From: Legionella parisiensis
Lineage (GTDB): Bacteria; Pseudomonadota; Gammaproteobacteria; Legionellales; Legionellaceae
Direction of reading: 5' to 3'
Assembly (NCBI RefSeq): GCF_001467945.1
Contig: NZ_LNYQ01000013.1
Span: 2,301,098 to 2,365,097, forward strand
Length of the DNA stretch: 64,000 bases
The notes under the pieces: model-generated
The model's input: the letters and a program-made list of their open reading frames with translations, nothing else
Database searches by the model: none
What the model was told of the DNA's origin: nothing
In this document: piece by piece, positions 1 to 64,000 of the stretch
Layout: every line of letters begins with the position of its first letter
Position numbering within the stretch: the stretch's first letter is position 1
Position numbers and translations under genes: made by a program

Positions 1-506
1 TTTTCGGAAATCCCCCACAGCAACAACCTTTGGTGGGCTGCTTGAAAAGCAGACTGCGCACCACGAGCCGCACTCGATGTCGTATTTTTGCTTAATATTT
101 TTTGGGCATTAAGGGCGAGCAAATATTCTTGCTGGGTGGCTACAAGTTCCGGACTATAAACAGTAAACAGAGCTTGGTCTGCTTTGACTTTTTCTCCGGT
201 AAAATTAATGAATAAGTTCTCAATCCATCCATCAAAGCGCACATGAATATGGGCAACACGCCGCTCATCGGCTTCAACACGCCCCACGGTACGGATTATT
301 TTTTCAACCACTTGGCGACGCACCGGCTCTGACGTAATGCCAATGGCTTGTAAACGAGCCGGATCAATCACAATCTCATTTCCTTGAGTGGACTGTTTCA
401 TGTCCATCTTGCCATGATTATCCATGGCCTGTTGCGCCTGAATTACCTGCAACAACGAAAGTAAACTCAAAATAACCACACTCTTGATTATTAGCTTAAG
501 ATTCAT
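1..506 (-). CDS. CusB-like efflux periplasmic adaptor (3' part outside window)
   Basis: This is the N-terminal part of a membrane-fusion protein of a heavy-metal RND pump, which would link an inner-membrane CusA-type pump to an outer-membrane channel. The start at 506 overlaps the stop of the upstream CusC-like gene (ATGA). A signal peptide (MNLKLIIKSVVILSLLSL) is followed by a short Met/His-containing stretch. Next come 'IDPARLQAIGIT' and a barrel-sandwich region reading 'VGRVEADERRVAHIHVRFDGW', both typical of CusB and SilB. The gene runs off the left edge, so the C-terminal part is not seen. The operon order P-type ATPase, channel, adaptor suggests that a CusA-like pump gene lies to the left. 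The copper/silver specificity is inferred. Confidence 0.85.
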   Translation of the reverse strand, partial: MNLKLIIKSVVILSLLSLLQVIQAQQAMDNHGKMDMKQSTQGNEIVIDPARLQAIGITSEPVRRQVVEKIIRTVGRVEADERRVAHIHVRFDGWIENLFINFTGEKVKADQALFTVYSPELVATQQEYLLALNAQKILSKNTTSSAARGAQSAFQAAHQRLLLWGISE

Positions 507-1762
507 AAGAACGTCCCTGTACTTTCTTCGATTTGTGCAATCGCTTTTTCATGTTCAGCGAGTTCACCGTGCCATTCCAATTCATTTTCTTGCAGCGTCA
601 ATAAATTATTCAGCATCGTTAAGAAATCCACTTTGCCCACGCCGTAGGTGGCTTGTGATGAAGTAAATGTTAAAGTGGCTTGTGGAATGATGGTATGTTG
701 AATCAGATGAATAAGTTTTGCAGAGCGCTCTGCCAATAAATAGGCATTTTTCACTTGAAAAGAAAGCATACGATAGGTCGTCTGCAAATCCTCAATATCC
801 GCATTATACCGCGCAAGTGATTCGCGCACGGCATGATTTTGCTTTTGCATGAAATAAAGTGGAACCGTTGCTTTTAACAACACTTGATAGCCTTTGGTGT
901 GCATCCCCGTATCATGAAGTCGTCCCCCTTCGATTTCCACATCCGGGAAATACTCCATTTTACTTAAGCGGATGGCTTGTCGTCCTTTTTGAACAGCGCG
1001 CTGTTGCATGATTAATTGTGGTGCTCGGCTCTTAACAAGGGTATAAAAATACTCTAAATTATGCCCCATGGGCGTTACGGGGAGTGTTCCTGGTGTATCG
1101 ATTTTAATTTCTAACGAACGATTTAAAAGGCGATTGATATCCGCCTGCAGGGATCCCCGTTGTTGTTTTAATATCACCAAGCGCATCAAAAGGCGAGAAA
1201 TCTCCGTTTGAGCACGATAAATGTCTTGTTGCGGTGTTTTCCCCACACTGTAAGTCGCTTCAGCACTCTTCTCCATCTCATGAAGAAGTTCTTGGTTTCT
1301 TTGTACGATCTCAATGGATTTATTGACAAAATAAAGGTCATAATACAGCCGTTTGAGTTCCGCAATAACCGCGAAACACGTTGCATGATACTCCGCTTTG
1401 GCTCTTTTGGCCTCTAGCGTTGCTATCCTTCCTCGCACAATGAGTTTGCCAGGAAAAGGAATTTCTTGTTGGCCACCTAACATTTGCTCGCGTCTTGGAT
1501 CCACATCCATAGGGATATTCTCTGACATGTTGATGTAACCTGCATTCAATTTGGGATCGGGCAATGCTGTTGCCTGGGGAATCACATGGATTGCGGCCAT
1601 TAGTCGGTCACGTGCGGCGCGAATCTGAGGATTGTTTTGCGTAGCCTCCTTAATTAGCTGCGATAAAGCAGGCGGTGTTCTGGCATAAGATATTGGCCCT
1701 GTAAAACAACAAAAACCTAAGAGAATAGTGTAAGTGATTTGTTTCATACTAAAATGCTTCAT
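503..1762 (-). CDS. TolC/CusC-family outer-membrane efflux channel
   Basis: This 419-residue outer-membrane factor has a signal peptide ending near 'ISYARTP' and two long helical repeats rich in Q, E, K and A, the usual TolC-family layout. 'NNPQIRAARDRL' near the mature N-terminus is the common OEP-domain opening. It would form the exit duct of a tripartite metal pump. It overlaps the upstream ATPase by 14 nt and the downstream adaptor by 4 nt, so the three genes are translationally coupled. It is a second efflux channel in the window beside helC, from a different branch of the family. The substrate cannot be read from the sequence. Confidence 0.85.
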   Translation of the reverse strand: MKHFSMKQITYTILLGFCCFTGPISYARTPPALSQLIKEATQNNPQIRAARDRLMAAIHVIPQATALPDPKLNAGYINMSENIPMDVDPRREQMLGGQQEIPFPGKLIVRGRIATLEAKRAKAEYHATCFAVIAELKRLYYDLYFVNKSIEIVQRNQELLHEMEKSAEATYSVGKTPQQDIYRAQTEISRLLMRLVILKQQRGSLQADINRLLNRSLEIKIDTPGTLPVTPMGHNLEYFYTLVKSRAPQLIMQQRAVQKGRQAIRLSKMEYFPDVEIEGGRLHDTGMHTKGYQVLLKATVPLYFMQKQNHAVRESLARYNADIEDLQTTYRMLSFQVKNAYLLAERSAKLIHLIQHTIIPQATLTFTSSQATYGVGKVDFLTMLNNLLTLQENELEWHGELAEHEKAIAQIEESTGTFL

Positions 1763-4448
1763 TGGGTGCCTTCCTTAGTCGTTTCTGAGCTTCTATGATG
1801 AGCAAAGGCACCATGCCCAATAGAATCCAAACCAGGCATTGGGTGAATGAGACCGGTTGTATCCCAAATAATTCGCGCAATACCGGGATATGATGAATCA
1901 AGACCTGCAGGGAAAAACTGATGCTCACAATAAAAAAGAGTCTTAAATTGGAAAACAATCCTACTTGCCAAATGTTCTTCGTGTCGCTTCGCGCTCCAAA
2001 GGCCCATAAAAGCTCGGCGGTTACTAAAACAGAAAAGGCCGCATCTTGGGCTTGAATTAAATCCTTATCGATTAAATATTCATAAGCGAACACACTAAGG
2101 ATTACTAAAGCCTTTAAACAACCCACAAAGGTTACTCGTTTGAAAAACGCCATATCCATCATGGATTTTTGCGTGGCTCTGGGTGGACGATTCAAAATCC
2201 CTGGCTCTGACATATCGGTAGCTAAGCCAATGGCCGGCAAACCATCGGTTACTAAGTTAATCCATAATAATTGGATAGGAAGTAACGGCAGGGGCCAGCC
2301 GATTAAAAGTGCTACAAACACAACCAGTAACTCCCCACTATTGCCTGCTAATAAATAGGCAAGCGTTTTGGCAATGTTATCGTAAATCGTGCGACCTTCT
2401 TCAATACCTGCCACAATCGAGGTGAAGTTATTGTCCATGACAATGATGTCAGAGGCTTCTTTAGTGACAGCAGTCCCTGTTTTCCCCATGGCAATGCCCA
2501 CCGAAGCTTCTCTTAAAGCAGGCGCATCATTCACCCCATCACCTGTCATCGCCACCACCATTTGTTGTTTTTTCCAGGCCCGTACGATTTTTAATTTATG
2601 CTCCGCCGTCACACGAGCATAGACAGCAATGTCTTTGACGCAATGGTTAAATTCCTCCTCTGGCATATTTTCAAGTTCATTGCCAGTGAGTAATCGATCC
2701 CCTGCTTCCAAAATGCCAAGCTCTTTGGCAATGGCTCTTGCCGTGTCAGGATGGTCTCCTGTAATCATCACCGGTTTGATGCCGGCTTTTTTACAGCGAC
2801 TGATGGATTCCTTGCTACTTGCATGAGGTGGGTCCTGAAGACCAATAAGACCTAAAAACACCAGGTTATGTTCAATCTCGTCGTCTTCTTTTTCTAAAGC
2901 TGTAGGCTCTAATTGGCGCTTCGCAAAAGCTAGCAGTCGCAATGCTTCGCTGGCCATGAGTTCGCAGGATTGTTTCATGCGCGCTTTATCATTCGGTGTT
3001 AATTTTTTAATGCCTGTTTTGGTCAAAATATGGGTACAGCGCTCCAAAATGAGTTCGGGTGCCCCCTTCACAAAAGCGATGTGTTCATGGTCTTGTCGAC
3101 ACACAACTGTCATGCGTTTGCGTTCGGAACTAAAGGGTAACTCTTTGATGCGAGGATAAGAGGATCGCAGTTCCCCTCGCCAAATGCCTCCTTTGGCAGC
3201 AGCAACCAAAAGTGCCACTTCAGTTGGGTCTCCCACAGTAGCTACCTGTCCATCTTGGCTCTCAAAACTCGCGTTATTGCAAGCCACCATCGCTTGCAAA
3301 GTGGCTTGCAACAACTGGTCTTCTGGCACATTAATTTCTTGACCTTGAAGAGTAAACCCTCCCGAGATGTTATAGCCTTCTCCATGAATGCTATAAACAT
3401 CACTTGCCGTCACAAGCTGACGTGCAGTCATTTCACCTACGGTTAACGTTCCTGTTTTATCGGTGCAAATGACTTGTAAACAGCCGAGTGTTTCAACCGC
3501 CGATAATCGTCTTACCAGTACGGCACGCCGTACCATACGCTGCACACCAAGCGCTAAAGCCACCGTGACAACAGCAGGCAAGCCTTCAGGAATTGCAGCC
3601 ACTGCAAGACTGACTGAACTCATGAATAAGCTGAATAGAGAGATATTACGTAAAAGACCTAAGCCAAAAATGGCAATGATAATGAAAAAGCAAAGCCACA
3701 ATAGACGAGACCCCACTTGATTGAGTTTTTTCTGTAAAGGTGTTTCATCACGAGACGCCTCACCCAGCATTTTGGCAACATGGCCCATTTCCGTTTGCAT
3801 GCCGGTTGCCATAACAAGTGCTCTGCCTGTGCCATCGGCCACAGAGGTCCCCATAAACACCATGTTTTTACGGTCAGCTAGAGGCGTCTCGGCAGTGCAA
3901 ACATCCAGATTTTTAGCAACGGGTATCGACTCACCCGTGAGTGGCGCTTCATTGACCTTAAGCGCTGATAATTCAAAAAGACGAGCATCGGCAGCAATTA
4001 AATCGCCACTTTCAAAAAGAAGAATATCACCTGGTACGATATCAGAAGCGGCTATCACCTTCGCATGGCCATCGCGAAGCACTGTTGCTTTGGGAGCAGC
4101 CATTTGCTGAAGCGCAAGCATTGCCCTATCAGCGCGATATTCCAAAAAAAATCCGATGATGGCATTTAAAATGACAATGGCCAAAATGGCAATGGCGTCG
4201 GCTTTTTCATCTAATAAAAAAGAAACAAGGACAGCACCTAAAAGTACCCAGATGACCACACTCTCAAATTGCTGCAAAAAAATAATGAAGGGAGAGGTTC
4301 GCTTCTGTTTGCTGAGAAGGTTTGGCCCTACTTCCTTTAATCGCAGCTTGGCCTCTTTTTCAGATAACCCCAAAGAGAAATCGATGTTAAACCGTGAAGC
4401 AATCTCTACAGGTGATTTATCATGCCATTGCCCTTCCATAATAACCAT
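1749..4448 (-). CDS. P2-type (PacL/PMR1-like) cation-transporting ATPase
   Basis: This 899-residue P-type ATPase has an N-terminal cation-ATPase domain, the TGES dephosphorylation loop (about 171), the PEGLP membrane motif (about 287), the phosphorylation site DKTGT (330-334) and the GDGVNDAP hinge. The PEGLP motif, instead of CPC, places it with Ca2+/Mn2+-type P2 pumps and not with P1B heavy-metal pumps. It lacks a metal-binding N-terminal domain. ATG at 4448 is preceded by AGGA; Met4 (4439) is an alternative start. It is the first gene of a coupled unit with the CusC- and CusB-like genes, so metal stress is the likely context. The transported ion is uncertain. Confidence 0.9.
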   Translation of the reverse strand: MVIMEGQWHDKSPVEIASRFNIDFSLGLSEKEAKLRLKEVGPNLLSKQKRTSPFIIFLQQFESVVIWVLLGAVLVSFLLDEKADAIAILAIVILNAIIGFFLEYRADRAMLALQQMAAPKATVLRDGHAKVIAASDIVPGDILLFESGDLIAADARLFELSALKVNEAPLTGESIPVAKNLDVCTAETPLADRKNMVFMGTSVADGTGRALVMATGMQTEMGHVAKMLGEASRDETPLQKKLNQVGSRLLWLCFFIIIAIFGLGLLRNISLFSLFMSSVSLAVAAIPEGLPAVVTVALALGVQRMVRRAVLVRRLSAVETLGCLQVICTDKTGTLTVGEMTARQLVTASDVYSIHGEGYNISGGFTLQGQEINVPEDQLLQATLQAMVACNNASFESQDGQVATVGDPTEVALLVAAAKGGIWRGELRSSYPRIKELPFSSERKRMTVVCRQDHEHIAFVKGAPELILERCTHILTKTGIKKLTPNDKARMKQSCELMASEALRLLAFAKRQLEPTALEKEDDEIEHNLVFLGLIGLQDPPHASSKESISRCKKAGIKPVMITGDHPDTARAIAKELGILEAGDRLLTGNELENMPEEEFNHCVKDIAVYARVTAEHKLKIVRAWKKQQMVVAMTGDGVNDAPALREASVGIAMGKTGTAVTKEASDIIVMDNNFTSIVAGIEEGRTIYDNIAKTLAYLLAGNSGELLVVFVALLIGWPLPLLPIQLLWINLVTDGLPAIGLATDMSEPGILNRPPRATQKSMMDMAFFKRVTFVGCLKALVILSVFAYEYLIDKDLIQAQDAAFSVLVTAELLWAFGARSDTKNIWQVGLFSNLRLFFIVSISFSLQVLIHHIPVLRELFGIQPVSFTQCLVWILLGMVPLLIIEAQKRLRKAPNEAF

Positions 4449-4541
4449 CTAACCATCCTTTGCATTTGCATATCCATTAACCTGTTTTTACAGGTTTGAT
4501 TCTTTGAATATCCTCTAATCAATTGTATCAAAATGTAATAA

Positions 4542-4766
4542 TTTTATCACATTGGGGTATGGATTCATTTAACTGAAAATCAAATACATGAGCATACTCA
4601 TGAAGAAGAAACACATAGTCATAGCCATTATCATGACGAACATCATCAACATGAACATCTTTTCGATTGGGCTTGAAAAGAACCACATTCACACAGTCAT
4701 CATCACAATAAGCTCATTCATGCACATCCCCACTTTCCAGATATCCATCATCAACATAAGCATTAA
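4542..4766 (+). pseudogene. Relic of a histidine-rich metal-binding protein (in-frame stop)
   Basis: In one frame this stretch reads a strikingly His-rich sequence with HEH, HSHSH, HHQHEH, HSHSHHH and HHQHKH runs. It is interrupted by a single TGA at 4674-4676 directly after 'LFDWA' and continues in the same frame to TAA at 4764. No start codon is present: the frame opens after a stop at 4539. The composition is that of a metal-chelating tail on a transporter or metal-handling protein. I read it as a 5'-truncated gene with a nonsense mutation. A reading in another frame from 4588 lacks this pattern and is a shadow. Confidence 0.6.
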
Positions 4767-4785
4767 CCAGAGTATCCTCTTCAAA

Positions 4786-4959
4786 TTAATGAAGTTTAAA
4801 TGATACTCCGTGTAAAAAAATAGCAAGCATGATAAGAAAACTCACTAAGGAAAAAATAAAAGATAATTTTTGCTTATTTTTTTGAAAATAAATCATAAGA
4901 CTGAATAAAATAATGAGAAAAACAACAAACATGCCTAATACCCAAGCATTTATTATCAC
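4786..4959 (-). CDS. Small two-helix membrane protein (57 aa)
   Basis: This open frame begins with GTG at 4959, preceded by AGGA, and ends with TAA at 4786. It encodes 57 residues with two clear hydrophobic helices ('AWVLGMFVVFLIILFSLMIY' and 'SFIFSLVSFLIMLAIFLH') separated by a basic turn, QKNKQK. It lies 14 nt after the small lipoprotein gene on the same strand, so the two probably share a transcript. The positive-inside turn suggests both termini face the periplasm. I do not recognise a family. The position between two metal ATPase units suggests an envelope accessory role, which is inference. Confidence 0.6.
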   Translation of the reverse strand: MIINAWVLGMFVVFLIILFSLMIYFQKNKQKLSFIFSLVSFLIMLAIFLHGVSFKLH

Positions 4960-4973
4960 TTTTATTCCTAATT

Positions 4974-5147
4974 CTAGTCGTTATAATAATCATGCTCATG
5001 CTGAGCTTTGCCATCAGAACCCTTATCATGACCACTTTCAGAATGAGCTCCACCAGAAGCAGTTTGCATATGAGTGCATGAAATTAATCCAAACCCCGAA
5101 ATAAGAATACCTATCAGGAAGAACAGTTTAAATCTTGGCATAGTCAT
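4974..5147 (-). CDS. Small lipoprotein, His/Asp/Glu-rich
   Basis: The start at 5147 (MTMPRF) was chosen because GGAG lies 5 nt upstream. A longer frame from 5168 has no comparable site. The sequence has a basic n-region, a hydrophobic core and the lipobox LISC, so Cys about 24 would be lipidated. The roughly 33-residue mature part is rich in H, D, E, S and G ('SESGHDKGSDGK', 'EHDYYND'). It probably sits in the envelope and could bind metal loosely. It forms a pair with the small membrane protein that follows. No catalytic domain can be present at this size. Confidence 0.7.
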   Translation of the reverse strand: MTMPRFKLFFLIGILISGFGLISCTHMQTASGGAHSESGHDKGSDGKAQHEHDYYND

Positions 5148-5402
5148 TACATCTCCATATATAGACATAAAAAAACAAACTCACCCTACTACATTGAAAA
5201 ATAAGCTACCTTTTATACTAACATAATAAATACCCACTTTGATGAGTGGTGAAAATCAATTATTTTCCTTCATTAAAAACCCCAATAAACTTAAAACATT
5301 TTGTTTTGAAATGGATTTATGCTAAAGAGCCATCAAATACTAAAATTGACTCATTTCCATCCTGATTTTAATACCCAAAAAATGTTCTCGACTTACGTTA
5401 TT

Positions 5403-7559
5403 TTATTCATTACTTTCTGGAGACAAATACAACAATCGCAATCCATTAGCTACTACGATTAAACTCGCTCCCATATCTGCAAAAACCGCCATCCATAAAG
5501 TTGCATATCCTACAAGAGCTAAAATAAAGAAAATGCCTTTAATCGCAATAGATAAACTGATGTTTTGATAAAGAGTGCGTGCCGTCTTACGACTTAAATC
5601 AATATAAAAGGGAAGTCTTGCTAGATTATCATTCATGAGAGCAACGTCTGCTGTTTCTAAGGCGGTATCTGTTCCTTTCCCCATCGCAAAACTCACGGTA
5701 GCTTTTGCCAATGCAGGTGCATCATTAATTCCATCTCCTACCATACCAACACTATGATAGTGTTCTAAAAGACGATTAATCGCTTGCAGTTTTTCAGCAG
5801 GTAATATATTCGCATTTACTTCATCAATACCTACTTTTTTAGCAATAGCCTGAGCCGTTACCGCATTGTCTCCCGTTAACATCGCGGTTTTTATCCCCCG
5901 TTCATGTAGTTGTGCAATCGCCTGTTGGCTTGTAACACGTAAAGTATCAGCTACTGCAAAAATAGCCAAAACAGTCGTAGCATTACTTAATATTACGGTC
6001 GTTTTACCTTCTTCCTCCAAGCGCTTCAGCTCTTGTTCGACAAAATGATTGCATACCTGATTGTCTTCAGCTAACTGATGATTGCCTACAAAATAGAGTT
6101 CTTGACCCACTAATCCCTTTACTCCTCGTCCAGGAAGCGCTGAAAATTGCTCAATTTCAAGTAAAGCGTTTTGAGGTTGTTCCTGTTGCCAGTACTGTAC
6201 TAAGGCATTAGCGACTGGATGCTCTGAGTGACTATCAAGGCTTGCAGCTAACAATAACAAACTATCCTTAGTTCGATTTTCATCCCAAGCTATGAAGTCA
6301 GTTACAACTGGCTTTCCTTCCGTTAAAGTACCTGTCTTATCTAAAGCAATTAACCTCAGTCGATGACCAACCTCTAAGTAGCTTCCTCCTTTAATAAGAA
6401 GCCCTTGTTTTGCTGCCGCTGCAAGACCGCTTACAACAGTCACAGGTGTTGAAATCACTAAAGCGCAAGGGCAAGCAATAACTAATAAAGTCAGTGACTT
6501 ATAAAGAGAATCATAAAAAGGATAACCAAATGCTAAAGGTGGAATTAATGCAACAAAAAAAGCCATCAATACCATAATTGGAGTATAATATTTAGAAAAC
6601 TGATCAACAAATCGTTGTGTTGGAGCTCGATCCGCTTGCGCTTGCTCTATCGCTTTACCAATTTTAGCAAGCAATGTATCGCCTGACGCTTTACTGACCT
6701 GCACTTCAAACGCGCCGTGCTCATTTAATGTTCCTGCAAAAACCAAATCACCCACTTTTTTTGTTATTGGCATTGATTCACCAGTAATCGGCGCTTGATT
6801 GACCGTGCTCTGACCTGAAATAACCACGCCATCCAGGGGAATACGCTCTCCAGGTTTTACTCTAAAAATAGCACCAGGCACCACTTTTTCAATGGCCAAG
6901 GTTTGCCATTGACCATCGTCCTGTTTCACTGAAGCCACCTCAGGGGCAATTTGCATTAAGCTTCGAATCGCAAGACGTGCTTTATCTAAGGAGTAGCGCT
7001 CGATACGTTCGGCCAATGCAAATAAAACAGTCACCATTGCCGCTTCAGGCCACTCTCCAATAAGAACAGCCCCTGCTATCGCAATGAACATCAAGCTATT
7101 GATATTCATTGTTTTAGTCCCTAAGGCAAGCCACCCTTTTTTAAAGGTAGAAGGCCCACTAAGACCAATAGCCAACAAAGCTGGAAGAATAGTCCAAACG
7201 GATTGTTCTGTAGCTAAAAAATAAGCTGCCAGCTCAGAAAATAGGGCAAGAAAACCTGCTAGTCCAATAATTTTCCAGGAAAAATCCAAAGATAATTGTT
7301 TTCTTTGTGGTATAGGCAAAGTGCTTTCCAGAGTTCGAACATTCATTCCCAACGCCTCAATGCGTTTTTGCAATTCTTCACTTGAAGCCAACCGGTGATG
7401 AATGGTAACTTCTTCAGCAATAAAATTAAAATCCAACTGCTCCACTTCAGGAATATCCTGTAACTGCTTTCTGATTAGTTGCTCTTCCGCTGGACAATCA
7501 AGACCTGCAACAAAAAATTTGGTTTCATTTAAAGGTACTGTCATTTGGTTTTTCCGCAT
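5403..7559 (-). CDS. cadA: CadA/ZntA-type P1B ATPase (Zn/Cd/Pb export)
   Basis: This 718-residue P1B-type ATPase starts with a heavy-metal-associated domain whose metal loop is GLDCPAEE (about 19-26). It then has TGES (259), the membrane metal motif CPC (363-365), DKTGT (407-411), an HP motif ('SEHP', about 445) and GDGINDAP. CPC together with the C-x-x-E-E loop is typical of divalent Zn/Cd/Pb exporters in the inner membrane. Met6 (7544) has the better-spaced ribosome site and may be the true start. It lies 61 nt after helA on the same strand and may be its last operon member. Confidence 0.92.
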   Translation of the reverse strand: MRKNQMTVPLNETKFFVAGLDCPAEEQLIRKQLQDIPEVEQLDFNFIAEEVTIHHRLASSEELQKRIEALGMNVRTLESTLPIPQRKQLSLDFSWKIIGLAGFLALFSELAAYFLATEQSVWTILPALLAIGLSGPSTFKKGWLALGTKTMNINSLMFIAIAGAVLIGEWPEAAMVTVLFALAERIERYSLDKARLAIRSLMQIAPEVASVKQDDGQWQTLAIEKVVPGAIFRVKPGERIPLDGVVISGQSTVNQAPITGESMPITKKVGDLVFAGTLNEHGAFEVQVSKASGDTLLAKIGKAIEQAQADRAPTQRFVDQFSKYYTPIMVLMAFFVALIPPLAFGYPFYDSLYKSLTLLVIACPCALVISTPVTVVSGLAAAAKQGLLIKGGSYLEVGHRLRLIALDKTGTLTEGKPVVTDFIAWDENRTKDSLLLLAASLDSHSEHPVANALVQYWQQEQPQNALLEIEQFSALPGRGVKGLVGQELYFVGNHQLAEDNQVCNHFVEQELKRLEEEGKTTVILSNATTVLAIFAVADTLRVTSQQAIAQLHERGIKTAMLTGDNAVTAQAIAKKVGIDEVNANILPAEKLQAINRLLEHYHSVGMVGDGINDAPALAKATVSFAMGKGTDTALETADVALMNDNLARLPFYIDLSRKTARTLYQNISLSIAIKGIFFILALVGYATLWMAVFADMGASLIVVANGLRLLYLSPESNE

Positions 7560-7620
7560 TGTCCGTAAAATATAACCCTTGTAATGAATGAAGCATCACA
7601 AGAACATCGTCTGATACACA

Positions 7621-10779
<3,159 letters not shown>

Positions 10780-12036
10780 TTAGTGGTCATGGCTTGCGCC
10801 TTCTTTGCCTATTTCTGCTTTGATATAAAAACTATTTTTGCTCACATAGCGCTGCCCTGCATCCAATCCCGAAATCACTTCTGCCCATTGCTTATCTTTT
10901 TCACCCAGATTAACTGGAGTGGCTTCAAAATAATCGCCTTGCTGAACAAAAACTACATCTTGTTCGCCCATTTGTTGGAGTGCAGAAAGAAGTACTGCAA
11001 CAGGGGCTGTTTTCTCTTTAATCACGATAGCGCCATTCACATACATACCAGGAAGCCAGATGCGAGCTTCATTATTAAGAACAGCACGTGCCAATGTGGT
11101 TTGACTGTCCTCAACACCCAAGGGTGAAATGTAGGTAATGGTGCTCACAGATTTAGGCTTTCCTTCATCACCAGTCACAATGACTTCCATACCTGGCTTC
11201 ACTAAAGGGGCATCCTTGCGATATAAGGTAAAATCAGCCCAAACAGTAACTAAATTGGCTACCTCAAAAATAGGTTTGGTGTTTTGGGCAAACTCACCAT
11301 TGGTTGCATATTTTTGTACTATCGTTCCCGTTATGGGTGACCTTATTTCGTAATTTTGCAAACTCTCATTACTTTCAATCGTTGCCAACACATCCCCTTT
11401 TGTCACTTCATCGCCTAAATTTTTATTCATTGCTTTAATAATTCCCGAATAACGTGCATAAATAGGCGCTGAAGTATCACGATTAGTAACAATTTTACCT
11501 ACAGCATTTAATTGCGTTTTTATCGTTTGCTCTTGGGCAACTGCTGTTTCTATCCCCGCTGCTTTAAGAATAGCGGGAGCAATTTTTACTCGCCCTTCAT
11601 ACGTGGAGTAATGCCAACTCAATTGTTTTCCAAAACTATTTAATTGAATTGTTACATCAAAAGAATGAGGTTCTTCAATGATCTGGTTGCTTTGTAAAAA
11701 ATTTTCCACAGGAATAAAAGTAATCTGCTCTTTTTTTCCACCAAATCGAGTAAATGCTACAATTAATTCTGCCTTTTGTGGCAAAATCATTTCTCCATTT
11801 TTATAAAGGTAGGCTCTAAAATGAGGTAGCATCCCTCGCTCAAAAATTAGAAACTCTAAGGCCAAATCCCCATCTTTAAACAAACGGCCTCCGTGAGGTC
11901 CTTTTTCCATGGTTTCTTGATGACTATTTTCTTCTGTAGCATGAGTTGTTTCTTCCGCCCAAAGCGAAAAAGAACTTATTCCCAGCAGGAAAACAACAAG
12001 TTGCAGGAAGAAACTGACTGGTTTTAATAGATTCAT
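10780..12036 (-). CDS. helB: HelB/CusB-type periplasmic adaptor
   Basis: This 418-residue membrane-fusion protein has a signal peptide ending about 'SLWAEE'. An acidic His-containing stretch (HATEENSHQETMEKGPHGG) follows, then a CzcB-like N-terminal domain and a lipoyl/barrel-sandwich core around 'LGDEVTKGDVLATIESNESL'. The C-terminus ends in GASHDH. The 'GPHGGRLF' opening is shared with CzcB-type adaptors that bind metal. The start overlaps the helC stop by 4 nt and the gene is followed 6 nt later by helA. It bridges HelA and HelC across the periplasm. Confidence 0.93.
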   Translation of the reverse strand: MNLLKPVSFFLQLVVFLLGISSFSLWAEETTHATEENSHQETMEKGPHGGRLFKDGDLALEFLIFERGMLPHFRAYLYKNGEMILPQKAELIVAFTRFGGKKEQITFIPVENFLQSNQIIEEPHSFDVTIQLNSFGKQLSWHYSTYEGRVKIAPAILKAAGIETAVAQEQTIKTQLNAVGKIVTNRDTSAPIYARYSGIIKAMNKNLGDEVTKGDVLATIESNESLQNYEIRSPITGTIVQKYATNGEFAQNTKPIFEVANLVTVWADFTLYRKDAPLVKPGMEVIVTGDEGKPKSVSTITYISPLGVEDSQTTLARAVLNNEARIWLPGMYVNGAIVIKEKTAPVAVLLSALQQMGEQDVVFVQQGDYFEATPVNLGEKDKQWAEVISGLDAGQRYVSKNSFYIKAEIGKEGASHDH

Positions 12037-13277
12037 TTACTCTCCTTGGTAGGATGAAGACCTAAAAGCCCTGTAAGTTGAATTAATGTTTTATGATAAT
12101 CTGCATGTGCCTGTTGATAGTGTCGTTCTTCTTCATACAAAGCATTTAAGGCCGTGGATAATTCAATGTAGGTATAGCGTCCCATTTGATAGCCATCTTG
12201 AGCGAGTTTTATTGATTTACGAGCAAGGGGTAACAAAGTACTGGTTACTAATTCTGCTTCATAATGATTTTGTTGGGCTTGTAAAAATACAGTATATGCT
12301 ATTTGACGTATATCGAGCTTTGTTCCCTGATATTCACGCGCAGTTTGCGTGAATTGCGCTTCCGCTGTCATGATTTTCCCCTGATTGCGATCAAAAACAG
12401 GAACTTGTGCATAAGCCGACATCACCGCAGCATTGCTTCCATCATCAGAAAAATGACGAGCGCCCAATTGAATGTTTAAATCGGGCCAAACGGATTTTTT
12501 AACTGCTGTAATGGTTGCTCGTTTGGCTTTTAGTTTCTGTTGCATTTGTATCAATTGCGGGCTTTGAGGTAATTTTTTTAAAAGCACTGACCAATTTAAT
12601 GTAACATCAGGTAGCCCTTTATCTACTAATGGTTGATCCACCTTTAACCCGACACCTAATAAACGAGCCAATTTAGCACGTTGTGACAGTGCATCACGTG
12701 CCGCTTTTTTTTCTTGAATGCGCGATTCACCCAATCGAATTTGAGCTAAACGTAAATCCAATTCAGCTCCCGCACCTGCTTTAACACGCCGCTCAATTGC
12801 TTTAACGATACTCTCATTGAGTGAAATAAGCTTTTTAGTTACTTGGTGCCATTGTCCGGCATACAATGCATCAACATATGCGCCACCAACAGCCATATAA
12901 ATCGCTGCTTTTTGGACTTGAATTTGTGCCAATGAGGCTAAATAATCTGCATAGCTGGCTTTTTTCAAATAAGATAAACGATTACCTAAAGGAATAGGCT
13001 GTGTCACTGATGCCGTAGTTTCAGCAGATTCGTAACTGGAATAACTGCCAGATCCGCCAAAATTCTCGGCAGTTAAGGTAAGCTGTGGATTAGGGTAAAG
13101 CCCGCTTTGTACAAAGTACCCACGCATGGCCCGAGCTTTATCTATTTCTGCTTGTAACTCAGGATTGTTTCGATACGCAATGGCCAAAGCATCCTTGAAA
13201 GTAAAAGAGGATGATGCCATAGCTTCATAAGCCATGAGGTTCATCCATGTAATAACTAAATAAAAATAAATACGCAT
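12033..13277 (-). CDS. helC: HelC outer-membrane efflux channel
   Basis: This 414-residue TolC-family protein is the first gene of the helCBA unit. A short signal sequence precedes 'FKDALAIAYRNNPELQAEIDKAR', the usual start of the OEP fold. The repeat halves include 'TASVTQPIPLGNRL', a motif seen in CzcC/CusC channels. It ends with a stop overlapping the helB start. The promoter should lie in the A/T-rich gap to its right, shared with the divergent gene at 13543. It forms the outer-membrane duct for HelAB. Confidence 0.92.
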   Translation of the reverse strand: MRIYFYLVITWMNLMAYEAMASSSFTFKDALAIAYRNNPELQAEIDKARAMRGYFVQSGLYPNPQLTLTAENFGGSGSYSSYESAETTASVTQPIPLGNRLSYLKKASYADYLASLAQIQVQKAAIYMAVGGAYVDALYAGQWHQVTKKLISLNESIVKAIERRVKAGAGAELDLRLAQIRLGESRIQEKKAARDALSQRAKLARLLGVGLKVDQPLVDKGLPDVTLNWSVLLKKLPQSPQLIQMQQKLKAKRATITAVKKSVWPDLNIQLGARHFSDDGSNAAVMSAYAQVPVFDRNQGKIMTAEAQFTQTAREYQGTKLDIRQIAYTVFLQAQQNHYEAELVTSTLLPLARKSIKLAQDGYQMGRYTYIELSTALNALYEEERHYQQAHADYHKTLIQLTGLLGLHPTKESK

Positions 13278-13542
13278 CCCTTAACTTACCCCTAGCTTGC
13301 AAATATACTTTTTTAGTTTAACTTTATTTGGGTGTTTTTACATGTTTAAATTGTAACTTCTCAATAACCTAGAGAATGAAGTTACCAAACAAATATTTAG
13401 GATACCTCTACTTTTATTTAATCCCTGTCTTAAAAAGACAATCATGATATCATTCTATTTACTGATTAAAATAAATAGCATTCAAAATATAACTATAAGA
13501 AATTATTTAAAACCTATTGGTTTTCTTGGAGATGAAAATATT

Positions 13543-14394
13543 GTGAAAAAATTTGCCATCACTCTAATGAGCTTGATATTCATTAACTTATATTATCCTA
13601 CTGCTTTTTCCGAAAAGCCTAATCAGCGCATGATGAAAAATCAAGCAACACATTCTTTGAAATCAAAAAATACCATGCAATTATCTATTCAAAAGATAAT
13701 TGATAAAAAAGACAAGAAACTGGTGTTAATCAAACTCATTGACACAAAAAACAATAAACCAATCACCTTAAACGATCTTATTGAGGCACATACACAAAAG
13801 ATTCATTTGTTGATTATCGATGATAACCTCCTTGACTACAGTCATGTCCATCCAGTCGAAACAACGAAACCAGGCATCTATCAATTTGAATGGCAACCTA
13901 CTCTTAAACGTGCCTCCTATCGAGCATGGGCTGATCTGATACCGACTAATACAAAAACCCAAGAATATGTAGTTGCTGATTTACCTTCCCCAAAAACCAA
14001 AAAGAAATTGGAAAATCATATTCATCGACAACTATTATTTGAAAGTACTGTTGATGGCTACCATTTTAAATTGTCCTTTGATAAAACACCATTGCACGTC
14101 GGTCAAGCAGTCATGGGCAAAATTGATATCACCGATGCAAAGGAAAACCCAGTTCATACCCTAGAACCCATTATGGGTGCTTATGCTCATATCGTTGGTT
14201 TTAATGAGGACTTTAAAACAGTAACTCATGTTCATCCTATGGGCAAGGAACCTACAAATAATACGGAACGAGGAGGACCTGAATTACTATTTCATATAGA
14301 GCCCAACAAAGTAGGATTTATTAAAATGTTTGCCCAAGTACAAATCAATGGGAAAACACTGTTCGTTCCGTTTGGAGTCACAGTAAATTCATAA
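13543..14394 (+). CDS. Periplasmic protein with repeated HVHP motifs, metal-island associated
   Basis: GTG at 13543 was chosen as the start because GGAG lies about 10 nt upstream and a good signal peptide follows (KKFAITLMSLIFINLYYPTA). An ATG-led extension from 13444 would put 33 unlikely residues in front. The mature protein has two similar halves, each with a His pair: 'DYSHVHPVE' and 'VTHVHPMGKEP'. These sit in beta-rich sequence resembling FixH/YtkA-like immunoglobulin folds. The His motifs and the position next to helCBA suggest periplasmic metal binding, which is inferred. The gene is transcribed away from helC. Confidence 0.65.
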   Translation: MKKFAITLMSLIFINLYYPTAFSEKPNQRMMKNQATHSLKSKNTMQLSIQKIIDKKDKKLVLIKLIDTKNNKPITLNDLIEAHTQKIHLLIIDDNLLDYSHVHPVETTKPGIYQFEWQPTLKRASYRAWADLIPTNTKTQEYVVADLPSPKTKKKLENHIHRQLLFESTVDGYHFKLSFDKTPLHVGQAVMGKIDITDAKENPVHTLEPIMGAYAHIVGFNEDFKTVTHVHPMGKEPTNNTERGGPELLFHIEPNKVGFIKMFAQVQINGKTLFVPFGVTVNS

Positions 14395-14443
14395 AGATCT
14401 TTGATGGATTGTGAATTCACAGGGGTTAGGCCTAGCATAATGA

Positions 14444-14590
14444 TTTATCCTGTTTGCCATTCGTCTGTATGAACGCTACGGTTTGATTGAGACACCACAA
14501 CGAGCCCCGAATGGCTATCGCCAATATCTAGAAGACGTCGTTGATTGCCTTCAACTTTGCCAAACTCAGATTGCATTAAAAGCGATCTTA
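14444..14590 (+). pseudogene. Fragment of a MerR-family metal regulator
   Basis: The frame reads 'IRLYERYGLIETPQRAPNGY', the second half of a MerR winged-helix domain where the family usually shows a 'RFYERxGL..P.R...GYR.Y' pattern. Stops and the lack of the first helix-turn-helix show that the 5' end is missing. The 3' effector region is lost into the convergent repressor gene. It is probably the leftover regulator of the adjacent metal genes. The loss suggests a recombination edge between the metal cargo and the lvr block. Confidence 0.6.
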
Positions 14591-14842
14591 ATATTCAAAT
14601 ATAACATGATCCATCCACTCTCCATGTGGGTCATTAGAAATACCAAGCAACCAAGAAGCAGCAACAACCAACTCTTTGGATAGAACTAAAGCCTCTTCAG
14701 GTCCTGGGCTTCTCGTACCCTGCTCCCAATTCCCAATCCTGGCAGCGCCAAATCCTGTTCTCTCTGCCAATATCTTAATCGTCAACCCATTCGCTTTTCT
14801 AGCCTGCGTAATCCTACTGCCTATAATTTTTTTCATGTTCAT
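14588..14842 (-). CDS. lvrR: LvrR-like Cro/CI (XRE) repressor
   Basis: This 84-residue protein is almost entirely a lambda-repressor-type helix-turn-helix: 'ITQARKANGLTIKILAERTG', then 'ARIGNWEQGTRSPGPEEALV'. It has a short tail (SWLLGISNDPHGEW). It is divergent from lvrA, the arrangement of the lvrRABC block of Legionella ICEs, where the repressor is thought to hold the element quiet. It probably binds the palindromes between the two genes. There is no protease or ligand domain, so induction would need an outside signal or antirepressor. Confidence 0.85.
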   Translation of the reverse strand: MNMKKIIGSRITQARKANGLTIKILAERTGFGAARIGNWEQGTRSPGPEEALVLSKELVVAASWLLGISNDPHGEWMDHVIFEY

Positions 14843-14851
14843 TTAGGTTCA

Positions 14852-14990
14852 TTTGATATCAAACGGAAATAGCCCATTGACACTAAAAAGTGCTTATTTA
14901 CAATGGGTTATCAACAACACGTTTCGTGTTATTGATTGATACTAAATGAAATTATTTGATATTGCAAACACTGAATTTGGAACAGTGTTT
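14852..14990. promoter_or_regulatory. Palindrome-rich operator/promoter region between lvrR and lvrA
   Basis: Several inverted repeats lie in the 156-nt divergent gap. TTTGATATCAAA is at 14852-14863. CCCATTG/CAATGGG is at 14873-14879 and 14901-14907, with CACT/AGTG inside it. AACACG-TTT-CGTGTT is at 14916-14930. AAACACTG-9 nt-CAGTGTTT is at 14966-14990, ending 8 nt before the lvrA start. The first and third are typical repressor half-site pairs. The last could also fold in the mRNA and limit lvrA translation. Binding by LvrR is inferred from position. Confidence 0.6.
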
Positions 14991-14998
14991 TTAGATGG

Positions 14999-15910
14999 AT
15001 GAATAAGAAAATGGGATTTTTGTTTGTTACTACTAACGAATTATCCGCACTGATGGGATTGCCTTATATCCAGCAATCGACCTACTTGCTGGGGATTCGA
15101 CCTTATATGGATAGGGAAACCTTTCTGGTTGGGGTTAAACGAAAAATCAGTTATCAGCAACTCGCTGAGGCTTTATATATTGAGCCTCATCAAGGCTTTC
15201 AACAATCCGGTAGTCCTAGTCGTCAACAATTGCGAAGAATCATCTATGCGCTGGAGAGAGCTGGTTTAATCAAGATTGAGTCCATAGGCATGAACCTGAT
15301 TGTAAAATGCCTTTTAGTTGATACGGATATTTCTGTCCAAAATAAACCCGACACAAACCCGACACAGCAACCCGACACAAACCAGAACATAAAAAAGAAT
15401 TACAAATCATCAAGTTACGATGATTTTTCTAAAAAATCCAACACAGTTGAAAACACAAAACCCGACACACCTCATAACTCAGAAAATTTGTGTGTGTATG
15501 TGCGCGCCCAATTTGAAAAATTTTGGGAACTTTATCCACAGAAGCAGGATGAGACCAGGGCATTCCAGGAGTTTTATAAACTCAAGCCCGATGAAACTCA
15601 ATTTAGGCAGATGATAGATGCTCTGCAAGCGCAAATTGAAAACCGTTTAGACATGGAGCTCTGTGGCGAGTGGGTTCCTAAATGGAAGTTTCCAGCCAAT
15701 TGGCTAGCCCAACAATGCTGGAATGATGAACTTTTACCCGTAAGAAAACAGGAGCAAGGCCATGCAAACACTCAAACAAGTTATAGAAAAAAATCAGCCG
15801 CAGATATTCTCGCTGAATCCTGCAAAGAATCCAGCTTCAGCATCAACTTTGAAGACGAACCCCAAACAGGAAACAACGTCCTCAACTTCAGTTCAACAAG
15901 AAACGTATGA
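14999..15910 (+). CDS. lvrA: LvrA, ICE regulatory/replication-like protein
   Basis: This 303-residue protein is the first gene of the lvrABC unit. The N-terminal 110 residues look like a winged-helix region ('ISYQQLAEALYIEP', 'SRQQLRRIIYALERAGLIKI'). A low-complexity linker of N, T, P, D and Q repeats (about 115-150) follows. The C-terminal part, 'FEKFWELYPQKQDETRAFQEF', resembles segments of phage/plasmid replication-initiation and DnaT-like proteins. The start ATG has only a weak site (AGATGG) and lies just after an inverted repeat. It overlaps lvrB by 149 nt. The role in transfer control is known only by association. Confidence 0.8.
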   Translation: MNKKMGFLFVTTNELSALMGLPYIQQSTYLLGIRPYMDRETFLVGVKRKISYQQLAEALYIEPHQGFQQSGSPSRQQLRRIIYALERAGLIKIESIGMNLIVKCLLVDTDISVQNKPDTNPTQQPDTNQNIKKNYKSSSYDDFSKKSNTVENTKPDTPHNSENLCVYVRAQFEKFWELYPQKQDETRAFQEFYKLKPDETQFRQMIDALQAQIENRLDMELCGEWVPKWKFPANWLAQQCWNDELLPVRKQEQGHANTQTSYRKKSAADILAESCKESSFSINFEDEPQTGNNVLNFSSTRNV

Positions 15911-16280
15911 CAAACGGGTAGATACTTTGTTCTTAAGATTTAATGCCATTTATGGTGCCTTATGGCTTTCTGCCTATAACAATGAAAAAGCCCTTGAAGC
16001 TGCCAAGCTGGAATGGTCTGACAGCATCAAAGAATTTGATAGCCAGGTCTTAACCTTTGCAGTGGAAAAAATCAAAAGAACGCAACAACGCCCTCCCGTT
16101 ATCCCTGTCTTTGTAGAACTTTGCATCAGCATTCAAAAAAGTATTAAGGCAAGAGAAGAATCTCTGCGGGCTAAACCCGAAAACTATAAAAGAACCGATC
16201 CACAAATCGTTAAATCCCACATCAAAGAGATGATGGAAAAGCTAACCAGTCCCTCAGTTAAGGAGAAAAAATCATGCTGA
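15762..16280 (+). CDS. lvrB: LvrB, ICE regulatory-block protein
   Basis: This 172-residue protein starts inside lvrA in another frame. ATG 15762 has a strong AGGAG at proper spacing, and the long overlap (149 nt) is supported by the conserved-looking second half. Residues 1-50 are low-complexity (Q, N, T, S). Residues 51-150 are helical ('VDTLFLRFNAIYGALWLSAY', 'ALEAAKLEW', 'RPPVIPVFVELC') and recall the P-like helicase-loading proteins of phages. The 3' end overlaps lvrC by 7 nt. A function with LvrA is inferred from this order; no enzymatic motif is visible. Confidence 0.8.
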   Translation: MQTLKQVIEKNQPQIFSLNPAKNPASASTLKTNPKQETTSSTSVQQETYDKRVDTLFLRFNAIYGALWLSAYNNEKALEAAKLEWSDSIKEFDSQVLTFAVEKIKRTQQRPPVIPVFVELCISIQKSIKAREESLRAKPENYKRTDPQIVKSHIKEMMEKLTSPSVKEKKSC

Positions 16281-16474
16281 TCCTAGACCGCAAAATTGGT
16301 GAAGAAATATTCATCAATAAAGGCAAAATCAAAATCACTGTTCTTTATGAAAAAAATGGCCTGATAGGAATTGGTGTCAGAGCACCCAGCGAAATCGATA
16401 TCGATCGCAAAGAAGTCTTTATCCGCAAATACATTCAAAAATTAGACCAAGAAAACAAGCCAAATCAAGAATAG
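16274..16474 (+). CDS. lvrC: LvrC/CsrT, CsrA-family RNA-binding regulator
   Basis: This 66-residue CsrA paralogue begins with the family opening 'MLILDRKIGEEIFI' and continues 'GIGVRAPSEIDIDRKEVF'. The RNA-contacting residues L4 and R6 and the later 'R(A/V)P' strand are kept. A strong AAGGAG lies upstream. ICE-borne CsrA paralogues of this kind (csrT) sit upstream of conjugation genes and are thought to act on ICE or host mRNAs. The gene is only 8 nt from the first T4SS gene, so it should be co-transcribed with it. Confidence 0.93.
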   Translation: MLILDRKIGEEIFINKGKIKITVLYEKNGLIGIGVRAPSEIDIDRKEVFIRKYIQKLDQENKPNQE

Positions 16475-16482
16475 GAGTAGTT

Positions 16483-16896
16483 ATGTTGAGAACAACCATT
16501 ATTGGCCTTTTAGCCCTAAGCAGCATGCAAATACAAGCTGCTAATATCACCCAGGTTGGACGTTATGCTACCGTGAATAATCAACCCCTGGCAGCACAGA
16601 TAAATCCGCTTAAAACAGTCCAGCAGATTCATTTCCCAAGCTCAGTTCAAACGATAGGTGAAGCGGTTGAATATTGGCTTCGTTATTCAGGCTACCATCT
16701 TGTTCCCCAAGATAAGCAAAGCGGAAGCCTTAAACAAATCATCCAACAACCCCTACCCCAAGTCACTAGAAACCTCGGTCCTTTAACCATAGCGGACGGA
16801 CTGACCGTATTGGTTGGGAAAACCCTGTTTAGCCTCAAGCAGGATGACCTCTTAAGAGAAATCAATTTCAGTCTTAATGCAAGGAGAGCACAATGA
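16483..16896 (+). CDS. PilL-like ICE conjugation protein
   Basis: This 137-residue exported protein has signal peptide MLRTTIIGLLALSSMQIQA. The region 'IGEAVEYWLRYSGYHLVPQD' and 'LTIADGLTVLVGKTLFSL' is a secretin-N/TcpQ-like motif seen in the PilL N-terminal family of integrating conjugative elements (TIGR03748, from memory). It probably acts in the periplasm at the outer-membrane end of the T4SS. It is the first structural gene after lvrC and overlaps the next gene by 4 nt. Confidence 0.8.
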   Translation: MLRTTIIGLLALSSMQIQAANITQVGRYATVNNQPLAAQINPLKTVQQIHFPSSVQTIGEAVEYWLRYSGYHLVPQDKQSGSLKQIIQQPLPQVTRNLGPLTIADGLTVLVGKTLFSLKQDDLLREINFSLNARRAQ

Positions 16897-17480
16897 AGAA
16901 ATTTCTGGATGCCAAATGGCTTGGCCTGGTTGTTTTAAATATTCTGGTGATTGTGTTTGTGTGTGTAAAACACCAATCTTCATCCATCAATAATAACAAT
17001 CTGAATGGTCTGGAACAAAAACTTATAACCATTCAATCGCAATTAAATAAACCTACCCAACAACCCGATCTTTCTCCTATTACTGACAATATCAAACAGC
17101 TTGGGGATTTCATCCAACAAATGCAAAACAAAGACGACCATCAATTGGGTGATATTTTTTCAACCGAACAAGCTGCTATTAAAAACCAACTCGATGGCAT
17201 TAAAGAATTGCTGAAACATTTAGATAGCCAAAAGCAGCCTATTAAAATGCTGCCAGCAAGCGAACTTCCTTTTAGAGTTTTAAGCATAGACAGCGTACAG
17301 GAAGTTTCAGTCGCATCGGTTGCTTACGATTATAAAACCCAAGCCCTAGGGAAAGGGGATTCCCTAGCCGGATGGAAAATCCTAGATATCAATTTTGCCA
17401 AGCAAACTATCGAATTTGAGAATGCAGATCAAGCCCATGCCCTGATCCATTTGACTCAACAAGAGGTGGGCAATGAATAA
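16893..17480 (+). CDS. ICE membrane-anchored coiled-coil protein
   Basis: This 195-residue protein has one N-terminal membrane helix (GLVVLNILVIVFVCVKH). A Q/N-rich helical stretch follows (about 40-115, likely coiled coil), then a beta-rich C-terminal domain around 'FRVLSIDSVQEVSVASVAY' and 'LAGWKILDINFAKQTIEFEN'. The C-terminal part resembles the short periplasmic domains of PilP/GspC-type proteins ('G..L.GW.I..I....V'). It is coupled to its neighbours by 4-nt and 8-nt overlaps. It is probably an inner-membrane to periplasm connector of the conjugation machine. I do not know a specific name. Confidence 0.65.
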   Translation: MKKFLDAKWLGLVVLNILVIVFVCVKHQSSSINNNNLNGLEQKLITIQSQLNKPTQQPDLSPITDNIKQLGDFIQQMQNKDDHQLGDIFSTEQAAIKNQLDGIKELLKHLDSQKQPIKMLPASELPFRVLSIDSVQEVSVASVAYDYKTQALGKGDSLAGWKILDINFAKQTIEFENADQAHALIHLTQQEVGNE

Positions 17481-18294
17481 ATTGTCTGCCATCGCTCTAA
17501 GCCTGTTATTAGGCCAGCAGGCCATCGCTGGTTTGTATATCCCTGGCATTGCCACCCCACCCATGCAGCAAGCCGACAATGCCTTGGCAAAAGCGGGTCT
17601 TGGTGAATTTCATGATGAAGTAATTGAGGAAAAGGATTTTCAACTGAATGATACTCAAAAACAAGAAGCCAAAGTTTGGGGATTAAGTGAAACAGAAGAA
17701 AAACGTTATCTGCAATTAATGCAAAGTAGAAGCAGTATTTACTACAAAGATCTGCGTATGACCCCTGTTGATATTCTTGGACTTAATGCAAGAAATGATA
17801 CTGAACGTGCGCATTTCGCCGAACTTGCTGCCCTTCAAGAAGCGCAAAAGGTCGCGCAAAACATAGCTTGGAATAATGCTTTTTATAAGGCCTATAACGA
17901 ACTATTTAAAGACGTACCCGTGGTTGGCGATTTTGATCCCTCCCCTTACTCACCTTATGCTCATCAGCCTATTCAATTAAAAGCAGGTGAAACACTCTAC
18001 TTATTTGTAAGACCTGACGATGCTGTTACCACCATTGTATTGCAACTGATTGACGCGATTAACCGCACTCCCAATACAAAATTTAACCTGCTGTTTCTGG
18101 ATATGGACAATAACGCCATACAACTGTGGGCGAATCGACATCAGATCCCCATTCAATTAGTGACCAGTCAGCAAATCACGCTAACCCCTGGCAACCAACA
18201 ATTTGAAGGCTTATCGCTCACCAAGAAACAAACCCCATTACTGCTAATAGCCAACGGTAAAAACTCCCAAGTCGTCGATTTAGGGAGATTTTAA
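17473..18294 (+). CDS. ICE conjugation protein, PFL_4693-like (TIGR03759)
   Basis: This 273-residue exported protein has signal peptide MNKLSAIALSLLLGQQAIA. The segment 'AKVWGLSETEEKRYLQLMQS' followed by 'DLRMTPVDILGLNARNDTER' and 'HFAELAALQEAQKVAQNIAW' is the signature of the TIGR03759 family of integrating conjugative elements. The C-terminal half has a thioredoxin-like pattern ('TLYLFVRPDD', 'NLLFLDMDNNAIQLWA'). It acts in the periplasm. The stop overlaps the next start by one base. Confidence 0.8.
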   Translation: MNKLSAIALSLLLGQQAIAGLYIPGIATPPMQQADNALAKAGLGEFHDEVIEEKDFQLNDTQKQEAKVWGLSETEEKRYLQLMQSRSSIYYKDLRMTPVDILGLNARNDTERAHFAELAALQEAQKVAQNIAWNNAFYKAYNELFKDVPVVGDFDPSPYSPYAHQPIQLKAGETLYLFVRPDDAVTTIVLQLIDAINRTPNTKFNLLFLDMDNNAIQLWANRHQIPIQLVTSQQITLTPGNQQFEGLSLTKKQTPLLLIANGKNSQVVDLGRF

Positions 18295-18725
18295 TGATTA
18301 GGATTCTGCTCTTACTGTTGGTCGCGTTGAATGTTCATAGCATGAATGTCATTCCTTTAACACTGTCACAAAGTGATACGTCATTAAAATTAAATCTGTC
18401 TAGCCCAATAGGCGTCCCAGCCAAAAGCAAAGCCACCGCAGGCAAAGTCAGCCGCAAAACATTGGATACCACTTTATTAAACATGCCTTTGTTTGTCATA
18501 GGTGCGGATAAAGCATCGATTCAATGGTTAGAGCAGCATCAAGAAGAATTAAAATCCATGCAAGCCACAGGATTCATTACCAACGTCAATGACTTTGAAA
18601 CCATTGTCGCTTTGCAAGAAAAATTCAAATTACCATTACTGCCTGTCAATGTTGATCCATTGCTTGCATACCTTCACGAACAACATTACCCCTTAATCAT
18701 TGCTGAGGGGGCTGTATGGCAGTAA
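18294..18725 (+). CDS. ICE conjugation protein, PFL_4695-like
   Basis: This 143-residue exported protein has signal peptide MIRILLLLLVALNVHS. The C-terminal motif 'EKFKLPLLPVNVDPLLAYL' and 'YPLIIAEGAVWQ' match my memory of the TIGR03765 family, which is found between the 4693-like and membrane components in GI-T4SS clusters. It overlaps the next gene by 10 nt. No enzyme motif is visible; a periplasmic scaffold role is inferred. Confidence 0.72.
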   Translation: MIRILLLLLVALNVHSMNVIPLTLSQSDTSLKLNLSSPIGVPAKSKATAGKVSRKTLDTTLLNMPLFVIGADKASIQWLEQHQEELKSMQATGFITNVNDFETIVALQEKFKLPLLPVNVDPLLAYLHEQHYPLIIAEGAVWQ

Positions 18726-19348
18726 AACAATATTCAAGACAACTGACCATGCAATTAACCATAGTGCTATTCTTAGGTTGGTTAGCAATTATTATCTGGG
18801 TATTGAGCCAATGGATGCTGCATGGCTACGCCCTCGCTTTTGAACAAGTGAATATCCTTGTAAACACTCAAAGAGAGGCCATTACTCCTGTTTATCAAGG
18901 CTCCCTTCTGGCAGTCCTTCCTTTAAATGCCAAACCGGATTGGGCATTAGTCATTCCCTATTTAAACAAATTGGCCATCAATGATCTTGTCAAGGACTTA
19001 ATCGAAAAATCACAACAATTCTTGCAGATCCTTTTATTAAGCAGCCAATGCCTTTTAATCAAACTCATTATCCTATTCGCTGCCTTGCCCTTATTTGCTT
19101 TAACCATGATTGCAGGTCTGGTTGACGGTCTAAATCAAAGAGCGATACGCACTGCTTGTTTAGGTCGTGAATCCTCTTACGTGTTCCACAGGCTGAATCA
19201 CTTTTTAAAAAAGGGACTTGTGATTTTACTCATGCTGTGGCTTGCCCTACCCGTCAGCATCACCCCTGCTTATGTCTTTGTACCTGTCAGTTTATTGATG
19301 GGATTAATGGTTGCCATGACGGCCAGCCGCTTTAAGAAATACTTATAG
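18716..19348 (+). CDS. ICE inner-membrane protein, PFL_4697-like
   Basis: This 210-residue integral membrane protein has four predicted helices: about 15-40, 112-138, 163-180 and 183-200. The motif 'LFALTMIAGLVDGLNQRAIR' followed by 'GRESSYVFHRLNHFLKKG' is characteristic of the TIGR03747 family of conjugative elements, where the basic segment follows helix 2. It is translationally coupled to the gene before it. In many related clusters traD precedes this gene, but here traD has been placed at the far end. Confidence 0.78.
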   Translation: MAVKQYSRQLTMQLTIVLFLGWLAIIIWVLSQWMLHGYALAFEQVNILVNTQREAITPVYQGSLLAVLPLNAKPDWALVIPYLNKLAINDLVKDLIEKSQQFLQILLLSSQCLLIKLIILFAALPLFALTMIAGLVDGLNQRAIRTACLGRESSYVFHRLNHFLKKGLVILLMLWLALPVSITPAYVFVPVSLLMGLMVAMTASRFKKYL

Positions 19349-19357
19349 GGAGAAACC

Positions 19358-19684
19358 ATGAAACGAATATTATGCCTGATCTTAATGATAATAAGCCTGC
19401 AATGCTCAGCGAATAACCCTGATTTAAATGAAACGCTGGTACGGATTATTAATCAGATTAACGCCATCATGCCTTTGCTTGATGAAGCGCAAACACAAAT
19501 AACACCTAACGCTCGTATCCAATTGCAAATAGAGGGATTTGAAGATCTGCAAGGACAACATCACGCAGGATTGAGAGAGGATTTGCTAAACATCCGCAAC
19601 GGTCTGATTGACTATATCAACCAGCCCATCATTGCCCCTCGAAAAATTAAACCATTAGAAATGGATTTTGTGAGGAAACCCTAA
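19358..19684 (+). CDS. ICE protein, RAQPRD family
   Basis: This 108-residue secreted protein has signal peptide MKRILCLILMIISLQCSA. The mature part is helical, with 'LVRIINQINAIMPLLDEAQ' and 'LREDLLNIRNGLIDYINQP', matching the RAQPRD-type small proteins of conjugative elements (TIGR01690). A GGGAGAAACC site precedes the ATG. The gene shares its last base region with the next start. It is likely a periplasmic assembly factor of the pilus; its mechanism is not known. Confidence 0.75.
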   Translation: MKRILCLILMIISLQCSANNPDLNETLVRIINQINAIMPLLDEAQTQITPNARIQLQIEGFEDLQGQHHAGLREDLLNIRNGLIDYINQPIIAPRKIKPLEMDFVRKP

Positions 19685-19950
19685 TGAGTAAAGACGAAAT
19701 AGCGAGAATGTTTGCTTCAACATTCAAACAAGCCAGCAACAACACCTCAGCCCAAGTCTTTTCCAGCAGTATCCGTTTTATTGCCATAAGCCTGGTGATT
19801 TTAGCGGTGATGTGGTGCGTCAACCACATGATGGGAACCGAGGAAAAACAGCAACAAGGATACTTACTGAACTTCGGCTCTCGAATGGTCAGGCTTGTCA
19901 TTGGCCTGATGATTTTCATTTTAGTGTTATTCGTTAAGGAGACAACATGA
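19684..19950 (+). CDS. ICE small membrane protein, PFL_4701-like
   Basis: This 88-residue protein has two hydrophobic helices (about 31-50 and 65-84). The N-terminal amphipathic start 'MFASTFKQASNNTSAQVF' is typical of the TIGR03758 family. It is coupled to both neighbours by overlaps of 1 and 4 nt. Its size and topology resemble VirB3-like pilus-assembly partners, but this comparison is inference. A minus-strand reading of the same bases is a shadow. Confidence 0.75.
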   Translation: MSKDEIARMFASTFKQASNNTSAQVFSSSIRFIAISLVILAVMWCVNHMMGTEEKQQQGYLLNFGSRMVRLVIGLMIFILVLFVKETT

Positions 19951-20312
19951 AAACAACGCTTCGCACGCTCTACCTGGGAGCTGTCAATCTTTTTTATGCG
20001 CCTGTGTTATTGGCAGATAACTGGTTCCCTAAAATTTCTGATGCGGACAACATCGGTGACGGTTCCAAAAGCATGATGTCGGTAACAGGCAATTACGTCA
20101 AACAAGGTCTTGGCTTATTGCTGTTCATCACCGCAGTCGTGACCTTTATCAAGTTCATTACCACTGTGCAACACGGTATTGAAGAATCCAAAAAGAACGA
20201 AGGTTCCATGGTGGCCTTCGGTACTTTTGCCGTAATGGGAATCACCTATTTAGCCATTAGCATCGCTTCTGGTTACGTGGGTTACACCATGATTACCAAG
20301 TTCAAAATATAG
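19947..20312 (+). CDS. ICE pilin-like membrane protein, PFL_4702-like
   Basis: This 121-residue protein has an N-terminal signal-like helix, then an exported-looking segment (ADNWFPKISDADNIGDG), and two helices at about 52-70 and 92-115. The layout resembles VirB2/TraA-type pilins, with two helices joined by a charged loop (EESKKNEGS). It fits the TIGR03745 family of conjugative elements. It overlaps the gene before it by 4 nt. Candidacy as the pilus subunit comes from topology and from its place between PFL_4701- and PFL_4703-like genes. Confidence 0.75.
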   Translation: MKTTLRTLYLGAVNLFYAPVLLADNWFPKISDADNIGDGSKSMMSVTGNYVKQGLGLLLFITAVVTFIKFITTVQHGIEESKKNEGSMVAFGTFAVMGITYLAISIASGYVGYTMITKFKI

Positions 20313-20323
20313 GAGGTGAATTT

Positions 20324-20686
20324 ATGAGCCAGCCTTCTTCGCGCCATCTATCACATGACTTCCCAGCCTGGAAAGGCTTAAGTCTGCGTGAATTGTTTTG
20401 GATTGTCGTCACTACAACACCAGTAACTACCTTGCTTTTTATTCTTTTAGGAACAATGGCAGGGTATCCTCTAGCCGCTGGCTGCATCGGTTTTGTGATT
20501 GGATTCATCCTCTCCATTACCGTGTGGCCAAAAGGTGTCGCCCGTATCAAAGCTGGCAAACCTTACGGTTATGTGATGAAGAAAACCATTCAATGGATGG
20601 TGCGATTAAGGCTCAAACACTCGCCCTGGATTCATTACCAGGGACAGTGGCAAAAGAATAAATCTGTTGGAGAGCCTCATGTTTGA
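20324..20686 (+). CDS. ICE membrane protein, TIGR03750-like
   Basis: This 120-residue protein has two membrane helices (about 27-45 and 48-66). The N-terminal motif 'FPAWKGLSLRELFWIVV' and 'SITVWPKGVARIKAGKPYGY' after the second helix are characteristic of the TIGR03750 family. An AGGAGG site lies about 5 nt before ATG. It overlaps the next gene by 8 nt. The topology is reminiscent of VirB3/TraL proteins that partner the VirB4 ATPase, which is an inference. Confidence 0.78.
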   Translation: MSQPSSRHLSHDFPAWKGLSLRELFWIVVTTTPVTTLLFILLGTMAGYPLAAGCIGFVIGFILSITVWPKGVARIKAGKPYGYVMKKTIQWMVRLRLKHSPWIHYQGQWQKNKSVGEPHV

Positions 20687-21335
20687 ATATTGGAAAAAAA
20701 TCGACAGCCTACAGCACCATAACCGCTTGTTACTGGCCTTTATCAGCGTGTTATCCGTCATCGTTTTGGCCTTAATCATTAACCTCATGACCATGCCCAA
20801 ACGCTATGAGTTTTGGCTAAGCCCTAATATGGCAGCCAATGGCGGTTTAATGAAAGCAAGCGATATCCCTAATGAATACGTACAAGGGTTTGTATCCTCG
20901 TTAATACCCACGCTATACACTTGGTCTAATAAGGGCAAAGAAGAATTTAACCAGAATATTAAAGCCTTCCATTATTATTTTACTCCTCGCCATGAACAAT
21001 TACTCAGAGACACTTTAGGAGCTTACAAAAATGCGCAGCTTTTTGATCGCAGCCAAGTAGCAAGCCTCTATCGCTTCATGGAACCTCAAGACATTAGAAA
21101 AATTAGTCCTGATACCTGGGAAGTAAAATTAATCATGCGCATTACTCAAAGACTGAAAGACAACAGCGGTATGGTGATTGCCGACAAGGTAGTTGCCTAT
21201 CACCTGCGTGTAGTCAAACTCAACTTGTCTCGTTTACACAACCCCTTCCAACTGGCTCTCGATGGCTATACCCGTCCTGAAGAACGGTTACAAGATTTAT
21301 TGGTCGACACGGAGGAACCCCATGAAACTCACTAA
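20679..21335 (+). CDS. ICE conjugation protein, TraE/VirB8-like (TIGR03746)
   Basis: This 218-residue protein starts at ATG 20679 with GGAG upstream; a longer frame from 20667 has no ribosome site. A single N-terminal helix (LLLAFISVLSVIVLALIINL) is followed by 'YEFWLSPNMAANGG' and a periplasmic domain with 'YVQGFVSSLIPTLYTWSNKG', the hallmark of the TIGR03746 family. The single-pass layout with an NTF2-like exported domain resembles TraE/VirB8. It overlaps the next gene by 14 nt. Confidence 0.8.
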   Translation: MFEYWKKIDSLQHHNRLLLAFISVLSVIVLALIINLMTMPKRYEFWLSPNMAANGGLMKASDIPNEYVQGFVSSLIPTLYTWSNKGKEEFNQNIKAFHYYFTPRHEQLLRDTLGAYKNAQLFDRSQVASLYRFMEPQDIRKISPDTWEVKLIMRITQRLKDNSGMVIADKVVAYHLRVVKLNLSRLHNPFQLALDGYTRPEERLQDLLVDTEEPHETH

Positions 21336-22098
21336 ACACATATTATTAATACTTGGCTTTATGCTCACGCAAGTGAGCTACGCCCTGCAAAGCGAACATC
21401 TGGTTTGGGAAAAAGTCCCTTTAACGATCGAATTGCCTATCAATAAAGAAAGACTTGTTCAGTTTCCCCAGGCCATTAAAATCATTGATCAACAACTCAG
21501 TACTAACCTCGATATTCTGAAAGTAAAAGGAAGTTTGTATTTAAATGCCAAAGACACTTTCAATGATGCGCGTTTGATTGTGCAGCTCTTACCTGAAGGC
21601 GAAGTAATCATACTGAATCTTAAAGCCAATGAGAAAGTCGTCAATACCACTCCAATTGAAATCCTGATTGATGATCCCAAAGCCACTCATCAGTCAGGTG
21701 CAAGTCAATACGAATACAATGCCATCCAGCTTACTCGCTTTGCCATTCAAGCCTTGTATTCACCTGAACGTGTCAGAGATATTCCAGAAGGTATTTATCG
21801 CTCGCCCATGCAAACCAACAAAACCATTCCCTTATTTTATGGTGCAAGCATTGAAGCGCACCCTCTAGCTTCATGGCGTGGCGGTAGCCTCTATGTGACT
21901 GTGGTCGATTTGAAAAACCTGCTGAATCAACCCGTGAAACTGCAATTTTCAAAACTCATGGGACGTTGGCAAACCGCAAGTTTCTATCCTAAAGGGGAAT
22001 TGCCTCCACGAAATCAACATGAAAGCACCACCGTCTTTTTGGTTTCAGATCAACCCTTTGCCACAGCACTTACTCAACATGCGAGGTACAGCCGATGA
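21322..22098 (+). CDS. ICE conjugation protein, TraK-like (TIGR03749)
   Basis: This 258-residue exported protein has its start set at 21322 by GGAGG and a clean signal peptide (LTKHILLILGFMLTQVSYA). A start at 21262 would precede the signal by 20 residues. The beta-rich body with 'VWEKVPLTIELPINKERLVQ' and 'LYGASIEAHPLASWRGGSLY'-like text (here 'FYGASIEAHPLASWRGGSLY') fits the TIGR03749 family. These proteins play the role of TraK/VirB9 in the outer-membrane complex. It is coupled to the TraB-like gene downstream. Confidence 0.8.
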   Translation: MKLTKHILLILGFMLTQVSYALQSEHLVWEKVPLTIELPINKERLVQFPQAIKIIDQQLSTNLDILKVKGSLYLNAKDTFNDARLIVQLLPEGEVIILNLKANEKVVNTTPIEILIDDPKATHQSGASQYEYNAIQLTRFAIQALYSPERVRDIPEGIYRSPMQTNKTIPLFYGASIEAHPLASWRGGSLYVTVVDLKNLLNQPVKLQFSKLMGRWQTASFYPKGELPPRNQHESTTVFLVSDQPFATALTQHARYSR

Positions 22099-23354
22099 AC
22101 AAAAACAAAGGCATTAAAATCTTAGCTGGATCGGTGGTGTTCGCAGTCGTCATGATTCTTATCAATAGCCGTCATAGTACGCCTGTCCATGATGATACGC
22201 CCAATCCCAACAATTTTCATGAAGCCATTACCAGCCAATTCAACGACAACATCCGTGATGTGTCTGCAAGACTTCTGGAAACAGAAAAGAAACTGGAACA
22301 AATGCACAAGGAGAATAAATCGCTGCAAAAACAATTAAAACAACCGATACAAGAAGCAAGCCATACACTACAAGATGAATTGCAAACACTGAAAGAAAAG
22401 CTCTCAGCCCTTACTGATCATCAAACTCAATCCTACCCCATGGAGGGCAATCAAGCTCCTGTATCTGGCCAAATCAAAGATCTGGATGGATTACTGGATA
22501 AAGCTCCTATTGAGAGCAAAGTCTTTGCAGAACAAGATACCTCAACCAAAGAAGAAGCCCCAACCAAAACGCCCTTCTATACCATTCCAGCAGGCAGTGA
22601 TTTCAGTAAAGTCACGCTGTTGTCCGCCTTAATGGGTGAAGTACCTGTTGAAGGCAAACTGATGCAGCCTTTGTTTCCCTTTACCGCAATGGTCAGCCGT
22701 GGGGACTTAATGACAGCCAATGGGATGCAATTGCCGGAAGAAATTATAGGTATGAAAATCAGTGGTTACTCGATTGGCGTAGGTTCTTTTCTCGATAACA
22801 TCAGCTGCGTTCGCGCGTATGTCACTGCCGCTTTATTTGTCTTTGAGGATGGGAATTTTGTCAGTATCGGCCAAGAGCAAATGAAAAGCTCTGCGGAGCT
22901 GGTGAACAATGACAGCATTGGTTATCTGACTACTCAATTCGGCAATCCTTGCATTAAAGGACAGTACATCACTAATGCCCCCAGAGTTTTAGCTGCTTTC
23001 ATGGCTGCTGGCGGTATTCAGGGGGCAGGCAATGCTTTATCCAAATGGCAAATGAGTTATCAAGCCGAAGGCGGTTCTGCGATTGCCACGCCTACGGGTG
23101 ATTTAGCGCATTTTGCCGCTGGCGGCGCTATCAACGAGGGTAGCCAAAAAATTACTGATTGGCTTGAGAAAAGGATACAAGGCAGCTTCGATATGGTTTT
23201 TGTTCCTGCCAGCATCCGCAGTCATTCAGGCTTTATACCAAACCAATTCAGTCTTCATTTCAGTCAAACCATAGCCATTGATAAAGAACACCAAGGGAGG
23301 GTATTAGATTATGGTTACCATCAACAAAAGAACTTTGACAATGCTTTGCGCTAG
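22095..23354 (+). CDS. ICE conjugation protein, TraB/VirB10-like (TIGR03752)
   Basis: This 419-residue protein spans the envelope. It has one N-terminal helix (ILAGSVVFAVVMILINS), a coiled coil at about 50-105 (repeated E, K, L, Q heptads) and a Pro/Thr-rich linker. The C-terminal domain has 'SDFSKVTLLSALMGEVPVEG' and a Gly/Ala-rich antenna-like part ('AAGGIQGAGNALS'). This is the layout of TraB/VirB10 core proteins and fits TIGR03752. It overlaps the TraK-like gene by 4 nt and the lipoprotein gene by 44 nt. Confidence 0.85.
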   Translation: MNKNKGIKILAGSVVFAVVMILINSRHSTPVHDDTPNPNNFHEAITSQFNDNIRDVSARLLETEKKLEQMHKENKSLQKQLKQPIQEASHTLQDELQTLKEKLSALTDHQTQSYPMEGNQAPVSGQIKDLDGLLDKAPIESKVFAEQDTSTKEEAPTKTPFYTIPAGSDFSKVTLLSALMGEVPVEGKLMQPLFPFTAMVSRGDLMTANGMQLPEEIIGMKISGYSIGVGSFLDNISCVRAYVTAALFVFEDGNFVSIGQEQMKSSAELVNNDSIGYLTTQFGNPCIKGQYITNAPRVLAAFMAAGGIQGAGNALSKWQMSYQAEGGSAIATPTGDLAHFAAGGAINEGSQKITDWLEKRIQGSFDMVFVPASIRSHSGFIPNQFSLHFSQTIAIDKEHQGRVLDYGYHQQKNFDNALR

Positions 23355-23658
23355 TCTGGCTTTGAGCGCTTGTTCAACCGCCAATATATCGCAAAGCGCC
23401 ATTCCTGAGCAGGGCTTAACTGTCAGCCAGCTCTATCAGCAAAGCATGCAGCAGCCTATACAAAAAGCTGTTGTTCAACAGGTGCGGTTTGAGGATTCAG
23501 GCGATGAGTTTAAGCAACTGCCTAATCCCGAAGTGCCTATCCATATTTTTGCGCATGTGGCTCAGCTCGGCGATGAACAAATCATCAAACCAGCCTATAC
23601 CACACGCTTTTTTCTTTACAAGCAAAATCAATATGCCCTGGCATCAGAACTGTATTAA
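23311..23658 (+). CDS. ICE conjugation lipoprotein, TraV/VirB7-like (TIGR03751)
   Basis: This 115-residue lipoprotein has n-region MVTINKRTLT, a hydrophobic core and lipobox LSAC (Cys about 21). The mature part includes 'GLTVSQLYQQSMQQP' and 'PNPEVPIHIFAHVAQLGDEQ', which fits TIGR03751. It would anchor the TraK/TraB-like core in the outer membrane. It starts 44 nt inside the TraB-like gene, which suggests coupled translation. An AAGGGAGGG site is visible before ATG. Confidence 0.82.
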   Translation: MVTINKRTLTMLCASLALSACSTANISQSAIPEQGLTVSQLYQQSMQQPIQKAVVQQVRFEDSGDEFKQLPNPEVPIHIFAHVAQLGDEQIIKPAYTTRFFLYKQNQYALASELY

Positions 23659-23664
23659 GGAGGC

Positions 23665-26418
23665 ATGATGAAACGATTATCTAACTGGTTGCTTGGGGAA
23701 ATGAATCTCCAGGCTATGAAAGAAATAACCATTAAAAAGCAATACGCCAATCCTTTGCCTTCTTTTGCTGACAGGCTGGCCATTGTTGATTTCAACGAGC
23801 AAGAACAAGTGTTTTTATTAGTCGATGGAAAAAGTTTAGGTTCTGGGTTTGAGCTAGGTGATATTCAAGCCGAAGCAGCTTCTCCTGAATATTTGCAAGC
23901 TGTCTTTAATAAAATCCGCGACACCTTTGCAACGGTAGTTCCCCTTCATGCGATAGATCCTTGGGTCATGCAAATGTTTGTTCAAGACGAATATTGCCTT
24001 GATCCCGTTATCGATCATATTAAATCCAAAATCCCACAACAACTCGTTGAAAATCCACTAACGCAAGATTACTTACAACGCTTGCAAGATCTCTACAACA
24101 AAATGACCAAGCCAGAAGGCTTATTTCTCGATCCTAAAACAGGTGCGCCCTATCGAGGACGAAGACGACGAATCAGAGTATTGTTTTATAGGCAACTACA
24201 TCAAACCACTTTAACCAGAGAACAAATTCTTCTCGAACATCAAGAAGTCATCAGCCAGATTGAAACCAAACTACGCTCACCAGGTTTAGAAATCAAACGC
24301 CTTAAAGGTCAGGATTATTATCAGTGGTGGATACGCTGGTTTAATCCGAAATCAGCCGATGAGATCTTGGAAGAATATCCCTACCCTAATCCCATGCCCG
24401 CAGGTTTTAATCTGACGCAAAATATATTCTTTTCCCCGCCTGAGAGCGATGAGCAAGGATTTATTTTTGAAGGCCGAAAACAAAGAATCCTGTATGTTGA
24501 TGGCTTAAAAGAAGCACCCATTATTGGTTTAGTCTCCCGAGAAAGACAACAAGCCAATCCTAAGCACCGATATGCGCTTTTAGATACTTTGCCAGAAGGA
24601 AGCATTTACACCATTCAAGTCGTCTTTAGCCATGATGAAAATCTTGATTCCCATTTAACACGATTAGAAAAGGGAATTGTGGGAACCAGCCTAAAACCCC
24701 AAGAGGTCAGAGATGATATAAAAACAGCCCGTAATGAATTAAGTACTGGCAATCGTCTGTTCTGGGTTAATCAGGCTGTTTTTTATCAAGCAGAGGATGA
24801 GCAACAAGCACAAGTCATAGAAAAAAACCTGCATACCATTTTCAACGACGCCAAGATGCCATTAATTCATTCCAGCTATGATATTCACCCTTTAAATTCC
24901 TGGCTCAATGCGTTGCCGTTTAATTTCGATCCTCACTATGCCCGTAAGTACTTATGTTTTGATCGTCTGATGTTTGCTACAGAACTTGCTGCCTTGCTTC
25001 CAGTCTATGGCCGAAACCAAGGTGCAAGGCATTTACCCTGCTTTCCCTTTTTCAACCGCTTAGGCGAACCCGTTTTCTTTGACTTACTACACCATGATTT
25101 TATTAGTCAAAATTCGCATTGCGCGATTTTCGCCAACTCTGGTGGTGGTAAGTCAGTTTTAACAGGTTGGATGATTCAATCACTACTCGCAATGAAAAAC
25201 GCCCGTGTAGTACTTTTTGAAATGGGAAACTCGTTTGATCGGATGCTCGTTCATGCCAAAGCTCATGGTAAGAAAACCAAGCAGTTACTATTAAGCAATA
25301 AAAAAGAGGAAGCTGTTCCATTAAATCCATTTTGTGAAGCGTATAAAGCAATTCCAGAAATAACAGATAATTTAAGCACAGAACAAGCTGCTTTAATAGC
25401 TCAAAAAATCATGGATCTTAAAGATCCGAAACATTCAGAAGATTTAGCTTGTGGTGATGGTTCACGCGCATACCTTGCAGAGCTTGCTTTAGCTTTGCGT
25501 ACCATGATTACTGAAGCCAATGCCATGGAAGAAGAACAATTTACCCTGGCTGATGAAACGCTGCTAATTGAAGTATTAATTGATGCCATTCTAACTTCAT
25601 TTAACGATGGCATACCACAAATGCTGACTGAGCATATTGTGAGTTCGTTTCAACGGCGATTGGATAAAGAAACGGTGGCGCGCAAGAAAGACCGGATTCT
25701 GGATATGCACGACCGATTAAACAGTTATGTCATTAACAGCGCAAAATCACGCTTTTTTAATGTACCAACAGAACCTTTAGGTGATTTTGATATCTTTCAT
25801 ATTGATATTTCCGCCATTAAAGATGATACCGGAAAACTGGCTTTGGTCATGGTCTCTTTGTTGCCAAGAATACTGGCCATGGCTGAGGCCACTCAAAACG
25901 ATAATAGGCCAACCTTTCTTTTTATTGATGAGTCACACCTGCAATTTCAAATTCCTTCTGTGGTGACAGTGTGTCTACTGGTTGCCAAAGTAGCCAGAAA
26001 GCTCGGGCTTTGGCTGGTTGCAATTACCCAAAACGTTACCGACATGAATTCTGAAAAATCTGCAAAGATTTTATCGCTAATTGAAACCTGGATTTTATTG
26101 GGATTGGATGAAAAAGAAATCACTGATGTGAAACGCTTTAAATCCTTAACACCGCAGCAGGAAACATTAATCAGAGATATTGATTCGCAAAAAGGTTTGT
26201 ATGCAGAAGCAGTTTTATTAGGGTCACGCTACCAAGGATTATTTCGCGTCATTCCACCTCGCTACTTGCTTGCCCTCTTAATGACTGAAAAATCAGAAAA
26301 AGCGCAACGCCACCTCCTGGAGAAAGAACATGATGTCCTGGTCGCCGCTGAAATCATGGCTAAGAAACTCGAACAACCAAAGGAAACTACTCATAACAGG
26401 GCTTATTTTTATGACTAA
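23665..26418 (+). CDS. traC: TraC/VirB4-family conjugation ATPase (TIGR03744)
   Basis: This 917-residue ATPase energises T4SS assembly and substrate passage at the inner membrane. The Walker A motif is FANSGGGKSVL (about residues 488-498) and the Walker B region reads 'PTFLFIDESH' (about 750). The N-terminal 450 residues are the usual VirB4 partner domain. The length and the 'NQGARHLPCFPFFNRLGEPV' lead-in fit the ICE-type TraC family. It overlaps the next gene by 89 nt. Both nucleotide-binding motifs look intact, so it should be active. Confidence 0.92.
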   Translation: MMKRLSNWLLGEMNLQAMKEITIKKQYANPLPSFADRLAIVDFNEQEQVFLLVDGKSLGSGFELGDIQAEAASPEYLQAVFNKIRDTFATVVPLHAIDPWVMQMFVQDEYCLDPVIDHIKSKIPQQLVENPLTQDYLQRLQDLYNKMTKPEGLFLDPKTGAPYRGRRRRIRVLFYRQLHQTTLTREQILLEHQEVISQIETKLRSPGLEIKRLKGQDYYQWWIRWFNPKSADEILEEYPYPNPMPAGFNLTQNIFFSPPESDEQGFIFEGRKQRILYVDGLKEAPIIGLVSRERQQANPKHRYALLDTLPEGSIYTIQVVFSHDENLDSHLTRLEKGIVGTSLKPQEVRDDIKTARNELSTGNRLFWVNQAVFYQAEDEQQAQVIEKNLHTIFNDAKMPLIHSSYDIHPLNSWLNALPFNFDPHYARKYLCFDRLMFATELAALLPVYGRNQGARHLPCFPFFNRLGEPVFFDLLHHDFISQNSHCAIFANSGGGKSVLTGWMIQSLLAMKNARVVLFEMGNSFDRMLVHAKAHGKKTKQLLLSNKKEEAVPLNPFCEAYKAIPEITDNLSTEQAALIAQKIMDLKDPKHSEDLACGDGSRAYLAELALALRTMITEANAMEEEQFTLADETLLIEVLIDAILTSFNDGIPQMLTEHIVSSFQRRLDKETVARKKDRILDMHDRLNSYVINSAKSRFFNVPTEPLGDFDIFHIDISAIKDDTGKLALVMVSLLPRILAMAEATQNDNRPTFLFIDESHLQFQIPSVVTVCLLVAKVARKLGLWLVAITQNVTDMNSEKSAKILSLIETWILLGLDEKEITDVKRFKSLTPQQETLIRDIDSQKGLYAEAVLLGSRYQGLFRVIPPRYLLALLMTEKSEKAQRHLLEKEHDVLVAAEIMAKKLEQPKETTHNRAYFYD

Positions 26419-27385
26419 CACTGCCCTTGCTTTAGAAAGCACAAGCCCACCTCATCCTGTGAATACCTTCACAATCGCTACACGGGTTTTGCAAAAACTG
26501 TTTCAAAACAGTCATTACAAAGTCATTGGTTCTTGCACTTGGACGGTGGGACGTTTACCGCCAAGACTTGAAGTCACTCCTGCGGTTGAACAGTTTTTAC
26601 CTGATTTAGTGATTACCGTCAGCAATAAACCAGAAGAAAATCCCTGGCTTGAAGCTCGAACGCTTTATGAAAATAAAGCAGCAAGAACGATGTACCAACA
26701 AGCCTATAAAGCTGCGACTGGTTCAGCGTTAGGATTTGGCAATGACAGCGGTCAAACCACTGATCTTCACATCAATGATGAGCGGACACGCATTGTTGAT
26801 GTGATTGGCAGCCCTGCTGCATTTTACCGTATCCCTTATCTATCACACAGGCCGGAAACTGGTTTTGGCGTTCCTTATTATCTGGCCGAAGCTGATGCAG
26901 TCATGGATAGAACAGAAGCAGCTGAATTGTTATATATGGGAACGCATCCTCATCTGTTAATTAATCATGAAATTGGCACATTAACACAGCATTGGGGTTC
27001 TGAAATTCCCAGGTTGATGCGCGTAACACAACCTTATAACTACAGAGCTTCAGTTGTTGCAGCCATGCACGCCGTAGATATTGTCACCAATAAAAATCCT
27101 TTGCATGTCACCAAGTCAACCAATAATTCCTGCGGTAAAAATTGTGTGGTGGCTAATGCCATTTACGACCCACAAAACAATAAAGTCATCTGGCAGGAAA
27201 TCTATCCTTTAAATCGCAATATCCACCCAGGCGATGCACAGGATTTCGGCATTGAAGACGAAAAAGCCGGAAATGGCAATTACGTGTTTGTCCTTTGGCG
27301 CAAATATCGCGGCTGTATTCAGAACAAAGGCAAACTCGTGAACTTTCTCACTTTCCCAAAAGTTGGACAACCTCAAAAACGATAG
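26330..27385 (+). CDS. ICE conjugation protein, TraU-like (TIGR03756)
   Basis: This 351-residue exported protein begins inside the 3' end of traC (89-nt overlap). ATG 26330 has GGAG at good spacing, followed by a signal peptide ending near 'TNTALALES'. Motifs 'SCTWTVGRLPPRLEVTPAVE', 'LPDLVITVSNKPEENPW' and 'GSEIPRLMRVTQPYNYRAS' define the TIGR03756/TraU group. Several Cys residues ('NNSCGKNCVV', 'RGCIQ') suggest disulfides, so a Dsb system is needed in the periplasm. Confidence 0.85.
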   Translation: MMSWSPLKSWLRNSNNQRKLLITGLIFMTNTALALESTSPPHPVNTFTIATRVLQKLFQNSHYKVIGSCTWTVGRLPPRLEVTPAVEQFLPDLVITVSNKPEENPWLEARTLYENKAARTMYQQAYKAATGSALGFGNDSGQTTDLHINDERTRIVDVIGSPAAFYRIPYLSHRPETGFGVPYYLAEADAVMDRTEAAELLYMGTHPHLLINHEIGTLTQHWGSEIPRLMRVTQPYNYRASVVAAMHAVDIVTNKNPLHVTKSTNNSCGKNCVVANAIYDPQNNKVIWQEIYPLNRNIHPGDAQDFGIEDEKAGNGNYVFVLWRKYRGCIQNKGKLVNFLTFPKVGQPQKR

Positions 27386-27394
27386 GACATCAAC

Positions 27395-28762
27395 ATGAAT
27401 AAATATCTATTATTAACCTTACTTATTCCGCACCTAACCCATGCCGGAAACTTTATGCCCAGCCAATCAGATTACTATTATGAATTAGGAGGAACCTCCA
27501 ATTTATTTATACCACCTGTTAATAAAGATCAAACGCTGGTTATTGGTGCAGATATTGATGGCCGTATGGGATTCTCTTGTAGCGGTTTTAATCCTGTCGT
27601 ATCCATTACCAATACCTTTCAGGATTTAAAAAAATCAGCATTAAATATCCCTGGTGGTGTCATTGATAACTTAAAAGGTTCAGTCGCAGGATTCCCTCTT
27701 TATAAGCTGCAACAGTCCATGCCTGCTTTATACAATGTTCTACAAAACGCTGCATCCAGTGCACAAAACGAATTTACCCTCAAGGTTAAAGATTGTCAGG
27801 AAGTCAAACAAGCACTGGAACAAAACCAATCTCCAATGGAAGGCATATTATCAGTATCCGATAGTCAAGGATGGCTTGATGCTGCCAAACGAGCTAAAAA
27901 GGAAAACGTCGATGTGACCGAAACATCAAAAAGCATCGCTCAAAAGCGAGATGAATATGGTCTACCCTGGATAGGCAGCAATAAAGGCAATGCGGGCGGT
28001 AAGTTTCAACGCCCAATTAAGGTAATTAATGATGTAGTCATTGCGGGCTACAACATTCTTTTAGAGAGAAAACCTTTAGATTCTTTGGAAAAACCAAGCA
28101 CCAAAATTCCTATGGTACAAAGCTGGCCAACACCTACCGATGCTGCTAATTGGGCAGTTAAGGTTCTTGGCGATATCCAGGTCAGCAGCAGTGAAAACAA
28201 ACAAAGCCATGATGCTAAAGCAGGGATTGGTTTATCAGCTTTATTGCAAAGCTGCGCGAACGCCAATACCTGTAGCCAGAACATTGCCAAGGCCTTATGG
28301 AATTTAGTCAATGGTACTTGGACGCTTACTGAAGAAAATCTGAGTAAAGTCAGTGCCTCCAATTTACTGATTACTGATGAAGTCATTACTACTATTCAGC
28401 ACCTGCCCCGTGAAGAACAAATGCTTACTGTCTCAAAACTGGCAGAAGAAATCGCTGTTCAAAATATGCTGGATAAAGCCTTAATGATGCGCCGCATCTT
28501 ACAAGCAGGATTACAAGTGCAAGAAGTACAGAATTTAAAACCTGCTATGAATATGGTCTTGTTTGCCCTGAAAAAACTAGACGATGACATTCATTCTTTG
28601 TCCTTTGAAAACGATGTCCGCAAAAAAATGATGACTGAGACTTTGGGAACCATCATGGACATTCGCCATCAAGCCCAAAGCCAAAATATGCCAGGCCAGG
28701 ATCACGAACAGCCTGCTGTTAAAAACGGCGCAATCTACGTTAAAGAAAATAAAGGAGCTTAA
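27395..28762 (+). CDS. ICE conjugation protein, PFL_4711-like (TIGR03755)
   Basis: This 455-residue exported protein has signal peptide MNKYLLLTLLIPHLTHA. Landmarks are 'YYYELGGTSNLFIPPVNKDQ', 'GFSCSGFNPVVSITNTFQDL' and the helical C-terminal half with 'ALMMRRILQAGLQVQEVQNL'. These match the TIGR03755 family that lies between TraU- and TraG-like genes. It is the structural counterpart of TraN/TraW-region proteins of other systems, though sequence alone does not prove the role. A GGACATCAAC site precedes ATG. Confidence 0.82.
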   Translation: MNKYLLLTLLIPHLTHAGNFMPSQSDYYYELGGTSNLFIPPVNKDQTLVIGADIDGRMGFSCSGFNPVVSITNTFQDLKKSALNIPGGVIDNLKGSVAGFPLYKLQQSMPALYNVLQNAASSAQNEFTLKVKDCQEVKQALEQNQSPMEGILSVSDSQGWLDAAKRAKKENVDVTETSKSIAQKRDEYGLPWIGSNKGNAGGKFQRPIKVINDVVIAGYNILLERKPLDSLEKPSTKIPMVQSWPTPTDAANWAVKVLGDIQVSSSENKQSHDAKAGIGLSALLQSCANANTCSQNIAKALWNLVNGTWTLTEENLSKVSASNLLITDEVITTIQHLPREEQMLTVSKLAEEIAVQNMLDKALMMRRILQAGLQVQEVQNLKPAMNMVLFALKKLDDDIHSLSFENDVRKKMMTETLGTIMDIRHQAQSQNMPGQDHEQPAVKNGAIYVKENKGA

Positions 28763-28764
28763 TC

Positions 28765-30318
28765 ATGATTGTCTTTAATCCTTTATCTCTCTATACCACC
28801 TATCTAGGCTGGCAACAGTATGAGGTTCTATTCAACGCCCTGTGGCAAACAGGGCTGTTGTATCTTGGCTTTTTGGCCATTGGTTATCGCTTTCTTAAAA
28901 ATGTGCTCAATCCAGCTGGCGCGTTCTATGCGGTTGAACATGCTTTAAATAATTTTCTTTATGAATTGGCAATAACTTTCCTGATATGCAGCTTATTTGT
29001 CTATCCTTGTGTACCGTTGGAAACCAAAGCCCTACAATTTAAACCCTTATGCGGACTGAAAAACCCAACGACTGCGGTCATTGGCGACAGCGGCACAACT
29101 TATGATGAAGCCTTTGCAGATCTACTGACTAACCAGGTCAAAATTCCTATAGGCTTTGCCATCATCCAGAATTTTATATCGAGCTTTACCTACAGCCTTA
29201 TGAAGGTGACGGGTTGCACCGATAGTTTGCAATCCATTCAAGGAGATTTGGTATCAACCTATCTCCCCCAGAGCGTTCGCAAGCAGGCATTGGATTTTCA
29301 TAGACAATGTTTTATTGAAGCCAGAACTCAATTCAATAGTGAAAAGCATGAAGCCAGTGAATTAGACCCTATGCTCAAACGCTATGGCGGTGAAGATGAC
29401 TTAAACTGGATGGGTTCTAAAATCCTGCAAAAAATGTATTACAGCAAACTTCATGCTCGCCAACCCGTGCCAGGATTTACCTTTCATCAAGCCCCTAATC
29501 GCAATCTTGAAAAGGCAGCTAATCGTGGCGATATCCCACCCGAACGATTGCCAGAAGATGGTTATCCCAGCTGTCAGCAATGGTGGAACAAAATCAAAAC
29601 TGACCTGGTTGAAGTCTCTAATCAGGCCAGTGTTTTTAATAAACACTTAAATTACTACGCCATGCTTGATAGGGTTCGCCAATATAAAGTGAAACACCCA
29701 AAAGCCTGGAAAGCAGACATCAGCGCAGAAGATTTTATTGCGAAAATGCTCTTGCAAGAAAGCAAAGACATGCAGACCAGTTCTGTGCAAAACCTCATGG
29801 ATAATAACAATGGGAAGGTCGCATCTGCCATTACCCATAGCCTAGTCAATGTCGGACAATGGACAAAATCATGGACATCCACCCCATTAAAAAGAGAAGC
29901 AATCATGCAAACATTGCCCGTCATGCAGGCGTTTTTCATGTTCTTTTTAATCATTCTCACTCCAATGGTTTTGTCTTTAAGCTGCTACAGCACCAGAGCA
30001 TTAGGCAGTTTATGCGCCTTATTTGTCATGGCTATTTTTCTTCAGTACCTCTGGCATTTAGTCGGATTTCTTGAACGTTCAGTGCTTGATCCATTAGGTG
30101 AAAACGATGCGATTTCTGCCATGAAGAATATGGCTGTGATGTTTTACTTTGTTGCACCTGTTTTATTGTTGAGATTATCAAGCCATTTTGGCGGTGACGC
30201 TGGGGCGGGTCTTATGGATTTAGTCAATGGTGCAGATAGGCAAAGCGAAAGCATGGCGCAATCCGGTATGCAGGTAGCCAAGACAGGAGTAAAAATTATT
30301 TCAAAAGGAATTCAATGA
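28765..30318 (+). CDS. traG: TraG-like conjugation membrane protein
   Basis: This 517-residue protein has N-terminal helices at about 25-50 and 60-80, and a C-terminal cluster at about 385-470. A long soluble part contains 'VTGCTDSLQSIQGDL' and 'LDPMLKRYGGEDDLNWMGSK'. It fits the N-terminal TraG family involved in mating-pair stabilisation. The C-terminal tail is Gly/Met-rich. AGGAGC precedes ATG. It is the last gene of the continuous plus-strand T4SS run before the opposite-strand small gene. Confidence 0.85.
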   Translation: MIVFNPLSLYTTYLGWQQYEVLFNALWQTGLLYLGFLAIGYRFLKNVLNPAGAFYAVEHALNNFLYELAITFLICSLFVYPCVPLETKALQFKPLCGLKNPTTAVIGDSGTTYDEAFADLLTNQVKIPIGFAIIQNFISSFTYSLMKVTGCTDSLQSIQGDLVSTYLPQSVRKQALDFHRQCFIEARTQFNSEKHEASELDPMLKRYGGEDDLNWMGSKILQKMYYSKLHARQPVPGFTFHQAPNRNLEKAANRGDIPPERLPEDGYPSCQQWWNKIKTDLVEVSNQASVFNKHLNYYAMLDRVRQYKVKHPKAWKADISAEDFIAKMLLQESKDMQTSSVQNLMDNNNGKVASAITHSLVNVGQWTKSWTSTPLKREAIMQTLPVMQAFFMFFLIILTPMVLSLSCYSTRALGSLCALFVMAIFLQYLWHLVGFLERSVLDPLGENDAISAMKNMAVMFYFVAPVLLLRLSSHFGGDAGAGLMDLVNGADRQSESMAQSGMQVAKTGVKIISKGIQ

Positions 30319-30323
30319 ATATG

Positions 30324-30497
30324 TTAAAGCACATCTTTACGTTCAAAGGCTTCATTGTATTCACGAATAGTGATCAAGCCATTATCAAGCTTATCTTGAG
30401 CCTCATAAACAGACATGTAGCATTTGGCAGGTTTATCCTCTGCCACTCCGACAATGGCATCAAGAACAACTGCCAACAACCGAAATACCTTTCTCAT
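30324..30497 (-). CDS. Small hypothetical protein on the opposite strand (57 aa)
   Basis: The minus strand between traG and the next plus-strand gene reads a clean 57-codon frame from ATG at 30497 to TAA at 30324, with AGGGA upstream. The N-terminal 19 residues are hydrophobic with basic residues in front (MRKVFRLLAVVLDAIVG), followed by 'AEDKPAKCYMSVYEAQDKLD' and a charged helix. It could be a small exported or membrane-associated protein. A plus-strand frame over the same bases has a poor composition, so the minus reading is favoured. The family is unknown. Confidence 0.5.
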   Translation of the reverse strand: MRKVFRLLAVVLDAIVGVAEDKPAKCYMSVYEAQDKLDNGLITIREYNEAFERKDVL

Positions 30498-30511
30498 TTG
30501 GAGCTATCCCT

Positions 30512-30841
30512 ATGATTAAACATTATATCCGTTCATCCATTATAGTATTAATTCAAACCGTTTTACCAATCATTGCCTTATTAGCAATTGCGCCCTGGTT
30601 CATTAATAGCAATCTACTGACTCGCTGGCAAAGCACCTTCACTACCATTCAACCATTATTTCTTGGTCTGCATGGAGTACTCTATTTATCCCTTGTCTTA
30701 TTATGGCCAAGGCTAATTTTACGCCTACAGAATCAACACCAAATAACCACAGAGCAGCTGAACACCGCTTTAAAAGCTCGGTGGTATCTGCTGGGTATTT
30801 TTGTATTTATTGATATTTTGATGATTGGAGGCAAACTATGA
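30512..30841 (+). CDS. Small membrane protein upstream of traD
   Basis: This 109-residue protein has three hydrophobic helices (about 8-35, 50-70 and 90-108) separated by short basic loops. A TTGGAG site lies 8 nt before ATG, and the stop overlaps the traD start by 4 nt, so the two are coupled. It resembles the small partner proteins that often accompany coupling proteins in the inner membrane. A name cannot be given. No active-site motif is visible. Confidence 0.7.
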   Translation: MIKHYIRSSIIVLIQTVLPIIALLAIAPWFINSNLLTRWQSTFTTIQPLFLGLHGVLYLSLVLLWPRLILRLQNQHQITTEQLNTALKARWYLLGIFVFIDILMIGGKL

Positions 30842-32832
30842 GCAATTACCCCATTAATAACCTATTAAGAGAACCAACAGAAGCCTGGTCAGCCATTACC
30901 TGTTTGTCTCTAGCCTTGCTGGCATATACTCAACCGCATTTGTTTTTACTAACACAAACTATGGGATTATACGCTGCGCTCGCATTGTTAATCCCTGGAA
31001 TTTATAGAGCCTGGCAAGCAATTAAAGTAAAACGCTATCACCGAAGATTATTAGCCATGCCCACTTATGCCCTATCCACCACAGAAATACCTTTATCCAA
31101 AAACTGGTTGTTCTTGGGCAAAGGCTTTCGCTGGCGACCAAGCCACACTCAAAAGCTGCATCAAATTAAACAGGTCAAAAATGAAAAGTTCATGCAACGA
31201 AGCTCTTGCTACCAACTTGCCAGAAGATTCTGCCAAAATCATGAACATACAAAGCTAGCCAAATGGTTAAATACAAATTCTAAACTAAACCCTTTTAGAC
31301 CTGATCCACCTGTTGGCGGTAGTCCATTCTTGCATGGTATAGGCGAAGAAGATAAACCTGTATACATCCCTCAAGATGTACGTGTCGGTCATACCTTCGT
31401 AGTCGGTACAACCAGAGTAGGAAAAACACGGTTGGCCAGTATTCTAATTAACCAAGACATCCGAAATGGGGATGCGGTTATCGTTGTAGATCCAAAAGGC
31501 GATCAAGACCTGGTTAGAGACATGATGGCAGCCTGTAAAGTATCAGGCCGAACAGAAGACTTCAAAATCGTACACTTAGGCTTTCCAGAACAATCTGCAC
31601 AATACAACCCCTTAAAAAATTTCGACCAAATCAGTGAGGTTGCAACACGTATCACCGATGCAATCTCCGCAGAGGGAGAAGGAAAACAGTTCGCAGCCTT
31701 CGCCTGGAAATACGTCAATATCGTGGCTATATGCCTAGAAGAAATGAATCAACCCCTTACCTACCAAACAATAGCCTTCTATATCAGCCGACTAGAACAA
31801 TTATTAATGTCCTATGCTGATAAGATTCTTCCTAACCACTACCCAAATTACCATCAAGAGATAGATGAAATCATCGAGGAGCATGATAGTAAAATAGGCA
31901 AAAATAATAAGACAAAATCCCCTATGGAACGCCACCAAGCAGTCATTCAATATGTCAAAAACCACATCAATAAAACGATCAAAAACAACAATGCTGAAGC
32001 TCTGCACGATCAAATACTAATCGACCTCTACGATGCAGCCATTATGGATAAACACTATTACGACAAAATCACCGCCAATGTCGGTCCTGTACTGTCTGAA
32101 ATCAATAAAAGTAATGCCTCAAAAATCCTATCGTCAAAAGCTCAACCAGGTGAAATTGAATTGATGGATGTAATTAAAAATAAGAAAGTTCTTTATATCG
32201 GCTTAGATAGCCTAACCAATCCCAATATTGCCCAAGCAGTAGGAAAAGCCTTTTTGTCTGATCTGGTTTCCACAGCAGGTAAAATCTACAAAGAACCTAA
32301 CGCGCGGTACACTTTAAATCTACACTGCGATGAGTTATCAGAGATTATTCAGGATTCTTTTGTGAAGATTCTTAATAAGGCAGGTGGTGCTGGGTTTCAA
32401 GTAACCGCTTACGCTCAAACTATTCAAGATATGGAAGTTGCACTCGGTTCCAGAGCTAAAGCAGAAGTATCCGAGGGAAATTTTAATACTCTAATTATGC
32501 TGCGTGTTAAAAATGAAGAAACAGCCAATTTACTGGTTAAGGTGCTGCCACAAGTAGGTGTTGTCGGACATACTCAAGTTTCGATGGTTAACGACACACC
32601 ACATGGGGATGACGGTGTTTACTTTAATACGACTAATGAAGATAGAGTCCAAACGTCTTCTGTGCCGATGGTTGGAGTGGATGATATTATTTCTTTACCT
32701 AAAGGACAGGCTTTTATGATAGTAAATGGTGGAGAACTATACAAAACTCGAATTCCTCTACCAATAAGTTGTAAAAAACAGACTAAAACACCATTGCCAA
32801 TATTCAGCACCTACATCAATCGCACTATATGA
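30838..32832 (+). CDS. traD: TraD-type coupling protein (T4CP)
   Basis: This 664-residue coupling protein brings relaxase-bound DNA to the T4SS. Two N-terminal helices are followed by Walker A 'VVGTTRVGKTRLAS' (about 186-199) and the early strand 'VIVVDPKGDQDLVRDM'. The second motif is 'LNLHCDELSE' (Walker B-like, about 497). The SXT/ICE type (TIGR03743) is the best fit. Here it ends the T4SS cluster, where many related clusters have it near the middle. A diverged copy of its last ~28 codons lies at 38.6 kb. Confidence 0.9.
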   Translation: MSNYPINNLLREPTEAWSAITCLSLALLAYTQPHLFLLTQTMGLYAALALLIPGIYRAWQAIKVKRYHRRLLAMPTYALSTTEIPLSKNWLFLGKGFRWRPSHTQKLHQIKQVKNEKFMQRSSCYQLARRFCQNHEHTKLAKWLNTNSKLNPFRPDPPVGGSPFLHGIGEEDKPVYIPQDVRVGHTFVVGTTRVGKTRLASILINQDIRNGDAVIVVDPKGDQDLVRDMMAACKVSGRTEDFKIVHLGFPEQSAQYNPLKNFDQISEVATRITDAISAEGEGKQFAAFAWKYVNIVAICLEEMNQPLTYQTIAFYISRLEQLLMSYADKILPNHYPNYHQEIDEIIEEHDSKIGKNNKTKSPMERHQAVIQYVKNHINKTIKNNNAEALHDQILIDLYDAAIMDKHYYDKITANVGPVLSEINKSNASKILSSKAQPGEIELMDVIKNKKVLYIGLDSLTNPNIAQAVGKAFLSDLVSTAGKIYKEPNARYTLNLHCDELSEIIQDSFVKILNKAGGAGFQVTAYAQTIQDMEVALGSRAKAEVSEGNFNTLIMLRVKNEETANLLVKVLPQVGVVGHTQVSMVNDTPHGDDGVYFNTTNEDRVQTSSVPMVGVDDIISLPKGQAFMIVNGGELYKTRIPLPISCKKQTKTPLPIFSTYINRTI

Positions 32833-32910
32833 TACAATTTATTCAAAGCATTATAACCCAATCACCTAATGAAGATTTAGTTCTAAGGGTATAACCAGAA
32901 ATGCACAAGA

Positions 32911-33978
32911 ATGAATACTGAATCAAAACGAATTGAGAAATGTACTATTGTCTCTAACACATTAGCGTGTATGAGCAATCAACAATTACAACAAGTCCTG
33001 TCAACCGGAAAAGAGATGCATGCTGGTATTGGAGGAACTTCTGTTCGAATAGATATCGAAAACATCCCCGTTTTTGTAAAAAGGGTTCCAATTACTGAAT
33101 TTGAACTCAAGCCAGATAACTTCATGTCAACGGCTAATATTTTTAAATTACCAATGTGCTATCAATATGGTATTGGCTCAGCTGGTTTTAGCGCTTGGCG
33201 TGAGCTTGCAGCACACATCATGACAACGAATTGGGTGATTAGTGGTCAATGCCCCAATTTCCCAATGATGTATAGCTGGCGAATTATTTCTAACTCTTTA
33301 AGTAAAACAGATCTTTCCTATTGGGAATCTACAGAAAAATATTTAGATTATTGGGAAAACAACCCAAACATCAAAGAGCGTATACATGGTCTGAATAGCG
33401 CAAACACCAGTGTCCTATTATTTCTTGAGCATTTTCCGAGAAATTTACACCAACATTTAAAAGAAGTTTTATCATCCAATATCTCTGAATTAGATTCAAT
33501 TAACCATCTGGAAAAATTGAATAAATCATTTGGAACGGCTTTAGAATTTATGCAAAAAAAAGGTTTTCTTCATATGGATGCTCATTTTCATAACATTTTA
33601 GCTGATGAGGATGACATTTACCTCAGTGATTTTGGTTTGGCATTGTCAAAGAAATTTGATTTATCAATGACCGAACATAATTTTGTAAAAGACCATGAGC
33701 ATTATGATCGATGTAGTTATTCAGTCAATTTGCTGCATGCTGTCTTAACAGCCTATGCAGGAAAAGAACATTGGGATAAAACATTAAGTGATTACTTAAC
33801 AAATAAATTTTCAATTAAGTTACCCAATAAAATAAATGAAATACTATCTATAAATGCTCATATTGCGGAAAAAATGCATACATTTTATAAAGAAATTCAG
33901 AAAGATAAGTCAACTCCGTATCCATCAAATCATATGAAGGAGATGCTCGAAATACTGCGACAGAGGGAAATATTATGA
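32911..33978 (+). CDS. Protein-kinase-fold enzyme (kinase/phosphotransferase-like)
   Basis: This 355-residue protein keeps the main kinase landmarks. They are a Gly-containing loop 'AGIGGTSVRI' (38-47), Lys57 in 'VFVKRVP', the catalytic loop 'HMDAHFHNI' (H221, D223, N228) and the metal site DFG (240-242). The H-x-D-x-H-x-x-N form is nearer to small-molecule and atypical kinases than to classic Ser/Thr kinases. No signal peptide is present. It opens the cargo operon and overlaps the next gene by 4 nt. The substrate could be a drug or a protein. A role as a secreted effector cannot be excluded. Confidence 0.7.
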   Translation: MNTESKRIEKCTIVSNTLACMSNQQLQQVLSTGKEMHAGIGGTSVRIDIENIPVFVKRVPITEFELKPDNFMSTANIFKLPMCYQYGIGSAGFSAWRELAAHIMTTNWVISGQCPNFPMMYSWRIISNSLSKTDLSYWESTEKYLDYWENNPNIKERIHGLNSANTSVLLFLEHFPRNLHQHLKEVLSSNISELDSINHLEKLNKSFGTALEFMQKKGFLHMDAHFHNILADEDDIYLSDFGLALSKKFDLSMTEHNFVKDHEHYDRCSYSVNLLHAVLTAYAGKEHWDKTLSDYLTNKFSIKLPNKINEILSINAHIAEKMHTFYKEIQKDKSTPYPSNHMKEMLEILRQREIL

Positions 33979-34970
33979 TTCAAATTGAAAAAATAACAGG
34001 TGAACTAGCTAAAACCTTGTGTCAAACCATTACAACGGAGTTACCTGAGTACTTCGGATTACCAGAAGCAAACGAGCATTATGCAATAGGTGTTACAAAC
34101 CGTATAAATTTCGCTGCAAAAAAGGATGATAACTATATTGCTCTGATTTCAATAGATTTTCCCTATCCTAATAATGCCAATATTTATTGGATGGCTGTAA
34201 GACGTGATTTTCACCGTCAAGGTGTTGGAAATCAATTAATAGATGAGGCCTGTCATTTTGCTATAACGCAAGGTGCTAAAACTATAACCGTTGAAACTCT
34301 AAGCCCTTCTGAATCAGAAGAGAATTATCTTAAAACGTATCGGTTCTATCAGTCGGTTGGTTTTAAAGCTCTTTTTGATTTAAAACCCGCCGGATATGAG
34401 TGGAATATGGCATATATGATGAAACAGCTTGAACCTTTAGCAATAAACCAACAGGCAATTGTGATCAAAGCACTGGCTTTATCTGATATCCCCTTTCTGG
34501 TCGATGCCTTTCAAAAAGCAAATTGGCAAAAACCTGCATCGTTATTTGAAAAGTATTACCAAGAACAACAACAGGCTGAACGAGTCGTATGGTTGGCTTA
34601 TTTTCAAGACCAAATTGCAGGATATGTTACGCTAAAATGGACATCACTCTATGAACCCTTTGCTCAGAAAAAAATCCCAGAAATTATGGATTTAAATGTA
34701 TTACCCTCATTTCGCAAATTTGGAATAGGAAGTACTTTACTAACAGTTGCTGAAGAAAAAGCAGCAAGCCAACACTCACATGTAGGTCTTGGCGTTGGCT
34801 TATATGGTGGACAAGATGGTGGCTATGGACAGGCGCAACGACTCTACATTAAACGCGGCTATATTCCTGATGGGCTAGGAGTCACTTATGACTATAAGTC
34901 AGTTGCTCCAGGAAAAATGGTTTCTTTGGATGATGATTTGATATTATGGTTTACCAAAAAAGTGAAATAA
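33975..34970 (+). CDS. Tandem GNAT acetyltransferase
   Basis: This 331-residue protein carries two GNAT domains. The first has the acetyl-CoA loop 'VRRDFHRQGVGNQLIDEA' (about 75-92). The second has 'LPSFRKFGIGSTLLTVAEEK' (about 243-262), then 'AQRLYIKRGYIPDG'. Each loop keeps a Q/R-x-x-G-x-G/A pattern. Two-domain GNATs modify small molecules such as mycothiol precursors or drugs, or one domain serves as a scaffold. It overlaps the kinase-like gene by 4 nt and lies 4 nt before the cyclase. A drug-modifying role is inferred from its neighbours. Confidence 0.8.
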   Translation: MIQIEKITGELAKTLCQTITTELPEYFGLPEANEHYAIGVTNRINFAAKKDDNYIALISIDFPYPNNANIYWMAVRRDFHRQGVGNQLIDEACHFAITQGAKTITVETLSPSESEENYLKTYRFYQSVGFKALFDLKPAGYEWNMAYMMKQLEPLAINQQAIVIKALALSDIPFLVDAFQKANWQKPASLFEKYYQEQQQAERVVWLAYFQDQIAGYVTLKWTSLYEPFAQKKIPEIMDLNVLPSFRKFGIGSTLLTVAEEKAASQHSHVGLGVGLYGGQDGGYGQAQRLYIKRGYIPDGLGVTYDYKSVAPGKMVSLDDDLILWFTKKVK

Positions 34971-34974
34971 TAAA

Positions 34975-35658
34975 ATGAAATTTCCTTATCACCTCATCGA
35001 ATTAACCCATACTTTAGATGAAACCAGTCCTTCTTGGGAAGAAAACTGTGGTTTTTCATCATCACTAATATTGGATTATGCAGATTGTACTAGCGAAGCC
35101 TCATTTCGCGTGCAACATCTCACAATGCCAGCAGGAATGGGAACGCATATGGATGCCCCCTCTCACTGCTGTCCTGATGGGCTATCTATAGACCAAATTC
35201 CACTGGATAAATTAGCCGCTCCTTGTGTGGTGATTGATGTATCTCAAAAGGCACATGAACTTTACAGCGTGACACCTCAAGATATCGCTGACTTTGAAAA
35301 AAAGCATGGCCTTATTCAACCTAATTCATTTGTCATCATCAAAACAGGTTGGTCACGCTTTTGGGACAACCCCTTCCAATATCGTAACAACCATAATTTT
35401 CCCTCTGTCTCGGCAGAAACAGCTACCTTGCTGGTGTCACGGGGCATTGTGGGTTTAGGCATAGATACCTTATCACCTGACAGGCTAGATGATGGTTATC
35501 CTGTGCATCGCATCTTGTTAAATTCAGGACGATACATCGTGGAAAACATTGCAAATAGTGAACAATTACCCCCTACAGGTAGTTTTGTCATGGCCTTCCC
35601 ACTGAAAATCAAACAAGCAACCGAGGCACCTATGCGTTTAATTGGATTATTGCCATGA
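34975..35658 (+). CDS. Cyclase-family protein (kynurenine-formamidase-like)
   Basis: This 227-residue metal-dependent hydrolase of the cyclase family (PF04199) has the signature 'GTHMDAPSHCCPDGLSID' (H58, D60, H64). The catalytic region continues to 'VIIKTGWSRFWDN' and 'GLGIDTLSPD'. Family members hydrolyse amides or cyclise polyketide chains with a bound divalent metal. The length is normal. It overlaps the nucleotidyltransferase gene by 4 nt. In a drug-modification operon it might hydrolyse an amide bond of an antibiotic; this is inference. Confidence 0.85.
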   Translation: MKFPYHLIELTHTLDETSPSWEENCGFSSSLILDYADCTSEASFRVQHLTMPAGMGTHMDAPSHCCPDGLSIDQIPLDKLAAPCVVIDVSQKAHELYSVTPQDIADFEKKHGLIQPNSFVIIKTGWSRFWDNPFQYRNNHNFPSVSAETATLLVSRGIVGLGIDTLSPDRLDDGYPVHRILLNSGRYIVENIANSEQLPPTGSFVMAFPLKIKQATEAPMRLIGLLP

Positions 35659-36488
35659 ATTATCCTCAAGAAAAAATAGAACCCAATCCTGATGCGCAAC
35701 AAATCAATGAATGTATTAATTTAGTCACTAAAGTTTTAGGTGACAATCTTTTGGGCGTTTATCTCTATGGTTCAGCCCTTGTGGGTGGTTTACAAAAATA
35801 CAGTGATATTGACTTATTCGTTGTAACCAATCATGCCACAACCTTGAGTGAAAAGAATGAATTGACGAAACACCTGCTTCACATATCAGGCCTTTACATG
35901 AAAAGCGCAAAACGGCCTATAGAAATGACGGTTGTTGAAAAAGGAGCAGTTAACCCCTGGCATTATCCCCCTCGTTTTGATTTTCAATATGGAGAATGGC
36001 TAAGAGCTTCTTTTGAAATGGGTGAGATTGAACCCCCGAATCTTGAAATGCCTGATCTTGCCTTGATTATCACTCAGGTTTTATTGAAGAGCCAGACCTT
36101 GTTTGGGGAGCAGCCAGAAAAAATTTTAGCGCCAGTTCCCTACGCTGATTTTATTAAAGCGATGCTTCAAGATCTCAATAGACTTGCAGCCGATATCAAG
36201 GATGATACTCGAAATGTGTTACTCACCCTGGCACGAATTTGGTGTACTTTAAAAACTAATACAATTTGCTCCAAACCAGATGCAGCGGATTGGGTAATAG
36301 AACGGTTGCCAAAAACTTACCAAGCCGTGATGAATAGAGCTAAATCCATCTGCATCGGCGATGAAAATGAATATTGGGAAGATATCAAAGCATCGTTAAA
36401 ACCTTGTGCAGATTGGATGCTACAGGAAATTAACACAATCAAATTATCCATAAATCCAAACAAAATAGCCTACAAGGTGAGCGAATGA
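35655..36488 (+). CDS. AadA-like aminoglycoside nucleotidyltransferase
   Basis: This 277-residue protein of the ANT(3'')/ANT(9) group has the nucleotidyltransferase motif 'YGSALVGGLQKYSDIDLFVV' (G39, S40, D51, D53) and the third acidic position in 'RPIEMTVV' (E89). The all-helical C-terminal domain (DUF4111-type) contains 'NVLLTLARIWCTLKTNTICS' and 'AADWVIERLPKTYQAVM', as in AadA. It would adenylylate streptomycin and/or spectinomycin in the cytoplasm. It is about 15 residues longer than common AadA proteins. Activity is expected from the intact residues but not shown. Confidence 0.88.
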   Translation: MNYPQEKIEPNPDAQQINECINLVTKVLGDNLLGVYLYGSALVGGLQKYSDIDLFVVTNHATTLSEKNELTKHLLHISGLYMKSAKRPIEMTVVEKGAVNPWHYPPRFDFQYGEWLRASFEMGEIEPPNLEMPDLALIITQVLLKSQTLFGEQPEKILAPVPYADFIKAMLQDLNRLAADIKDDTRNVLLTLARIWCTLKTNTICSKPDAADWVIERLPKTYQAVMNRAKSICIGDENEYWEDIKASLKPCADWMLQEINTIKLSINPNKIAYKVSE

Positions 36489-37366
36489 AAGAACTTACTT
36501 TTTTTAAGGGTTATCAACAAGATGAACAAAAGCGCGCCGCGTTTAATCACCTTGCAGTTAAAACCTTTGATCTATCGTTTGAAGAATGGTACCAATCCGG
36601 CTATTGGCGAGATAAATACATCCCCTATACCTTGTTCGATGGGGAGCAAGCCGTTGCCAATGTTTCAGTAAATATTATGGATTTTAGCATCTTTGGCCAT
36701 CAACAAAGAACCATCCAGATTGGCACGGTGATGACAGAGGAAGCCTACAGGAATCAAGGTTTGAGTAGAAGGCTCATGAAAAAGATCTTTGAGGATTGGA
36801 AAGCAAATAGCCATCTGATTTATCTTTTTGCTAATTCAACCGTATGGGGCTTCTATCCTAGACTTGGATTTAAGTCAGTTAAAGAGTACCAATACCAGCG
36901 AACAATAACCCCAACAATGAAAGCTAACTTCATCAAATTGAATATGGATAAAACAGAAAATAGGGAAAAACTCTATGATTATGCCCAAAAAGCTCGCCCA
37001 ATTAGCAAGATTTCCATGCAAGAAAACGCCGATTTGGTCATGTTTTACGGCATCACGGTATATAAAGATAATGTGTTTTACCTGCCTGAATTAGATGCCA
37101 TCGCCATTGCCAAAATAAACGGGAGACAACTACACCTTTTAGACGTGTTTAGCAAAAAAGATCAAAGCTTAGATGATATTATCCATGCATTAAGTGACGG
37201 AACCATAGCTACCGTGCAACTTGGTTTTGTCCCTAAGGATTGTTCATCCTATGAGATAATTCCTATCGATGAAAAAGAAAAAGATGAAATGCTTTTTGTT
37301 GAGACAGACAAGACTGCTTTATTTGATGAAAATCAGTTGATGTTTCCTCTTTTGTCTCACGCATAA
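36485..37366 (+). CDS. GNAT acetyltransferase with C-terminal extension
   Basis: This 293-residue protein has an N-terminal GNAT domain, with the acetyl-CoA loop 'TVMTEEAYRNQGLSRRLMKK' (about 79-98) and a later strand pair 'LIYLFANSTVWGFYPRLGFK'. The remaining 150 residues form a second domain without a visible acetyl-CoA loop, like the layout of two-domain Eis-type or sterol-carrier-type GNATs. It overlaps the AadA-like gene by 4 nt. It is the third acetyltransferase domain coded by this operon. The substrate is unknown. Confidence 0.78.
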   Translation: MKELTFFKGYQQDEQKRAAFNHLAVKTFDLSFEEWYQSGYWRDKYIPYTLFDGEQAVANVSVNIMDFSIFGHQQRTIQIGTVMTEEAYRNQGLSRRLMKKIFEDWKANSHLIYLFANSTVWGFYPRLGFKSVKEYQYQRTITPTMKANFIKLNMDKTENREKLYDYAQKARPISKISMQENADLVMFYGITVYKDNVFYLPELDAIAIAKINGRQLHLLDVFSKKDQSLDDIIHALSDGTIATVQLGFVPKDCSSYEIIPIDEKEKDEMLFVETDKTALFDENQLMFPLLSHA

Positions 37367-37384
37367 ATTAAGAGGGGTTTAAGT

Positions 37385-37843
37385 ATGGATGAACATAACA
37401 CCTTGATTCTGTTAAATGAACTATCAGAAAAAATTAATAACTTATATGGCTTTGTCAAAATTGCTGGCGAAAATTTTGGAGAACCGGCAATAAACTCCGG
37501 TCCATGTGGCCCTTTTGCTAATGCCTTTTATACGATTTGGAATCAAAAATTTACTGAAAAAGTAAATATTGCCTTTATCATGGTAAAAAATTCTGATGAA
37601 TGTTGGCATGTATTAATTAGATTACCAAACGGGTTACTTTTTGACGGCGGTATTGGCGTTCATTCAGATGATAGTTGGGATAAGGACAAATTCGATATTG
37701 TGGATATGCCCAAATATGACCTGCAACTATTAGAAAAACATTCCGGTGGTTTGAATAGAACGTACCCTAGATATTGCCCCAATTTTTCTATTGGTGAAGT
37801 CACCCACTTGATAACAAATTGTATTGACCTGATTGAAGAATAA
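37385..37843 (+). CDS. Unrecognised protein with a possible Cys-His-Asp triad
   Basis: This 152-residue protein has no family I can name. 'INSGPCGPFANAFYTIW' places Cys41 at the start of a helix. 'DECWHVLIRLPNGLLFDGGI' then gives His75 in a strand and Asp87 in the next. This order (Cys-helix, His-strand, Asp/Asn) is the pattern of papain-fold enzymes and transglutaminase-like proteins. A GAGGGG site lies before ATG. It follows the GNAT gene by 18 nt and is 1 nt from the broken aminoglycoside-kinase gene. Possible roles are amidase, deamidase or toxin. Confidence 0.65.
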   Translation: MDEHNTLILLNELSEKINNLYGFVKIAGENFGEPAINSGPCGPFANAFYTIWNQKFTEKVNIAFIMVKNSDECWHVLIRLPNGLLFDGGIGVHSDDSWDKDKFDIVDMPKYDLQLLEKHSGGLNRTYPRYCPNFSIGEVTHLITNCIDLIEE

Positions 37844-37844
37844 A

Positions 37845-38475
37845 ATGAATATGCAACTGTTGATAGAAAATCTGCAACTTGGTGAATTAAAAGCACAGCC
37901 TGAGTTACTCACAGGAGGTGCGCTGCATACAATGATTAAAATAGAAACCAGCAACGGCGCTTTTGCGATTAAACGATTAAATCCTCATATTACCGCTAAA
38001 AGTCATTTTAAAAACGCCTATGAGCGCTCCGAGCAGATTGCTAATGAGATGGCTAAAAATTCTATACCTGCGGTTAAGGCTTTATCTTTGAATAATGAGT
38101 ATGTTATTAACGTCAATAAAGATCATTATATAATTTATCCGTATATCGACGGTCATTTACTGGATGAGTCTAAGTTAACGCTTGAGCATGCGCGCTCTAT
38201 TGGCGAATTGTATTCGTTAATTCATTCAGCCAATATCCACCATGCTGAAACAGATGAAGCCCAGTACGATTACTTTGACGATGCTAGGGCATTGTGTATT
38301 GGCATGGACTGAATTTAACATACGCCGTATGCTAGGCGAGGTTACTTCTGATGAGACTGAAATACTAAAAGGACGTGAGATTATCGAAGAAAAAATGATG
38401 CCTTGTATAACCTATATTAAAACAGAAGAAGTACTTCTAAAGTCATTGTTAGAGACATTATTTTCAACTAGATAA
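37845..38475 (+). pseudogene. Aminoglycoside-phosphotransferase gene with its catalytic core deleted
   Basis: The first 156 codons encode an APH-type N-lobe ('GGALHTMIKIETSNGAFAIK', then 'IIYPYIDGHLL' and 'IGELYSLIHSANIHH'). A change of frame near 38300 then leads directly to a C-terminal piece, 'LAWTEFNIRRMLGEVTSDET'. The central part with the H-G-D catalytic loop and the D-x-D metal site is absent. An internal deletion of about a hundred codons plus a frameshift is the simplest reading. It should be inactive. ATG 37845 lies 1 nt after the previous stop, so it was part of the cargo operon. Confidence 0.75.
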
Positions 38476-38944
38476 TGAATATTCATTGAAAGGCATCAAG
38501 TTCTGGTAAATTCTTGTCTGCTCAAGCACAAGTTAGTAATGAAACCTTCAAATTAAATATGGATGCACGTATATAGGTTCAAGTCTTTCTTTTTGCCTAA
38601 GGGACAGGCTTTTATTTTAGCTAATGGAGAAGAAGTCTTTAAGATGCGAGTACCAATTCACCTCAGATGTAACTAATAGTTGTTCATTTTTTGACTTAAT
38701 TGTTAGGAAAAAGTAAATAAACTGGATAAGTACAATTTATGTGCTATACTAAAAGGTGGACCTGTTATTGGTCTTAGCTTTAAGAGCTGCTAGGATTTTC
38801 TTTGACAAGTGTATTCTAGAAAATGTTGTTCAAAAAGTCAATTATTAGGTGCGATTTTTTTCGACAAAGCTCTTAAAACTAAAGAATGTATTCATTTGAT
38901 TGAATGAGTACTGTTTTTTCTTTGTTTTTATAAGAGGATTTTTA
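38476..38944. other. Intergenic region: traD fossil plus inverted repeat, no intact gene
   Basis: This 469-nt gap separates the broken kinase gene from the gene at 38945. It holds a traD 3' fragment (listed separately) and a pair of 10-nt inverted arms, TTTAAGAGCT at 38779-38788 and AGCTCTTAAA at 38868-38877. The sequence between is A/T-rich with a possible -10 (TATACT near 38755). Nothing else with coding character is visible on either strand. Confidence 0.5.
38581..38676 (+). pseudogene. Fossil 3' end of a second, diverged traD
   Basis: The frame reads 'LPKGQAFILANGEEVFKMRV' followed by 'PIHLRCN' and a stop. This aligns with the end of the intact TraD ('LPKGQAFMIVNGGELYKTRI' then 'PLPISCK'). 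DNA identity between the two is only about two thirds by eye. So this is not a recent duplication but the tail of a traD from a related ICE. It lies just outside the cargo operon, opposite to the intact traD. Confidence 0.8.
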
Positions 38945-39466
38945 ATGAGAAATTTTAAATATGTTGTAGATGATAACTTTGCTAAATCAGAATACCTAAA
39001 AAATGCGCCCTGTTATAGAACTGTAATATGTGCTGCATTTTTAGAATACTACACATTTAATGAGTGCGAAGAAACACTTAGGCTAAAAATAGATGAACTT
39101 ATTAACTCACTCAAAGATAAACAAGAGTTTCGATTATTAGGCATGGGCAATACAAAGATTTATCTAGAAATATATCCAGTGCCTATGCAAAATAAATGCG
39201 GTTTTGTTGTCATAGACCATACAGGGGGATGTTTTCCATTAATAATCTATCCTTATCCAAACAAATCATTCAATGGTAAACCAAATTTATCAAGATGTCT
39301 TGGGCTATCTAGAGCTATTGAAAATATTGAACAAGAAAAAGAACGAATCATTAGTTTATTCATAAAATATAAAAATATATGTGATTTTTTCGATGATTCG
39401 GGTCTTACTTACGATGATTTTCAAAATGAACTACATAGCTTTATATACTCAACTAGAGATAAATAA
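38945..39466 (+). CDS. Hypothetical protein (173 aa)
   Basis: The start at 38945 is preferred because AGAGGA lies upstream; a frame from 38900 adds a hydrophobic stretch without a site. The protein is mixed alpha/beta with many aromatic residues. Cys residues lie in 'NAPCYRTVICAAF' and 'FNECEETL', and a strand pair reads 'YLEIYPVPMQNKCGFVVIDH'. The C-terminal third is helical and charged. I do not recognise a family. The low-GC codon use resembles late-acquired ICE cargo. A strong hairpin follows the stop by 14 nt. Confidence 0.6.
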   Translation: MRNFKYVVDDNFAKSEYLKNAPCYRTVICAAFLEYYTFNECEETLRLKIDELINSLKDKQEFRLLGMGNTKIYLEIYPVPMQNKCGFVVIDHTGGCFPLIIYPYPNKSFNGKPNLSRCLGLSRAIENIEQEKERIISLFIKYKNICDFFDDSGLTYDDFQNELHSFIYSTRDK

Positions 39467-39480
39467 CAATCTTGGTAATT

Positions 39481-39622
39481 CTGCGTCACTGCAAATTTCC
39501 CAGCAGTGACGCAGAAAAATCACCTTGATTTTACCACGTAAAATCAACACATTTCAGCATTTTGTCCTATCCCGCCAATCGGGATTGGACAAAATTATTT
39601 CCAAAATCCCTTGCGAAGCAAG
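39481..39622. other. Dense hairpin cluster (terminator / possible oriT or ssDNA promoter)
   Basis: Four inverted repeats follow one another. CTGCGTCACTGC and GCAGTGACGCAG (39481-39514) form a perfect 12-bp stem with a 10-nt loop. TTGATTTTAC-CAC-GTAAAATCAA (39525-39547) is a 10-bp stem with a 3-nt loop. ATTTTGTCC/GGACAAAAT (39559-39595) encloses an inner CCCG/CGGG stem. CTTGC-GAA-GCAAG is at 39610-39622. The first may end transcription of the gene before it. Such clusters are also typical of conjugation origins and single-strand promoters. The cluster ends 25 nt before a hammerhead ribozyme. Confidence 0.6.
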
Positions 39623-39646
39623 CACCGCTTTGCTAATTTGGAATCA

Positions 39647-39702
39647 AGCATGACTGATGAGCTGGTGAAAAACCGGCGAAACGTCAATCGACGTCTTATG
39701 CT
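39647..39702 (+). ncRNA. Type I hammerhead ribozyme, copy 1
   Basis: All core parts of a hammerhead are present. The 5' strand of stem I is AGCATGA (39647-39653), then CTGATGA (39654-39660). Stem II is GCTGGT/ACCGGC closed by GAAAA. GAAA follows (39678-39681), then stem III CGTC/GACG with loop AATC. The cleavage triplet GUC ends at 39695, and the 3' strand of stem I is TTATGCT (39696-39702). Stem I is the open stem, so this is type I. Self-cleavage would fall after C39695. It lies about 350 nt upstream of the integrase pair, on the same strand. Confidence 0.88.
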
Positions 39703-39704
39703 AA

Positions 39705-39748
39705 GCCACTTCATTCCCTAACTTTGTGGCTGGACGTTCAGTCGGGAA
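39705..39748 (+). ncRNA. H-type pseudoknot after hammerhead 1
   Basis: GCCAC (39705-39709) pairs with GTGGC (39726-39730). TTCCC in the loop (39714-39718) pairs with GGGAA downstream (39744-39748), which gives an H-type pseudoknot. The same design follows hammerhead 2 with a compensatory change in the first stem (GCCAT/ATGGC). A hairpin AACTCC-CTCG-GGAGTT lies further on at 39782-39797. The element begins 3 nt after the ribozyme, so the two probably act as one RNA module. Confidence 0.65.
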
Positions 39749-40048
39749 AAACATCTAGGAATCTCTGTCATCCGACAGGGCAACTCCCTCGGGAGTTTAA
39801 GTCAATTTATTTCAATTTGACCATGGACTTGTATGACAAGAGCCATTGTCTTGTCGTTTTTATTAATCATCAAAACAAGGAGGAAATACACACCCAAAAA
39901 CTGTTGTAAATCGGCGAGATCGTTTGCCTTATAACGATTGATTTGCCCCCTACTTCGAGCTTTATGGCTTTGGCCAGGTTTCATCTTTGAGTGAGCCGCT
40001 CGTTCAACACTAAACCAAAGACAGGGCAAATAAATTTTATCGGATGGG
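39749..40048 (+). other. Leader of the integrase operon, no clear gene
   Basis: Apart from the hairpin at 39782-39797, this 300-nt stretch holds an isolated AAGGAGG near 39880 without a following ATG, and A/T-rich DNA. Long frames on both strands cross it, but they lack ribosome sites and overlap the structured RNA. I see no supported gene. It is best read as a long 5' leader of the integrase genes. Confidence 0.45.
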
Positions 40049-40858
40049 ATGATGAGAAAATACAGCTTAAGACAAACTGCCAATCAATATTTAAAGCTCG
40101 GCAATCAAGGCAGCTACAAAATCAAAAAACAACGAGCATACGTTATTCGTAAAATGATTGATGATTTCTATACCATTGGAGATGTGCCATCTTCGTGGAA
40201 AAATATTCAATCAAATCATATTCATCAACTGGTAGCACATTGGAAAAAGAGTAAACTACGTTCCAGCACGATTATGAATCATATGACTATCGTCCGACAT
40301 TACCTGCTCAGCATAGACTGCCCTATCCCCGATATAGACAATAAATCGCTGCAACTTAGCAAAACAAGCAAGAAACGCAAAAGAAAACTCAAAATCCAGC
40401 ATAACCATTGGCAATCATGGGATAATTCAATCCCCCGCCTTATTATGGCATTACAAACTGAATTTGGGCTTACCTTTCAAGAAGCCATTTATATAAAACC
40501 TGAAATTAACATCCAAACAGACAGCATCTGGATAACCAGAAACATCGCGTTTAATTCCTTGGATAGAACAATTCCTATCAGATTTGAAATGCAAAAATCC
40601 ATCCTGGATGAAATCAAAAAGCTGACTGACGGTAAATCCATTGCTGAGTTTAACGATTATGACGACACCAAAATTGCCTGGCGAAAGGTTTTAAAAAAAC
40701 ATGCCTTACCAATTAATAAAGCATACCGCTATCTCTATGCAAAACAGATGGCTCTGTATCTTTTACCACTATTGGGGAAATACGAAGCCTATTGGGTTAT
40801 TCGCAGCGAAATGGGCATCAAATCCCGTGATTCTTTATGGAGGTATCTCAATGAGTAA
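40049..40858 (+). CDS. Degenerate tyrosine-recombinase paralogue (integrase partner)
   Basis: This 269-residue protein is clearly a paralogue of the following integrase. The N-terminal 'HIHQLVAHWKK...STIMNHM' matches 'HIHILVEHWKT...ATIKNYM'. However, the catalytic Arg in 'FGLRREES' is replaced ('FGLTFQEA', Thr142). The HxxRH box reads 'KAYRYLY', and the LGHSR box reads 'MGIKSRDS'. A C-terminal Tyr266 remains. It should be unable to cut DNA and may be a structural or targeting subunit. The stop overlaps the next start by 8 nt, which suggests the two subunits are made together. Confidence 0.7.
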   Translation: MMRKYSLRQTANQYLKLGNQGSYKIKKQRAYVIRKMIDDFYTIGDVPSSWKNIQSNHIHQLVAHWKKSKLRSSTIMNHMTIVRHYLLSIDCPIPDIDNKSLQLSKTSKKRKRKLKIQHNHWQSWDNSIPRLIMALQTEFGLTFQEAIYIKPEINIQTDSIWITRNIAFNSLDRTIPIRFEMQKSILDEIKKLTDGKSIAEFNDYDDTKIAWRKVLKKHALPINKAYRYLYAKQMALYLLPLLGKYEAYWVIRSEMGIKSRDSLWRYLNE

Positions 40859-41750
40859 GTCCAAACTTAAAAATGCGCAGTATTCCATCAATGAATGTAT
40901 TAAGAAAATCCAAAACTACTCCCACGCCAGCAGAGCGGATATGAAACACATGCTGAATCGCTGCGTCAAAGATTTGCACGCGCTAGGCTATATGGTCACA
41001 CACATCAAAGGATTAAAACCAAAGCACATACACATCCTGGTTGAACACTGGAAAACCCAGAATAAAAATCCTGCAACAATAAAAAATTACATGGCTAAAC
41101 TGCGAAAAGTAGCCTCGGTGCTAAACAAGCCAGAACTGGTTAAGCAAGGCAACGACAGCTATCAAATCAATAAACGTAATTATGCTCCTCAATACAATAA
41201 AGCAATCAACAATGTCGATTTTTCTAAATGCTCAGACCCAATGATCCGTTTATCCCTGGAAGCCCAATTCCTTTTTGGTCTTCGCCGTGAAGAATCTATG
41301 AAGATTGTACTTAGTGATGCCTGGCAAGGAAATAAATTGGTTATAAAGCCTAGCTGGACAAAAGGTGGCATCGGTCGTGATATTAGACTCACGAATGAGC
41401 AACAACGACAATGGCTACTCAATGCGATAAAGCAAGTTCCTGCTGGACAATCTCTCATTCCTAAAGAAAAGACCTATAAAAATCATCTTGCTCAGTATCA
41501 TGAAGTGATAGAAAAAATGGGCTTAAGCAAATGCCATGGCCTTCGCCATGCTTATGCTCAGCGAAGATATCATGAAATTACAAAATCCTATGACAAAACT
41601 GGCAATGGACTTATATGCCCAATTCAAGGAGGCAGAGTATACAACGAACTGAATCCTCTTGAAAAATATTGGGATAGAACCGCAAGGGAAATTATTAGCC
41701 AGTCGCTTGGGCATTCGAGATTGAGTATTACAAAGATCTACTTAGGCTGA
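40851..41750 (+). CDS. int: Tyrosine recombinase (phage-integrase type), ICE integrase
   Basis: This 299-residue integrase has an N-terminal SAM-like domain (Phage_integr_N type) and a catalytic domain of the Integrase_1 type. Catalytic residues are Arg145 in 'FGLRREE', Lys171 in 'WTKGGIG', His229 and Arg232 in 'CHGLRHAYAQ', His288 in 'LGHSR' and Tyr297 in 'KIYLG' at the extreme C-terminus. ATG 40851 has GGAGG upstream; longer frames lack a site. It is expected to insert the element at the tRNA-Thr gene 5.6 kb away. It ends 9 nt into a convergent GNAT gene. Confidence 0.9.
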   Translation: MSKSKLKNAQYSINECIKKIQNYSHASRADMKHMLNRCVKDLHALGYMVTHIKGLKPKHIHILVEHWKTQNKNPATIKNYMAKLRKVASVLNKPELVKQGNDSYQINKRNYAPQYNKAINNVDFSKCSDPMIRLSLEAQFLFGLRREESMKIVLSDAWQGNKLVIKPSWTKGGIGRDIRLTNEQQRQWLLNAIKQVPAGQSLIPKEKTYKNHLAQYHEVIEKMGLSKCHGLRHAYAQRRYHEITKSYDKTGNGLICPIQGGRVYNELNPLEKYWDRTAREIISQSLGHSRLSITKIYLG

Positions 41751-42278
41751 CAATCTTTGTATTTTTAAATCTTCAATACACAATTTCATTTTATAATGTG
41801 GTACTGGGTGCCATGGAGCTATAAATTCCCCAATGATTTCAAAACCAGCTTTTTTATAAACATGAACCGCACGCTCATTAGAGATTTCAGGATCAATAAG
41901 CACGATTTTAGCATCAGAAAATTGCCTTAAGATAAATTCATGTATCATCTGTACTGATAATCCCTTCCCAATATAATCCAACCTGCAAATGAATAAATCC
42001 AGCGTAACTGCACTATCAGGATATTCTTCTGATTTCTCTATTTCAGAAGTAATCAAGTAAGCGAAGGGGATTTCATTATCATAGGCTATCCAATGAGTAG
42101 CCCATGGTTCCCCATCGTTTAAAAATTCATGAAGGTCTTTTATTGTATTACTTAAACCATCACCATGAAGCCATTCATTAATATGTGGCTGATGAATCCA
42201 CCCCAAAACAAGTGCATGTTGCGCATTCATTGGTTTGAAACAAAAACGAACCTCATTTGTGGAGACTTTAATCATCAA
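41742..42278 (-). CDS. GNAT acetyltransferase, AAC(6')-like
   Basis: This 178-residue protein resembles the Acetyltransf_8/AAC(6')-I group. It has 'LVLGWIHQPHINEWLHGD' at the start, 'LFICRLDYIGKGLSVQMIHE' as the acetyl-CoA loop, and 'DPEISNERAVHVYKKAGF' near the end. This layout is shared by aminoglycoside 6'-N-acetyltransferases and siderophore-type GNATs. The drug role is inferred. The gene is convergent with the integrase (9-nt overlap) and lies between the two hammerheads on the opposite strand, so it is probably a later insertion into the region. Confidence 0.75.
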   Translation of the reverse strand: MMIKVSTNEVRFCFKPMNAQHALVLGWIHQPHINEWLHGDGLSNTIKDLHEFLNDGEPWATHWIAYDNEIPFAYLITSEIEKSEEYPDSAVTLDLFICRLDYIGKGLSVQMIHEFILRQFSDAKIVLIDPEISNERAVHVYKKAGFEIIGEFIAPWHPVPHYKMKLCIEDLKIQRLSA

Positions 42279-42424
42279 ATAACACTCAAAAAAACTAGGA
42301 CCTTATCTTTGAATTCTACCATTTATCAGAAAGCGGTCTATTAATAAATTTTCAATTAAGTTCATTTACTATCACTTGAAAAAAGCGCTTGATTTCCAAT
42401 ACAAGCTTGATAATCTGAAAGCAA
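42279..42424. other. Divergent gap between the GNAT gene and hammerhead 2
   Basis: This gap should hold the promoter of the minus-strand GNAT gene and the promoter for the plus-strand leader that carries hammerhead 2. The DNA is A/T-rich, with AAAAGCGCTT near 42391 as a small palindrome. No coding frame is supported. Confidence 0.4.
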
Positions 42425-42472
42425 CACAACTGATGAGTCAGCGCAAATCTGACGAAACCACTAGGTCTTGTG
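42425..42472 (+). ncRNA. Type I hammerhead ribozyme, copy 2
   Basis: Stem I 5' strand CACAA (42425-42429) is followed by CTGATGA (42430-42436). Stem II is GTCAG/CTGAC with loop CGCAAAT. GAAA follows (42454-42457), then a short stem III CC/GG with loop ACTA. GUC gives cleavage after C42467, and TTGTG (42468-42472) is the 3' strand of stem I. Every conserved core base matches, while the stems differ in sequence from copy 1. This argues for selection on structure. Stem III has only two pairs plus the A-U core pair. It lies about 215 nt before the start of the gene at 42687. Confidence 0.85.
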
Positions 42473-42475
42473 ATA

Positions 42476-42520
42476 TGCCATCTTGTTCCCTAATTCCATG
42501 GCAAAGCGTTTAGCAGGGAA
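42476..42520 (+). ncRNA. H-type pseudoknot after hammerhead 2
   Basis: TGCCAT (42476-42481) pairs with ATGGCA (42498-42503), and TTCCC in the loop (42486-42490) pairs with GGGAA (42516-42520). Compared with the copy at 39705, the first stem has a C-G pair replaced by U-A, a compensatory change. Short flanking words are also shared (CATC then AGGA about 5-8 nt after the second stem). The order hammerhead, pseudoknot, leader is the same in both copies. Confidence 0.65.
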
Positions 42521-42686
42521 ACCCATCAGGAGTTGTCTTTACGGCTTTACGCCCGAGGAGTGCTTCAAGCACATCATCATTAATAACCAGGTAAATCAAC
42601 CGATGTTTCGGTGATCTTTTTGCATAACCCAATTGGGATTCATAGTCCCTTTGGGGCTAATCCTCCCTACCCCTAAGGAGCATACC

Positions 42687-42881
42687 ATGCAACAGCAGGA
42701 ACCAGCGCAACTTGAAATTGAACATTTGCTGTTTGAACTGAATTGTTGTGTGAATGATTTAAGTCGTCATCGACTGCAAATTAATCCCTATGACATTCAA
42801 CAGGCAGAGTTAAGTTTGCACAAACTGGAATCTTTGATTTCCTTTGTCAAACAGTTCGATACTCAACGAATTGCTTGTTAA
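42687..42881 (+). CDS. Small helical protein (64 aa) upstream of ssb
   Basis: The start at 42687 was chosen for its strong AAGGAG; an in-frame start at 42633 has none. The 64 residues are helical and charged, with 'LEIEHLLFELNCCVNDLSRH' and 'IQQAELSLHKLESLISFVKQ'. It could be a small DNA-entry protein like those in plasmid leading regions. It is the first gene behind the hammerhead 2 leader and precedes ssb by 100 nt. The family is unknown. Confidence 0.65.
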   Translation: MQQQEPAQLEIEHLLFELNCCVNDLSRHRLQINPYDIQQAELSLHKLESLISFVKQFDTQRIAC

Positions 42882-42900
42882 TTGAAACAAATTAAGTCTT

Positions 42901-42948
42901 ATCCGCATAACAGAAAACCACCTGCCTATGCGGATGTTTTTCTGTTAT
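42901..42948 (+). promoter_or_regulatory. Two interleaved hairpins ahead of ssb
   Basis: ATCCGCATA (42901-42909) pairs with TATGCGGAT (42927-42935). ATAACAGAAAA (42907-42917) pairs with TTTTCTGTTAT (42938-42948). The arms are interleaved and share three bases. They can therefore form a pseudoknot or switch between two exclusive hairpins. The second hairpin ends about 34 nt before the ssb start. It could attenuate ssb expression or act as a promoter on single-stranded DNA. Confidence 0.5.
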
Positions 42949-42981
42949 ACCGCTCAGATTTAACAATAACAGGAGAATACA

Positions 42982-43404
42982 ATGACTGCATCTTTAAACC
43001 GAGTTCAATTAATTGGCAATCTTGGTGCTGATCCCAAAATCGTCACTGGAAAAGATGGACAATCTTTTGTCACAGCTACTTTGGCTACCAATGAATCATT
43101 CAAACAGAATGATGAATGGCAGACCAGAGTGGAATGGCATCAGCTGGTACTATTTGGAAAGCTAACCAAAGTCGCTGAGTATTTAAAGAAAGGTTCACAT
43201 GTATACCTAGAAGGTAAACTGCGTTCTAATCAATGGACAGACAACGAAGGCAAAGCACGTCAAGCCTTAAGCATTATTGTCAACCATATTCAGCTACTCA
43301 GCTCACCCAAATCAGCTGATGAATCTAGCAACAAAACCGCAGAACAGCACATGGCGCAAATGCGTGAAATGTTGCAACCGGATTCAGAAGAAATTCCGTT
43401 TTAA
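42982..43404 (+). CDS. ssb: Single-stranded DNA-binding protein
   Basis: This 140-residue SSB has the OB-fold start 'LNRVQLIGNLGADPKIVTGK' and 'VEWHQLVLFGKLTKVAEYLK', then 'GSHVYLEGKLRSNQW'. The C-terminal tip is 'DSEEIPF', matching the acidic tip that binds partner proteins. It is shorter than chromosomal SSB. Together with ardA it makes up a typical ICE/plasmid entry module that coats and protects incoming DNA. ACAGGAGAA lies at good spacing. Confidence 0.94.
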   Translation: MTASLNRVQLIGNLGADPKIVTGKDGQSFVTATLATNESFKQNDEWQTRVEWHQLVLFGKLTKVAEYLKKGSHVYLEGKLRSNQWTDNEGKARQALSIIVNHIQLLSSPKSADESSNKTAEQHMAQMREMLQPDSEEIPF

Positions 43405-43415
43405 TCATACCCTAC

Positions 43416-43435
43416 CACGGGAGCAAGCTCCCGTG
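43416..43435. terminator. Hairpin between ssb and ardA
   Basis: CACGGGAGC (43416-43424) and GCTCCCGTG (43427-43435) form a nearly perfect 9-bp stem with a 2-nt AA loop; the innermost pairs probably open to give a 4-nt loop. No long T run follows, so full termination is unlikely. It may stabilise ssb mRNA or lower ardA expression. Confidence 0.5.
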
Positions 43436-43469
43436 TGGGATTGCTCCCTTAATACAAGGAGATAATCCC

Positions 43470-43976
43470 ATGGACACCCCTTCAATCTACGTCGCGTGTT
43501 TAGCCTCATACAACAATGCCATTCTGCATGGTGTTTGGATAGATGCCACACAAAGCGAAGATGACATTATGGAAGAAATCTGGGAAATGCTGGATAACAG
43601 CCCTGAACCCAATGCTGAAGAATACGCCATACATGATTATGAAGGATTCGGCAGCATCAAAATCCATGAGTATGAGTCAATAAGTAATATTGTGGAGTAT
43701 GCTTCATTTATTCAAGAACACGGAGAGCTAGGCTTAGCCCTTCTCTGCGATTATTTGGTAGATGATGCACAAACCATGCTGGAGGATCATTACCAAGGTT
43801 GTTATGATTCAGAGGTTGATTTTTCCAGGCAGTTATTTGATGACTGTTATGCCCATCAAATGCCGGATAATTTGATCTGCTATTTTGATTTTGAAGCTTT
43901 TGCTCGGGATCTTTTTATTAGTGATTATTGTTCGGTAGAGTTTGGTGGACAGACATATATTTTTGCGAACTTTTAA
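43470..43976 (+). CDS. ardA: ArdA antirestriction protein
   Basis: This 168-residue, very acidic DNA mimic opens with 'PSIYVACLASYNNAILHGVW'. 'YAIHDYEGFGSIKIHEYESI' follows and the end is 'FEAFARDLFISDYCSVEFGG', all classic for ArdA. It blocks type I restriction enzymes by imitating bent DNA, which protects the incoming ICE. An AAGGAG site is present. A rho-independent terminator follows directly, closing the entry operon. Confidence 0.94.
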   Translation: MDTPSIYVACLASYNNAILHGVWIDATQSEDDIMEEIWEMLDNSPEPNAEEYAIHDYEGFGSIKIHEYESISNIVEYASFIQEHGELGLALLCDYLVDDAQTMLEDHYQGCYDSEVDFSRQLFDDCYAHQMPDNLICYFDFEAFARDLFISDYCSVEFGGQTYIFANF

Positions 43977-44000
43977 GCCCCTCTTTGGGGCATCTTTTTT
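43977..44000 (+). terminator. Rho-independent terminator after ardA
   Basis: GCCCC-TCTTT-GGGGC (43977-43991) is followed by ATCTTTTTT. The hairpin starts at the ardA stop codon. It should end the transcript of the entry module. Confidence 0.85.
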
Positions 44001-44115
44001 AATACTTTAAACTCTAAAATCACTTTGCAATTTCTATTAGGTTTTAAAAATTTTATGTTATAGGCTGTTGGTTCAATGTTAGAATAATCGATTATTTATC
44101 TCGAAATGAACTGAA

Positions 44116-44949
44116 ATGGGTTCTGGTGTATTTATAATTTTATCTGCAATCCTCCATGCAGCATGGAATACATTTGCCAAACGCAATTCAACACCCTATT
44201 ACGAAGTACTGGGAATTATGAGTTTTGCAACTATATTCTCGCTTGTATTTATTCCTTTTTTCTCTGGCCCGTTGTTTGAAACATCTGATTCTTTTTTATG
44301 GGCATTAACATCTGGTTTATTTGAAGGTGGCTATATAATCACATTAGCCATTAGTCTTAGTCAATCTTCGCTTGGTAAAGCTTATATTATTATGCGAGGA
44401 AGCGCCATGGTAATTGTCTGGTTTATCTCAGCATGTTTCCTTGGTGAGAATATAAATTTATTTAATATCATTGGAATATCTTCTGTATTTTCTGGATTAA
44501 TACTTACAAGCCAAACTTTTAACTCTGATCAATCAAGACAATTATTCTTCCCTGTTTTATGTGGTATCTGCATTGCTGGTTATCATTTATGCTATGGTCG
44601 TTCTTTGGCATATGGTGCAAACCCAGCCGCACTCTTTTCTGCCGCTTTATGGATAGCTTTACCTTGTGTTTTTCTTTTGATGAAGAAAAAACAAAGACGA
44701 GTATTCAAAGAACAAGTCAAATCCAATTGGAAAATAACTTCTCTAGGAGGAATTATAAGCGCATTATCCTTCTTATTATTTTTAATCGGATTGCGTCATT
44801 CTGAAGCTGGGCTAGCCCTTACTCTCCGTAATACCTCAGTGGTATTTGCGCAAATATTTGCTTATTTTATTGGTGAAAAGATTTCTCGATATCAGTGGAT
44901 TGGAGCCTTCCTAGTAGCTTTGGGCGCTAGCTTAATATATCCATACTAA
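44116..44949 (+). CDS. EamA/DMT-family transporter
   Basis: This 277-residue inner-membrane protein has about ten helices in two EamA repeats. Signature stretches are 'FIILSAILHAAWNTFAKRNS' and, in the second half, 'ALTLRNTSVVFAQIFAYFIG'. DMT transporters of this type export small metabolites. It is convergent with the oxygenase operon (19-nt gap), so it may be the exporter of that product. This link rests only on position. Confidence 0.85.
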   Translation: MGSGVFIILSAILHAAWNTFAKRNSTPYYEVLGIMSFATIFSLVFIPFFSGPLFETSDSFLWALTSGLFEGGYIITLAISLSQSSLGKAYIIMRGSAMVIVWFISACFLGENINLFNIIGISSVFSGLILTSQTFNSDQSRQLFFPVLCGICIAGYHLCYGRSLAYGANPAALFSAALWIALPCVFLLMKKKQRRVFKEQVKSNWKITSLGGIISALSFLLFLIGLRHSEAGLALTLRNTSVVFAQIFAYFIGEKISRYQWIGAFLVALGASLIYPY

Positions 44950-44968
44950 AAGTGCATAAATCTATGGA

Positions 44969-46048
44969 TCATTTGTCTTCTATAAGTTGACAAAAAATTA
45001 CCTTCAAATACTCTATAGAGTTATTAGCGCTTGCACTTAGTTGCATTAGATAAGCATTTTCATTATCCCACCAAAGGACATCATGTGGTCCATAACAATT
45101 ATTAAGACTTGCAATGTATATATTGCTCGCAATCATACTACTTTTCGGGTTTAGAACTGTTAAATTAAAATTACTATAGCCACTAAATGAATTCATACTA
45201 GGCAATCTAGAGAGGGCTGGCTTCTTTATTGGAAAAGAGGCTTTATTGAAAACACGAAACCATACCATTTGATTTTTCTTTCCATTCTTCGGAAACAGGA
45301 CAAATTGAATTTCTTCTATTTGATTTTCATTACCATAAATAATTTGGCTATCTGGAATAAAGTCTAAGTTAAGTTGGTTTGAGTACTTGATATAGCAATC
45401 CGGCTTGCTGCCTCTAAGGATATTATGCATTGGCCATCTTAAATTCCATAAACTCGAAGGTGGTTTATATTCATTGCTATTAATGCAAGCATTTTCTAGG
45501 CAGTTGCGGTAACGTGACCAATAGGATAGTTCAAAAAAACTCTTTTTTAAGATTTCATTTGATGATGAAAGAGGATAAAAAAATTTACAAAGTTCTAAAA
45601 ATTCTTCGTCCTTCAAATTTCCTTCAAGCAGACGAAGTTCAATATTAGTCCCATAACATAAAAAACTTAACGTTTTCGATTTTGAATAATCATAACCAAT
45701 CCAGCAAATATTTTCCTGATTCAATACGTGGGGTTTCATTTCCCAAACCCAATGATCGTATAGAGCAGCGTGATCTAATGTTGATAAAGGTCCAAAGTCA
45801 TACAAAAATTGCTTACATCTTAAGAGAGCATTTTTATACTTAATATAGTAGTAATAGGAAGAGAAATGGGCGGAACACCAAGCAGACCACTTTTTAAATT
45901 GATAATGACTTGGTTGTTCATTATAAGGAACATCTTCTTCTCTAAGAATAAAGTTAGATAAGGCTGCCTCATCAGAGTTGGGTATCGAAATAACAAAATT
46001 TACTTTTTCCTGAGCTAGTGTAGGTGTGATTTCATGCACTAAATTCAT
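44969..46048 (-). CDS. Unrecognised 359-aa protein in the peptide-oxygenase operon
   Basis: This protein is rich in aromatic residues and Cys. Notable stretches are 'WCSAHFSSYYYYIKYKNALL', 'DHWVWEMKPHVLNQENICWI' and a C-terminal beta-rich part with 'NLTVLNPKSSMIASNIYIAS'. No signal peptide, helix-turn-helix or nucleotide motif is visible. It lies 71 nt after the oxygenase gene in the same direction and probably shares its transcript. It could be a second modifying enzyme, a peptide-binding protein or a partner of the oxygenase. I cannot assign a fold. Confidence 0.6.
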   Translation of the reverse strand: MNLVHEITPTLAQEKVNFVISIPNSDEAALSNFILREEDVPYNEQPSHYQFKKWSAWCSAHFSSYYYYIKYKNALLRCKQFLYDFGPLSTLDHAALYDHWVWEMKPHVLNQENICWIGYDYSKSKTLSFLCYGTNIELRLLEGNLKDEEFLELCKFFYPLSSSNEILKKSFFELSYWSRYRNCLENACINSNEYKPPSSLWNLRWPMHNILRGSKPDCYIKYSNQLNLDFIPDSQIIYGNENQIEEIQFVLFPKNGKKNQMVWFRVFNKASFPIKKPALSRLPSMNSFSGYSNFNLTVLNPKSSMIASNIYIASLNNCYGPHDVLWWDNENAYLMQLSASANNSIEYLKVIFCQLIEDK

Positions 46049-46119
46049 TTTATAATTCCAAGCATATTAAGATTGATAGTATCAATAAGTTGGCCGGACT
46101 AAACTAATACAAATAACTC

Positions 46120-46878
46120 TTAGATTGAATGTTCTTTTTCTGCCTCTTTCGTTTCATGTATTTTCTCATTACTCATAAAAAAACCCGTTATTGATGCTCT
46201 AACATGATTACCGGCTGCATTTTCTACTTTTTTTATGCAGTGCAGAATATTATTTTTAAAAATAACCAACCTATTGGGTTTTGGGACAATATAATATCCA
46301 ACTCCATCATCGGCATATTTATTCAATTCAGCGCTATTTATATGGTATCCTACTTTTTTCTTCTTATTGTTGATTAACGTCACTTCGGGATAATCGAAAT
46401 CAAGTTGAGGAGTAGGATTTATTAGTAATTCAGCTCCCCAATTTATGTCCCAAATTGGATGGCAGTAATATACATAGGCTCCTGAAATTTTATACTTACC
46501 ATCAGTATGCCAAGAAAGTCCTGATCCTCTAGGATATAGATATGGTCTAGCATAGAAAAAATCCCAATCTCTATCCTTGAAACCAATTAAATGAGAATAA
46601 TCAGAGGAGCTTGCAATTAATTCATTTATAAATAAATCAATAGTTTTGTTTGTAGGATAAACTTGCTCTGTTGTGCAAGCTTCCGGCCTAGGATGAGAAA
46701 TAGTAACGCTGCCCCATAGAGGAGATCCATCCTCAAGACTAAAAGCATTTACCCATTTAGAAGAGTGAACAAACTTGAATTTTTCAGTTTGAATAAAATT
46801 CCAAATTTTTTCAAAAGATGGTTGCTCCAGGAAATCATCAATGACCGCTAGAACATCATTGTTAAAAACTAATTTCAT
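46120..46878 (-). CDS. 2-oxoglutarate/Fe(II)-dependent oxygenase
   Basis: This 252-residue protein has the facial triad of prolyl-4-hydroxylase-like oxygenases. H-x-D is in 'LSWHTDGKYK' (H124, D126), the distal His is in 'ILHCIKKV' (H213), and the 2OG-binding Arg is in 'HVRASITGFF' (R227). The text between carries 'GAELLINP' as in related enzymes. The start at 46878 has a weak ribosome site. It lies 43 nt after a 21-codon gene with a hairpin between them. Such enzymes hydroxylate residues of proteins or peptides, so the small peptide is a natural candidate substrate. Confidence 0.82.
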   Translation of the reverse strand: MKLVFNNDVLAVIDDFLEQPSFEKIWNFIQTEKFKFVHSSKWVNAFSLEDGSPLWGSVTISHPRPEACTTEQVYPTNKTIDLFINELIASSSDYSHLIGFKDRDWDFFYARPYLYPRGSGLSWHTDGKYKISGAYVYYCHPIWDINWGAELLINPTPQLDFDYPEVTLINNKKKKVGYHINSAELNKYADDGVGYYIVPKPNRLVIFKNNILHCIKKVENAAGNHVRASITGFFMSNEKIHETKEAEKEHSI

Positions 46879-46895
46879 ATCAATATAAAACTATA

Positions 46896-46919
46896 AAAGG
46901 AGATACTTATATCTCCTTT
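46896..46919 (-). promoter_or_regulatory. Hairpin between the short peptide gene and the oxygenase gene
   Basis: A perfect 10-bp stem with a 4-nt loop (AAAGGAGATA-TAAG-TATCTCCTTT in the transcript) begins 2 nt after the peptide stop. The 5' arm is itself a Shine-Dalgarno-like sequence. The 3' arm is complementary to AAGGAGAT, the ribosome site of the peptide gene. It could lower read-through into the oxygenase gene, or link translation of the two. Confidence 0.7.
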
Positions 46920-46921
46920 AT

Positions 46922-46987
46922 TTACCAAGGCATATATTCATCCTTATCTTCGTCGGTATCAATTCTATTAGAATAATATACGTTCAT
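46922..46987 (-). CDS. Short peptide (21 aa), candidate precursor of a modified peptide
   Basis: The 22-codon frame (ATG 46987 to TAA 46922) starts MNVYYSNRID and ends DEYMPW. It has an excellent AAGGAG ribosome site at 46991-46998 and a promoter with TATAAT 17 nt from TTGTCT. Residues 10-17 are strongly acidic with five D/E. Tyr occurs at 4, 5 and 18, and Pro-Trp closes the chain. It is the first gene of an operon with a 2OG-Fe(II) oxygenase and an unknown protein. A ribosomally made precursor is the simplest reading. A leader-peptide role is possible. Confidence 0.6.
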   Translation of the reverse strand: MNVYYSNRIDTDEDKDEYMPW

Positions 46988-47025
46988 AACATCTCCTTAT
47001 TAATATCCTTGAATAACAGTATTGG

Positions 47026-47054
47026 ATTATAATTTTATTATTTCACCAAGACAA
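47026..47054 (-). promoter_or_regulatory. Promoter of the short-peptide operon
   Basis: On the minus strand TTGTCT (47049-47054) and TATAAT (47026-47031) are separated by exactly 17 nt, a near-consensus sigma-70 promoter. Transcription should begin around 47019, which leaves a leader of about 30 nt to the ATG at 47985-type position 46987. Confidence 0.7.
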
Positions 47055-47349
47055 TCATATTAAGGAGTGTTTTTTTACACTATGATCTATATAAACTCAC
47101 AAAATGATCATTTATATTGTATTTTGTTCTCATTTAAACCGAACTTATGGTTTTAGAAAATTATAGGGTTCGTGTTAGGGTGCTCTGCGAATGATTAAAG
47201 CTGCTCCTAATTGGGAAAGAACCAGAATACCCATGTTATTATTTTGATATCAATTAATGTCTATTAATTACATTTCAAAACAGGTACCAAAAACGGTACC
47301 AAATTTTTTCAATTTTTAACTTTCTATTTGTAACTCATTGATTTTACTA
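47055..47349. other. ICE right end up to the tRNA gene, including GGTACC repeats
   Basis: This 295-nt A/T-rich stretch contains no supported gene. GGTACCAAA occurs twice at 47283 and 47295 in direct repeat; each GGTACC is itself a palindrome. They lie about 50 nt from the 3' end of the tRNA gene, where integrase arm or core sites would be expected. The other end of the element is outside the window, so the matching att repeat cannot be checked. Confidence 0.4.
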
Positions 47350-47422
47350 TGCCGCTGAGAGGAGTCGAACCTCCGACCTCTTGATTACGAATCAACTGCT
47401 CTACCGACTGAGCTACAGCGGC
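47350..47422 (-). tRNA. tRNA-Thr (anticodon CGU)
   Basis: The minus strand folds into a full cloverleaf. Acceptor arms are GCCGCTG and CAGCGGC with discriminator A, the D-arm is GCTC/GAGC, and the anticodon loop is TTCGTAA (anticodon CGT). The T-arm is GGAGG-TTCGACT-CCTCT. CCA is not encoded. The 27-43 pair is a mismatch, as in the Escherichia coli thrW tRNA. Its 3' end faces the ICE, the usual position of an attachment site. Confidence 0.95.
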
Positions 47423-47431
47423 GCTATAGAA

Positions 47432-47459
47432 AGTATACTTAAGTTAAGTGATGATGCAA
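47432..47459 (-). promoter_or_regulatory. Promoter of tRNA-Thr
   Basis: On the minus strand TTGCAT (47454-47459) and TATACT (47432-47437) are 16 nt apart. The -10 ends 9 nt before the tRNA 5' end, which fits a short 5' leader. Confidence 0.65.
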
Positions 47460-47561
47460 CTGATTGGGGTTATTCATAATTCTCGGAAATAAAAAAGAAT
47501 AACTATTTTTTTTATAAAAAAAACAATTATTATAAGCTTTTTCATTGGTTCAACCTCTAAA

Positions 47562-47591
47562 TTACAGCAGAATCCGATGCTTTTGCTGTAA
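47562..47591. promoter_or_regulatory. Inverted repeat upstream of the permease gene
   Basis: TTACAGCA (47562-47569) and TGCTGTAA (47584-47591) are inverted arms with a 14-nt spacer, extended by one more A/T pair on the outside. This is a typical spacing for a dimeric repressor site or a weak hairpin. The remaining 340-nt gap between tRNA and permease is A/T-rich without another gene. Confidence 0.45.
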
Positions 47592-47766
47592 TAATTTTCG
47601 CTAAACTAGCAAATAAAAGTTCAATTAGGTAAAAAATGATTTATAATGTTCTGCTTGCTAATTTTTTATATCAGTTTTTAAAAAAAATTAGTATAAATAG
47701 GAAAAATTTAGTTTTAAATTATTAAAGATGAATATAACATAGCGTCACCCAAAAATATGACAACCT

Positions 47767-49248
47767 GTGAGAAATAAACAGCCCGTGAAAAAGAGTAAGA
47801 TGGAAACAGATAAGCCTGTAAAAGACAGTGGCTATAGCCGAAGATTAAAAGACCGCCATGTGCAACTCATTGCCTTAGGGGGCATTATCGGCTCAGGTTA
47901 TTTTTTAGGCACAGGTGAGGTAATCAACCTGGTAGGTCCTGCAGTGTTTCTAGCCTATATACTAGGCGGATTGATTATCTTCCTAACCATGCTTTGCATG
48001 GGTGAACTTGCTGTGGCTATTCCCATTTCAGGCTCGTTTGTAACTTACACCGCTGATTTTATATCTCCATCAGTTGCCTGTGGCGTAGGATGGTCTTATT
48101 GGATCAGTTGGGTAGCATATATCCCTGCCGAATGCGTTGCGGGCGGGATAATCATGGAAATGTTTACTGGGGTGAATGGTTATGTATGGGCTCTTTGCTT
48201 TGGTTTACTAATTACCTACATTAACTTGGCTAAAGTAGACACATTTGGTGAAATCGAATTTTGGCTGGCTTTGATTAAGATTTTGGCTTTATTAGGATTT
48301 GTTATTTTAGCACTTTTAATTTTCTTTGGCCTAATCCACAGCCCAGAATCCAGTGGAATTATTGGCTCCAGATATATTTTAGGTGATGGGGGACTTCTTC
48401 CTAACGGAGTGATGTCCCTGTTAACCGCGATGGTGCTTTTACTGGTGAACTACCAGGGGTCTGAAATCATTGGACTTGCTGCAGGAGAATCAGAAAACCC
48501 CGCACGCATGATTCCCCACGCCATTCGAAATGTAACTTTAAGAATCCTTTTTATATATATTATTCCCGTATTTTGTCTGGTATTAATTTTCCCATGGCAA
48601 AAGGCCGGTTTATCCAATTCAGTATTTGCTGATGCCTTAAACTATTACAATCTTAAATGGGCAGGCGCGGTAACCAGTTTTGTGACTCTAAGTGCTACTT
48701 TATCCTGTGCTAACTCAGGGTTTTATGGTACTGTTCGCGCACTCAATGCATTAGCACGCGATGGCATGGCGCCACACACTTTTTCTAAATTCAATCAAAA
48801 CTCTGTACCCCAAAATGCAATCATTGCAACCTTGATTACCATCTGGATTCTTTTAGGAGTGGGTTACTTGTTCGGGCAAACCCAGCTTTATATCGCACTA
48901 CTTCTAGTATCTGGATTTACTGGAACCCTGGCATGGATCTCCTTATGCACCTCACAAATTCGTTTTAGAAGCAGATTATATCAAGCTGGATATACAACAG
49001 CGAATCTGCGTTATGTTACCCCCTACTCCCCCTACACAGGAATACTTGCCATCATACTGATGTGTATTGCCTTGTTTTTCCTGGTACTGAATAAAGATCC
49101 TACTTATAAACTTGCTTTTTATATAGGTATGGTTAGCTTTATTGTTCCTATAATTATCTATAAACTTTTTGACTTATCAAAGAAAAGGAAAAAAGCATTG
49201 CACCTGAAATCTCGAGTTAAGTTTCAGGATCTTTTCCCTCCGGTTTAA
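47767..49248 (+). CDS. APC-family amino-acid permease
   Basis: This 493-residue permease of the AAT branch has about twelve helices and an N-terminal cytoplasmic segment. The helix-1 motif 'ALGGIIGSGYFLGTGEVI' matches CycA/LysP/GabP-type transporters, as does 'ESENPARMIPHAIRNVTLRI' after helix 6. It imports an amino acid with protons. Legionella lives on amino acids, so such permeases are numerous. The start is uncertain: GTG 47767 or the ATG twelve codons later. It is the first ordinary chromosomal gene beyond the tRNA. Confidence 0.85.
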   Translation: MRNKQPVKKSKMETDKPVKDSGYSRRLKDRHVQLIALGGIIGSGYFLGTGEVINLVGPAVFLAYILGGLIIFLTMLCMGELAVAIPISGSFVTYTADFISPSVACGVGWSYWISWVAYIPAECVAGGIIMEMFTGVNGYVWALCFGLLITYINLAKVDTFGEIEFWLALIKILALLGFVILALLIFFGLIHSPESSGIIGSRYILGDGGLLPNGVMSLLTAMVLLLVNYQGSEIIGLAAGESENPARMIPHAIRNVTLRILFIYIIPVFCLVLIFPWQKAGLSNSVFADALNYYNLKWAGAVTSFVTLSATLSCANSGFYGTVRALNALARDGMAPHTFSKFNQNSVPQNAIIATLITIWILLGVGYLFGQTQLYIALLLVSGFTGTLAWISLCTSQIRFRSRLYQAGYTTANLRYVTPYSPYTGILAIILMCIALFFLVLNKDPTYKLAFYIGMVSFIVPIIIYKLFDLSKKRKKALHLKSRVKFQDLFPPV

Positions 49249-49268
49249 CACGTGTAGTTCTTATGTAG

Positions 49269-49296
49269 CCTGGGTGATACTGTTGTAAAACCCAGG
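49269..49296. repeat. REP-like CCTGGGT inverted repeat, copy 1
   Basis: CCTGGGT (49269-49275) and ACCCAGG (49290-49296) flank a 14-nt spacer, followed by TTTTATTT. It lies 20 nt after the permease stop and may end its transcript. Related copies follow the genes at 54842 and 59767, so it belongs to a dispersed repeat family. Confidence 0.65.
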
Positions 49297-49373
49297 TTTT
49301 ATTTCTTTATTTCAATGACTTAAAAACCAGTTTTGCTACGTTTTCACCACATGTTGTCAACTCAATGATTCTA

Positions 49374-49706
49374 TTAATGCAATTTTTGTCCATTTGGAAC
49401 TTTAGGATCGGTAGTTACTAGGCATATGGCGCCATTCTCATCAGAGAATCCAACCAATAAAAATTGAGAAATAAAACCTGCGATATTTTTTTCACCCAAA
49501 TTGACGCAGCCGACTACAGAGCGTCCTACCAAGGTTTCTGGCGTATAATTCACGGTGATTTGCGCAGAGGTTTGTAATACTCCTATATCCTTACCAAAAT
49601 CTACCCAAACTTTATATGCAGGTTTGTTTGTGCGAGGAAATTCTTCAACCTTAACAATTGTGCCTGAACGCAATTCAACTTTGGCGAAATCATCGTAAGA
49701 AATCAT
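49374..49706 (-). CDS. csaA: CsaA-like tRNA-binding-domain protein
   Basis: This 110-residue protein consists of a single OB-fold tRNA-binding domain: 'YDDFAKVELRSGTIVKVEEF', 'YKVWVDFGKDIG' and 'VGCVNLGEKNIAGFISQFLL'. It matches the CsaA family, which was named for a chaperone-like effect and resembles the C-terminal domain of methionyl-tRNA synthetase. The length is normal. It is a lone gene ahead of the dehydratase gene. Confidence 0.92.
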   Translation of the reverse strand: MISYDDFAKVELRSGTIVKVEEFPRTNKPAYKVWVDFGKDIGVLQTSAQITVNYTPETLVGRSVVGCVNLGEKNIAGFISQFLLVGFSDENGAICLVTTDPKVPNGQKLH

Positions 49707-49744
49707 TTAAAACCTCTTATTCAATAAAGCACAGCAACAACAAA

Positions 49745-51616
49745 TTAGATTGCTGGTATCACACTTGTTGTATTTAATTCAGGAACCAAACTCTTCAATA
49801 AAATAAATAACTCATCGGCCTGATTCTCTTCACACGCTGTATTTAATAAACGCATTGTTTGGATTAATTCTTCCCAGTTAAGTTCACGGACTTTTGCCTT
49901 GAATAATTTTTCATGCTCTGTTGAAGCCAATTGCTCTGACTCATGGAACAACTCTTCAAATAATTTCTCTCCTGGGCGTAATCCAGTGTATTCAATCATA
50001 ATGTCTTTTCCAGGCTCTTTCCCAGCCAGGCGAATCATTTGCTCAGCCAAGTAGCTGATTTTAACAGGTTCTCCCATATCCAAAACAAAAATTTCTCCGC
50101 CCTTTCCATTAACCATGGCTTGCAAAATCAATTGGGATGCTTCAGGTATTGTCATAAAATACCGTTGCATATCAGGATGAGTGACTTTGATTGGGCCCCC
50201 GCTTTGTAATTGTTTTTGGAATAATGGAACAACACTTCCTGCAGAGCCTAAAACATTTCCAAAACGAACCGTAATGAATTGTGTCTTAGCTCTTCCATCC
50301 AGATTCTGGCAATAAATCTCAGCAACCCGCTTGGTAGTTCCCATGATGTTGGTCGGATTTACTGCTTTATCAGTGGAAATCAAAATAAATTTTTCAACAT
50401 TAACTGCAACACTGGCCTTTGCAACAACTTGGGTTCCAAGCACGTTGTTCATCACAGCAACACGTATTTGATCTTGCAAAAGTGGAACATGCTTATACGC
50501 TGCAGCATGGAATACGATTTCAGGTAAGAACTCCGTAAATAAATGATTAATAGCTACTTCATCTGTAACACTGATCAGCTTAAGCTCTAAAGGAATATCT
50601 GGAAAATTTTGCTTCAGCTCAAGCTCTATTTGATATAAATTAAATTCACTGTTTTCAACTATAGCTAAACTCTTGGGTTTAAGGGCTAAAATTTGACGGC
50701 ATAGTTCTGATCCAATGGATCCTCCCCCGCCAGTAACCAATACTCTTTTTCCTGCAAGACCGGCCGATAGTCGGTCCCATTGTAAATTAACCTGATCTCT
50801 GCCCAACAAATCTTCTATATTGACAGGTCTTAATGCATTTACCTCTACCCTTCCAGACGCTAAAGCATTAAGACTAGGAAGTGTGCTAAATGGAGTTTGA
50901 CTTTCCTCACAACAGGTTACGATTCGGCGCATTACTGAAGAGCTTGCTGAAGGAATCGCGATAAAAATCAAATCAATCTTATACTTATGGACGCGCTCCA
51001 CAATTTGGCTGGAGGTTCCAAGAACAGGGATACCATGAACCTCTAAGCCGCGTTTCGCTACATTATCATCAATAAAACCTATAGGCCTATACCGATTGGA
51101 GCGTTTTAAATCACGAGCAAGTCCCTCACCGGCCATACCGGCACCAATAATAAGCACACGTTTAATTTCAGTTGCTTTACTGCCTCTGGCCCTCTTATCC
51201 CAATAAATCCTTCTCAATAACCTGCAGCTGCAAAGCATGGTAGTTAAGATCATGCAATATAATGGAAATACGGAACGAGGCAGTTCATGCAGCATTGAAG
51301 TTGCGTATAAAACGGAAATTCCCAACACTGTAGTAGTCAGCGTCGCTTTTAAAATTCGAACTACATCGTTTAATGAAAAAAAGCGCCACAAACCACGGTA
51401 TGTTTTGAAGTAAAAATAACAAGACACTTGAATCACTGTTAGCAGAGCCAAGGCTAGAATGGAGTGGGAAGAAGCTAATATTTTAGGAAAGGGTTGCATG
51501 TTATAACGCAGCCAATGCGCTGCGTACCATGCGACAGGAATCGCAAAAATATCACACAGAAAAACAGGGGTTTTTTTATGCAGTTTTTGCAACAACACTG
51601 ACATTTTATGTCTCAT
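49745..51616 (-). CDS. Membrane-bound UDP-sugar 4,6-dehydratase (WbpM/PglF-like)
   Basis: This 623-residue protein has four N-terminal helices, a CoA-binding-like Rossmann domain ('RVLIIGAGMAGEGLARDL', about 150) and a second Rossmann domain with 'VLVTGGGGSIGSELCRQI' (about 292). The active-site segment 'STDKAVNPTNIMGTTKR' (about 416) has Met where simple SDRs have Tyr, as in the WbpM/PglF dehydratases. It acts at the inner membrane in O-antigen or glycan sugar synthesis. It reads in the same direction as the prenyltransferase gene and the decayed gene upstream. Confidence 0.9.
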   Translation of the reverse strand: MRHKMSVLLQKLHKKTPVFLCDIFAIPVAWYAAHWLRYNMQPFPKILASSHSILALALLTVIQVSCYFYFKTYRGLWRFFSLNDVVRILKATLTTTVLGISVLYATSMLHELPRSVFPLYCMILTTMLCSCRLLRRIYWDKRARGSKATEIKRVLIIGAGMAGEGLARDLKRSNRYRPIGFIDDNVAKRGLEVHGIPVLGTSSQIVERVHKYKIDLIFIAIPSASSSVMRRIVTCCEESQTPFSTLPSLNALASGRVEVNALRPVNIEDLLGRDQVNLQWDRLSAGLAGKRVLVTGGGGSIGSELCRQILALKPKSLAIVENSEFNLYQIELELKQNFPDIPLELKLISVTDEVAINHLFTEFLPEIVFHAAAYKHVPLLQDQIRVAVMNNVLGTQVVAKASVAVNVEKFILISTDKAVNPTNIMGTTKRVAEIYCQNLDGRAKTQFITVRFGNVLGSAGSVVPLFQKQLQSGGPIKVTHPDMQRYFMTIPEASQLILQAMVNGKGGEIFVLDMGEPVKISYLAEQMIRLAGKEPGKDIMIEYTGLRPGEKLFEELFHESEQLASTEHEKLFKAKVRELNWEELIQTMRLLNTACEENQADELFILLKSLVPELNTTSVIPAI

Positions 51617-51718
51617 ACAAAGCTCATCCTTTACTCATTTTTATTATCTTATCATCGTGAGATAGTACACTATGTTAAATTGTATCTCATCAAAAAATCA
51701 CTACAACCCTGGTAAACC

Positions 51719-52168
51719 CTAATCGAAATTTATCTCCTCTGGTAAAGCAGGAGTGGAGCGTTCATATAGTTCATAGCAATAAATTGAGTTGGGGCTAATA
51801 CTTATATAAGTTTTACTTAATTTGTATTTAAAGGATTTACTCAATTCAGGTTTTAAACAAATATCACTCAGGGTATATATTACTTCGTCTTTTTTAATAA
51901 GCGAAGTTAAAATGATAAAATGCTGTTTTTTACAAAAAGTCCTAACAAACTACTCATATCTTTGTTTCGAAGAATAATAGCCTACCAAATTATTTAAACA
52001 ATATGAAATAATATAATTCAAATTAATAGCATAAAGAGTCGCCTTTATCTGGGGTTTGAATAAAATAACGACAACCCACCAAACTCATCACTGGAATAAA
52101 AAGAAAGATCAAAGGATCTTGTATCAGAGCAAATAAATAAAAAATAATAAAATCAGGGATGCTGTCAT
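51719..52168 (-). pseudogene. Decayed membrane-protein gene after the prenyltransferase gene
   Basis: On the minus strand ATG at 52168 lies 18 nt after the prenyltransferase stop and reads MTASLILLFFIYLL, then a stop. Another frame continues 'QDPLIFLFIPVMSLVGCRYF' to a stop near 52027. After more A/T-rich DNA a third piece reads 'FCKKQHFIILTSLIKKDEVI' through 'YISISPNSIYCYELYE' to TAG at 51719. The pieces look like the hydrophobic and C-terminal parts of one protein broken by frameshifts and deletion, perhaps a glycosyltransferase of the GT-C type. The identity is not certain. Confidence 0.5.
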
Positions 52169-52186
52169 ACTAACGCACCCCAGGTT

Positions 52187-53137
52187 TCATTGGGCCAAAG
52201 CCATAAAGGTCAAAATTACGAAACACCAAAGATTAATTCGCGATAATTGATCACTTAAAAAAACAATAACCGGATCATCATTCTCAATGTTTTGTCTTGC
52301 CAGCCAGGCAAAACGCCACAATGCAATTGCTGCGAAAGGTACTGTCAACATAAAATAAAAAGACTCATCTCGAACATAAACGATGTAAAAAACATACGTA
52401 ATGAAACTGGCAAGGCCTATGGTTACAATCAGCCAATGAAGTACCAGAGGATTATATTTTTTCAATACCTTACGTGTCGCATGCTTTAAGCCTAATTGCA
52501 TTTCCATTTGTCGTTTGTTTAAAGCGATAAAAAGGCTAAGTAAAGTTACTGCCGTAATTAGCCAGGTAGAAATGGGTAAGCCAATACCCAAAGTACCGGC
52601 TAATACGCGCAGCATAAATCCTGCAGCAATACAAAGTACGTCTATGATGGGGATAAGTTTGAAAAGATGGTTGTAAGCAATATTAATTACTAAATAAACA
52701 CTGAGAATTATGGCCAGTTTTTTAGAAATCAACCAACCCAAGGTAAGCCCCGTAACCAGCAATAAAAACAGCATAAAAATTGCTTCAGAAAGAGAAACTT
52801 TTCCGCTCGCGAGTGGCCTATGTCGTTTGTGAGGATGCAAACTGTCTTCAATTCTGTCTTCAATATCATTATAAATATAAACAGCGCTTGAGATAAGGCA
52901 GAAAGCCAAAGAAGCAAGTAAAGCAGGTATAAAATATCCAGGAATAGGTGTGTAACAAAATCCCAGCATTACAAAGACTGCTTTGGCCCAGTGGGACACA
53001 CGAAGAAGCATAAATAAATGTTTCAGCCTTTCCATGAAACTCACTTTTTTCATATCATTTATCAATTCAGTCACCTTCTCTGTTCCTGTAAAATACAGTC
53101 TGGGAGAAGTAAGCATGACTCCGAAAATATCCTTCAT
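52187..53137 (-). CDS. UbiA-family prenyltransferase (decaprenyl-phosphate phosphoribosyltransferase-like)
   Basis: This 316-residue protein has eight or nine helices. The first aspartate motif is 'YIYNDIEDRIEDSLHPHKRH' (N-D-x-x-D-x-x-x-D), followed by 'RPLASGKVS'. A second polar loop contains 'ALNKRQMEMQLGLKHATRKV'. This pattern fits the DPPR-synthase-like branch better than quinone-type UbiA. It would attach a phosphoribosyl or similar group to polyprenyl phosphate. The start could be Met35 ('MERLKHLFMLLRVSHWAKAV'), since the upstream part looks less conserved. It is part of a glycan operon. Confidence 0.85.
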   Translation of the reverse strand: MKDIFGVMLTSPRLYFTGTEKVTELINDMKKVSFMERLKHLFMLLRVSHWAKAVFVMLGFCYTPIPGYFIPALLASLAFCLISSAVYIYNDIEDRIEDSLHPHKRHRPLASGKVSLSEAIFMLFLLLVTGLTLGWLISKKLAIILSVYLVINIAYNHLFKLIPIIDVLCIAAGFMLRVLAGTLGIGLPISTWLITAVTLLSLFIALNKRQMEMQLGLKHATRKVLKKYNPLVLHWLIVTIGLASFITYVFYIVYVRDESFYFMLTVPFAAIALWRFAWLARQNIENDDPVIVFLSDQLSRINLWCFVILTFMALAQ

Positions 53138-53555
53138 CTGCTAGTTGCTTGGATTATGGCTTACACACCCAAGTTAACCCTACTTGCACCCACAACATAC
53201 AATAGACATATCCGGAAGTCCTGCTACAGAGAAAAATTGATAGGGCTCGAAATCCGCATGTACTTGCGTATACCGGTTCTACACTCCGCATCTCCTCACA
53301 CTTTTCTCTGTAGCGGGTCTTCAAAGAAGTCTAATAACTATTAGCCATTAAGTTAAAAGTATCATAATCCTGAAAAAATGCATCATTTCAACATGTTAAT
53401 TACTAAATAAAATAAAAACGTTCAATATATTGAAGCAATTTAGTAAAAAATAATCAAATAACATTGCATTTATACAATTACGAAGTAAGATAAAATATGC
53501 TAAAGGAATTACACGTGTATCAGACACAAAAAAATGCCAATGGAAGGGGGATATT
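53138..53555. other. Intergenic region before the effector candidate
   Basis: This 418-nt gap holds the long inverted repeat listed separately and then about 200 nt of very A/T-rich DNA that probably contains the promoter for the gene at 53556. AAGGGGGA lies 8 nt before that ATG. No gene is supported. Confidence 0.5.
53223..53314. repeat. MITE-like element with 13-bp terminal inverted repeats
   Basis: GCTACAGAGAAAA (53223-53235) and TTTTCTCTGTAGC (53302-53314) are perfect inverted ends around 66 nt that contain smaller repeats such as CCGCAT. The element is 92 bp long and lies outside genes. The form suits a small non-autonomous mobile element or a large RNA hairpin. No target-site duplication is obvious. 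Confidence 0.55.
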
Positions 53556-54842
53556 ATGCACTTTATTCTTGCGCCAGGACGTATCGCAAAATTTGACAAT
53601 TTACGTAAAACTTACGAAGCAGAAAAAAAAATTGATTTGAACGAAAAACCATCAATTATTAGTACGCCGATTTTTTTTGGTGGAACTGATGTAGTCAGTA
53701 GAAACAAGCAAATTTCATTCTTAGAAAAAGTGAAAGTACTACTTAAAATACATTTGATTAATGAAGAGGACATCAAAACACCAATACAACGTCAAGTATA
53801 CATCATTGCAACACGATTTATGATCGCTGCGTGTTTGTATGTAGAATCTCAGATTGGAAGTTCAAAGCGAAACTCTGTCTTATATCGAATTATCGAAGAC
53901 AACTTGGGCATAACCTCTGAAAATTATCTCGATGATGAAGATAAAGAAACGTGTCTTTTGACCGCAGAGCGGATCATAAAAACACCAAATGCTTTTGAGC
54001 ACGCTAATGCTGCGTTAGAAAAAAATGGACTTAGACCTTTTTCTGAAAAAGATTGGAAAGAATTCACCGAGTTTTTAAAAGGAATGTCCCGAACAAAAGA
54101 GACTAAAGATCAGTTTACAAACTTCCCTGTGATTTCACTCACCCAACCCTTCTTCGGTACTGCTTTGGCTTATGCAGGAGCTACTGTAGGTGTTGTATTG
54201 GCGGAGGGAATAAGCAACTCTACCTCCGCAGTATCTCCCCGTGTTCAATTAACAGCGCTTGTTGGAAGTACTTTATTAGTTTTTAGTCCCGCTGGGCCAA
54301 CCGGAGTTGCCCTTTTGGCACCAGTAATTGCCACGAAACTCTTCACTTCTTTTTGTACAATAAGTTTGGCCCATATTATGAGCACAGCAGGAGGTTATCT
54401 GGGACAAGGCATAGGGATAGGAGTAGGCCTTCCTTTTGATGCAGCATATAATTTACTCTGGTCTATATGTTCTCTAATCAATCGTTACTACAGTAAACCA
54501 TCACAACTTGCTCCAATTGATGGAATACGTGTTGTTGATGGAGCTACAATAGTTTCGGGTATTCCTATTCAACTAGTTCCTGAGGATGCATTACCCCAGG
54601 GATATACTAAAAAAATTCTCGAAATCACTGATGGAGGTGAAATTCGCATTGAGGGGGAAGAAATAAAAGACTCCGAAAAACCTGTACACATTCCTCCTGA
54701 AGTAATTGAAGAACTAAAGAAACAATTAGCTGCACGCACTAAAGCACTGGAATCATCCGAAGTGCAACAAGAGTCAGAGAAAAAAGAAGAGACACAGAAA
54801 AATGATGAAGAAGCGGACTTGGAACCATTCTCACTTGTTTAA
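53556..54842 (+). CDS. Candidate Dot/Icm-type effector with acidic C-terminal tail
   Basis: This 428-residue protein has no signal peptide. The N-terminal 180 residues are charged and helical. A Gly/Ala-rich hydrophobic region (about 196-310) contains 'FFGTALAYAGATVGVVLAEG' and 'GGYLGQGIGIGVGLPFDAAY', and could insert in membranes. The C-terminal tail is Glu-rich: 'ESSEVQQESEKKEETQKNDE' then 'EADLEPFSLV'. Such E-block tails with hydrophobic end residues are a known feature of Legionella type IVB effectors. Function is unknown; the effector call is inferred. Confidence 0.6.
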   Translation: MHFILAPGRIAKFDNLRKTYEAEKKIDLNEKPSIISTPIFFGGTDVVSRNKQISFLEKVKVLLKIHLINEEDIKTPIQRQVYIIATRFMIAACLYVESQIGSSKRNSVLYRIIEDNLGITSENYLDDEDKETCLLTAERIIKTPNAFEHANAALEKNGLRPFSEKDWKEFTEFLKGMSRTKETKDQFTNFPVISLTQPFFGTALAYAGATVGVVLAEGISNSTSAVSPRVQLTALVGSTLLVFSPAGPTGVALLAPVIATKLFTSFCTISLAHIMSTAGGYLGQGIGIGVGLPFDAAYNLLWSICSLINRYYSKPSQLAPIDGIRVVDGATIVSGIPIQLVPEDALPQGYTKKILEITDGGEIRIEGEEIKDSEKPVHIPPEVIEELKKQLAARTKALESSEVQQESEKKEETQKNDEEADLEPFSLV

Positions 54843-54931
54843 GAAAAAACCTGGGTACCTGGAATTGCACTTTTCTAATTCAATTGCATGATTTCTTTTT
54901 TGAAAATTTGCCGCTATAAAAGTAAAAGCAG

Positions 54932-54956
54932 CCTGGGTGCGGCAGAGAGACCCAGG
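54932..54956. repeat. REP-like CCTGGGT inverted repeat, copy 2
   Basis: CCTGGGT (54932-54938) and ACCCAGG (54950-54956) flank an 11-nt spacer, followed by TTTC. It lies between the effector candidate and the secF stop, which are convergent, so it may act as a two-way terminator. Confidence 0.65.
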
Positions 54957-54983
54957 TTTCGCTGCGCGCTCCCAAGCTAGGAA

Positions 54984-55901
54984 TTAGGGGCGACTATCAA
55001 CTTCTTTGCGCTGGTTAGGCATAAAGTCTTTTTTATCCAGTCCCATAACTACAGCTAAAGCCCCAGCAACATAAATCGATGAATATGTTCCGATCACAAT
55101 ACCAATGATCAACGCCAGCGAAAATCCACGTATGGCTTCGCCTCCATAAATAAAGAGTGCAACTACTACGAAAAGCGTTAACACAGAAGTCATAATAGTT
55201 CGCGATAACGTTTGGTTAATCGAAACATTCATAATTTCAATGGGAGAGGAACGGCGAACCTTAATAAAATTCTCCCGTACCCTATCAAAAACTACAATAG
55301 TATCATTTAGAGAATAACCAATTACTGCTAACAACCCAGCTAGTGCTTTCAAATCAAATTCAATGCCGAAAAAGGCAAAAACACCCAATATCAATACAGG
55401 GTCATGCACCAATGCAACAGCAGAACTCACTGCAAGCCGGTACTCGAAACGCATAGCAATATAAATCATCGTCGCTAACAAAGAAACAAGAACGGCCAAG
55501 GCGCCCTTAGTTGCTAACTCTTGCCCTACTTGCGGTCCAACAAAATCAACTCGCTGCTTTACAGCGCCTGGTAGTACACTCATGACTTGATCAACCAGAC
55601 GAGCCTGCTCTTTGTCTTCTCGAGGAGCGATACTGATTAATACATCCTTAGAAGTACCGTAACTCACTACCTGAGCTTCTTTAAATCCTGCCTTATTCAG
55701 ACTTTCCCTTATTGAAGATAAATCTGCAGCAGAAGAATAAGAAACTTCAATTTGAGTTCCGCCAGTAAAATCAAGCCCCCACTTCAAGCCATGAATCAAT
55801 AAAGCGCCTATAGAAAGCACAAAAATTAATATAGAGAACGTCGCCGTCCAACGGCGAGCACCCATAAAGTCCACATTTGAATTTGGATTAAAAAATTCCA
55901 T
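54984..55901 (-). CDS. secF: Protein-export membrane protein SecF
   Basis: This 305-residue protein has six helices. The signature 'GLDFTGGTQIEVSYS' is in the first periplasmic segment, and 'GYSLNDTIVVFDRVRENF' with 'SINQTLSRTIMTSVLTLFVV' are in helices 4-5. It works with SecD to draw translocated proteins into the periplasm with the proton gradient. It follows secD with a 12-nt gap. The length and motifs are normal. Confidence 0.96.
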   Translation of the reverse strand: MEFFNPNSNVDFMGARRWTATFSILIFVLSIGALLIHGLKWGLDFTGGTQIEVSYSSAADLSSIRESLNKAGFKEAQVVSYGTSKDVLISIAPREDKEQARLVDQVMSVLPGAVKQRVDFVGPQVGQELATKGALAVLVSLLATMIYIAMRFEYRLAVSSAVALVHDPVLILGVFAFFGIEFDLKALAGLLAVIGYSLNDTIVVFDRVRENFIKVRRSSPIEIMNVSINQTLSRTIMTSVLTLFVVVALFIYGGEAIRGFSLALIIGIVIGTYSSIYVAGALAVVMGLDKKDFMPNQRKEVDSRP

Positions 55902-55913
55902 CTGAGCCCCGCC

Positions 55914-57770
55914 TTAAATACCAATAGACAATTTTTTAACAACCCTGCCGCCATAATACCAATTTACAATCCCTCGGGTGTAAGTGATACCGGTTAGCAT
56001 AGAAGTTAATAACCCTAAAGAAAGTGTTACTGCGAACCCACGTACAGGTCCTGTACCAACAGCAAACAAAATGATTGCTACAATTAGTGTCGTTACGTTC
56101 GCATCAAGAATCGTAGAAAAAGCACGATCGTATCCGGCACTAATTGCTGCTTGAGGTGACAATCCATGCCGCAATTCCTCTCGAATACGCTCGTAAATCA
56201 GGACGTTGGCATCTACTGCCATACCAACCGTCAATACAATTCCTGCAATGCCTGGGAGCGTCAGTGTTGCATCAATCAGAGACAATAAAGCACAGAGCAA
56301 AACCAGGTTAAGCAACAACGCAATATCCGCAATGAGTCCGAAAAACCGATAATAGATTGGCATCAAGATGAGAATTAAGCCCATACCAACCGCTAAGGAA
56401 ACAATACCTCTACGAATATTCTCCTTACCTAAGGTTGGACCTACTGTGCGTTCTTCTATCGGATAGATGGCAGCAGGTAAAGCCCCTGCTCTAAGCAATA
56501 AAGCCAAATTACTTGCTTCTTTATTATCAGTAAGACCAGTAATCTGAAAATTATTTCCCAAAGCATTTTGGATAACTGGAGCACTAATAACACGCTCTTC
56601 TCTATGAGTGACTCTCTTTTCTTCTCCATTTATGTTTTGTATGGTGTTTTTTGTTTCAACATACACAATGGCCATACGTTTACCAATATTCTCACGAGTA
56701 ACTTTGGTAAACAGACTCTCACCACCTCCGCCAAGTTGTATTTGCACTGCAGGGGTAGCTGTTTGCTGATCATAACTGGAAACTGCTGAGGTAATTGAAT
56801 CACCACTCAATACCACTTGCCTCTTTAACAGAATGGGACGTCCATCCATAATGAGTAATTTATCATTGACAGGAATCGCACCTGTTTGTTTCGCAATTTG
56901 CGGATCATTGTCTTGGTCCACCAGGTAGAATTGCAAGGTCGCAGTGCCTCCAAGAATTTGCTTTGCGCGCGCAGCATCTTGAATTCCTGGTAAATCAACA
57001 GCAACACGAGTTGCCCCCTGTTGTTGCACCACTGCTTCGCCAACACCTAACTCATTAACCCTGTTACGCAAAATACTCATTGTTTGCTCAATCGTATTTT
57101 GGCGCGTCTTGTTTAATTCGACAGGCGAAATCGATACTAGAATTTCATTATCTGTTTTGCTTTTTACAAAGATGAGGTCAGGAATTTTTTCCTTTAAGCC
57201 CAAATAAGCATTATCCATGGACTCACCATCACGGAAGCGTAAGTTCACACCTTTGTCAGCTATGTAACGAATGCCTGTATAGCGAATGCCAAGATCACGT
57301 AACTCTTGGCTAATATTTTTCATTATCCCTTCATAACGACGGCTAATAACACTGTCTATATCAACTTCTAACAGAAAATGCACCCCACCACGTAAGTCCA
57401 GACCTTGTTTCATTGGGTTAGCACGAATTGCATCCAACCAATTGGGTGTGGATGGAGCTAGATTCAGAGCCACAGTGTATTGGGATCCCAAAGCATTTTT
57501 GATGGTATCGCGAGCTAATAACTGGGAGTCAGTCGATGAAAAAACAACCTCGACCCCTTCATTTTGAGCGTTGAGGGATTTAAAAGGCAGATTATCTTTT
57601 TTTAAGATACCTTCTATCTGATTTTTTAATTCATCATAATCCACAGGTGTCTCTGATGAAATCTGTACTACAGGATTTTCTGTATACAAATTAGGTATAG
57701 CGTAAATAAACCCAATAACCGCAATAATAATCAGCATTAGGTTTTTCCATAGAGGATATTTATTTTGCAT
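55914..57770 (-). CDS. secD: Protein-export membrane protein SecD
   Basis: This 618-residue protein has an N-terminal helix, then a large periplasmic domain opening with 'GLDLRGGVHFLLEVD', and five C-terminal helices with 'GMAVDANVLIYERIREELRH' and 'TILDANVTTLIVAIILFAVG'. It is the main partner of SecF in the Sec holotranslocon. The start is 20 nt after yajC, as in the usual yajC-secD-secF order. All family motifs appear intact. Confidence 0.96.
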   Translation of the reverse strand: MQNKYPLWKNLMLIIIAVIGFIYAIPNLYTENPVVQISSETPVDYDELKNQIEGILKKDNLPFKSLNAQNEGVEVVFSSTDSQLLARDTIKNALGSQYTVALNLAPSTPNWLDAIRANPMKQGLDLRGGVHFLLEVDIDSVISRRYEGIMKNISQELRDLGIRYTGIRYIADKGVNLRFRDGESMDNAYLGLKEKIPDLIFVKSKTDNEILVSISPVELNKTRQNTIEQTMSILRNRVNELGVGEAVVQQQGATRVAVDLPGIQDAARAKQILGGTATLQFYLVDQDNDPQIAKQTGAIPVNDKLLIMDGRPILLKRQVVLSGDSITSAVSSYDQQTATPAVQIQLGGGGESLFTKVTRENIGKRMAIVYVETKNTIQNINGEEKRVTHREERVISAPVIQNALGNNFQITGLTDNKEASNLALLLRAGALPAAIYPIEERTVGPTLGKENIRRGIVSLAVGMGLILILMPIYYRFFGLIADIALLLNLVLLCALLSLIDATLTLPGIAGIVLTVGMAVDANVLIYERIREELRHGLSPQAAISAGYDRAFSTILDANVTTLIVAIILFAVGTGPVRGFAVTLSLGLLTSMLTGITYTRGIVNWYYGGRVVKKLSIGI

Positions 57771-57790
57771 TTCCGTGTCCCTATGCTTTC

Positions 57791-58123
57791 TTAAAGCGAT
57801 TTTATCGTGCCTTTGGGCAATACAGTACTTACCGCACTTCTTTGTAAATTAATCTCCACACCTTCTGCGAGACTTATCTTAATGTATTGCTCATCAAGAC
57901 TCACTACTTTAGCTAACATACCGCCAGAGGTAACAATCTCATCGCCTTTTTTTAAACGGCTTATTAAGTCACGATGTTCTTTTGCTCTTTTATTTTGAGG
58001 TCTAATCAGCATAAAGTAGAACAACACAAAAATAGCGGCGATCATAATGAGTGAAAAAGATCCATCTGCTTGAGGCGCTGCTGTCCCCGCTCCAGCCAGA
58101 GCATCGCTAATAAAAAAACTCAT
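57791..58123 (-). CDS. yajC: Sec translocon accessory protein YajC
   Basis: This 110-residue protein has one membrane helix (SLIMIAAIFVLFYFMLIRPQ) followed by 'NKRAKEHRDLISRLKKGDEI' and 'VTSGGMLAKVVSLDEQYIKI', the family core. It is the first gene of the yajC-secDF operon. The tgt gene often found directly upstream in other gammaproteobacteria is absent here; a divergent oxidase gene is present instead. GGAGA lies before ATG. Confidence 0.95.
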   Translation of the reverse strand: MSFFISDALAGAGTAAPQADGSFSLIMIAAIFVLFYFMLIRPQNKRAKEHRDLISRLKKGDEIVTSGGMLAKVVSLDEQYIKISLAEGVEINLQRSAVSTVLPKGTIKSL

Positions 58124-58279
58124 ATCGTCTCCTTTAATCTACTATTGATAATCGCGTGACATCATATAGCGAATTGCTCTTAAGGTAAATGAATCAAAGC
58201 GGAAATTAAAACAGTTTTTCATAATATTAGTTCCTATTTTGAACTATAATTTTTAAGAACTGCTCAACAAGGGATCTAA

Positions 58280-59767
58280 ATGAACAATTATAAGGTATTG
58301 GTTGTTCTTTTATTTATGATGACCTTTCTGATAACTGGATATTCAGCAATAGAAAAAAGTACTCAGGACATAAAAAAACCAACTGTGCTTATTATAAAAA
58401 AAATACCACTTATAGTAGATGGAAAGAGTACGGAGGTATTCAAAATCGAGCAGCCCGATGGCACTTGGGGCTATAAGGGGGTAAAAGGGCAATACTTTGA
58501 TGCAATAGTTAAAAATACAACTGATAGTCCAACAGTGGTTCATTGGCATGGGTTAATTTTACCGAACTCACAAGATGGAGTACCTTATGTGACTCAAGCA
58601 CCTATTCCAGCAGGTGGAGAATCTCATTATCATTTTAAATTACGTCAATCAGGCACTTATTGGATGCACTCTCATTTTGACTTACAAGTACAACGTTTTC
58701 TTTCTGCCCCATTTATCATTTACGAGCCAAACGAAAAAAATAAAGAAAAGGATGTCGTTTTATTTCTCGGGGATTTTAGCTATAAAAAACCTGAAACTCT
58801 ACTGTATGAGTTAAAAAACAAAGGTACCGCGCCCCTAAAAACAATGGGTGATATGCAACAAAAAACATCCATAAACGATAATACAATGAAAAAAAGTACA
58901 TCTAAAACAGCAAAACCTGATTTAAATGATGTGAGTTATGATGCTTTTTTAACAAATTATCATACTCTTTCCAATCCTGAAATAATCCCAGTTCACAGTG
59001 GAGAAATTGTGCGGCTTCGCATCATTGATGGTGCAGCAATGACTAACTTTTTTATTAATCTTGGCAAACTTCAGGGAAAAGCAATTGCAGTTGATGGGCA
59101 ACCTATCAAAGAAATTCAGGGTAACCAATTTCAACTTGCTGTTGGACAGCGCATTGATATCCTCATCAAAATCCCTAAAGGTGAAGGAGCATATCCTATC
59201 CTTGCTCAAGGTGCTGGCACCCAATTGCAAACGGGATTAATTTTATCTACACCAGGGGCTTCTAAAATATCTGTAAGCGCAAAAGCCCCCTCTCTTGTTG
59301 GCGGACTAAATAATGAGCAAGAATTTAAAATCCAATCCTTGGCTCCGCTGCCAGTGAAGCAACCGAACCAAACACTCACTGTCACCTTAGATGGGGATAT
59401 GCTGAATTATATTTGGAAAATAAATAATCAAGCTTGGCCTAATATTACTCCATTAAGCGTGGATAAAAATAAAAGAATAGAAATAGTCATAATGAATAAA
59501 ACAGGTATGGCTCATCCGATGCATTTACACGGGCATTTTTTTGAAGTCACAGAAATTGATGGCAAACCTCTTAAAAATGGATCAAAGCGAGATACCGTTT
59601 TAGTTTTACCTAACTCCACAGTCAAAATCCAATTTGATACTGATAATCCAGGAAATTGGATGTTTCACTGCCATATGCTCTATCACGAAGCAACAGGAAT
59701 GATGACTTTTATAAATTATAAAGACATCAAAATACCTGATTATAAGAAAGATACTTTTCGTCGATAA
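58280..59767 (+). CDS. Multicopper oxidase (CopA/laccase-like)
   Basis: This 495-residue oxidase has three cupredoxin domains. The copper ligands are complete: 'VHWHGLILP', 'YWMHSHFD', 'MAHPMHLHGHFFEV' and 'GNWMFHCHMLYHEATGMM'. This gives one type 1 and one trinuclear site. The N-terminus is a signal-anchor or signal peptide (VLVVLLFMMTFLITGYSAIE). A low-complexity Lys/Thr insert near 195-215 separates domains 1 and 2. It probably oxidises Cu(I) or Fe(II) in the periplasm. It is a chromosomal gene, separate from the metal cargo of the ICE. Confidence 0.9.
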   Translation: MNNYKVLVVLLFMMTFLITGYSAIEKSTQDIKKPTVLIIKKIPLIVDGKSTEVFKIEQPDGTWGYKGVKGQYFDAIVKNTTDSPTVVHWHGLILPNSQDGVPYVTQAPIPAGGESHYHFKLRQSGTYWMHSHFDLQVQRFLSAPFIIYEPNEKNKEKDVVLFLGDFSYKKPETLLYELKNKGTAPLKTMGDMQQKTSINDNTMKKSTSKTAKPDLNDVSYDAFLTNYHTLSNPEIIPVHSGEIVRLRIIDGAAMTNFFINLGKLQGKAIAVDGQPIKEIQGNQFQLAVGQRIDILIKIPKGEGAYPILAQGAGTQLQTGLILSTPGASKISVSAKAPSLVGGLNNEQEFKIQSLAPLPVKQPNQTLTVTLDGDMLNYIWKINNQAWPNITPLSVDKNKRIEIVIMNKTGMAHPMHLHGHFFEVTEIDGKPLKNGSKRDTVLVLPNSTVKIQFDTDNPGNWMFHCHMLYHEATGMMTFINYKDIKIPDYKKDTFRR

Positions 59768-59774
59768 ATTGTAG

Positions 59775-59801
59775 CCTGGGTGAAGCGCAGCGAATCCCAG
59801 G
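59775..59801. repeat. REP-like CCTGGGT inverted repeat, copy 3
   Basis: CCTGGGT (59775-59781) and TCCCAGG (59795-59801) form an imperfect inverted repeat with GAAGCGCAGCGAA between them. It lies between the oxidase gene and the convergent thiF-like gene. The spacer differs from copies 1 and 2, and one arm base has drifted. Confidence 0.65.
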
Positions 59802-59825
59802 TCAACCATGCTAGATGTTTATCAT

Positions 59826-60896
59826 CTATAATGAATCCATTCCATTAGCCAAGTGATAAACTGTGCGAAATCCTGCTTGTTTTAATAACACTACAGCGCG
59901 CTGACTTCTTTGGCCGGACTGACAATAAATAAGGATAGGCGCTAAAGGATCAAGCTCATCAAGACGCATAGGCAACTCAGCCAAGGGTATTAATTTTCCA
60001 CCTAAATTATTATGGAAGTGTTCGTCTGCTGTTCTCACATCCAATAACAACGCCTGAGGATTCTCTTGCAAAAAACGCGACAAATCTTCGCGCGCAATGG
60101 TAAAAAACTGCATCTCATCTGCAGGGATACAAAAAGCACTTGCCTCAGGGGTTTGCCCAAAAACACAAAATTGACATTCTTCGTTTTTAATCAACTGAGT
60201 TTTTTTTATCTCCATAGTGAGTAAGTCAATACAAAGCAATCGATTCAGCAATGAGACACTACCTGTAGTAATCCATTTGATAATTTCTGTTGCCTGCAAA
60301 AGTCCTAATAATCCAGGAAGAGTACCTAAAACCCCTCCATTTTGACAATTGGCGCCCATGTCAGGAATAATCGGAAACAAACAATGTAAGCAGGGATTCT
60401 CTTGCCCGTAAAATAAAGAGCAATGTCCTTGAAATTGATAAGCACTTGCATAAACATAGGGTTTTCCTAAACGATAGCATGTATCATGAACAAGATAACG
60501 CGTATAAAAATTGTCGGAACAATCAGCTACCAGATCGTATTGCGCAATAATTTCTTCTGCATTACAAGCAGTTAAACGAAAAGCATGGGTGTCAATAGTA
60601 TTACGGGAATTTAAGGCGTGTATTTTTATTTTTGCAACATCAGCTTTTGCCTTGCCCACATCGATTTCCTGATAAAGAATTTGTCGATGTAGATTATTTT
60701 CTTCGATTATATCACCATCAATAATCCCTATTGTTCCTACTCCTGCGCCAGCAAGATAAGGAAGTAGTGTAGCTCCGATACCACCTGCCCCAACACATAA
60801 TACTTTTGCTTTTCTTAGTTTTAGTTGTCCCTGAATGCCAATTTCTTCTAATTTGATTTGCTGAGAATAACGTTCCAATTCTGATAAAACAGTCAT
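59826..60896 (-). CDS. thiF: ThiF/MoeB-type adenylyltransferase with C-terminal rhodanese domain
   Basis: This 356-residue protein has an E1-like domain with nucleotide loop 'GAGGIGATLLPYLAGAGVGT' (about 38) and 'DGDIIEENNLHRQILY'. Zinc-binding Cys pairs are in 'CLHCLFP' and 'CQFCVFG'. A rhodanese domain with active-site loop 'CQSGQRSQRA' follows (about 325). It adenylates the ThiS C-terminus and passes sulfur to it for the thiazole ring. It is the last thiamine gene in the operon direction, 44 nt after thiDE. MoeB-like action on molybdopterin is an alternative. Confidence 0.9.
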   Translation of the reverse strand: MTVLSELERYSQQIKLEEIGIQGQLKLRKAKVLCVGAGGIGATLLPYLAGAGVGTIGIIDGDIIEENNLHRQILYQEIDVGKAKADVAKIKIHALNSRNTIDTHAFRLTACNAEEIIAQYDLVADCSDNFYTRYLVHDTCYRLGKPYVYASAYQFQGHCSLFYGQENPCLHCLFPIIPDMGANCQNGGVLGTLPGLLGLLQATEIIKWITTGSVSLLNRLLCIDLLTMEIKKTQLIKNEECQFCVFGQTPEASAFCIPADEMQFFTIAREDLSRFLQENPQALLLDVRTADEHFHNNLGGKLIPLAELPMRLDELDPLAPILIYCQSGQRSQRAVVLLKQAGFRTVYHLANGMDSL

Positions 60897-60940
60897 ATTA
60901 CGGTTCCTTATCTGACTTGAATTTTTACTTTGTCTCCGAT

Positions 60941-62221
60941 TTATATCAATCGCAAAAGTTGCTCGGTTGCCTTTTGCGGATCCTTTACGTGAGTAATTGC
61001 AGAAATAAGTGCTACACCTTGAACTCCTGTAGCAACTACATCAGGCATACGCTCGACATTGATTCCCCCTATTGCAACCAAAGGATAATTTAAAGTCCTT
61101 TTCCAGCGTTGTAGAGATAGTATACCTTGCGCTGTAAAAGGCATTTCCTTGCTGGTAGTCGGAAAAACAGGGCCAATTGCAATGTATGAAGGATTAAGAG
61201 CATGTGCTCGTGCGACTTCGTAGTAACAATGGGTACTCACTCCCAGTAAAAGCCCTTGCTTTCTAATTGCATCAATATCTGCATTATCTATATCTGATTG
61301 CCCTAAGTGCACTGCTTCTGCATTTAATTTTAAAGCCATTTCCCAGTAATCATTAATAAATAAGGTGGCATAATGTTTTTTAGCTAAAGCAATACTTTGT
61401 CTTATCTCCTCTTCAAGATTATTTGTCCTTTCTTTAATGCGCAATTGAATGGTTTTTACCCCAAGACTCAACAGCATTTCCACCCAGGAAAAACGGTCAA
61501 CTACAGGGTAAAGGCCTAATCGATGACATCGCTTAAATGGAGGAGGTGTACTATATAATGGTTTGGATGAAAGATAAGGCAAATCTGTTTCATCTTCTGG
61601 AAAATTACCATAATACAGACCGGTTTGTGCTCGACGCACTGCTTGGTGTACATACATTTTTGCTATGATGAGTGCATCCTTAAGCACATAACCAAGAGCC
61701 AATGATGCTGTAATTGCCGCTGAGAGAACCGAGCGAAGTTCTGGATACGCTGCATCAGAACAGTGATTTTTGGTCAGCCAAAATGAAGTAACGCCGTTTG
61801 TCCAATAATCATGTCTCCACGAAGCGCCCTGCCCATGCTGGCCTAAGAGAAAAATACTTTTTGCGCCATAAGCTAATAATCCGTGCGCAGCTTCTTCCAT
61901 AGATTGGTGCGTCATAATTTTACGCTTTAAAATAAATTCAGCTTCAAGTGTATTCAGCACCAAAACATCAGCAAAAGAAAACTCAGTGCCGCTTAAATTT
62001 TTTTCACCAAAATACCGGGCTGAAGCTAAAGTAAAATCGAAAACCACCGGGCCAGAATAATAACTGAGACAGTCAAGGTCCTCAGAAGAAATTTCCCCAT
62101 TAATTTTAATAGCATCAGGTTGGGCATCTTCATAAAATAGCTGTGATTGAAGTTTAAGGCCCAACCCTCGAAAAGTGTGTCTATCCGCCTCATTTTCAGC
62201 TTTGGTCCACACAAGGCTCAT
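60941..62221 (-). CDS. thiE: ThiD-like/ThiE fusion (thiamine-phosphate synthase)
   Basis: The start at 62221 overlaps the thiG stop (ATGA); an earlier ATG gives an unlikely extension. The C-terminal 200 residues are a full ThiE: 'GLYPVVDRF', 'IQLRIKERT', 'FINDYWEMALKLNAEAVHLG' and 'GPVFPTTSKEM'. The N-terminal part resembles the hydroxymethylpyrimidine kinase ThiD but lacks the usual Gly-rich start and the G-T-G-C catalytic stretch near its end ('NHCSDAAYPELRSVLSAAIT' stands there). ThiE should couple the pyrimidine and thiazole units. The kinase half may be weak or inactive. Confidence 0.85.
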   Translation of the reverse strand: MSLVWTKAENEADRHTFRGLGLKLQSQLFYEDAQPDAIKINGEISSEDLDCLSYYSGPVVFDFTLASARYFGEKNLSGTEFSFADVLVLNTLEAEFILKRKIMTHQSMEEAAHGLLAYGAKSIFLLGQHGQGASWRHDYWTNGVTSFWLTKNHCSDAAYPELRSVLSAAITASLALGYVLKDALIIAKMYVHQAVRRAQTGLYYGNFPEDETDLPYLSSKPLYSTPPPFKRCHRLGLYPVVDRFSWVEMLLSLGVKTIQLRIKERTNNLEEEIRQSIALAKKHYATLFINDYWEMALKLNAEAVHLGQSDIDNADIDAIRKQGLLLGVSTHCYYEVARAHALNPSYIAIGPVFPTTSKEMPFTAQGILSLQRWKRTLNYPLVAIGGINVERMPDVVATGVQGVALISAITHVKDPQKATEQLLRLI

Positions 62222-63006
62222 AATGGAGTCTCCTGAAGCCAAAATGGTGTATCGATCAGAGGAGTACACGATTGTGCTGTAATTCGCTCAGGCATAAGGC
62301 CTGCTGCAAAAGCACCTCGTCCTGCGATGACCGCATGCGCAAAGGCTTCAGCCATCGCTATTGGATGAGTTGATGAAGAAACCGCACTATTTAGCAGTAC
62401 CGCATCAAAACCTAACTCTAAAATACGTGTCGCATGAGATGGCTTACCAATCCCAGCATCAACAATCAAGGTCACATCCGTTAATCGCTGGCGTAAAGTT
62501 TCCAAAGCAAAGGGGTTAAGTAATCCTTTTCCAGAACCTATAGGCGCTGCCCAAGGCATCAAAATACGACAACCACAATCAACTAGACGCTGACATAAAA
62601 CTAAATCATCCGTACAGTATGGAAAGACTTCAAATCCTCGTTTTACCAATTCAGTTGCCGCATACAACAATTCAAAAGGATCGGGTTGCAAGCTGTAATC
62701 ATCACCGATTACTTCCAATTTAATCCATGAGGTTTGAAAAAGTTCGCGTGCCATTTCAGCTGTAGTAATTGCAGTTTGTGCATCACGGCAACCCGCGGTA
62801 TTGGGAAGTAAATAACAACCCAAAGATTGTATGGTTTGCCAAAATAAATCTGTTCCAGAATCCCCAGGCATTTGCCGTTTTAACGACACAGTAATCACAT
62901 TGGTTTTAGAAGCCTGAACGGCATGGGTCATCACTTCAAGTGATGGATAGCCTGCTGTTCCCAAGAGCAAACGACTTGTTAAAGGCTTATCTGCTAGAGA
63001 CCACAT
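62218..63006 (-). CDS. thiG: Thiazole synthase ThiG
   Basis: This 262-residue TIM-barrel enzyme has the opening 'SRLLLGTAGYPSLEVMTHAV' and the Schiff-base lysine in 'SWIKLEVIGDDYSLQPDPFE'. The phosphate-binding 'VDAGIGKPSHATRILELGFD' and 'VLLNSAVSSS' are near the end. It makes the thiazole phosphate from deoxyxylulose phosphate, the ThiS thiocarboxylate and the ThiO product. It follows thiS with a 2-nt gap and overlaps thiDE by 4 nt. Confidence 0.95.
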   Translation of the reverse strand: MWSLADKPLTSRLLLGTAGYPSLEVMTHAVQASKTNVITVSLKRQMPGDSGTDLFWQTIQSLGCYLLPNTAGCRDAQTAITTAEMARELFQTSWIKLEVIGDDYSLQPDPFELLYAATELVKRGFEVFPYCTDDLVLCQRLVDCGCRILMPWAAPIGSGKGLLNPFALETLRQRLTDVTLIVDAGIGKPSHATRILELGFDAVLLNSAVSSSTHPIAMAEAFAHAVIAGRGAFAAGLMPERITAQSCTPLIDTPFWLQETPL

Positions 63007-63008
63007 AG

Positions 63009-63209
63009 CTATCCTCCCTGCATCGGTATAATCAGATCGATACGATCCCCTTCAGACAAGATGGTGCTAGAAAACATGGACTTAGGAACAAATTGATTAT
63101 TAATTGCGATTGCTACATGGGCAGCAATCCCCTCTCTTTGTGCAAGCATTTCCTGCAGTGTACAGGATGTATCAAGTGTTAATGGTTTATCATTTATATA
63201 AATAATCAT
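63009..63209 (-). CDS. thiS: Sulfur-carrier protein ThiS
   Basis: This 66-residue ubiquitin-like protein starts with MIIYINDKPLTL and ends 'DLIIPMQGG'; the Gly-Gly end is adenylated and thiolated. The start at 63209 overlaps the thiO stop (ATGA); a start five codons earlier is possible but would extend further into thiO. It carries sulfur to ThiG. Confidence 0.95.
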   Translation of the reverse strand: MIIYINDKPLTLDTSCTLQEMLAQREGIAAHVAIAINNQFVPKSMFSSTILSEGDRIDLIIPMQGG

Positions 63210-64000
63210 GAATAAGCCTCCCAAAGCTCAGGATAACAAGTGTCGTGTTGATTGCTGTTTAATCCACGTAGAATTTCCTCGACTAATGCCGGAGCAATTA
63301 AATATCCATGACGATAAAGTCCGTTAACTGCAATAAATCTCTTCGCATATTTTATACGGGGCTGATGATGCACTAAAGTCGGACGACAATGCGTCACCGT
63401 TTTAATTATTCGCGCTTCGGAAAAACCTCGATGAACATAGTATGCAGCGGTTAATAATTCGAGCGTTGTGCGTACCGAAATTGGGCTACAATCTTCTGCT
63501 TCTAACTCACTTGCGCCGATAAGGTAATGAAAGTCAGGGCGTGGTGCAATATAAATAGTATACCTGGGGTGTAAGAGTCGAATAGGTCTTTGTAACTGAA
63601 CCTCAGGGGCATGCACCCAAATAAGCTCCCCCCGAAGTCCGCGCAGATGCGGAAAAGAGGTTTTTGCCCCTAAACCTCGGCAATCAAAAACAAAATCAAA
63701 CCGATGTGATTCATTCCTTGCTTCTATTCTTCCTGGATAGACAGCGGAAACAAAGGTATTATCCCGGCAAATAACACCCTGCTTGCACAGATGATTTTTA
63801 AGTGCTGACAATAGAGCCTGATTATCAAGCTGCGCTTCTTTAGGGAAATAATAGGCTCGTTTAAATTGACGAAGTTCTGGTTCAAGCTGAATTAGTAAAT
63901 CTTCATTGAGCAACTCGTAGCATGAATCACTTAAGTGATTAACAATTCTGGAACTAAACTGCTGCCATTCTGCTTTATCTTGTGGATGATGTACCACAAG
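63206..64000 (-). CDS. thiO: Glycine oxidase ThiO, C-terminal part
   Basis: This frame is open to the window edge and has no ribosome site near 63997, so the gene begins outside. It shows the C-terminal two thirds of a DAO-family FAD enzyme: 'FDFVFDCRGLGAKTSF', 'GELIWVHAPEVQLQRPIRLL', 'TIYIAPRPDFHYLIGASELE' and the end motif 'VNGLYRHGYLIAPALVEEIL'. It oxidises glycine to the imine for the thiazole ring. It overlaps thiS by 4 nt. Any TPP riboswitch would lie beyond the window. Confidence 0.9.
   Translation of the reverse strand, partial: LVVHHPQDKAEWQQFSSRIVNHLSDSCYELLNEDLLIQLEPELRQFKRAYYFPKEAQLDNQALLSALKNHLCKQGVICRDNTFVSAVYPGRIEARNESHRFDFVFDCRGLGAKTSFPHLRGLRGELIWVHAPEVQLQRPIRLLHPRYTIYIAPRPDFHYLIGASELEAEDCSPISVRTTLELLTAAYYVHRGFSEARIIKTVTHCRPTLVHHQPRIKYAKRFIAVNGLYRHGYLIAPALVEEILRGLNSNQHDTCYPELWEAYS

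What the first reader, a model, noticed from the sequence alone, without database searches (positions are those of the whole stretch)
39647..42472. Two type I hammerhead ribozymes in one ICE, 2.77 kb apart and in the same orientation
Both 39647-39702 and 42425-42472 contain every core base of a hammerhead (CTGATGA, GAAA, GUC) with three paired stems. The stem sequences differ between the copies, which points to selection on structure. One is in the leader of the integrase pair, the other in the leader of the small-ORF/ssb/ardA operon. Cleavage would fall after 39695 and 42467. If one transcript spans both, self-cleavage frees a defined RNA of about 2.77 kb with ends suited to ligation, as in retrozyme-like elements. 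Otherwise each copy trims an operon leader. A hammerhead pair tied to ICE integration and entry genes is not something I know to be described.
Basis: partly seen in the sequence, partly recalled or inferred. Interest (0 to 1): 0.95.

Follow-up and report, generated by a model that had tools for sequence, protein, structure and literature searches.

The report
Self-cutting RNA leaders in Legionella ICEs
Two genuine-looking self-cutting RNAs sit at the predicted start of the messages for the integration genes and for the DNA-entry protection genes of a mobile DNA element, each joined to a conserved RNA knot, so they probably trim and protect those messages rather than release a circular RNA.

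Summary
39647-39702 and 42425-42472 have the form of type I hammerheads: in 63 related leaders 12 core bases are invariant (six of them selected for) while N7 varies, and the stems covary. Rfam's hammerhead models miss both at gathering score.

The hammerheads do not stand alone. Each is the 5' part of a composite leader: a predicted promoter whose -10 ends 13-14 nt before the catalytic core, the ribozyme, then an H-type pseudoknot starting 8 nt after the cleavage site. The pseudoknot's 3' half is the start of Rfam RAGATH-32. The leader precedes the tandem integrase pair (class A) and the small-ORF/ssb/ardA operon (class B). A model of it hits 85 of 143 genomes of the order. Four genomes of other families also match; three of these leaders precede an Int1 homologue, an SSB and an ArdA.

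The retrozyme reading is not supported here: a gene on the opposite strand lies between the sites, spacing varies between elements, and the excised RNA's stem I strands pair by only 2 bp.

Partly known: Perreault 2011 reported Legionella hammerheads before ardA and bacterial hammerheads near integrases. Cleavage itself is untested.

The parts
39611..39639 (+). Predicted sigma-70 type promoter of class A leader: TTGCGA (39611-39616), 17-nt spacer, TAATTT (39634-39639); predicted start about 39646
   Evidence: Aligned in the upstream regions of related sites. Ties for the best score in the 100 nt upstream. Not matched by the stricter consensus scan.
39647..39702 (+). Hammerhead A, type I; cleavage predicted between 39695 and 39696
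39704..39748 (+). H-type pseudoknot A: 39704-39709 with 39726-39731 (PK1), 39714-39718 with 39744-39748 (PK2)
   Evidence: PK1 98.4% paired with double changes in 3 of 6 pairs; PK2 93% paired, mostly invariant; top-scoring pseudoknot in an unbiased search
39726..39804 (+). Rfam RAGATH-32 (RF02922), 97.8 bits; its start is the 3' half of the pseudoknot
39833..39857 (+). Terminator-like hairpin followed by a T run, between the pseudoknot and the integrase genes
   Evidence: terminator-like hairpins in 48 of 68 class A leaders, 7.2 expected from Markov shuffles
39937..40031 (+). Rfam RAGATH-13 (RF02688), 107.3 bits
40049..40858 (+). Int1 of the tandem integrase pair (PF12834)
40851..41750 (+). 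Int2 of the tandem integrase pair (PF12834 and PF12835)
42389..42416 (+). Predicted promoter of class B leader: TTGATT (42389-42394), 16-nt spacer, TAATCT (42411-42416); predicted start about 42423
   Evidence: Sequence and class B rows of the upstream alignment (the window's own B site was merged there with the identical leader of L108). By score it is fourth in the 100 nt upstream: 6.9 against 7.6, 7.1 and 7.0. Not matched by the stricter scan.
42425..42472 (+). Hammerhead B, type I; cleavage predicted between 42467 and 42468
42476..42520 (+). H-type pseudoknot B: 42476-42481 with 42498-42503, 42486-42490 with 42516-42520
   Evidence: weak RAGATH-32 match 42498-42538, 18.8 bits
42687..42881 (+). 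64-aa small ORF, first gene of the class B operon
   Evidence: no Pfam or NCBIfam match
42982..43404 (+). SSB (PF00436)
43470..43976 (+). ArdA antirestriction protein (PF07275)

Best explanation
Each site is the start of one composite leader RNA: promoter, type I hammerhead at the extreme 5' end of the transcript, then an H-type pseudoknot. As RNA polymerase leaves the promoter the hammerhead folds and cuts. This removes about the first 50 nt with its triphosphate and leaves a messenger with a 5' hydroxyl, whose first 50 or so bases hold the pseudoknot. Such an end cannot be primed for RNase E by RppH and is structurally shielded, so the integrase and the ssb/ardA messengers would be long-lived or released from 5'-end control at the moment the element enters or re-integrates. 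The pseudoknot probably also serves the ribozyme, taking the place of the usual loop I/loop II contact: loop II is mostly GNRA-like and would point at PK1. Shown by comparison: hammerhead and PK1 structure, their fixed spacing, and the gene association in several families. Predicted: promoter position. Inferred: cleavage, the 5'-OH messenger, stabilisation, loop II docking.
For: Hammerhead core and stems under selection. Of 102 distinct pseudoknot-motif sites, 94 have an intact hammerhead by the scanner, its core 64-72 nt upstream in the 71 places where the distance was measured, overlapping loci included. PK1 covaries: AGCCAC/GUGGCU, UGCCAU/AUGGCA, CACCAU/AUGGUG. In three genomes of other families with different pseudoknot letters the best pseudoknot has the same order and nearly the same offsets: L182 11/23/35/54, L185 10/19/30/52, L189 10/21/34/54, against 8/18/30/48 in window site A; these leaders precede an Int1 homologue (26% identity, E 1e-18), an SSB and an ArdA. 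The best promoter in the 100 nt upstream has its -10 ending 12-16 nt before CTGANGA in 54 of 108 sites and in all 5 outsiders; mean score there 7.27 against 5.52 (sd 0.92) at random places. Of 102 sites, 60 precede Int1/Int2 and 33 small ORF/SSB/ArdA. Loop II holds a GNRA by a loose test in 95 of 103. In Perreault 2011, 14 of 18 tested hammerheads conforming to the consensus cleaved in vitro.
Against: No cleavage, no 5' end and no transcript was measured. PK2 is mostly invariant, so covariation says little for it inside Legionellaceae. In the other 54 of 108 sites a higher- or equal-scoring promoter-like place lies elsewhere in the 100 nt; in the window the predicted promoter ties for first at A and is fourth at B, and the stricter scan lists neither. 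Site B does not fold to the hammerhead as its MFE. A few copies have lost pairing or the core: L061 has a broken core and also lacks the 5' strand of PK1; L132 has a 2-nt stem III loop. One outsider hit, L183, has no such pseudoknot (94 of 100 shuffles do as well); for the other three, 5 to 22 of 100 shuffles reach the score alone. Messenger stabilisation by a 5'-OH is argued from RNase E/RppH biochemistry (recalled), not shown.
Confidence: 0.57

Rival explanations
1. The composite leader is a regulated switch: the pseudoknot and the hairpins after it bind a regulator, perhaps the element's own CsrA paralogue (CsrT/LvrC type, 16274-16474), and decide between termination or blocked translation and expression. 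The hammerhead sets the 5' boundary or is itself gated.
For: Terminator-like hairpins after the pseudoknot in 48 of 68 class A leaders against 7.2 expected, at 39833-39857 in the window. A GGA 2-22 nt after the motif in 64 of 68 class A and 22 of 34 class B leaders, shuffled means 6.6 and 4.4, at offset 9-14 in 63 of the 68. CsrA paralogue in the ICE, PF02599 51.4 bits. The two classes share the leader but not the promoter sequence. PMC7366521 (passages) reports the suggestion by Abbott 2015 that CsrT regulates ICE activity.
Against: GGA and hairpin counts come from related sequences and are not independent. The stricter CsrA-type AnGGA (motif recalled) is there in only 20 of 68 and 9 of 34, though above shuffled means of 1.6 and 1.3. 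Terminator-like hairpins in class B only 9 of 33 against 3.6 expected. No binding data.
Confidence: 0.25
2. Retrozyme-like or operon-splitting use: one long transcript spans both sites, is cut twice, and a defined 2.77-kb RNA is released and possibly circularised.
For: Same strand, 2,772 bases apart. A-then-B order on one strand in 20 of 21 rows of adjacent sites; one row, L145, is B then A (rows include duplicate loci). In 8 of the 20 rows B's 5' strand pairs with A's 3' strand by 5 bp, as many as B's own stem I. RtcB present in the genome. Multi-hammerhead arrangements flanking genes are described in Perreault 2011.
Against: Promoters predicted directly before each site (with the limits). 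Opposite-strand GNAT gene in between. Spacing 2,183-6,384 in the 20 A-then-B rows. Cross-pairing 2 bp in the window and at most 2 bp in the other 11 A-then-B rows. Perreault 2011 could not detect spliced or circular products from their clusters.
Confidence: 0.08
3. Conserved DNA features (promoter and operator, or a single-stranded entry promoter) explain the conservation, and the hammerheads are inert leftovers.
For: Conserved promoter region; operator-like inverted repeat upstream of class A; ssb and ardA are typical leading-region genes (recalled).
Against: Compensatory changes in all three hammerhead stems and PK1. GAAA and cleavage site invariant 63 of 63 with N7 free. The pseudoknot keeps its topology with different letters in three genomes of other families.
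Confidence: 0.07

Closest known systems
Bacterial type I hammerhead ribozymes near integrase and ardA genes (Perreault et al. 2011, PMC3088659; section 6 and the first part of section 11 read, other passages seen)
   Same: Core, type I topology, bacterial mobile-element setting, proximity to integrase and ardA, including ardA directly downstream of a hammerhead in three Legionella strains; several ribozymes in one element
   Different: What I read describes no pseudoknot downstream of the ribozyme (theirs joins stems I and II), no promoter placement, no integrase-leader copy in Legionella and no link to RAGATH-32. Their supplementary alignments were not seen
RAGATH-32 RNA (Rfam RF02922, Cis-reg)
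   Same: 39726-39804 scores 97.8 bits against a cut-off of 41.8
   Different: The Rfam consensus shows the first part as unpaired and starts inside the pseudoknot; the 5' half of the knot and the hammerhead lie upstream of the model. Class B reaches only 18.8 bits
RAGATH-13 RNA (Rfam RF02688, typed as ribozyme in Rfam)
   Same: 39937-40031 scores 107.3 bits; an 'ACACTAAAC' marker of it follows 59 of 60 class A leaders
   Different: Separate RNA further downstream; marker absent from class B (0 of 33)
Retrozymes and other hammerhead-bounded circular RNAs (recalled)
   Same: Two hammerheads in the same orientation
   Different: Stem I strands not interchangeable here, promoter predicted at each site, protein-coding genes on both strands in between
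Hammerhead upstream of the helicase in haloviruses HF1/HF2 (described in PMC3088659, section 11 part 1)
   Same: Hammerhead near the start of an early-gene messenger; its mapped 5' end lies within three nucleotides of the cleavage site
   Different: Variant core, archaeal virus, no pseudoknot leader mentioned in the passage

Membership tests
Type I hammerhead ribozyme | Core C3 U4 G5 A6 N7 G8 A9 / G12 A13 A14 A15 / U16 H17 (as listed in a passage of PMC3088659) | tested here: met
   All 63 aligned leaders; CTGANGA was a selection criterion, GAAA and UC were not. Sites without CTGANGA (such as L061, L107) were left out of A1
Type I hammerhead ribozyme | Three stems around the core, open at stem I | tested here: met
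   Helices 1-3 paired in 89.1, 97.4 and 94.1% of cells, double changes in all three
Type I hammerhead ribozyme | Peripheral contact between stem I and stem II | tested here: inconclusive
   GNRA-like loop II in 95 of 103 (loose test) and PK1 next to stem I, but docking is inferred
Type I hammerhead ribozyme | Self-cleavage after H17 | not testable with these tools
   No experiment or RNA-seq available
Type I hammerhead ribozyme | Rfam gathering score of a hammerhead model | tested here: not met
   None in the window; among 11 further loci scanned to E 0.1 the best is HH9 34.7 bits against a cut-off of 52. This concerns the models' reach, not the core features
RAGATH-32 | Rfam gathering score 41.8 bits, class A | tested here: met
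   97.8 bits
RAGATH-32 | Rfam gathering score 41.8 bits, class B | tested here: not met
   18.8 bits at 42498-42538
Retrozyme-like circular RNA element | Two interchangeable hammerheads bounding the excised RNA (definition recalled) | tested here: not met
   Cross-pairing of stem I 2 bp in the window; 5 bp in 8 of 20 A-then-B rows elsewhere
Retrozyme-like circular RNA element | Circular junction in RNA | not testable with these tools
   No reads available
Legionella GI-T4SS ICE (LGI) | GI-T4SS genes, CsrA-like regulator upstream, tandem integrase pair downstream (as described in passages of PMC3864950) | tested here: met
   TIGR03744 and TIGR03755, TraD-like domains, PF02599, Int pair. Element ends not found

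The most novel reading that the evidence does not exclude
A two-part RNA device, hammerhead plus pseudoknot acting as one integrated ribozyme-switch, is the shared 5' control of the establishment genes of ICEs: it couples site-specific integration (int pair) to protection of incoming DNA (ssb, ardA), possibly gated by the element's own CsrA paralogue, and it has spread with or been kept by these gene classes across several gammaproteobacterial families.
Probability: 0.22. Interest if true: 0.85.

Novelty: new variant of a known kind. Interest (0 to 1): 0.62.

Why it matters
The role of bacterial hammerheads was called unclear when they were found (Perreault 2011). Here their position is unusually informative: at the predicted first base of the message, next to a covarying pseudoknot, mostly on two operons of one kind of element, in 85 of 143 genomes of the order searched. 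That turns a vague question into a direct one about 5' ends and messenger lifetime. It also suggests that Rfam RAGATH-32 is the 3' part of a larger RNA, so its model begins in the middle of a pseudoknot.

Tried and rejected
Retrozyme reading: tested by cross-pairing of stem I strands, predicted promoters and gene direction; not favoured, kept at low probability because RtcB is present and 8 of 20 A-then-B rows could cross-pair by 5 bp.

Bare core pattern as evidence: rejected, 2 found against 1.28 expected. In the whole genome a looser pattern gives 22 matches, overlapping ones included, against 6 for the reversed control.

ICE ends: the tRNA-Thr gene at 47350 has no second copy of its 3' 25 bases in the genome at up to 2 mismatches, so no end was fixed. 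A palindrome at 39559-39595 was considered as an att or operator site; it occurs once in the genome by exact pattern and was left open.

CsrA-site idea: GGA is well placed but the stricter AnGGA is in a minority; kept only within a rival.

Terminators: a first scan without a control gave 38 of 71 class A and 6 of 30 class B with looser class labels; the controlled scan supports class A mainly.

Search outside Legionellaceae: 4 genomes of other families among 369 of the class sample; 1 of 398 in the phylum sample, the window's own genome; no viral contig for the pseudoknot pattern.
Full report
What is there. The window lies in a Legionella-like genome (G000; all three plasmid records with similar DNA are Legionella). 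The element looks like a GI-T4SS ICE of the LGI kind: TIGR03744 and TIGR03755 transfer genes, TraD-like coupling-protein domains, a CsrA paralogue at 16274-16474 (PF02599), a tandem integrase pair at 40049-41750 and a small-ORF/ssb/ardA operon at 42687-43976. PMC3864950 (passages only) describes such a layout: a CsrA-domain gene in the regulatory module, and a tandem integrase pair 1-17 kb downstream of 13 of 14 clusters, with deletion of one of them raising the episomal form in strain Corby.

The two hammerheads. Rfam misses them at gathering score, and folding alone supports only A. The case rests on comparison. RAGATH-32 (RF02922), which Rfam finds directly downstream of A, was searched in 140 related genomes; 35 had it at E 0.001. 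My scanner found a type I hammerhead upstream of nearly all the sites fetched (74 rows, overlapping loci counted more than once). With named contigs added (66 stretches, all titled Legionella or Legionellaceae except two of one 'Proteobacteria bacterium' MAG) there are 102 distinct sites with the pseudoknot 3' motif; 94 have an intact hammerhead by the scanner. Of the eight others, L028, L034, L057, L058 and L128 look complete but for a mispair in stem I or II, L132 has a very short stem III loop, L061 has a broken core, and L107 is a hybrid described under Noticed in passing. Window site B is counted there through L108, whose leader is identical.

Statistical test. Alignment A1 holds 63 leaders: of 103 sites with a CTGANGA 40-100 nt before the motif (keyed slightly differently from the 102), near-identical ones and those too close to a contig end were left out, and window site B was added. 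Sites without the core, such as L061 and L107, were thereby dropped before the count. Pairing is 94.2% of cells; 200 double-change cells against 57 shuffled and 9 to 19 in slid controls; pairs with any double change 16 against 12.1, reached by 10 of 500 shuffles. GAAA and the UC cleavage site, not used for selection, are 63 of 63, while N7 varies. The shuffles do not keep relatedness; the slid controls do.

Eight nucleotides after the cleavage site begins an H-type pseudoknot: in A 39704-39709 with 39726-39731 and 39714-39718 with 39744-39748; in B 42476-42481 with 42498-42503 and 42486-42490 with 42516-42520. PK1 covaries strongly: the outermost pair is AU 37, CG 11, UA 10, GU 1, 4 unpaired, and the innermost CG 36, UA 22, UG 4, 1 unpaired. 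PK2 is nearly invariant within Legionellaceae. The 5' strand of PK1 was not part of any selection pattern; that of PK2 was part of the pattern. Outside the family, three hits have different letters but the same topology and close offsets. Each alone is reached by 5 to 22 of 100 shuffles; their agreement in geometry is the argument. A fourth locus, L183, has no such knot, and L184 is cut off by the contig end. Rfam RAGATH-32 starts at 39726, at the 3' strand of PK1, and shows this part as unpaired.

Promoter placement. Upstream of the ribozymes a -35/-10 pair is visible in the alignments of both classes, with different sequences. In a simple scan the best promoter in the 100 nt upstream has its -10 ending 12-16 nt before the core in 54 of 108 sites and in 5 of 5 outsiders; the mean local score is 7.27 against 5.52 (sd 0.92) at random places, where 5.5% reach the local median. 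In the window itself the evidence is weaker: at A the place ties for first, at B it is fourth (6.9 against 7.6, 7.1 and 7.0), and the stricter consensus scan lists neither. If right, transcription starts at about the first base of stem I, so the ribozyme is the first thing made.

Which genes. Of 102 sites, 60 precede Int1/Int2, 33 precede small ORF, SSB or ArdA, and 9 were not assigned, some because the contig stretch ends. The RAGATH-13 marker follows 59 of 60 class A and 0 of 33 class B leaders. Outsiders: L182 precedes an Int1 homologue (no Pfam match), L185 an SSB, L189 an ArdA. So the leader is tied to establishment genes, not to one operon.

Spread. A model built from A1 hits 85 of 143 genomes of the order (every listed hit is in the window's own family), 7 of 369 of the class sample, 4 of them outside the family. 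A second model, with outsiders included, hits 2 of 3 and 1 of 10 in the orders of two outsiders, the hits being the outsiders already known, and 1 of 398 of the phylum sample, the window's own genome. The searches over more than 40 genomes use stricter filters that lose weak matches. The own genome holds five copies.

How it probably works. Co-transcriptional cleavage would remove the triphosphate-bearing first 50 nt and leave a 5'-OH message with a pseudoknot near its end. From recalled knowledge of RppH and RNase E this should protect it. The alternative in which the leader is a switch has some support: terminator-like hairpins in 48 of 68 class A leaders against 7.2 expected, and GGA motifs at a fixed place, in an element that carries its own CsrA paralogue. 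Both readings can hold at once.

What is known. Perreault 2011 (PMC3088659; section 6 and the first of two parts of section 11 read; passages) already gives bacterial hammerheads near integrases, clusters around ardA, and ardA directly downstream of a hammerhead in three Legionella strains; they could not detect circular or spliced products; 14 of 18 consensus hammerheads that they tested were active. PMC10085705 (passages) recalls that bacterial hammerheads are enriched near specific genes. PMC5413113 and PMC7366521 (passages) mention CsrT; PMC8191799 (passages) deals with RAGATH-18 in what I saw. Literature searches listed no paper whose title or shown abstract describes a hammerhead-pseudoknot leader or a hammerhead in the Legionella integrase leader. 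The two papers that I recall as the source of RAGATH, and the one on CsrT, are not held, and supplements were not seen, so prior mention there cannot be excluded.

Verdict. Real, structured and partly known; the composite leader and its placement are the new part.

Noticed in passing
window 39559-39595: Inverted repeat (16-nt arms, 94% complementary, 5-nt loop) just upstream of promoter A; once in the genome by exact pattern. Possible operator or recombination site.
   Followed up: partly
window 39479-39516: 14-nt perfect inverted repeat with 10-nt loop after the gene upstream of leader A, perhaps its terminator.
   Followed up: no
L107 around 3273 (-): Hybrid leader: class A hammerhead and half of its pseudoknot run straight into the class B tail, as if the DNA between an A and a B leader had been lost by recombination, or a MAG assembly error.
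   Followed up: no
window 16274-16474: CsrA paralogue (PF02599, 51.4 bits; below the NCBIfam equivalog cut-off) just before the transfer genes, of the LvrC/CsrT kind described for Legionella ICEs.
   Followed up: partly
G000:C13:2223750, C13:1067676, C12:373265: Three further copies of the composite leader in the same genome; the C12 copy has no RAGATH-32 hit but keeps the hammerhead, the pseudoknot motif and the RAGATH-13 marker.
   Followed up: partly
window 42687-42881: Conserved 64-aa ORF heading the ssb/ardA operon, found in 30 of 33 class B loci and without any Pfam or NCBIfam match.
   Followed up: no
window 47350-47422: tRNA-Thr gene beyond the operon; its 3' 25 bases have no second copy in the genome, so it gave no att repeat.
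   Followed up: partly
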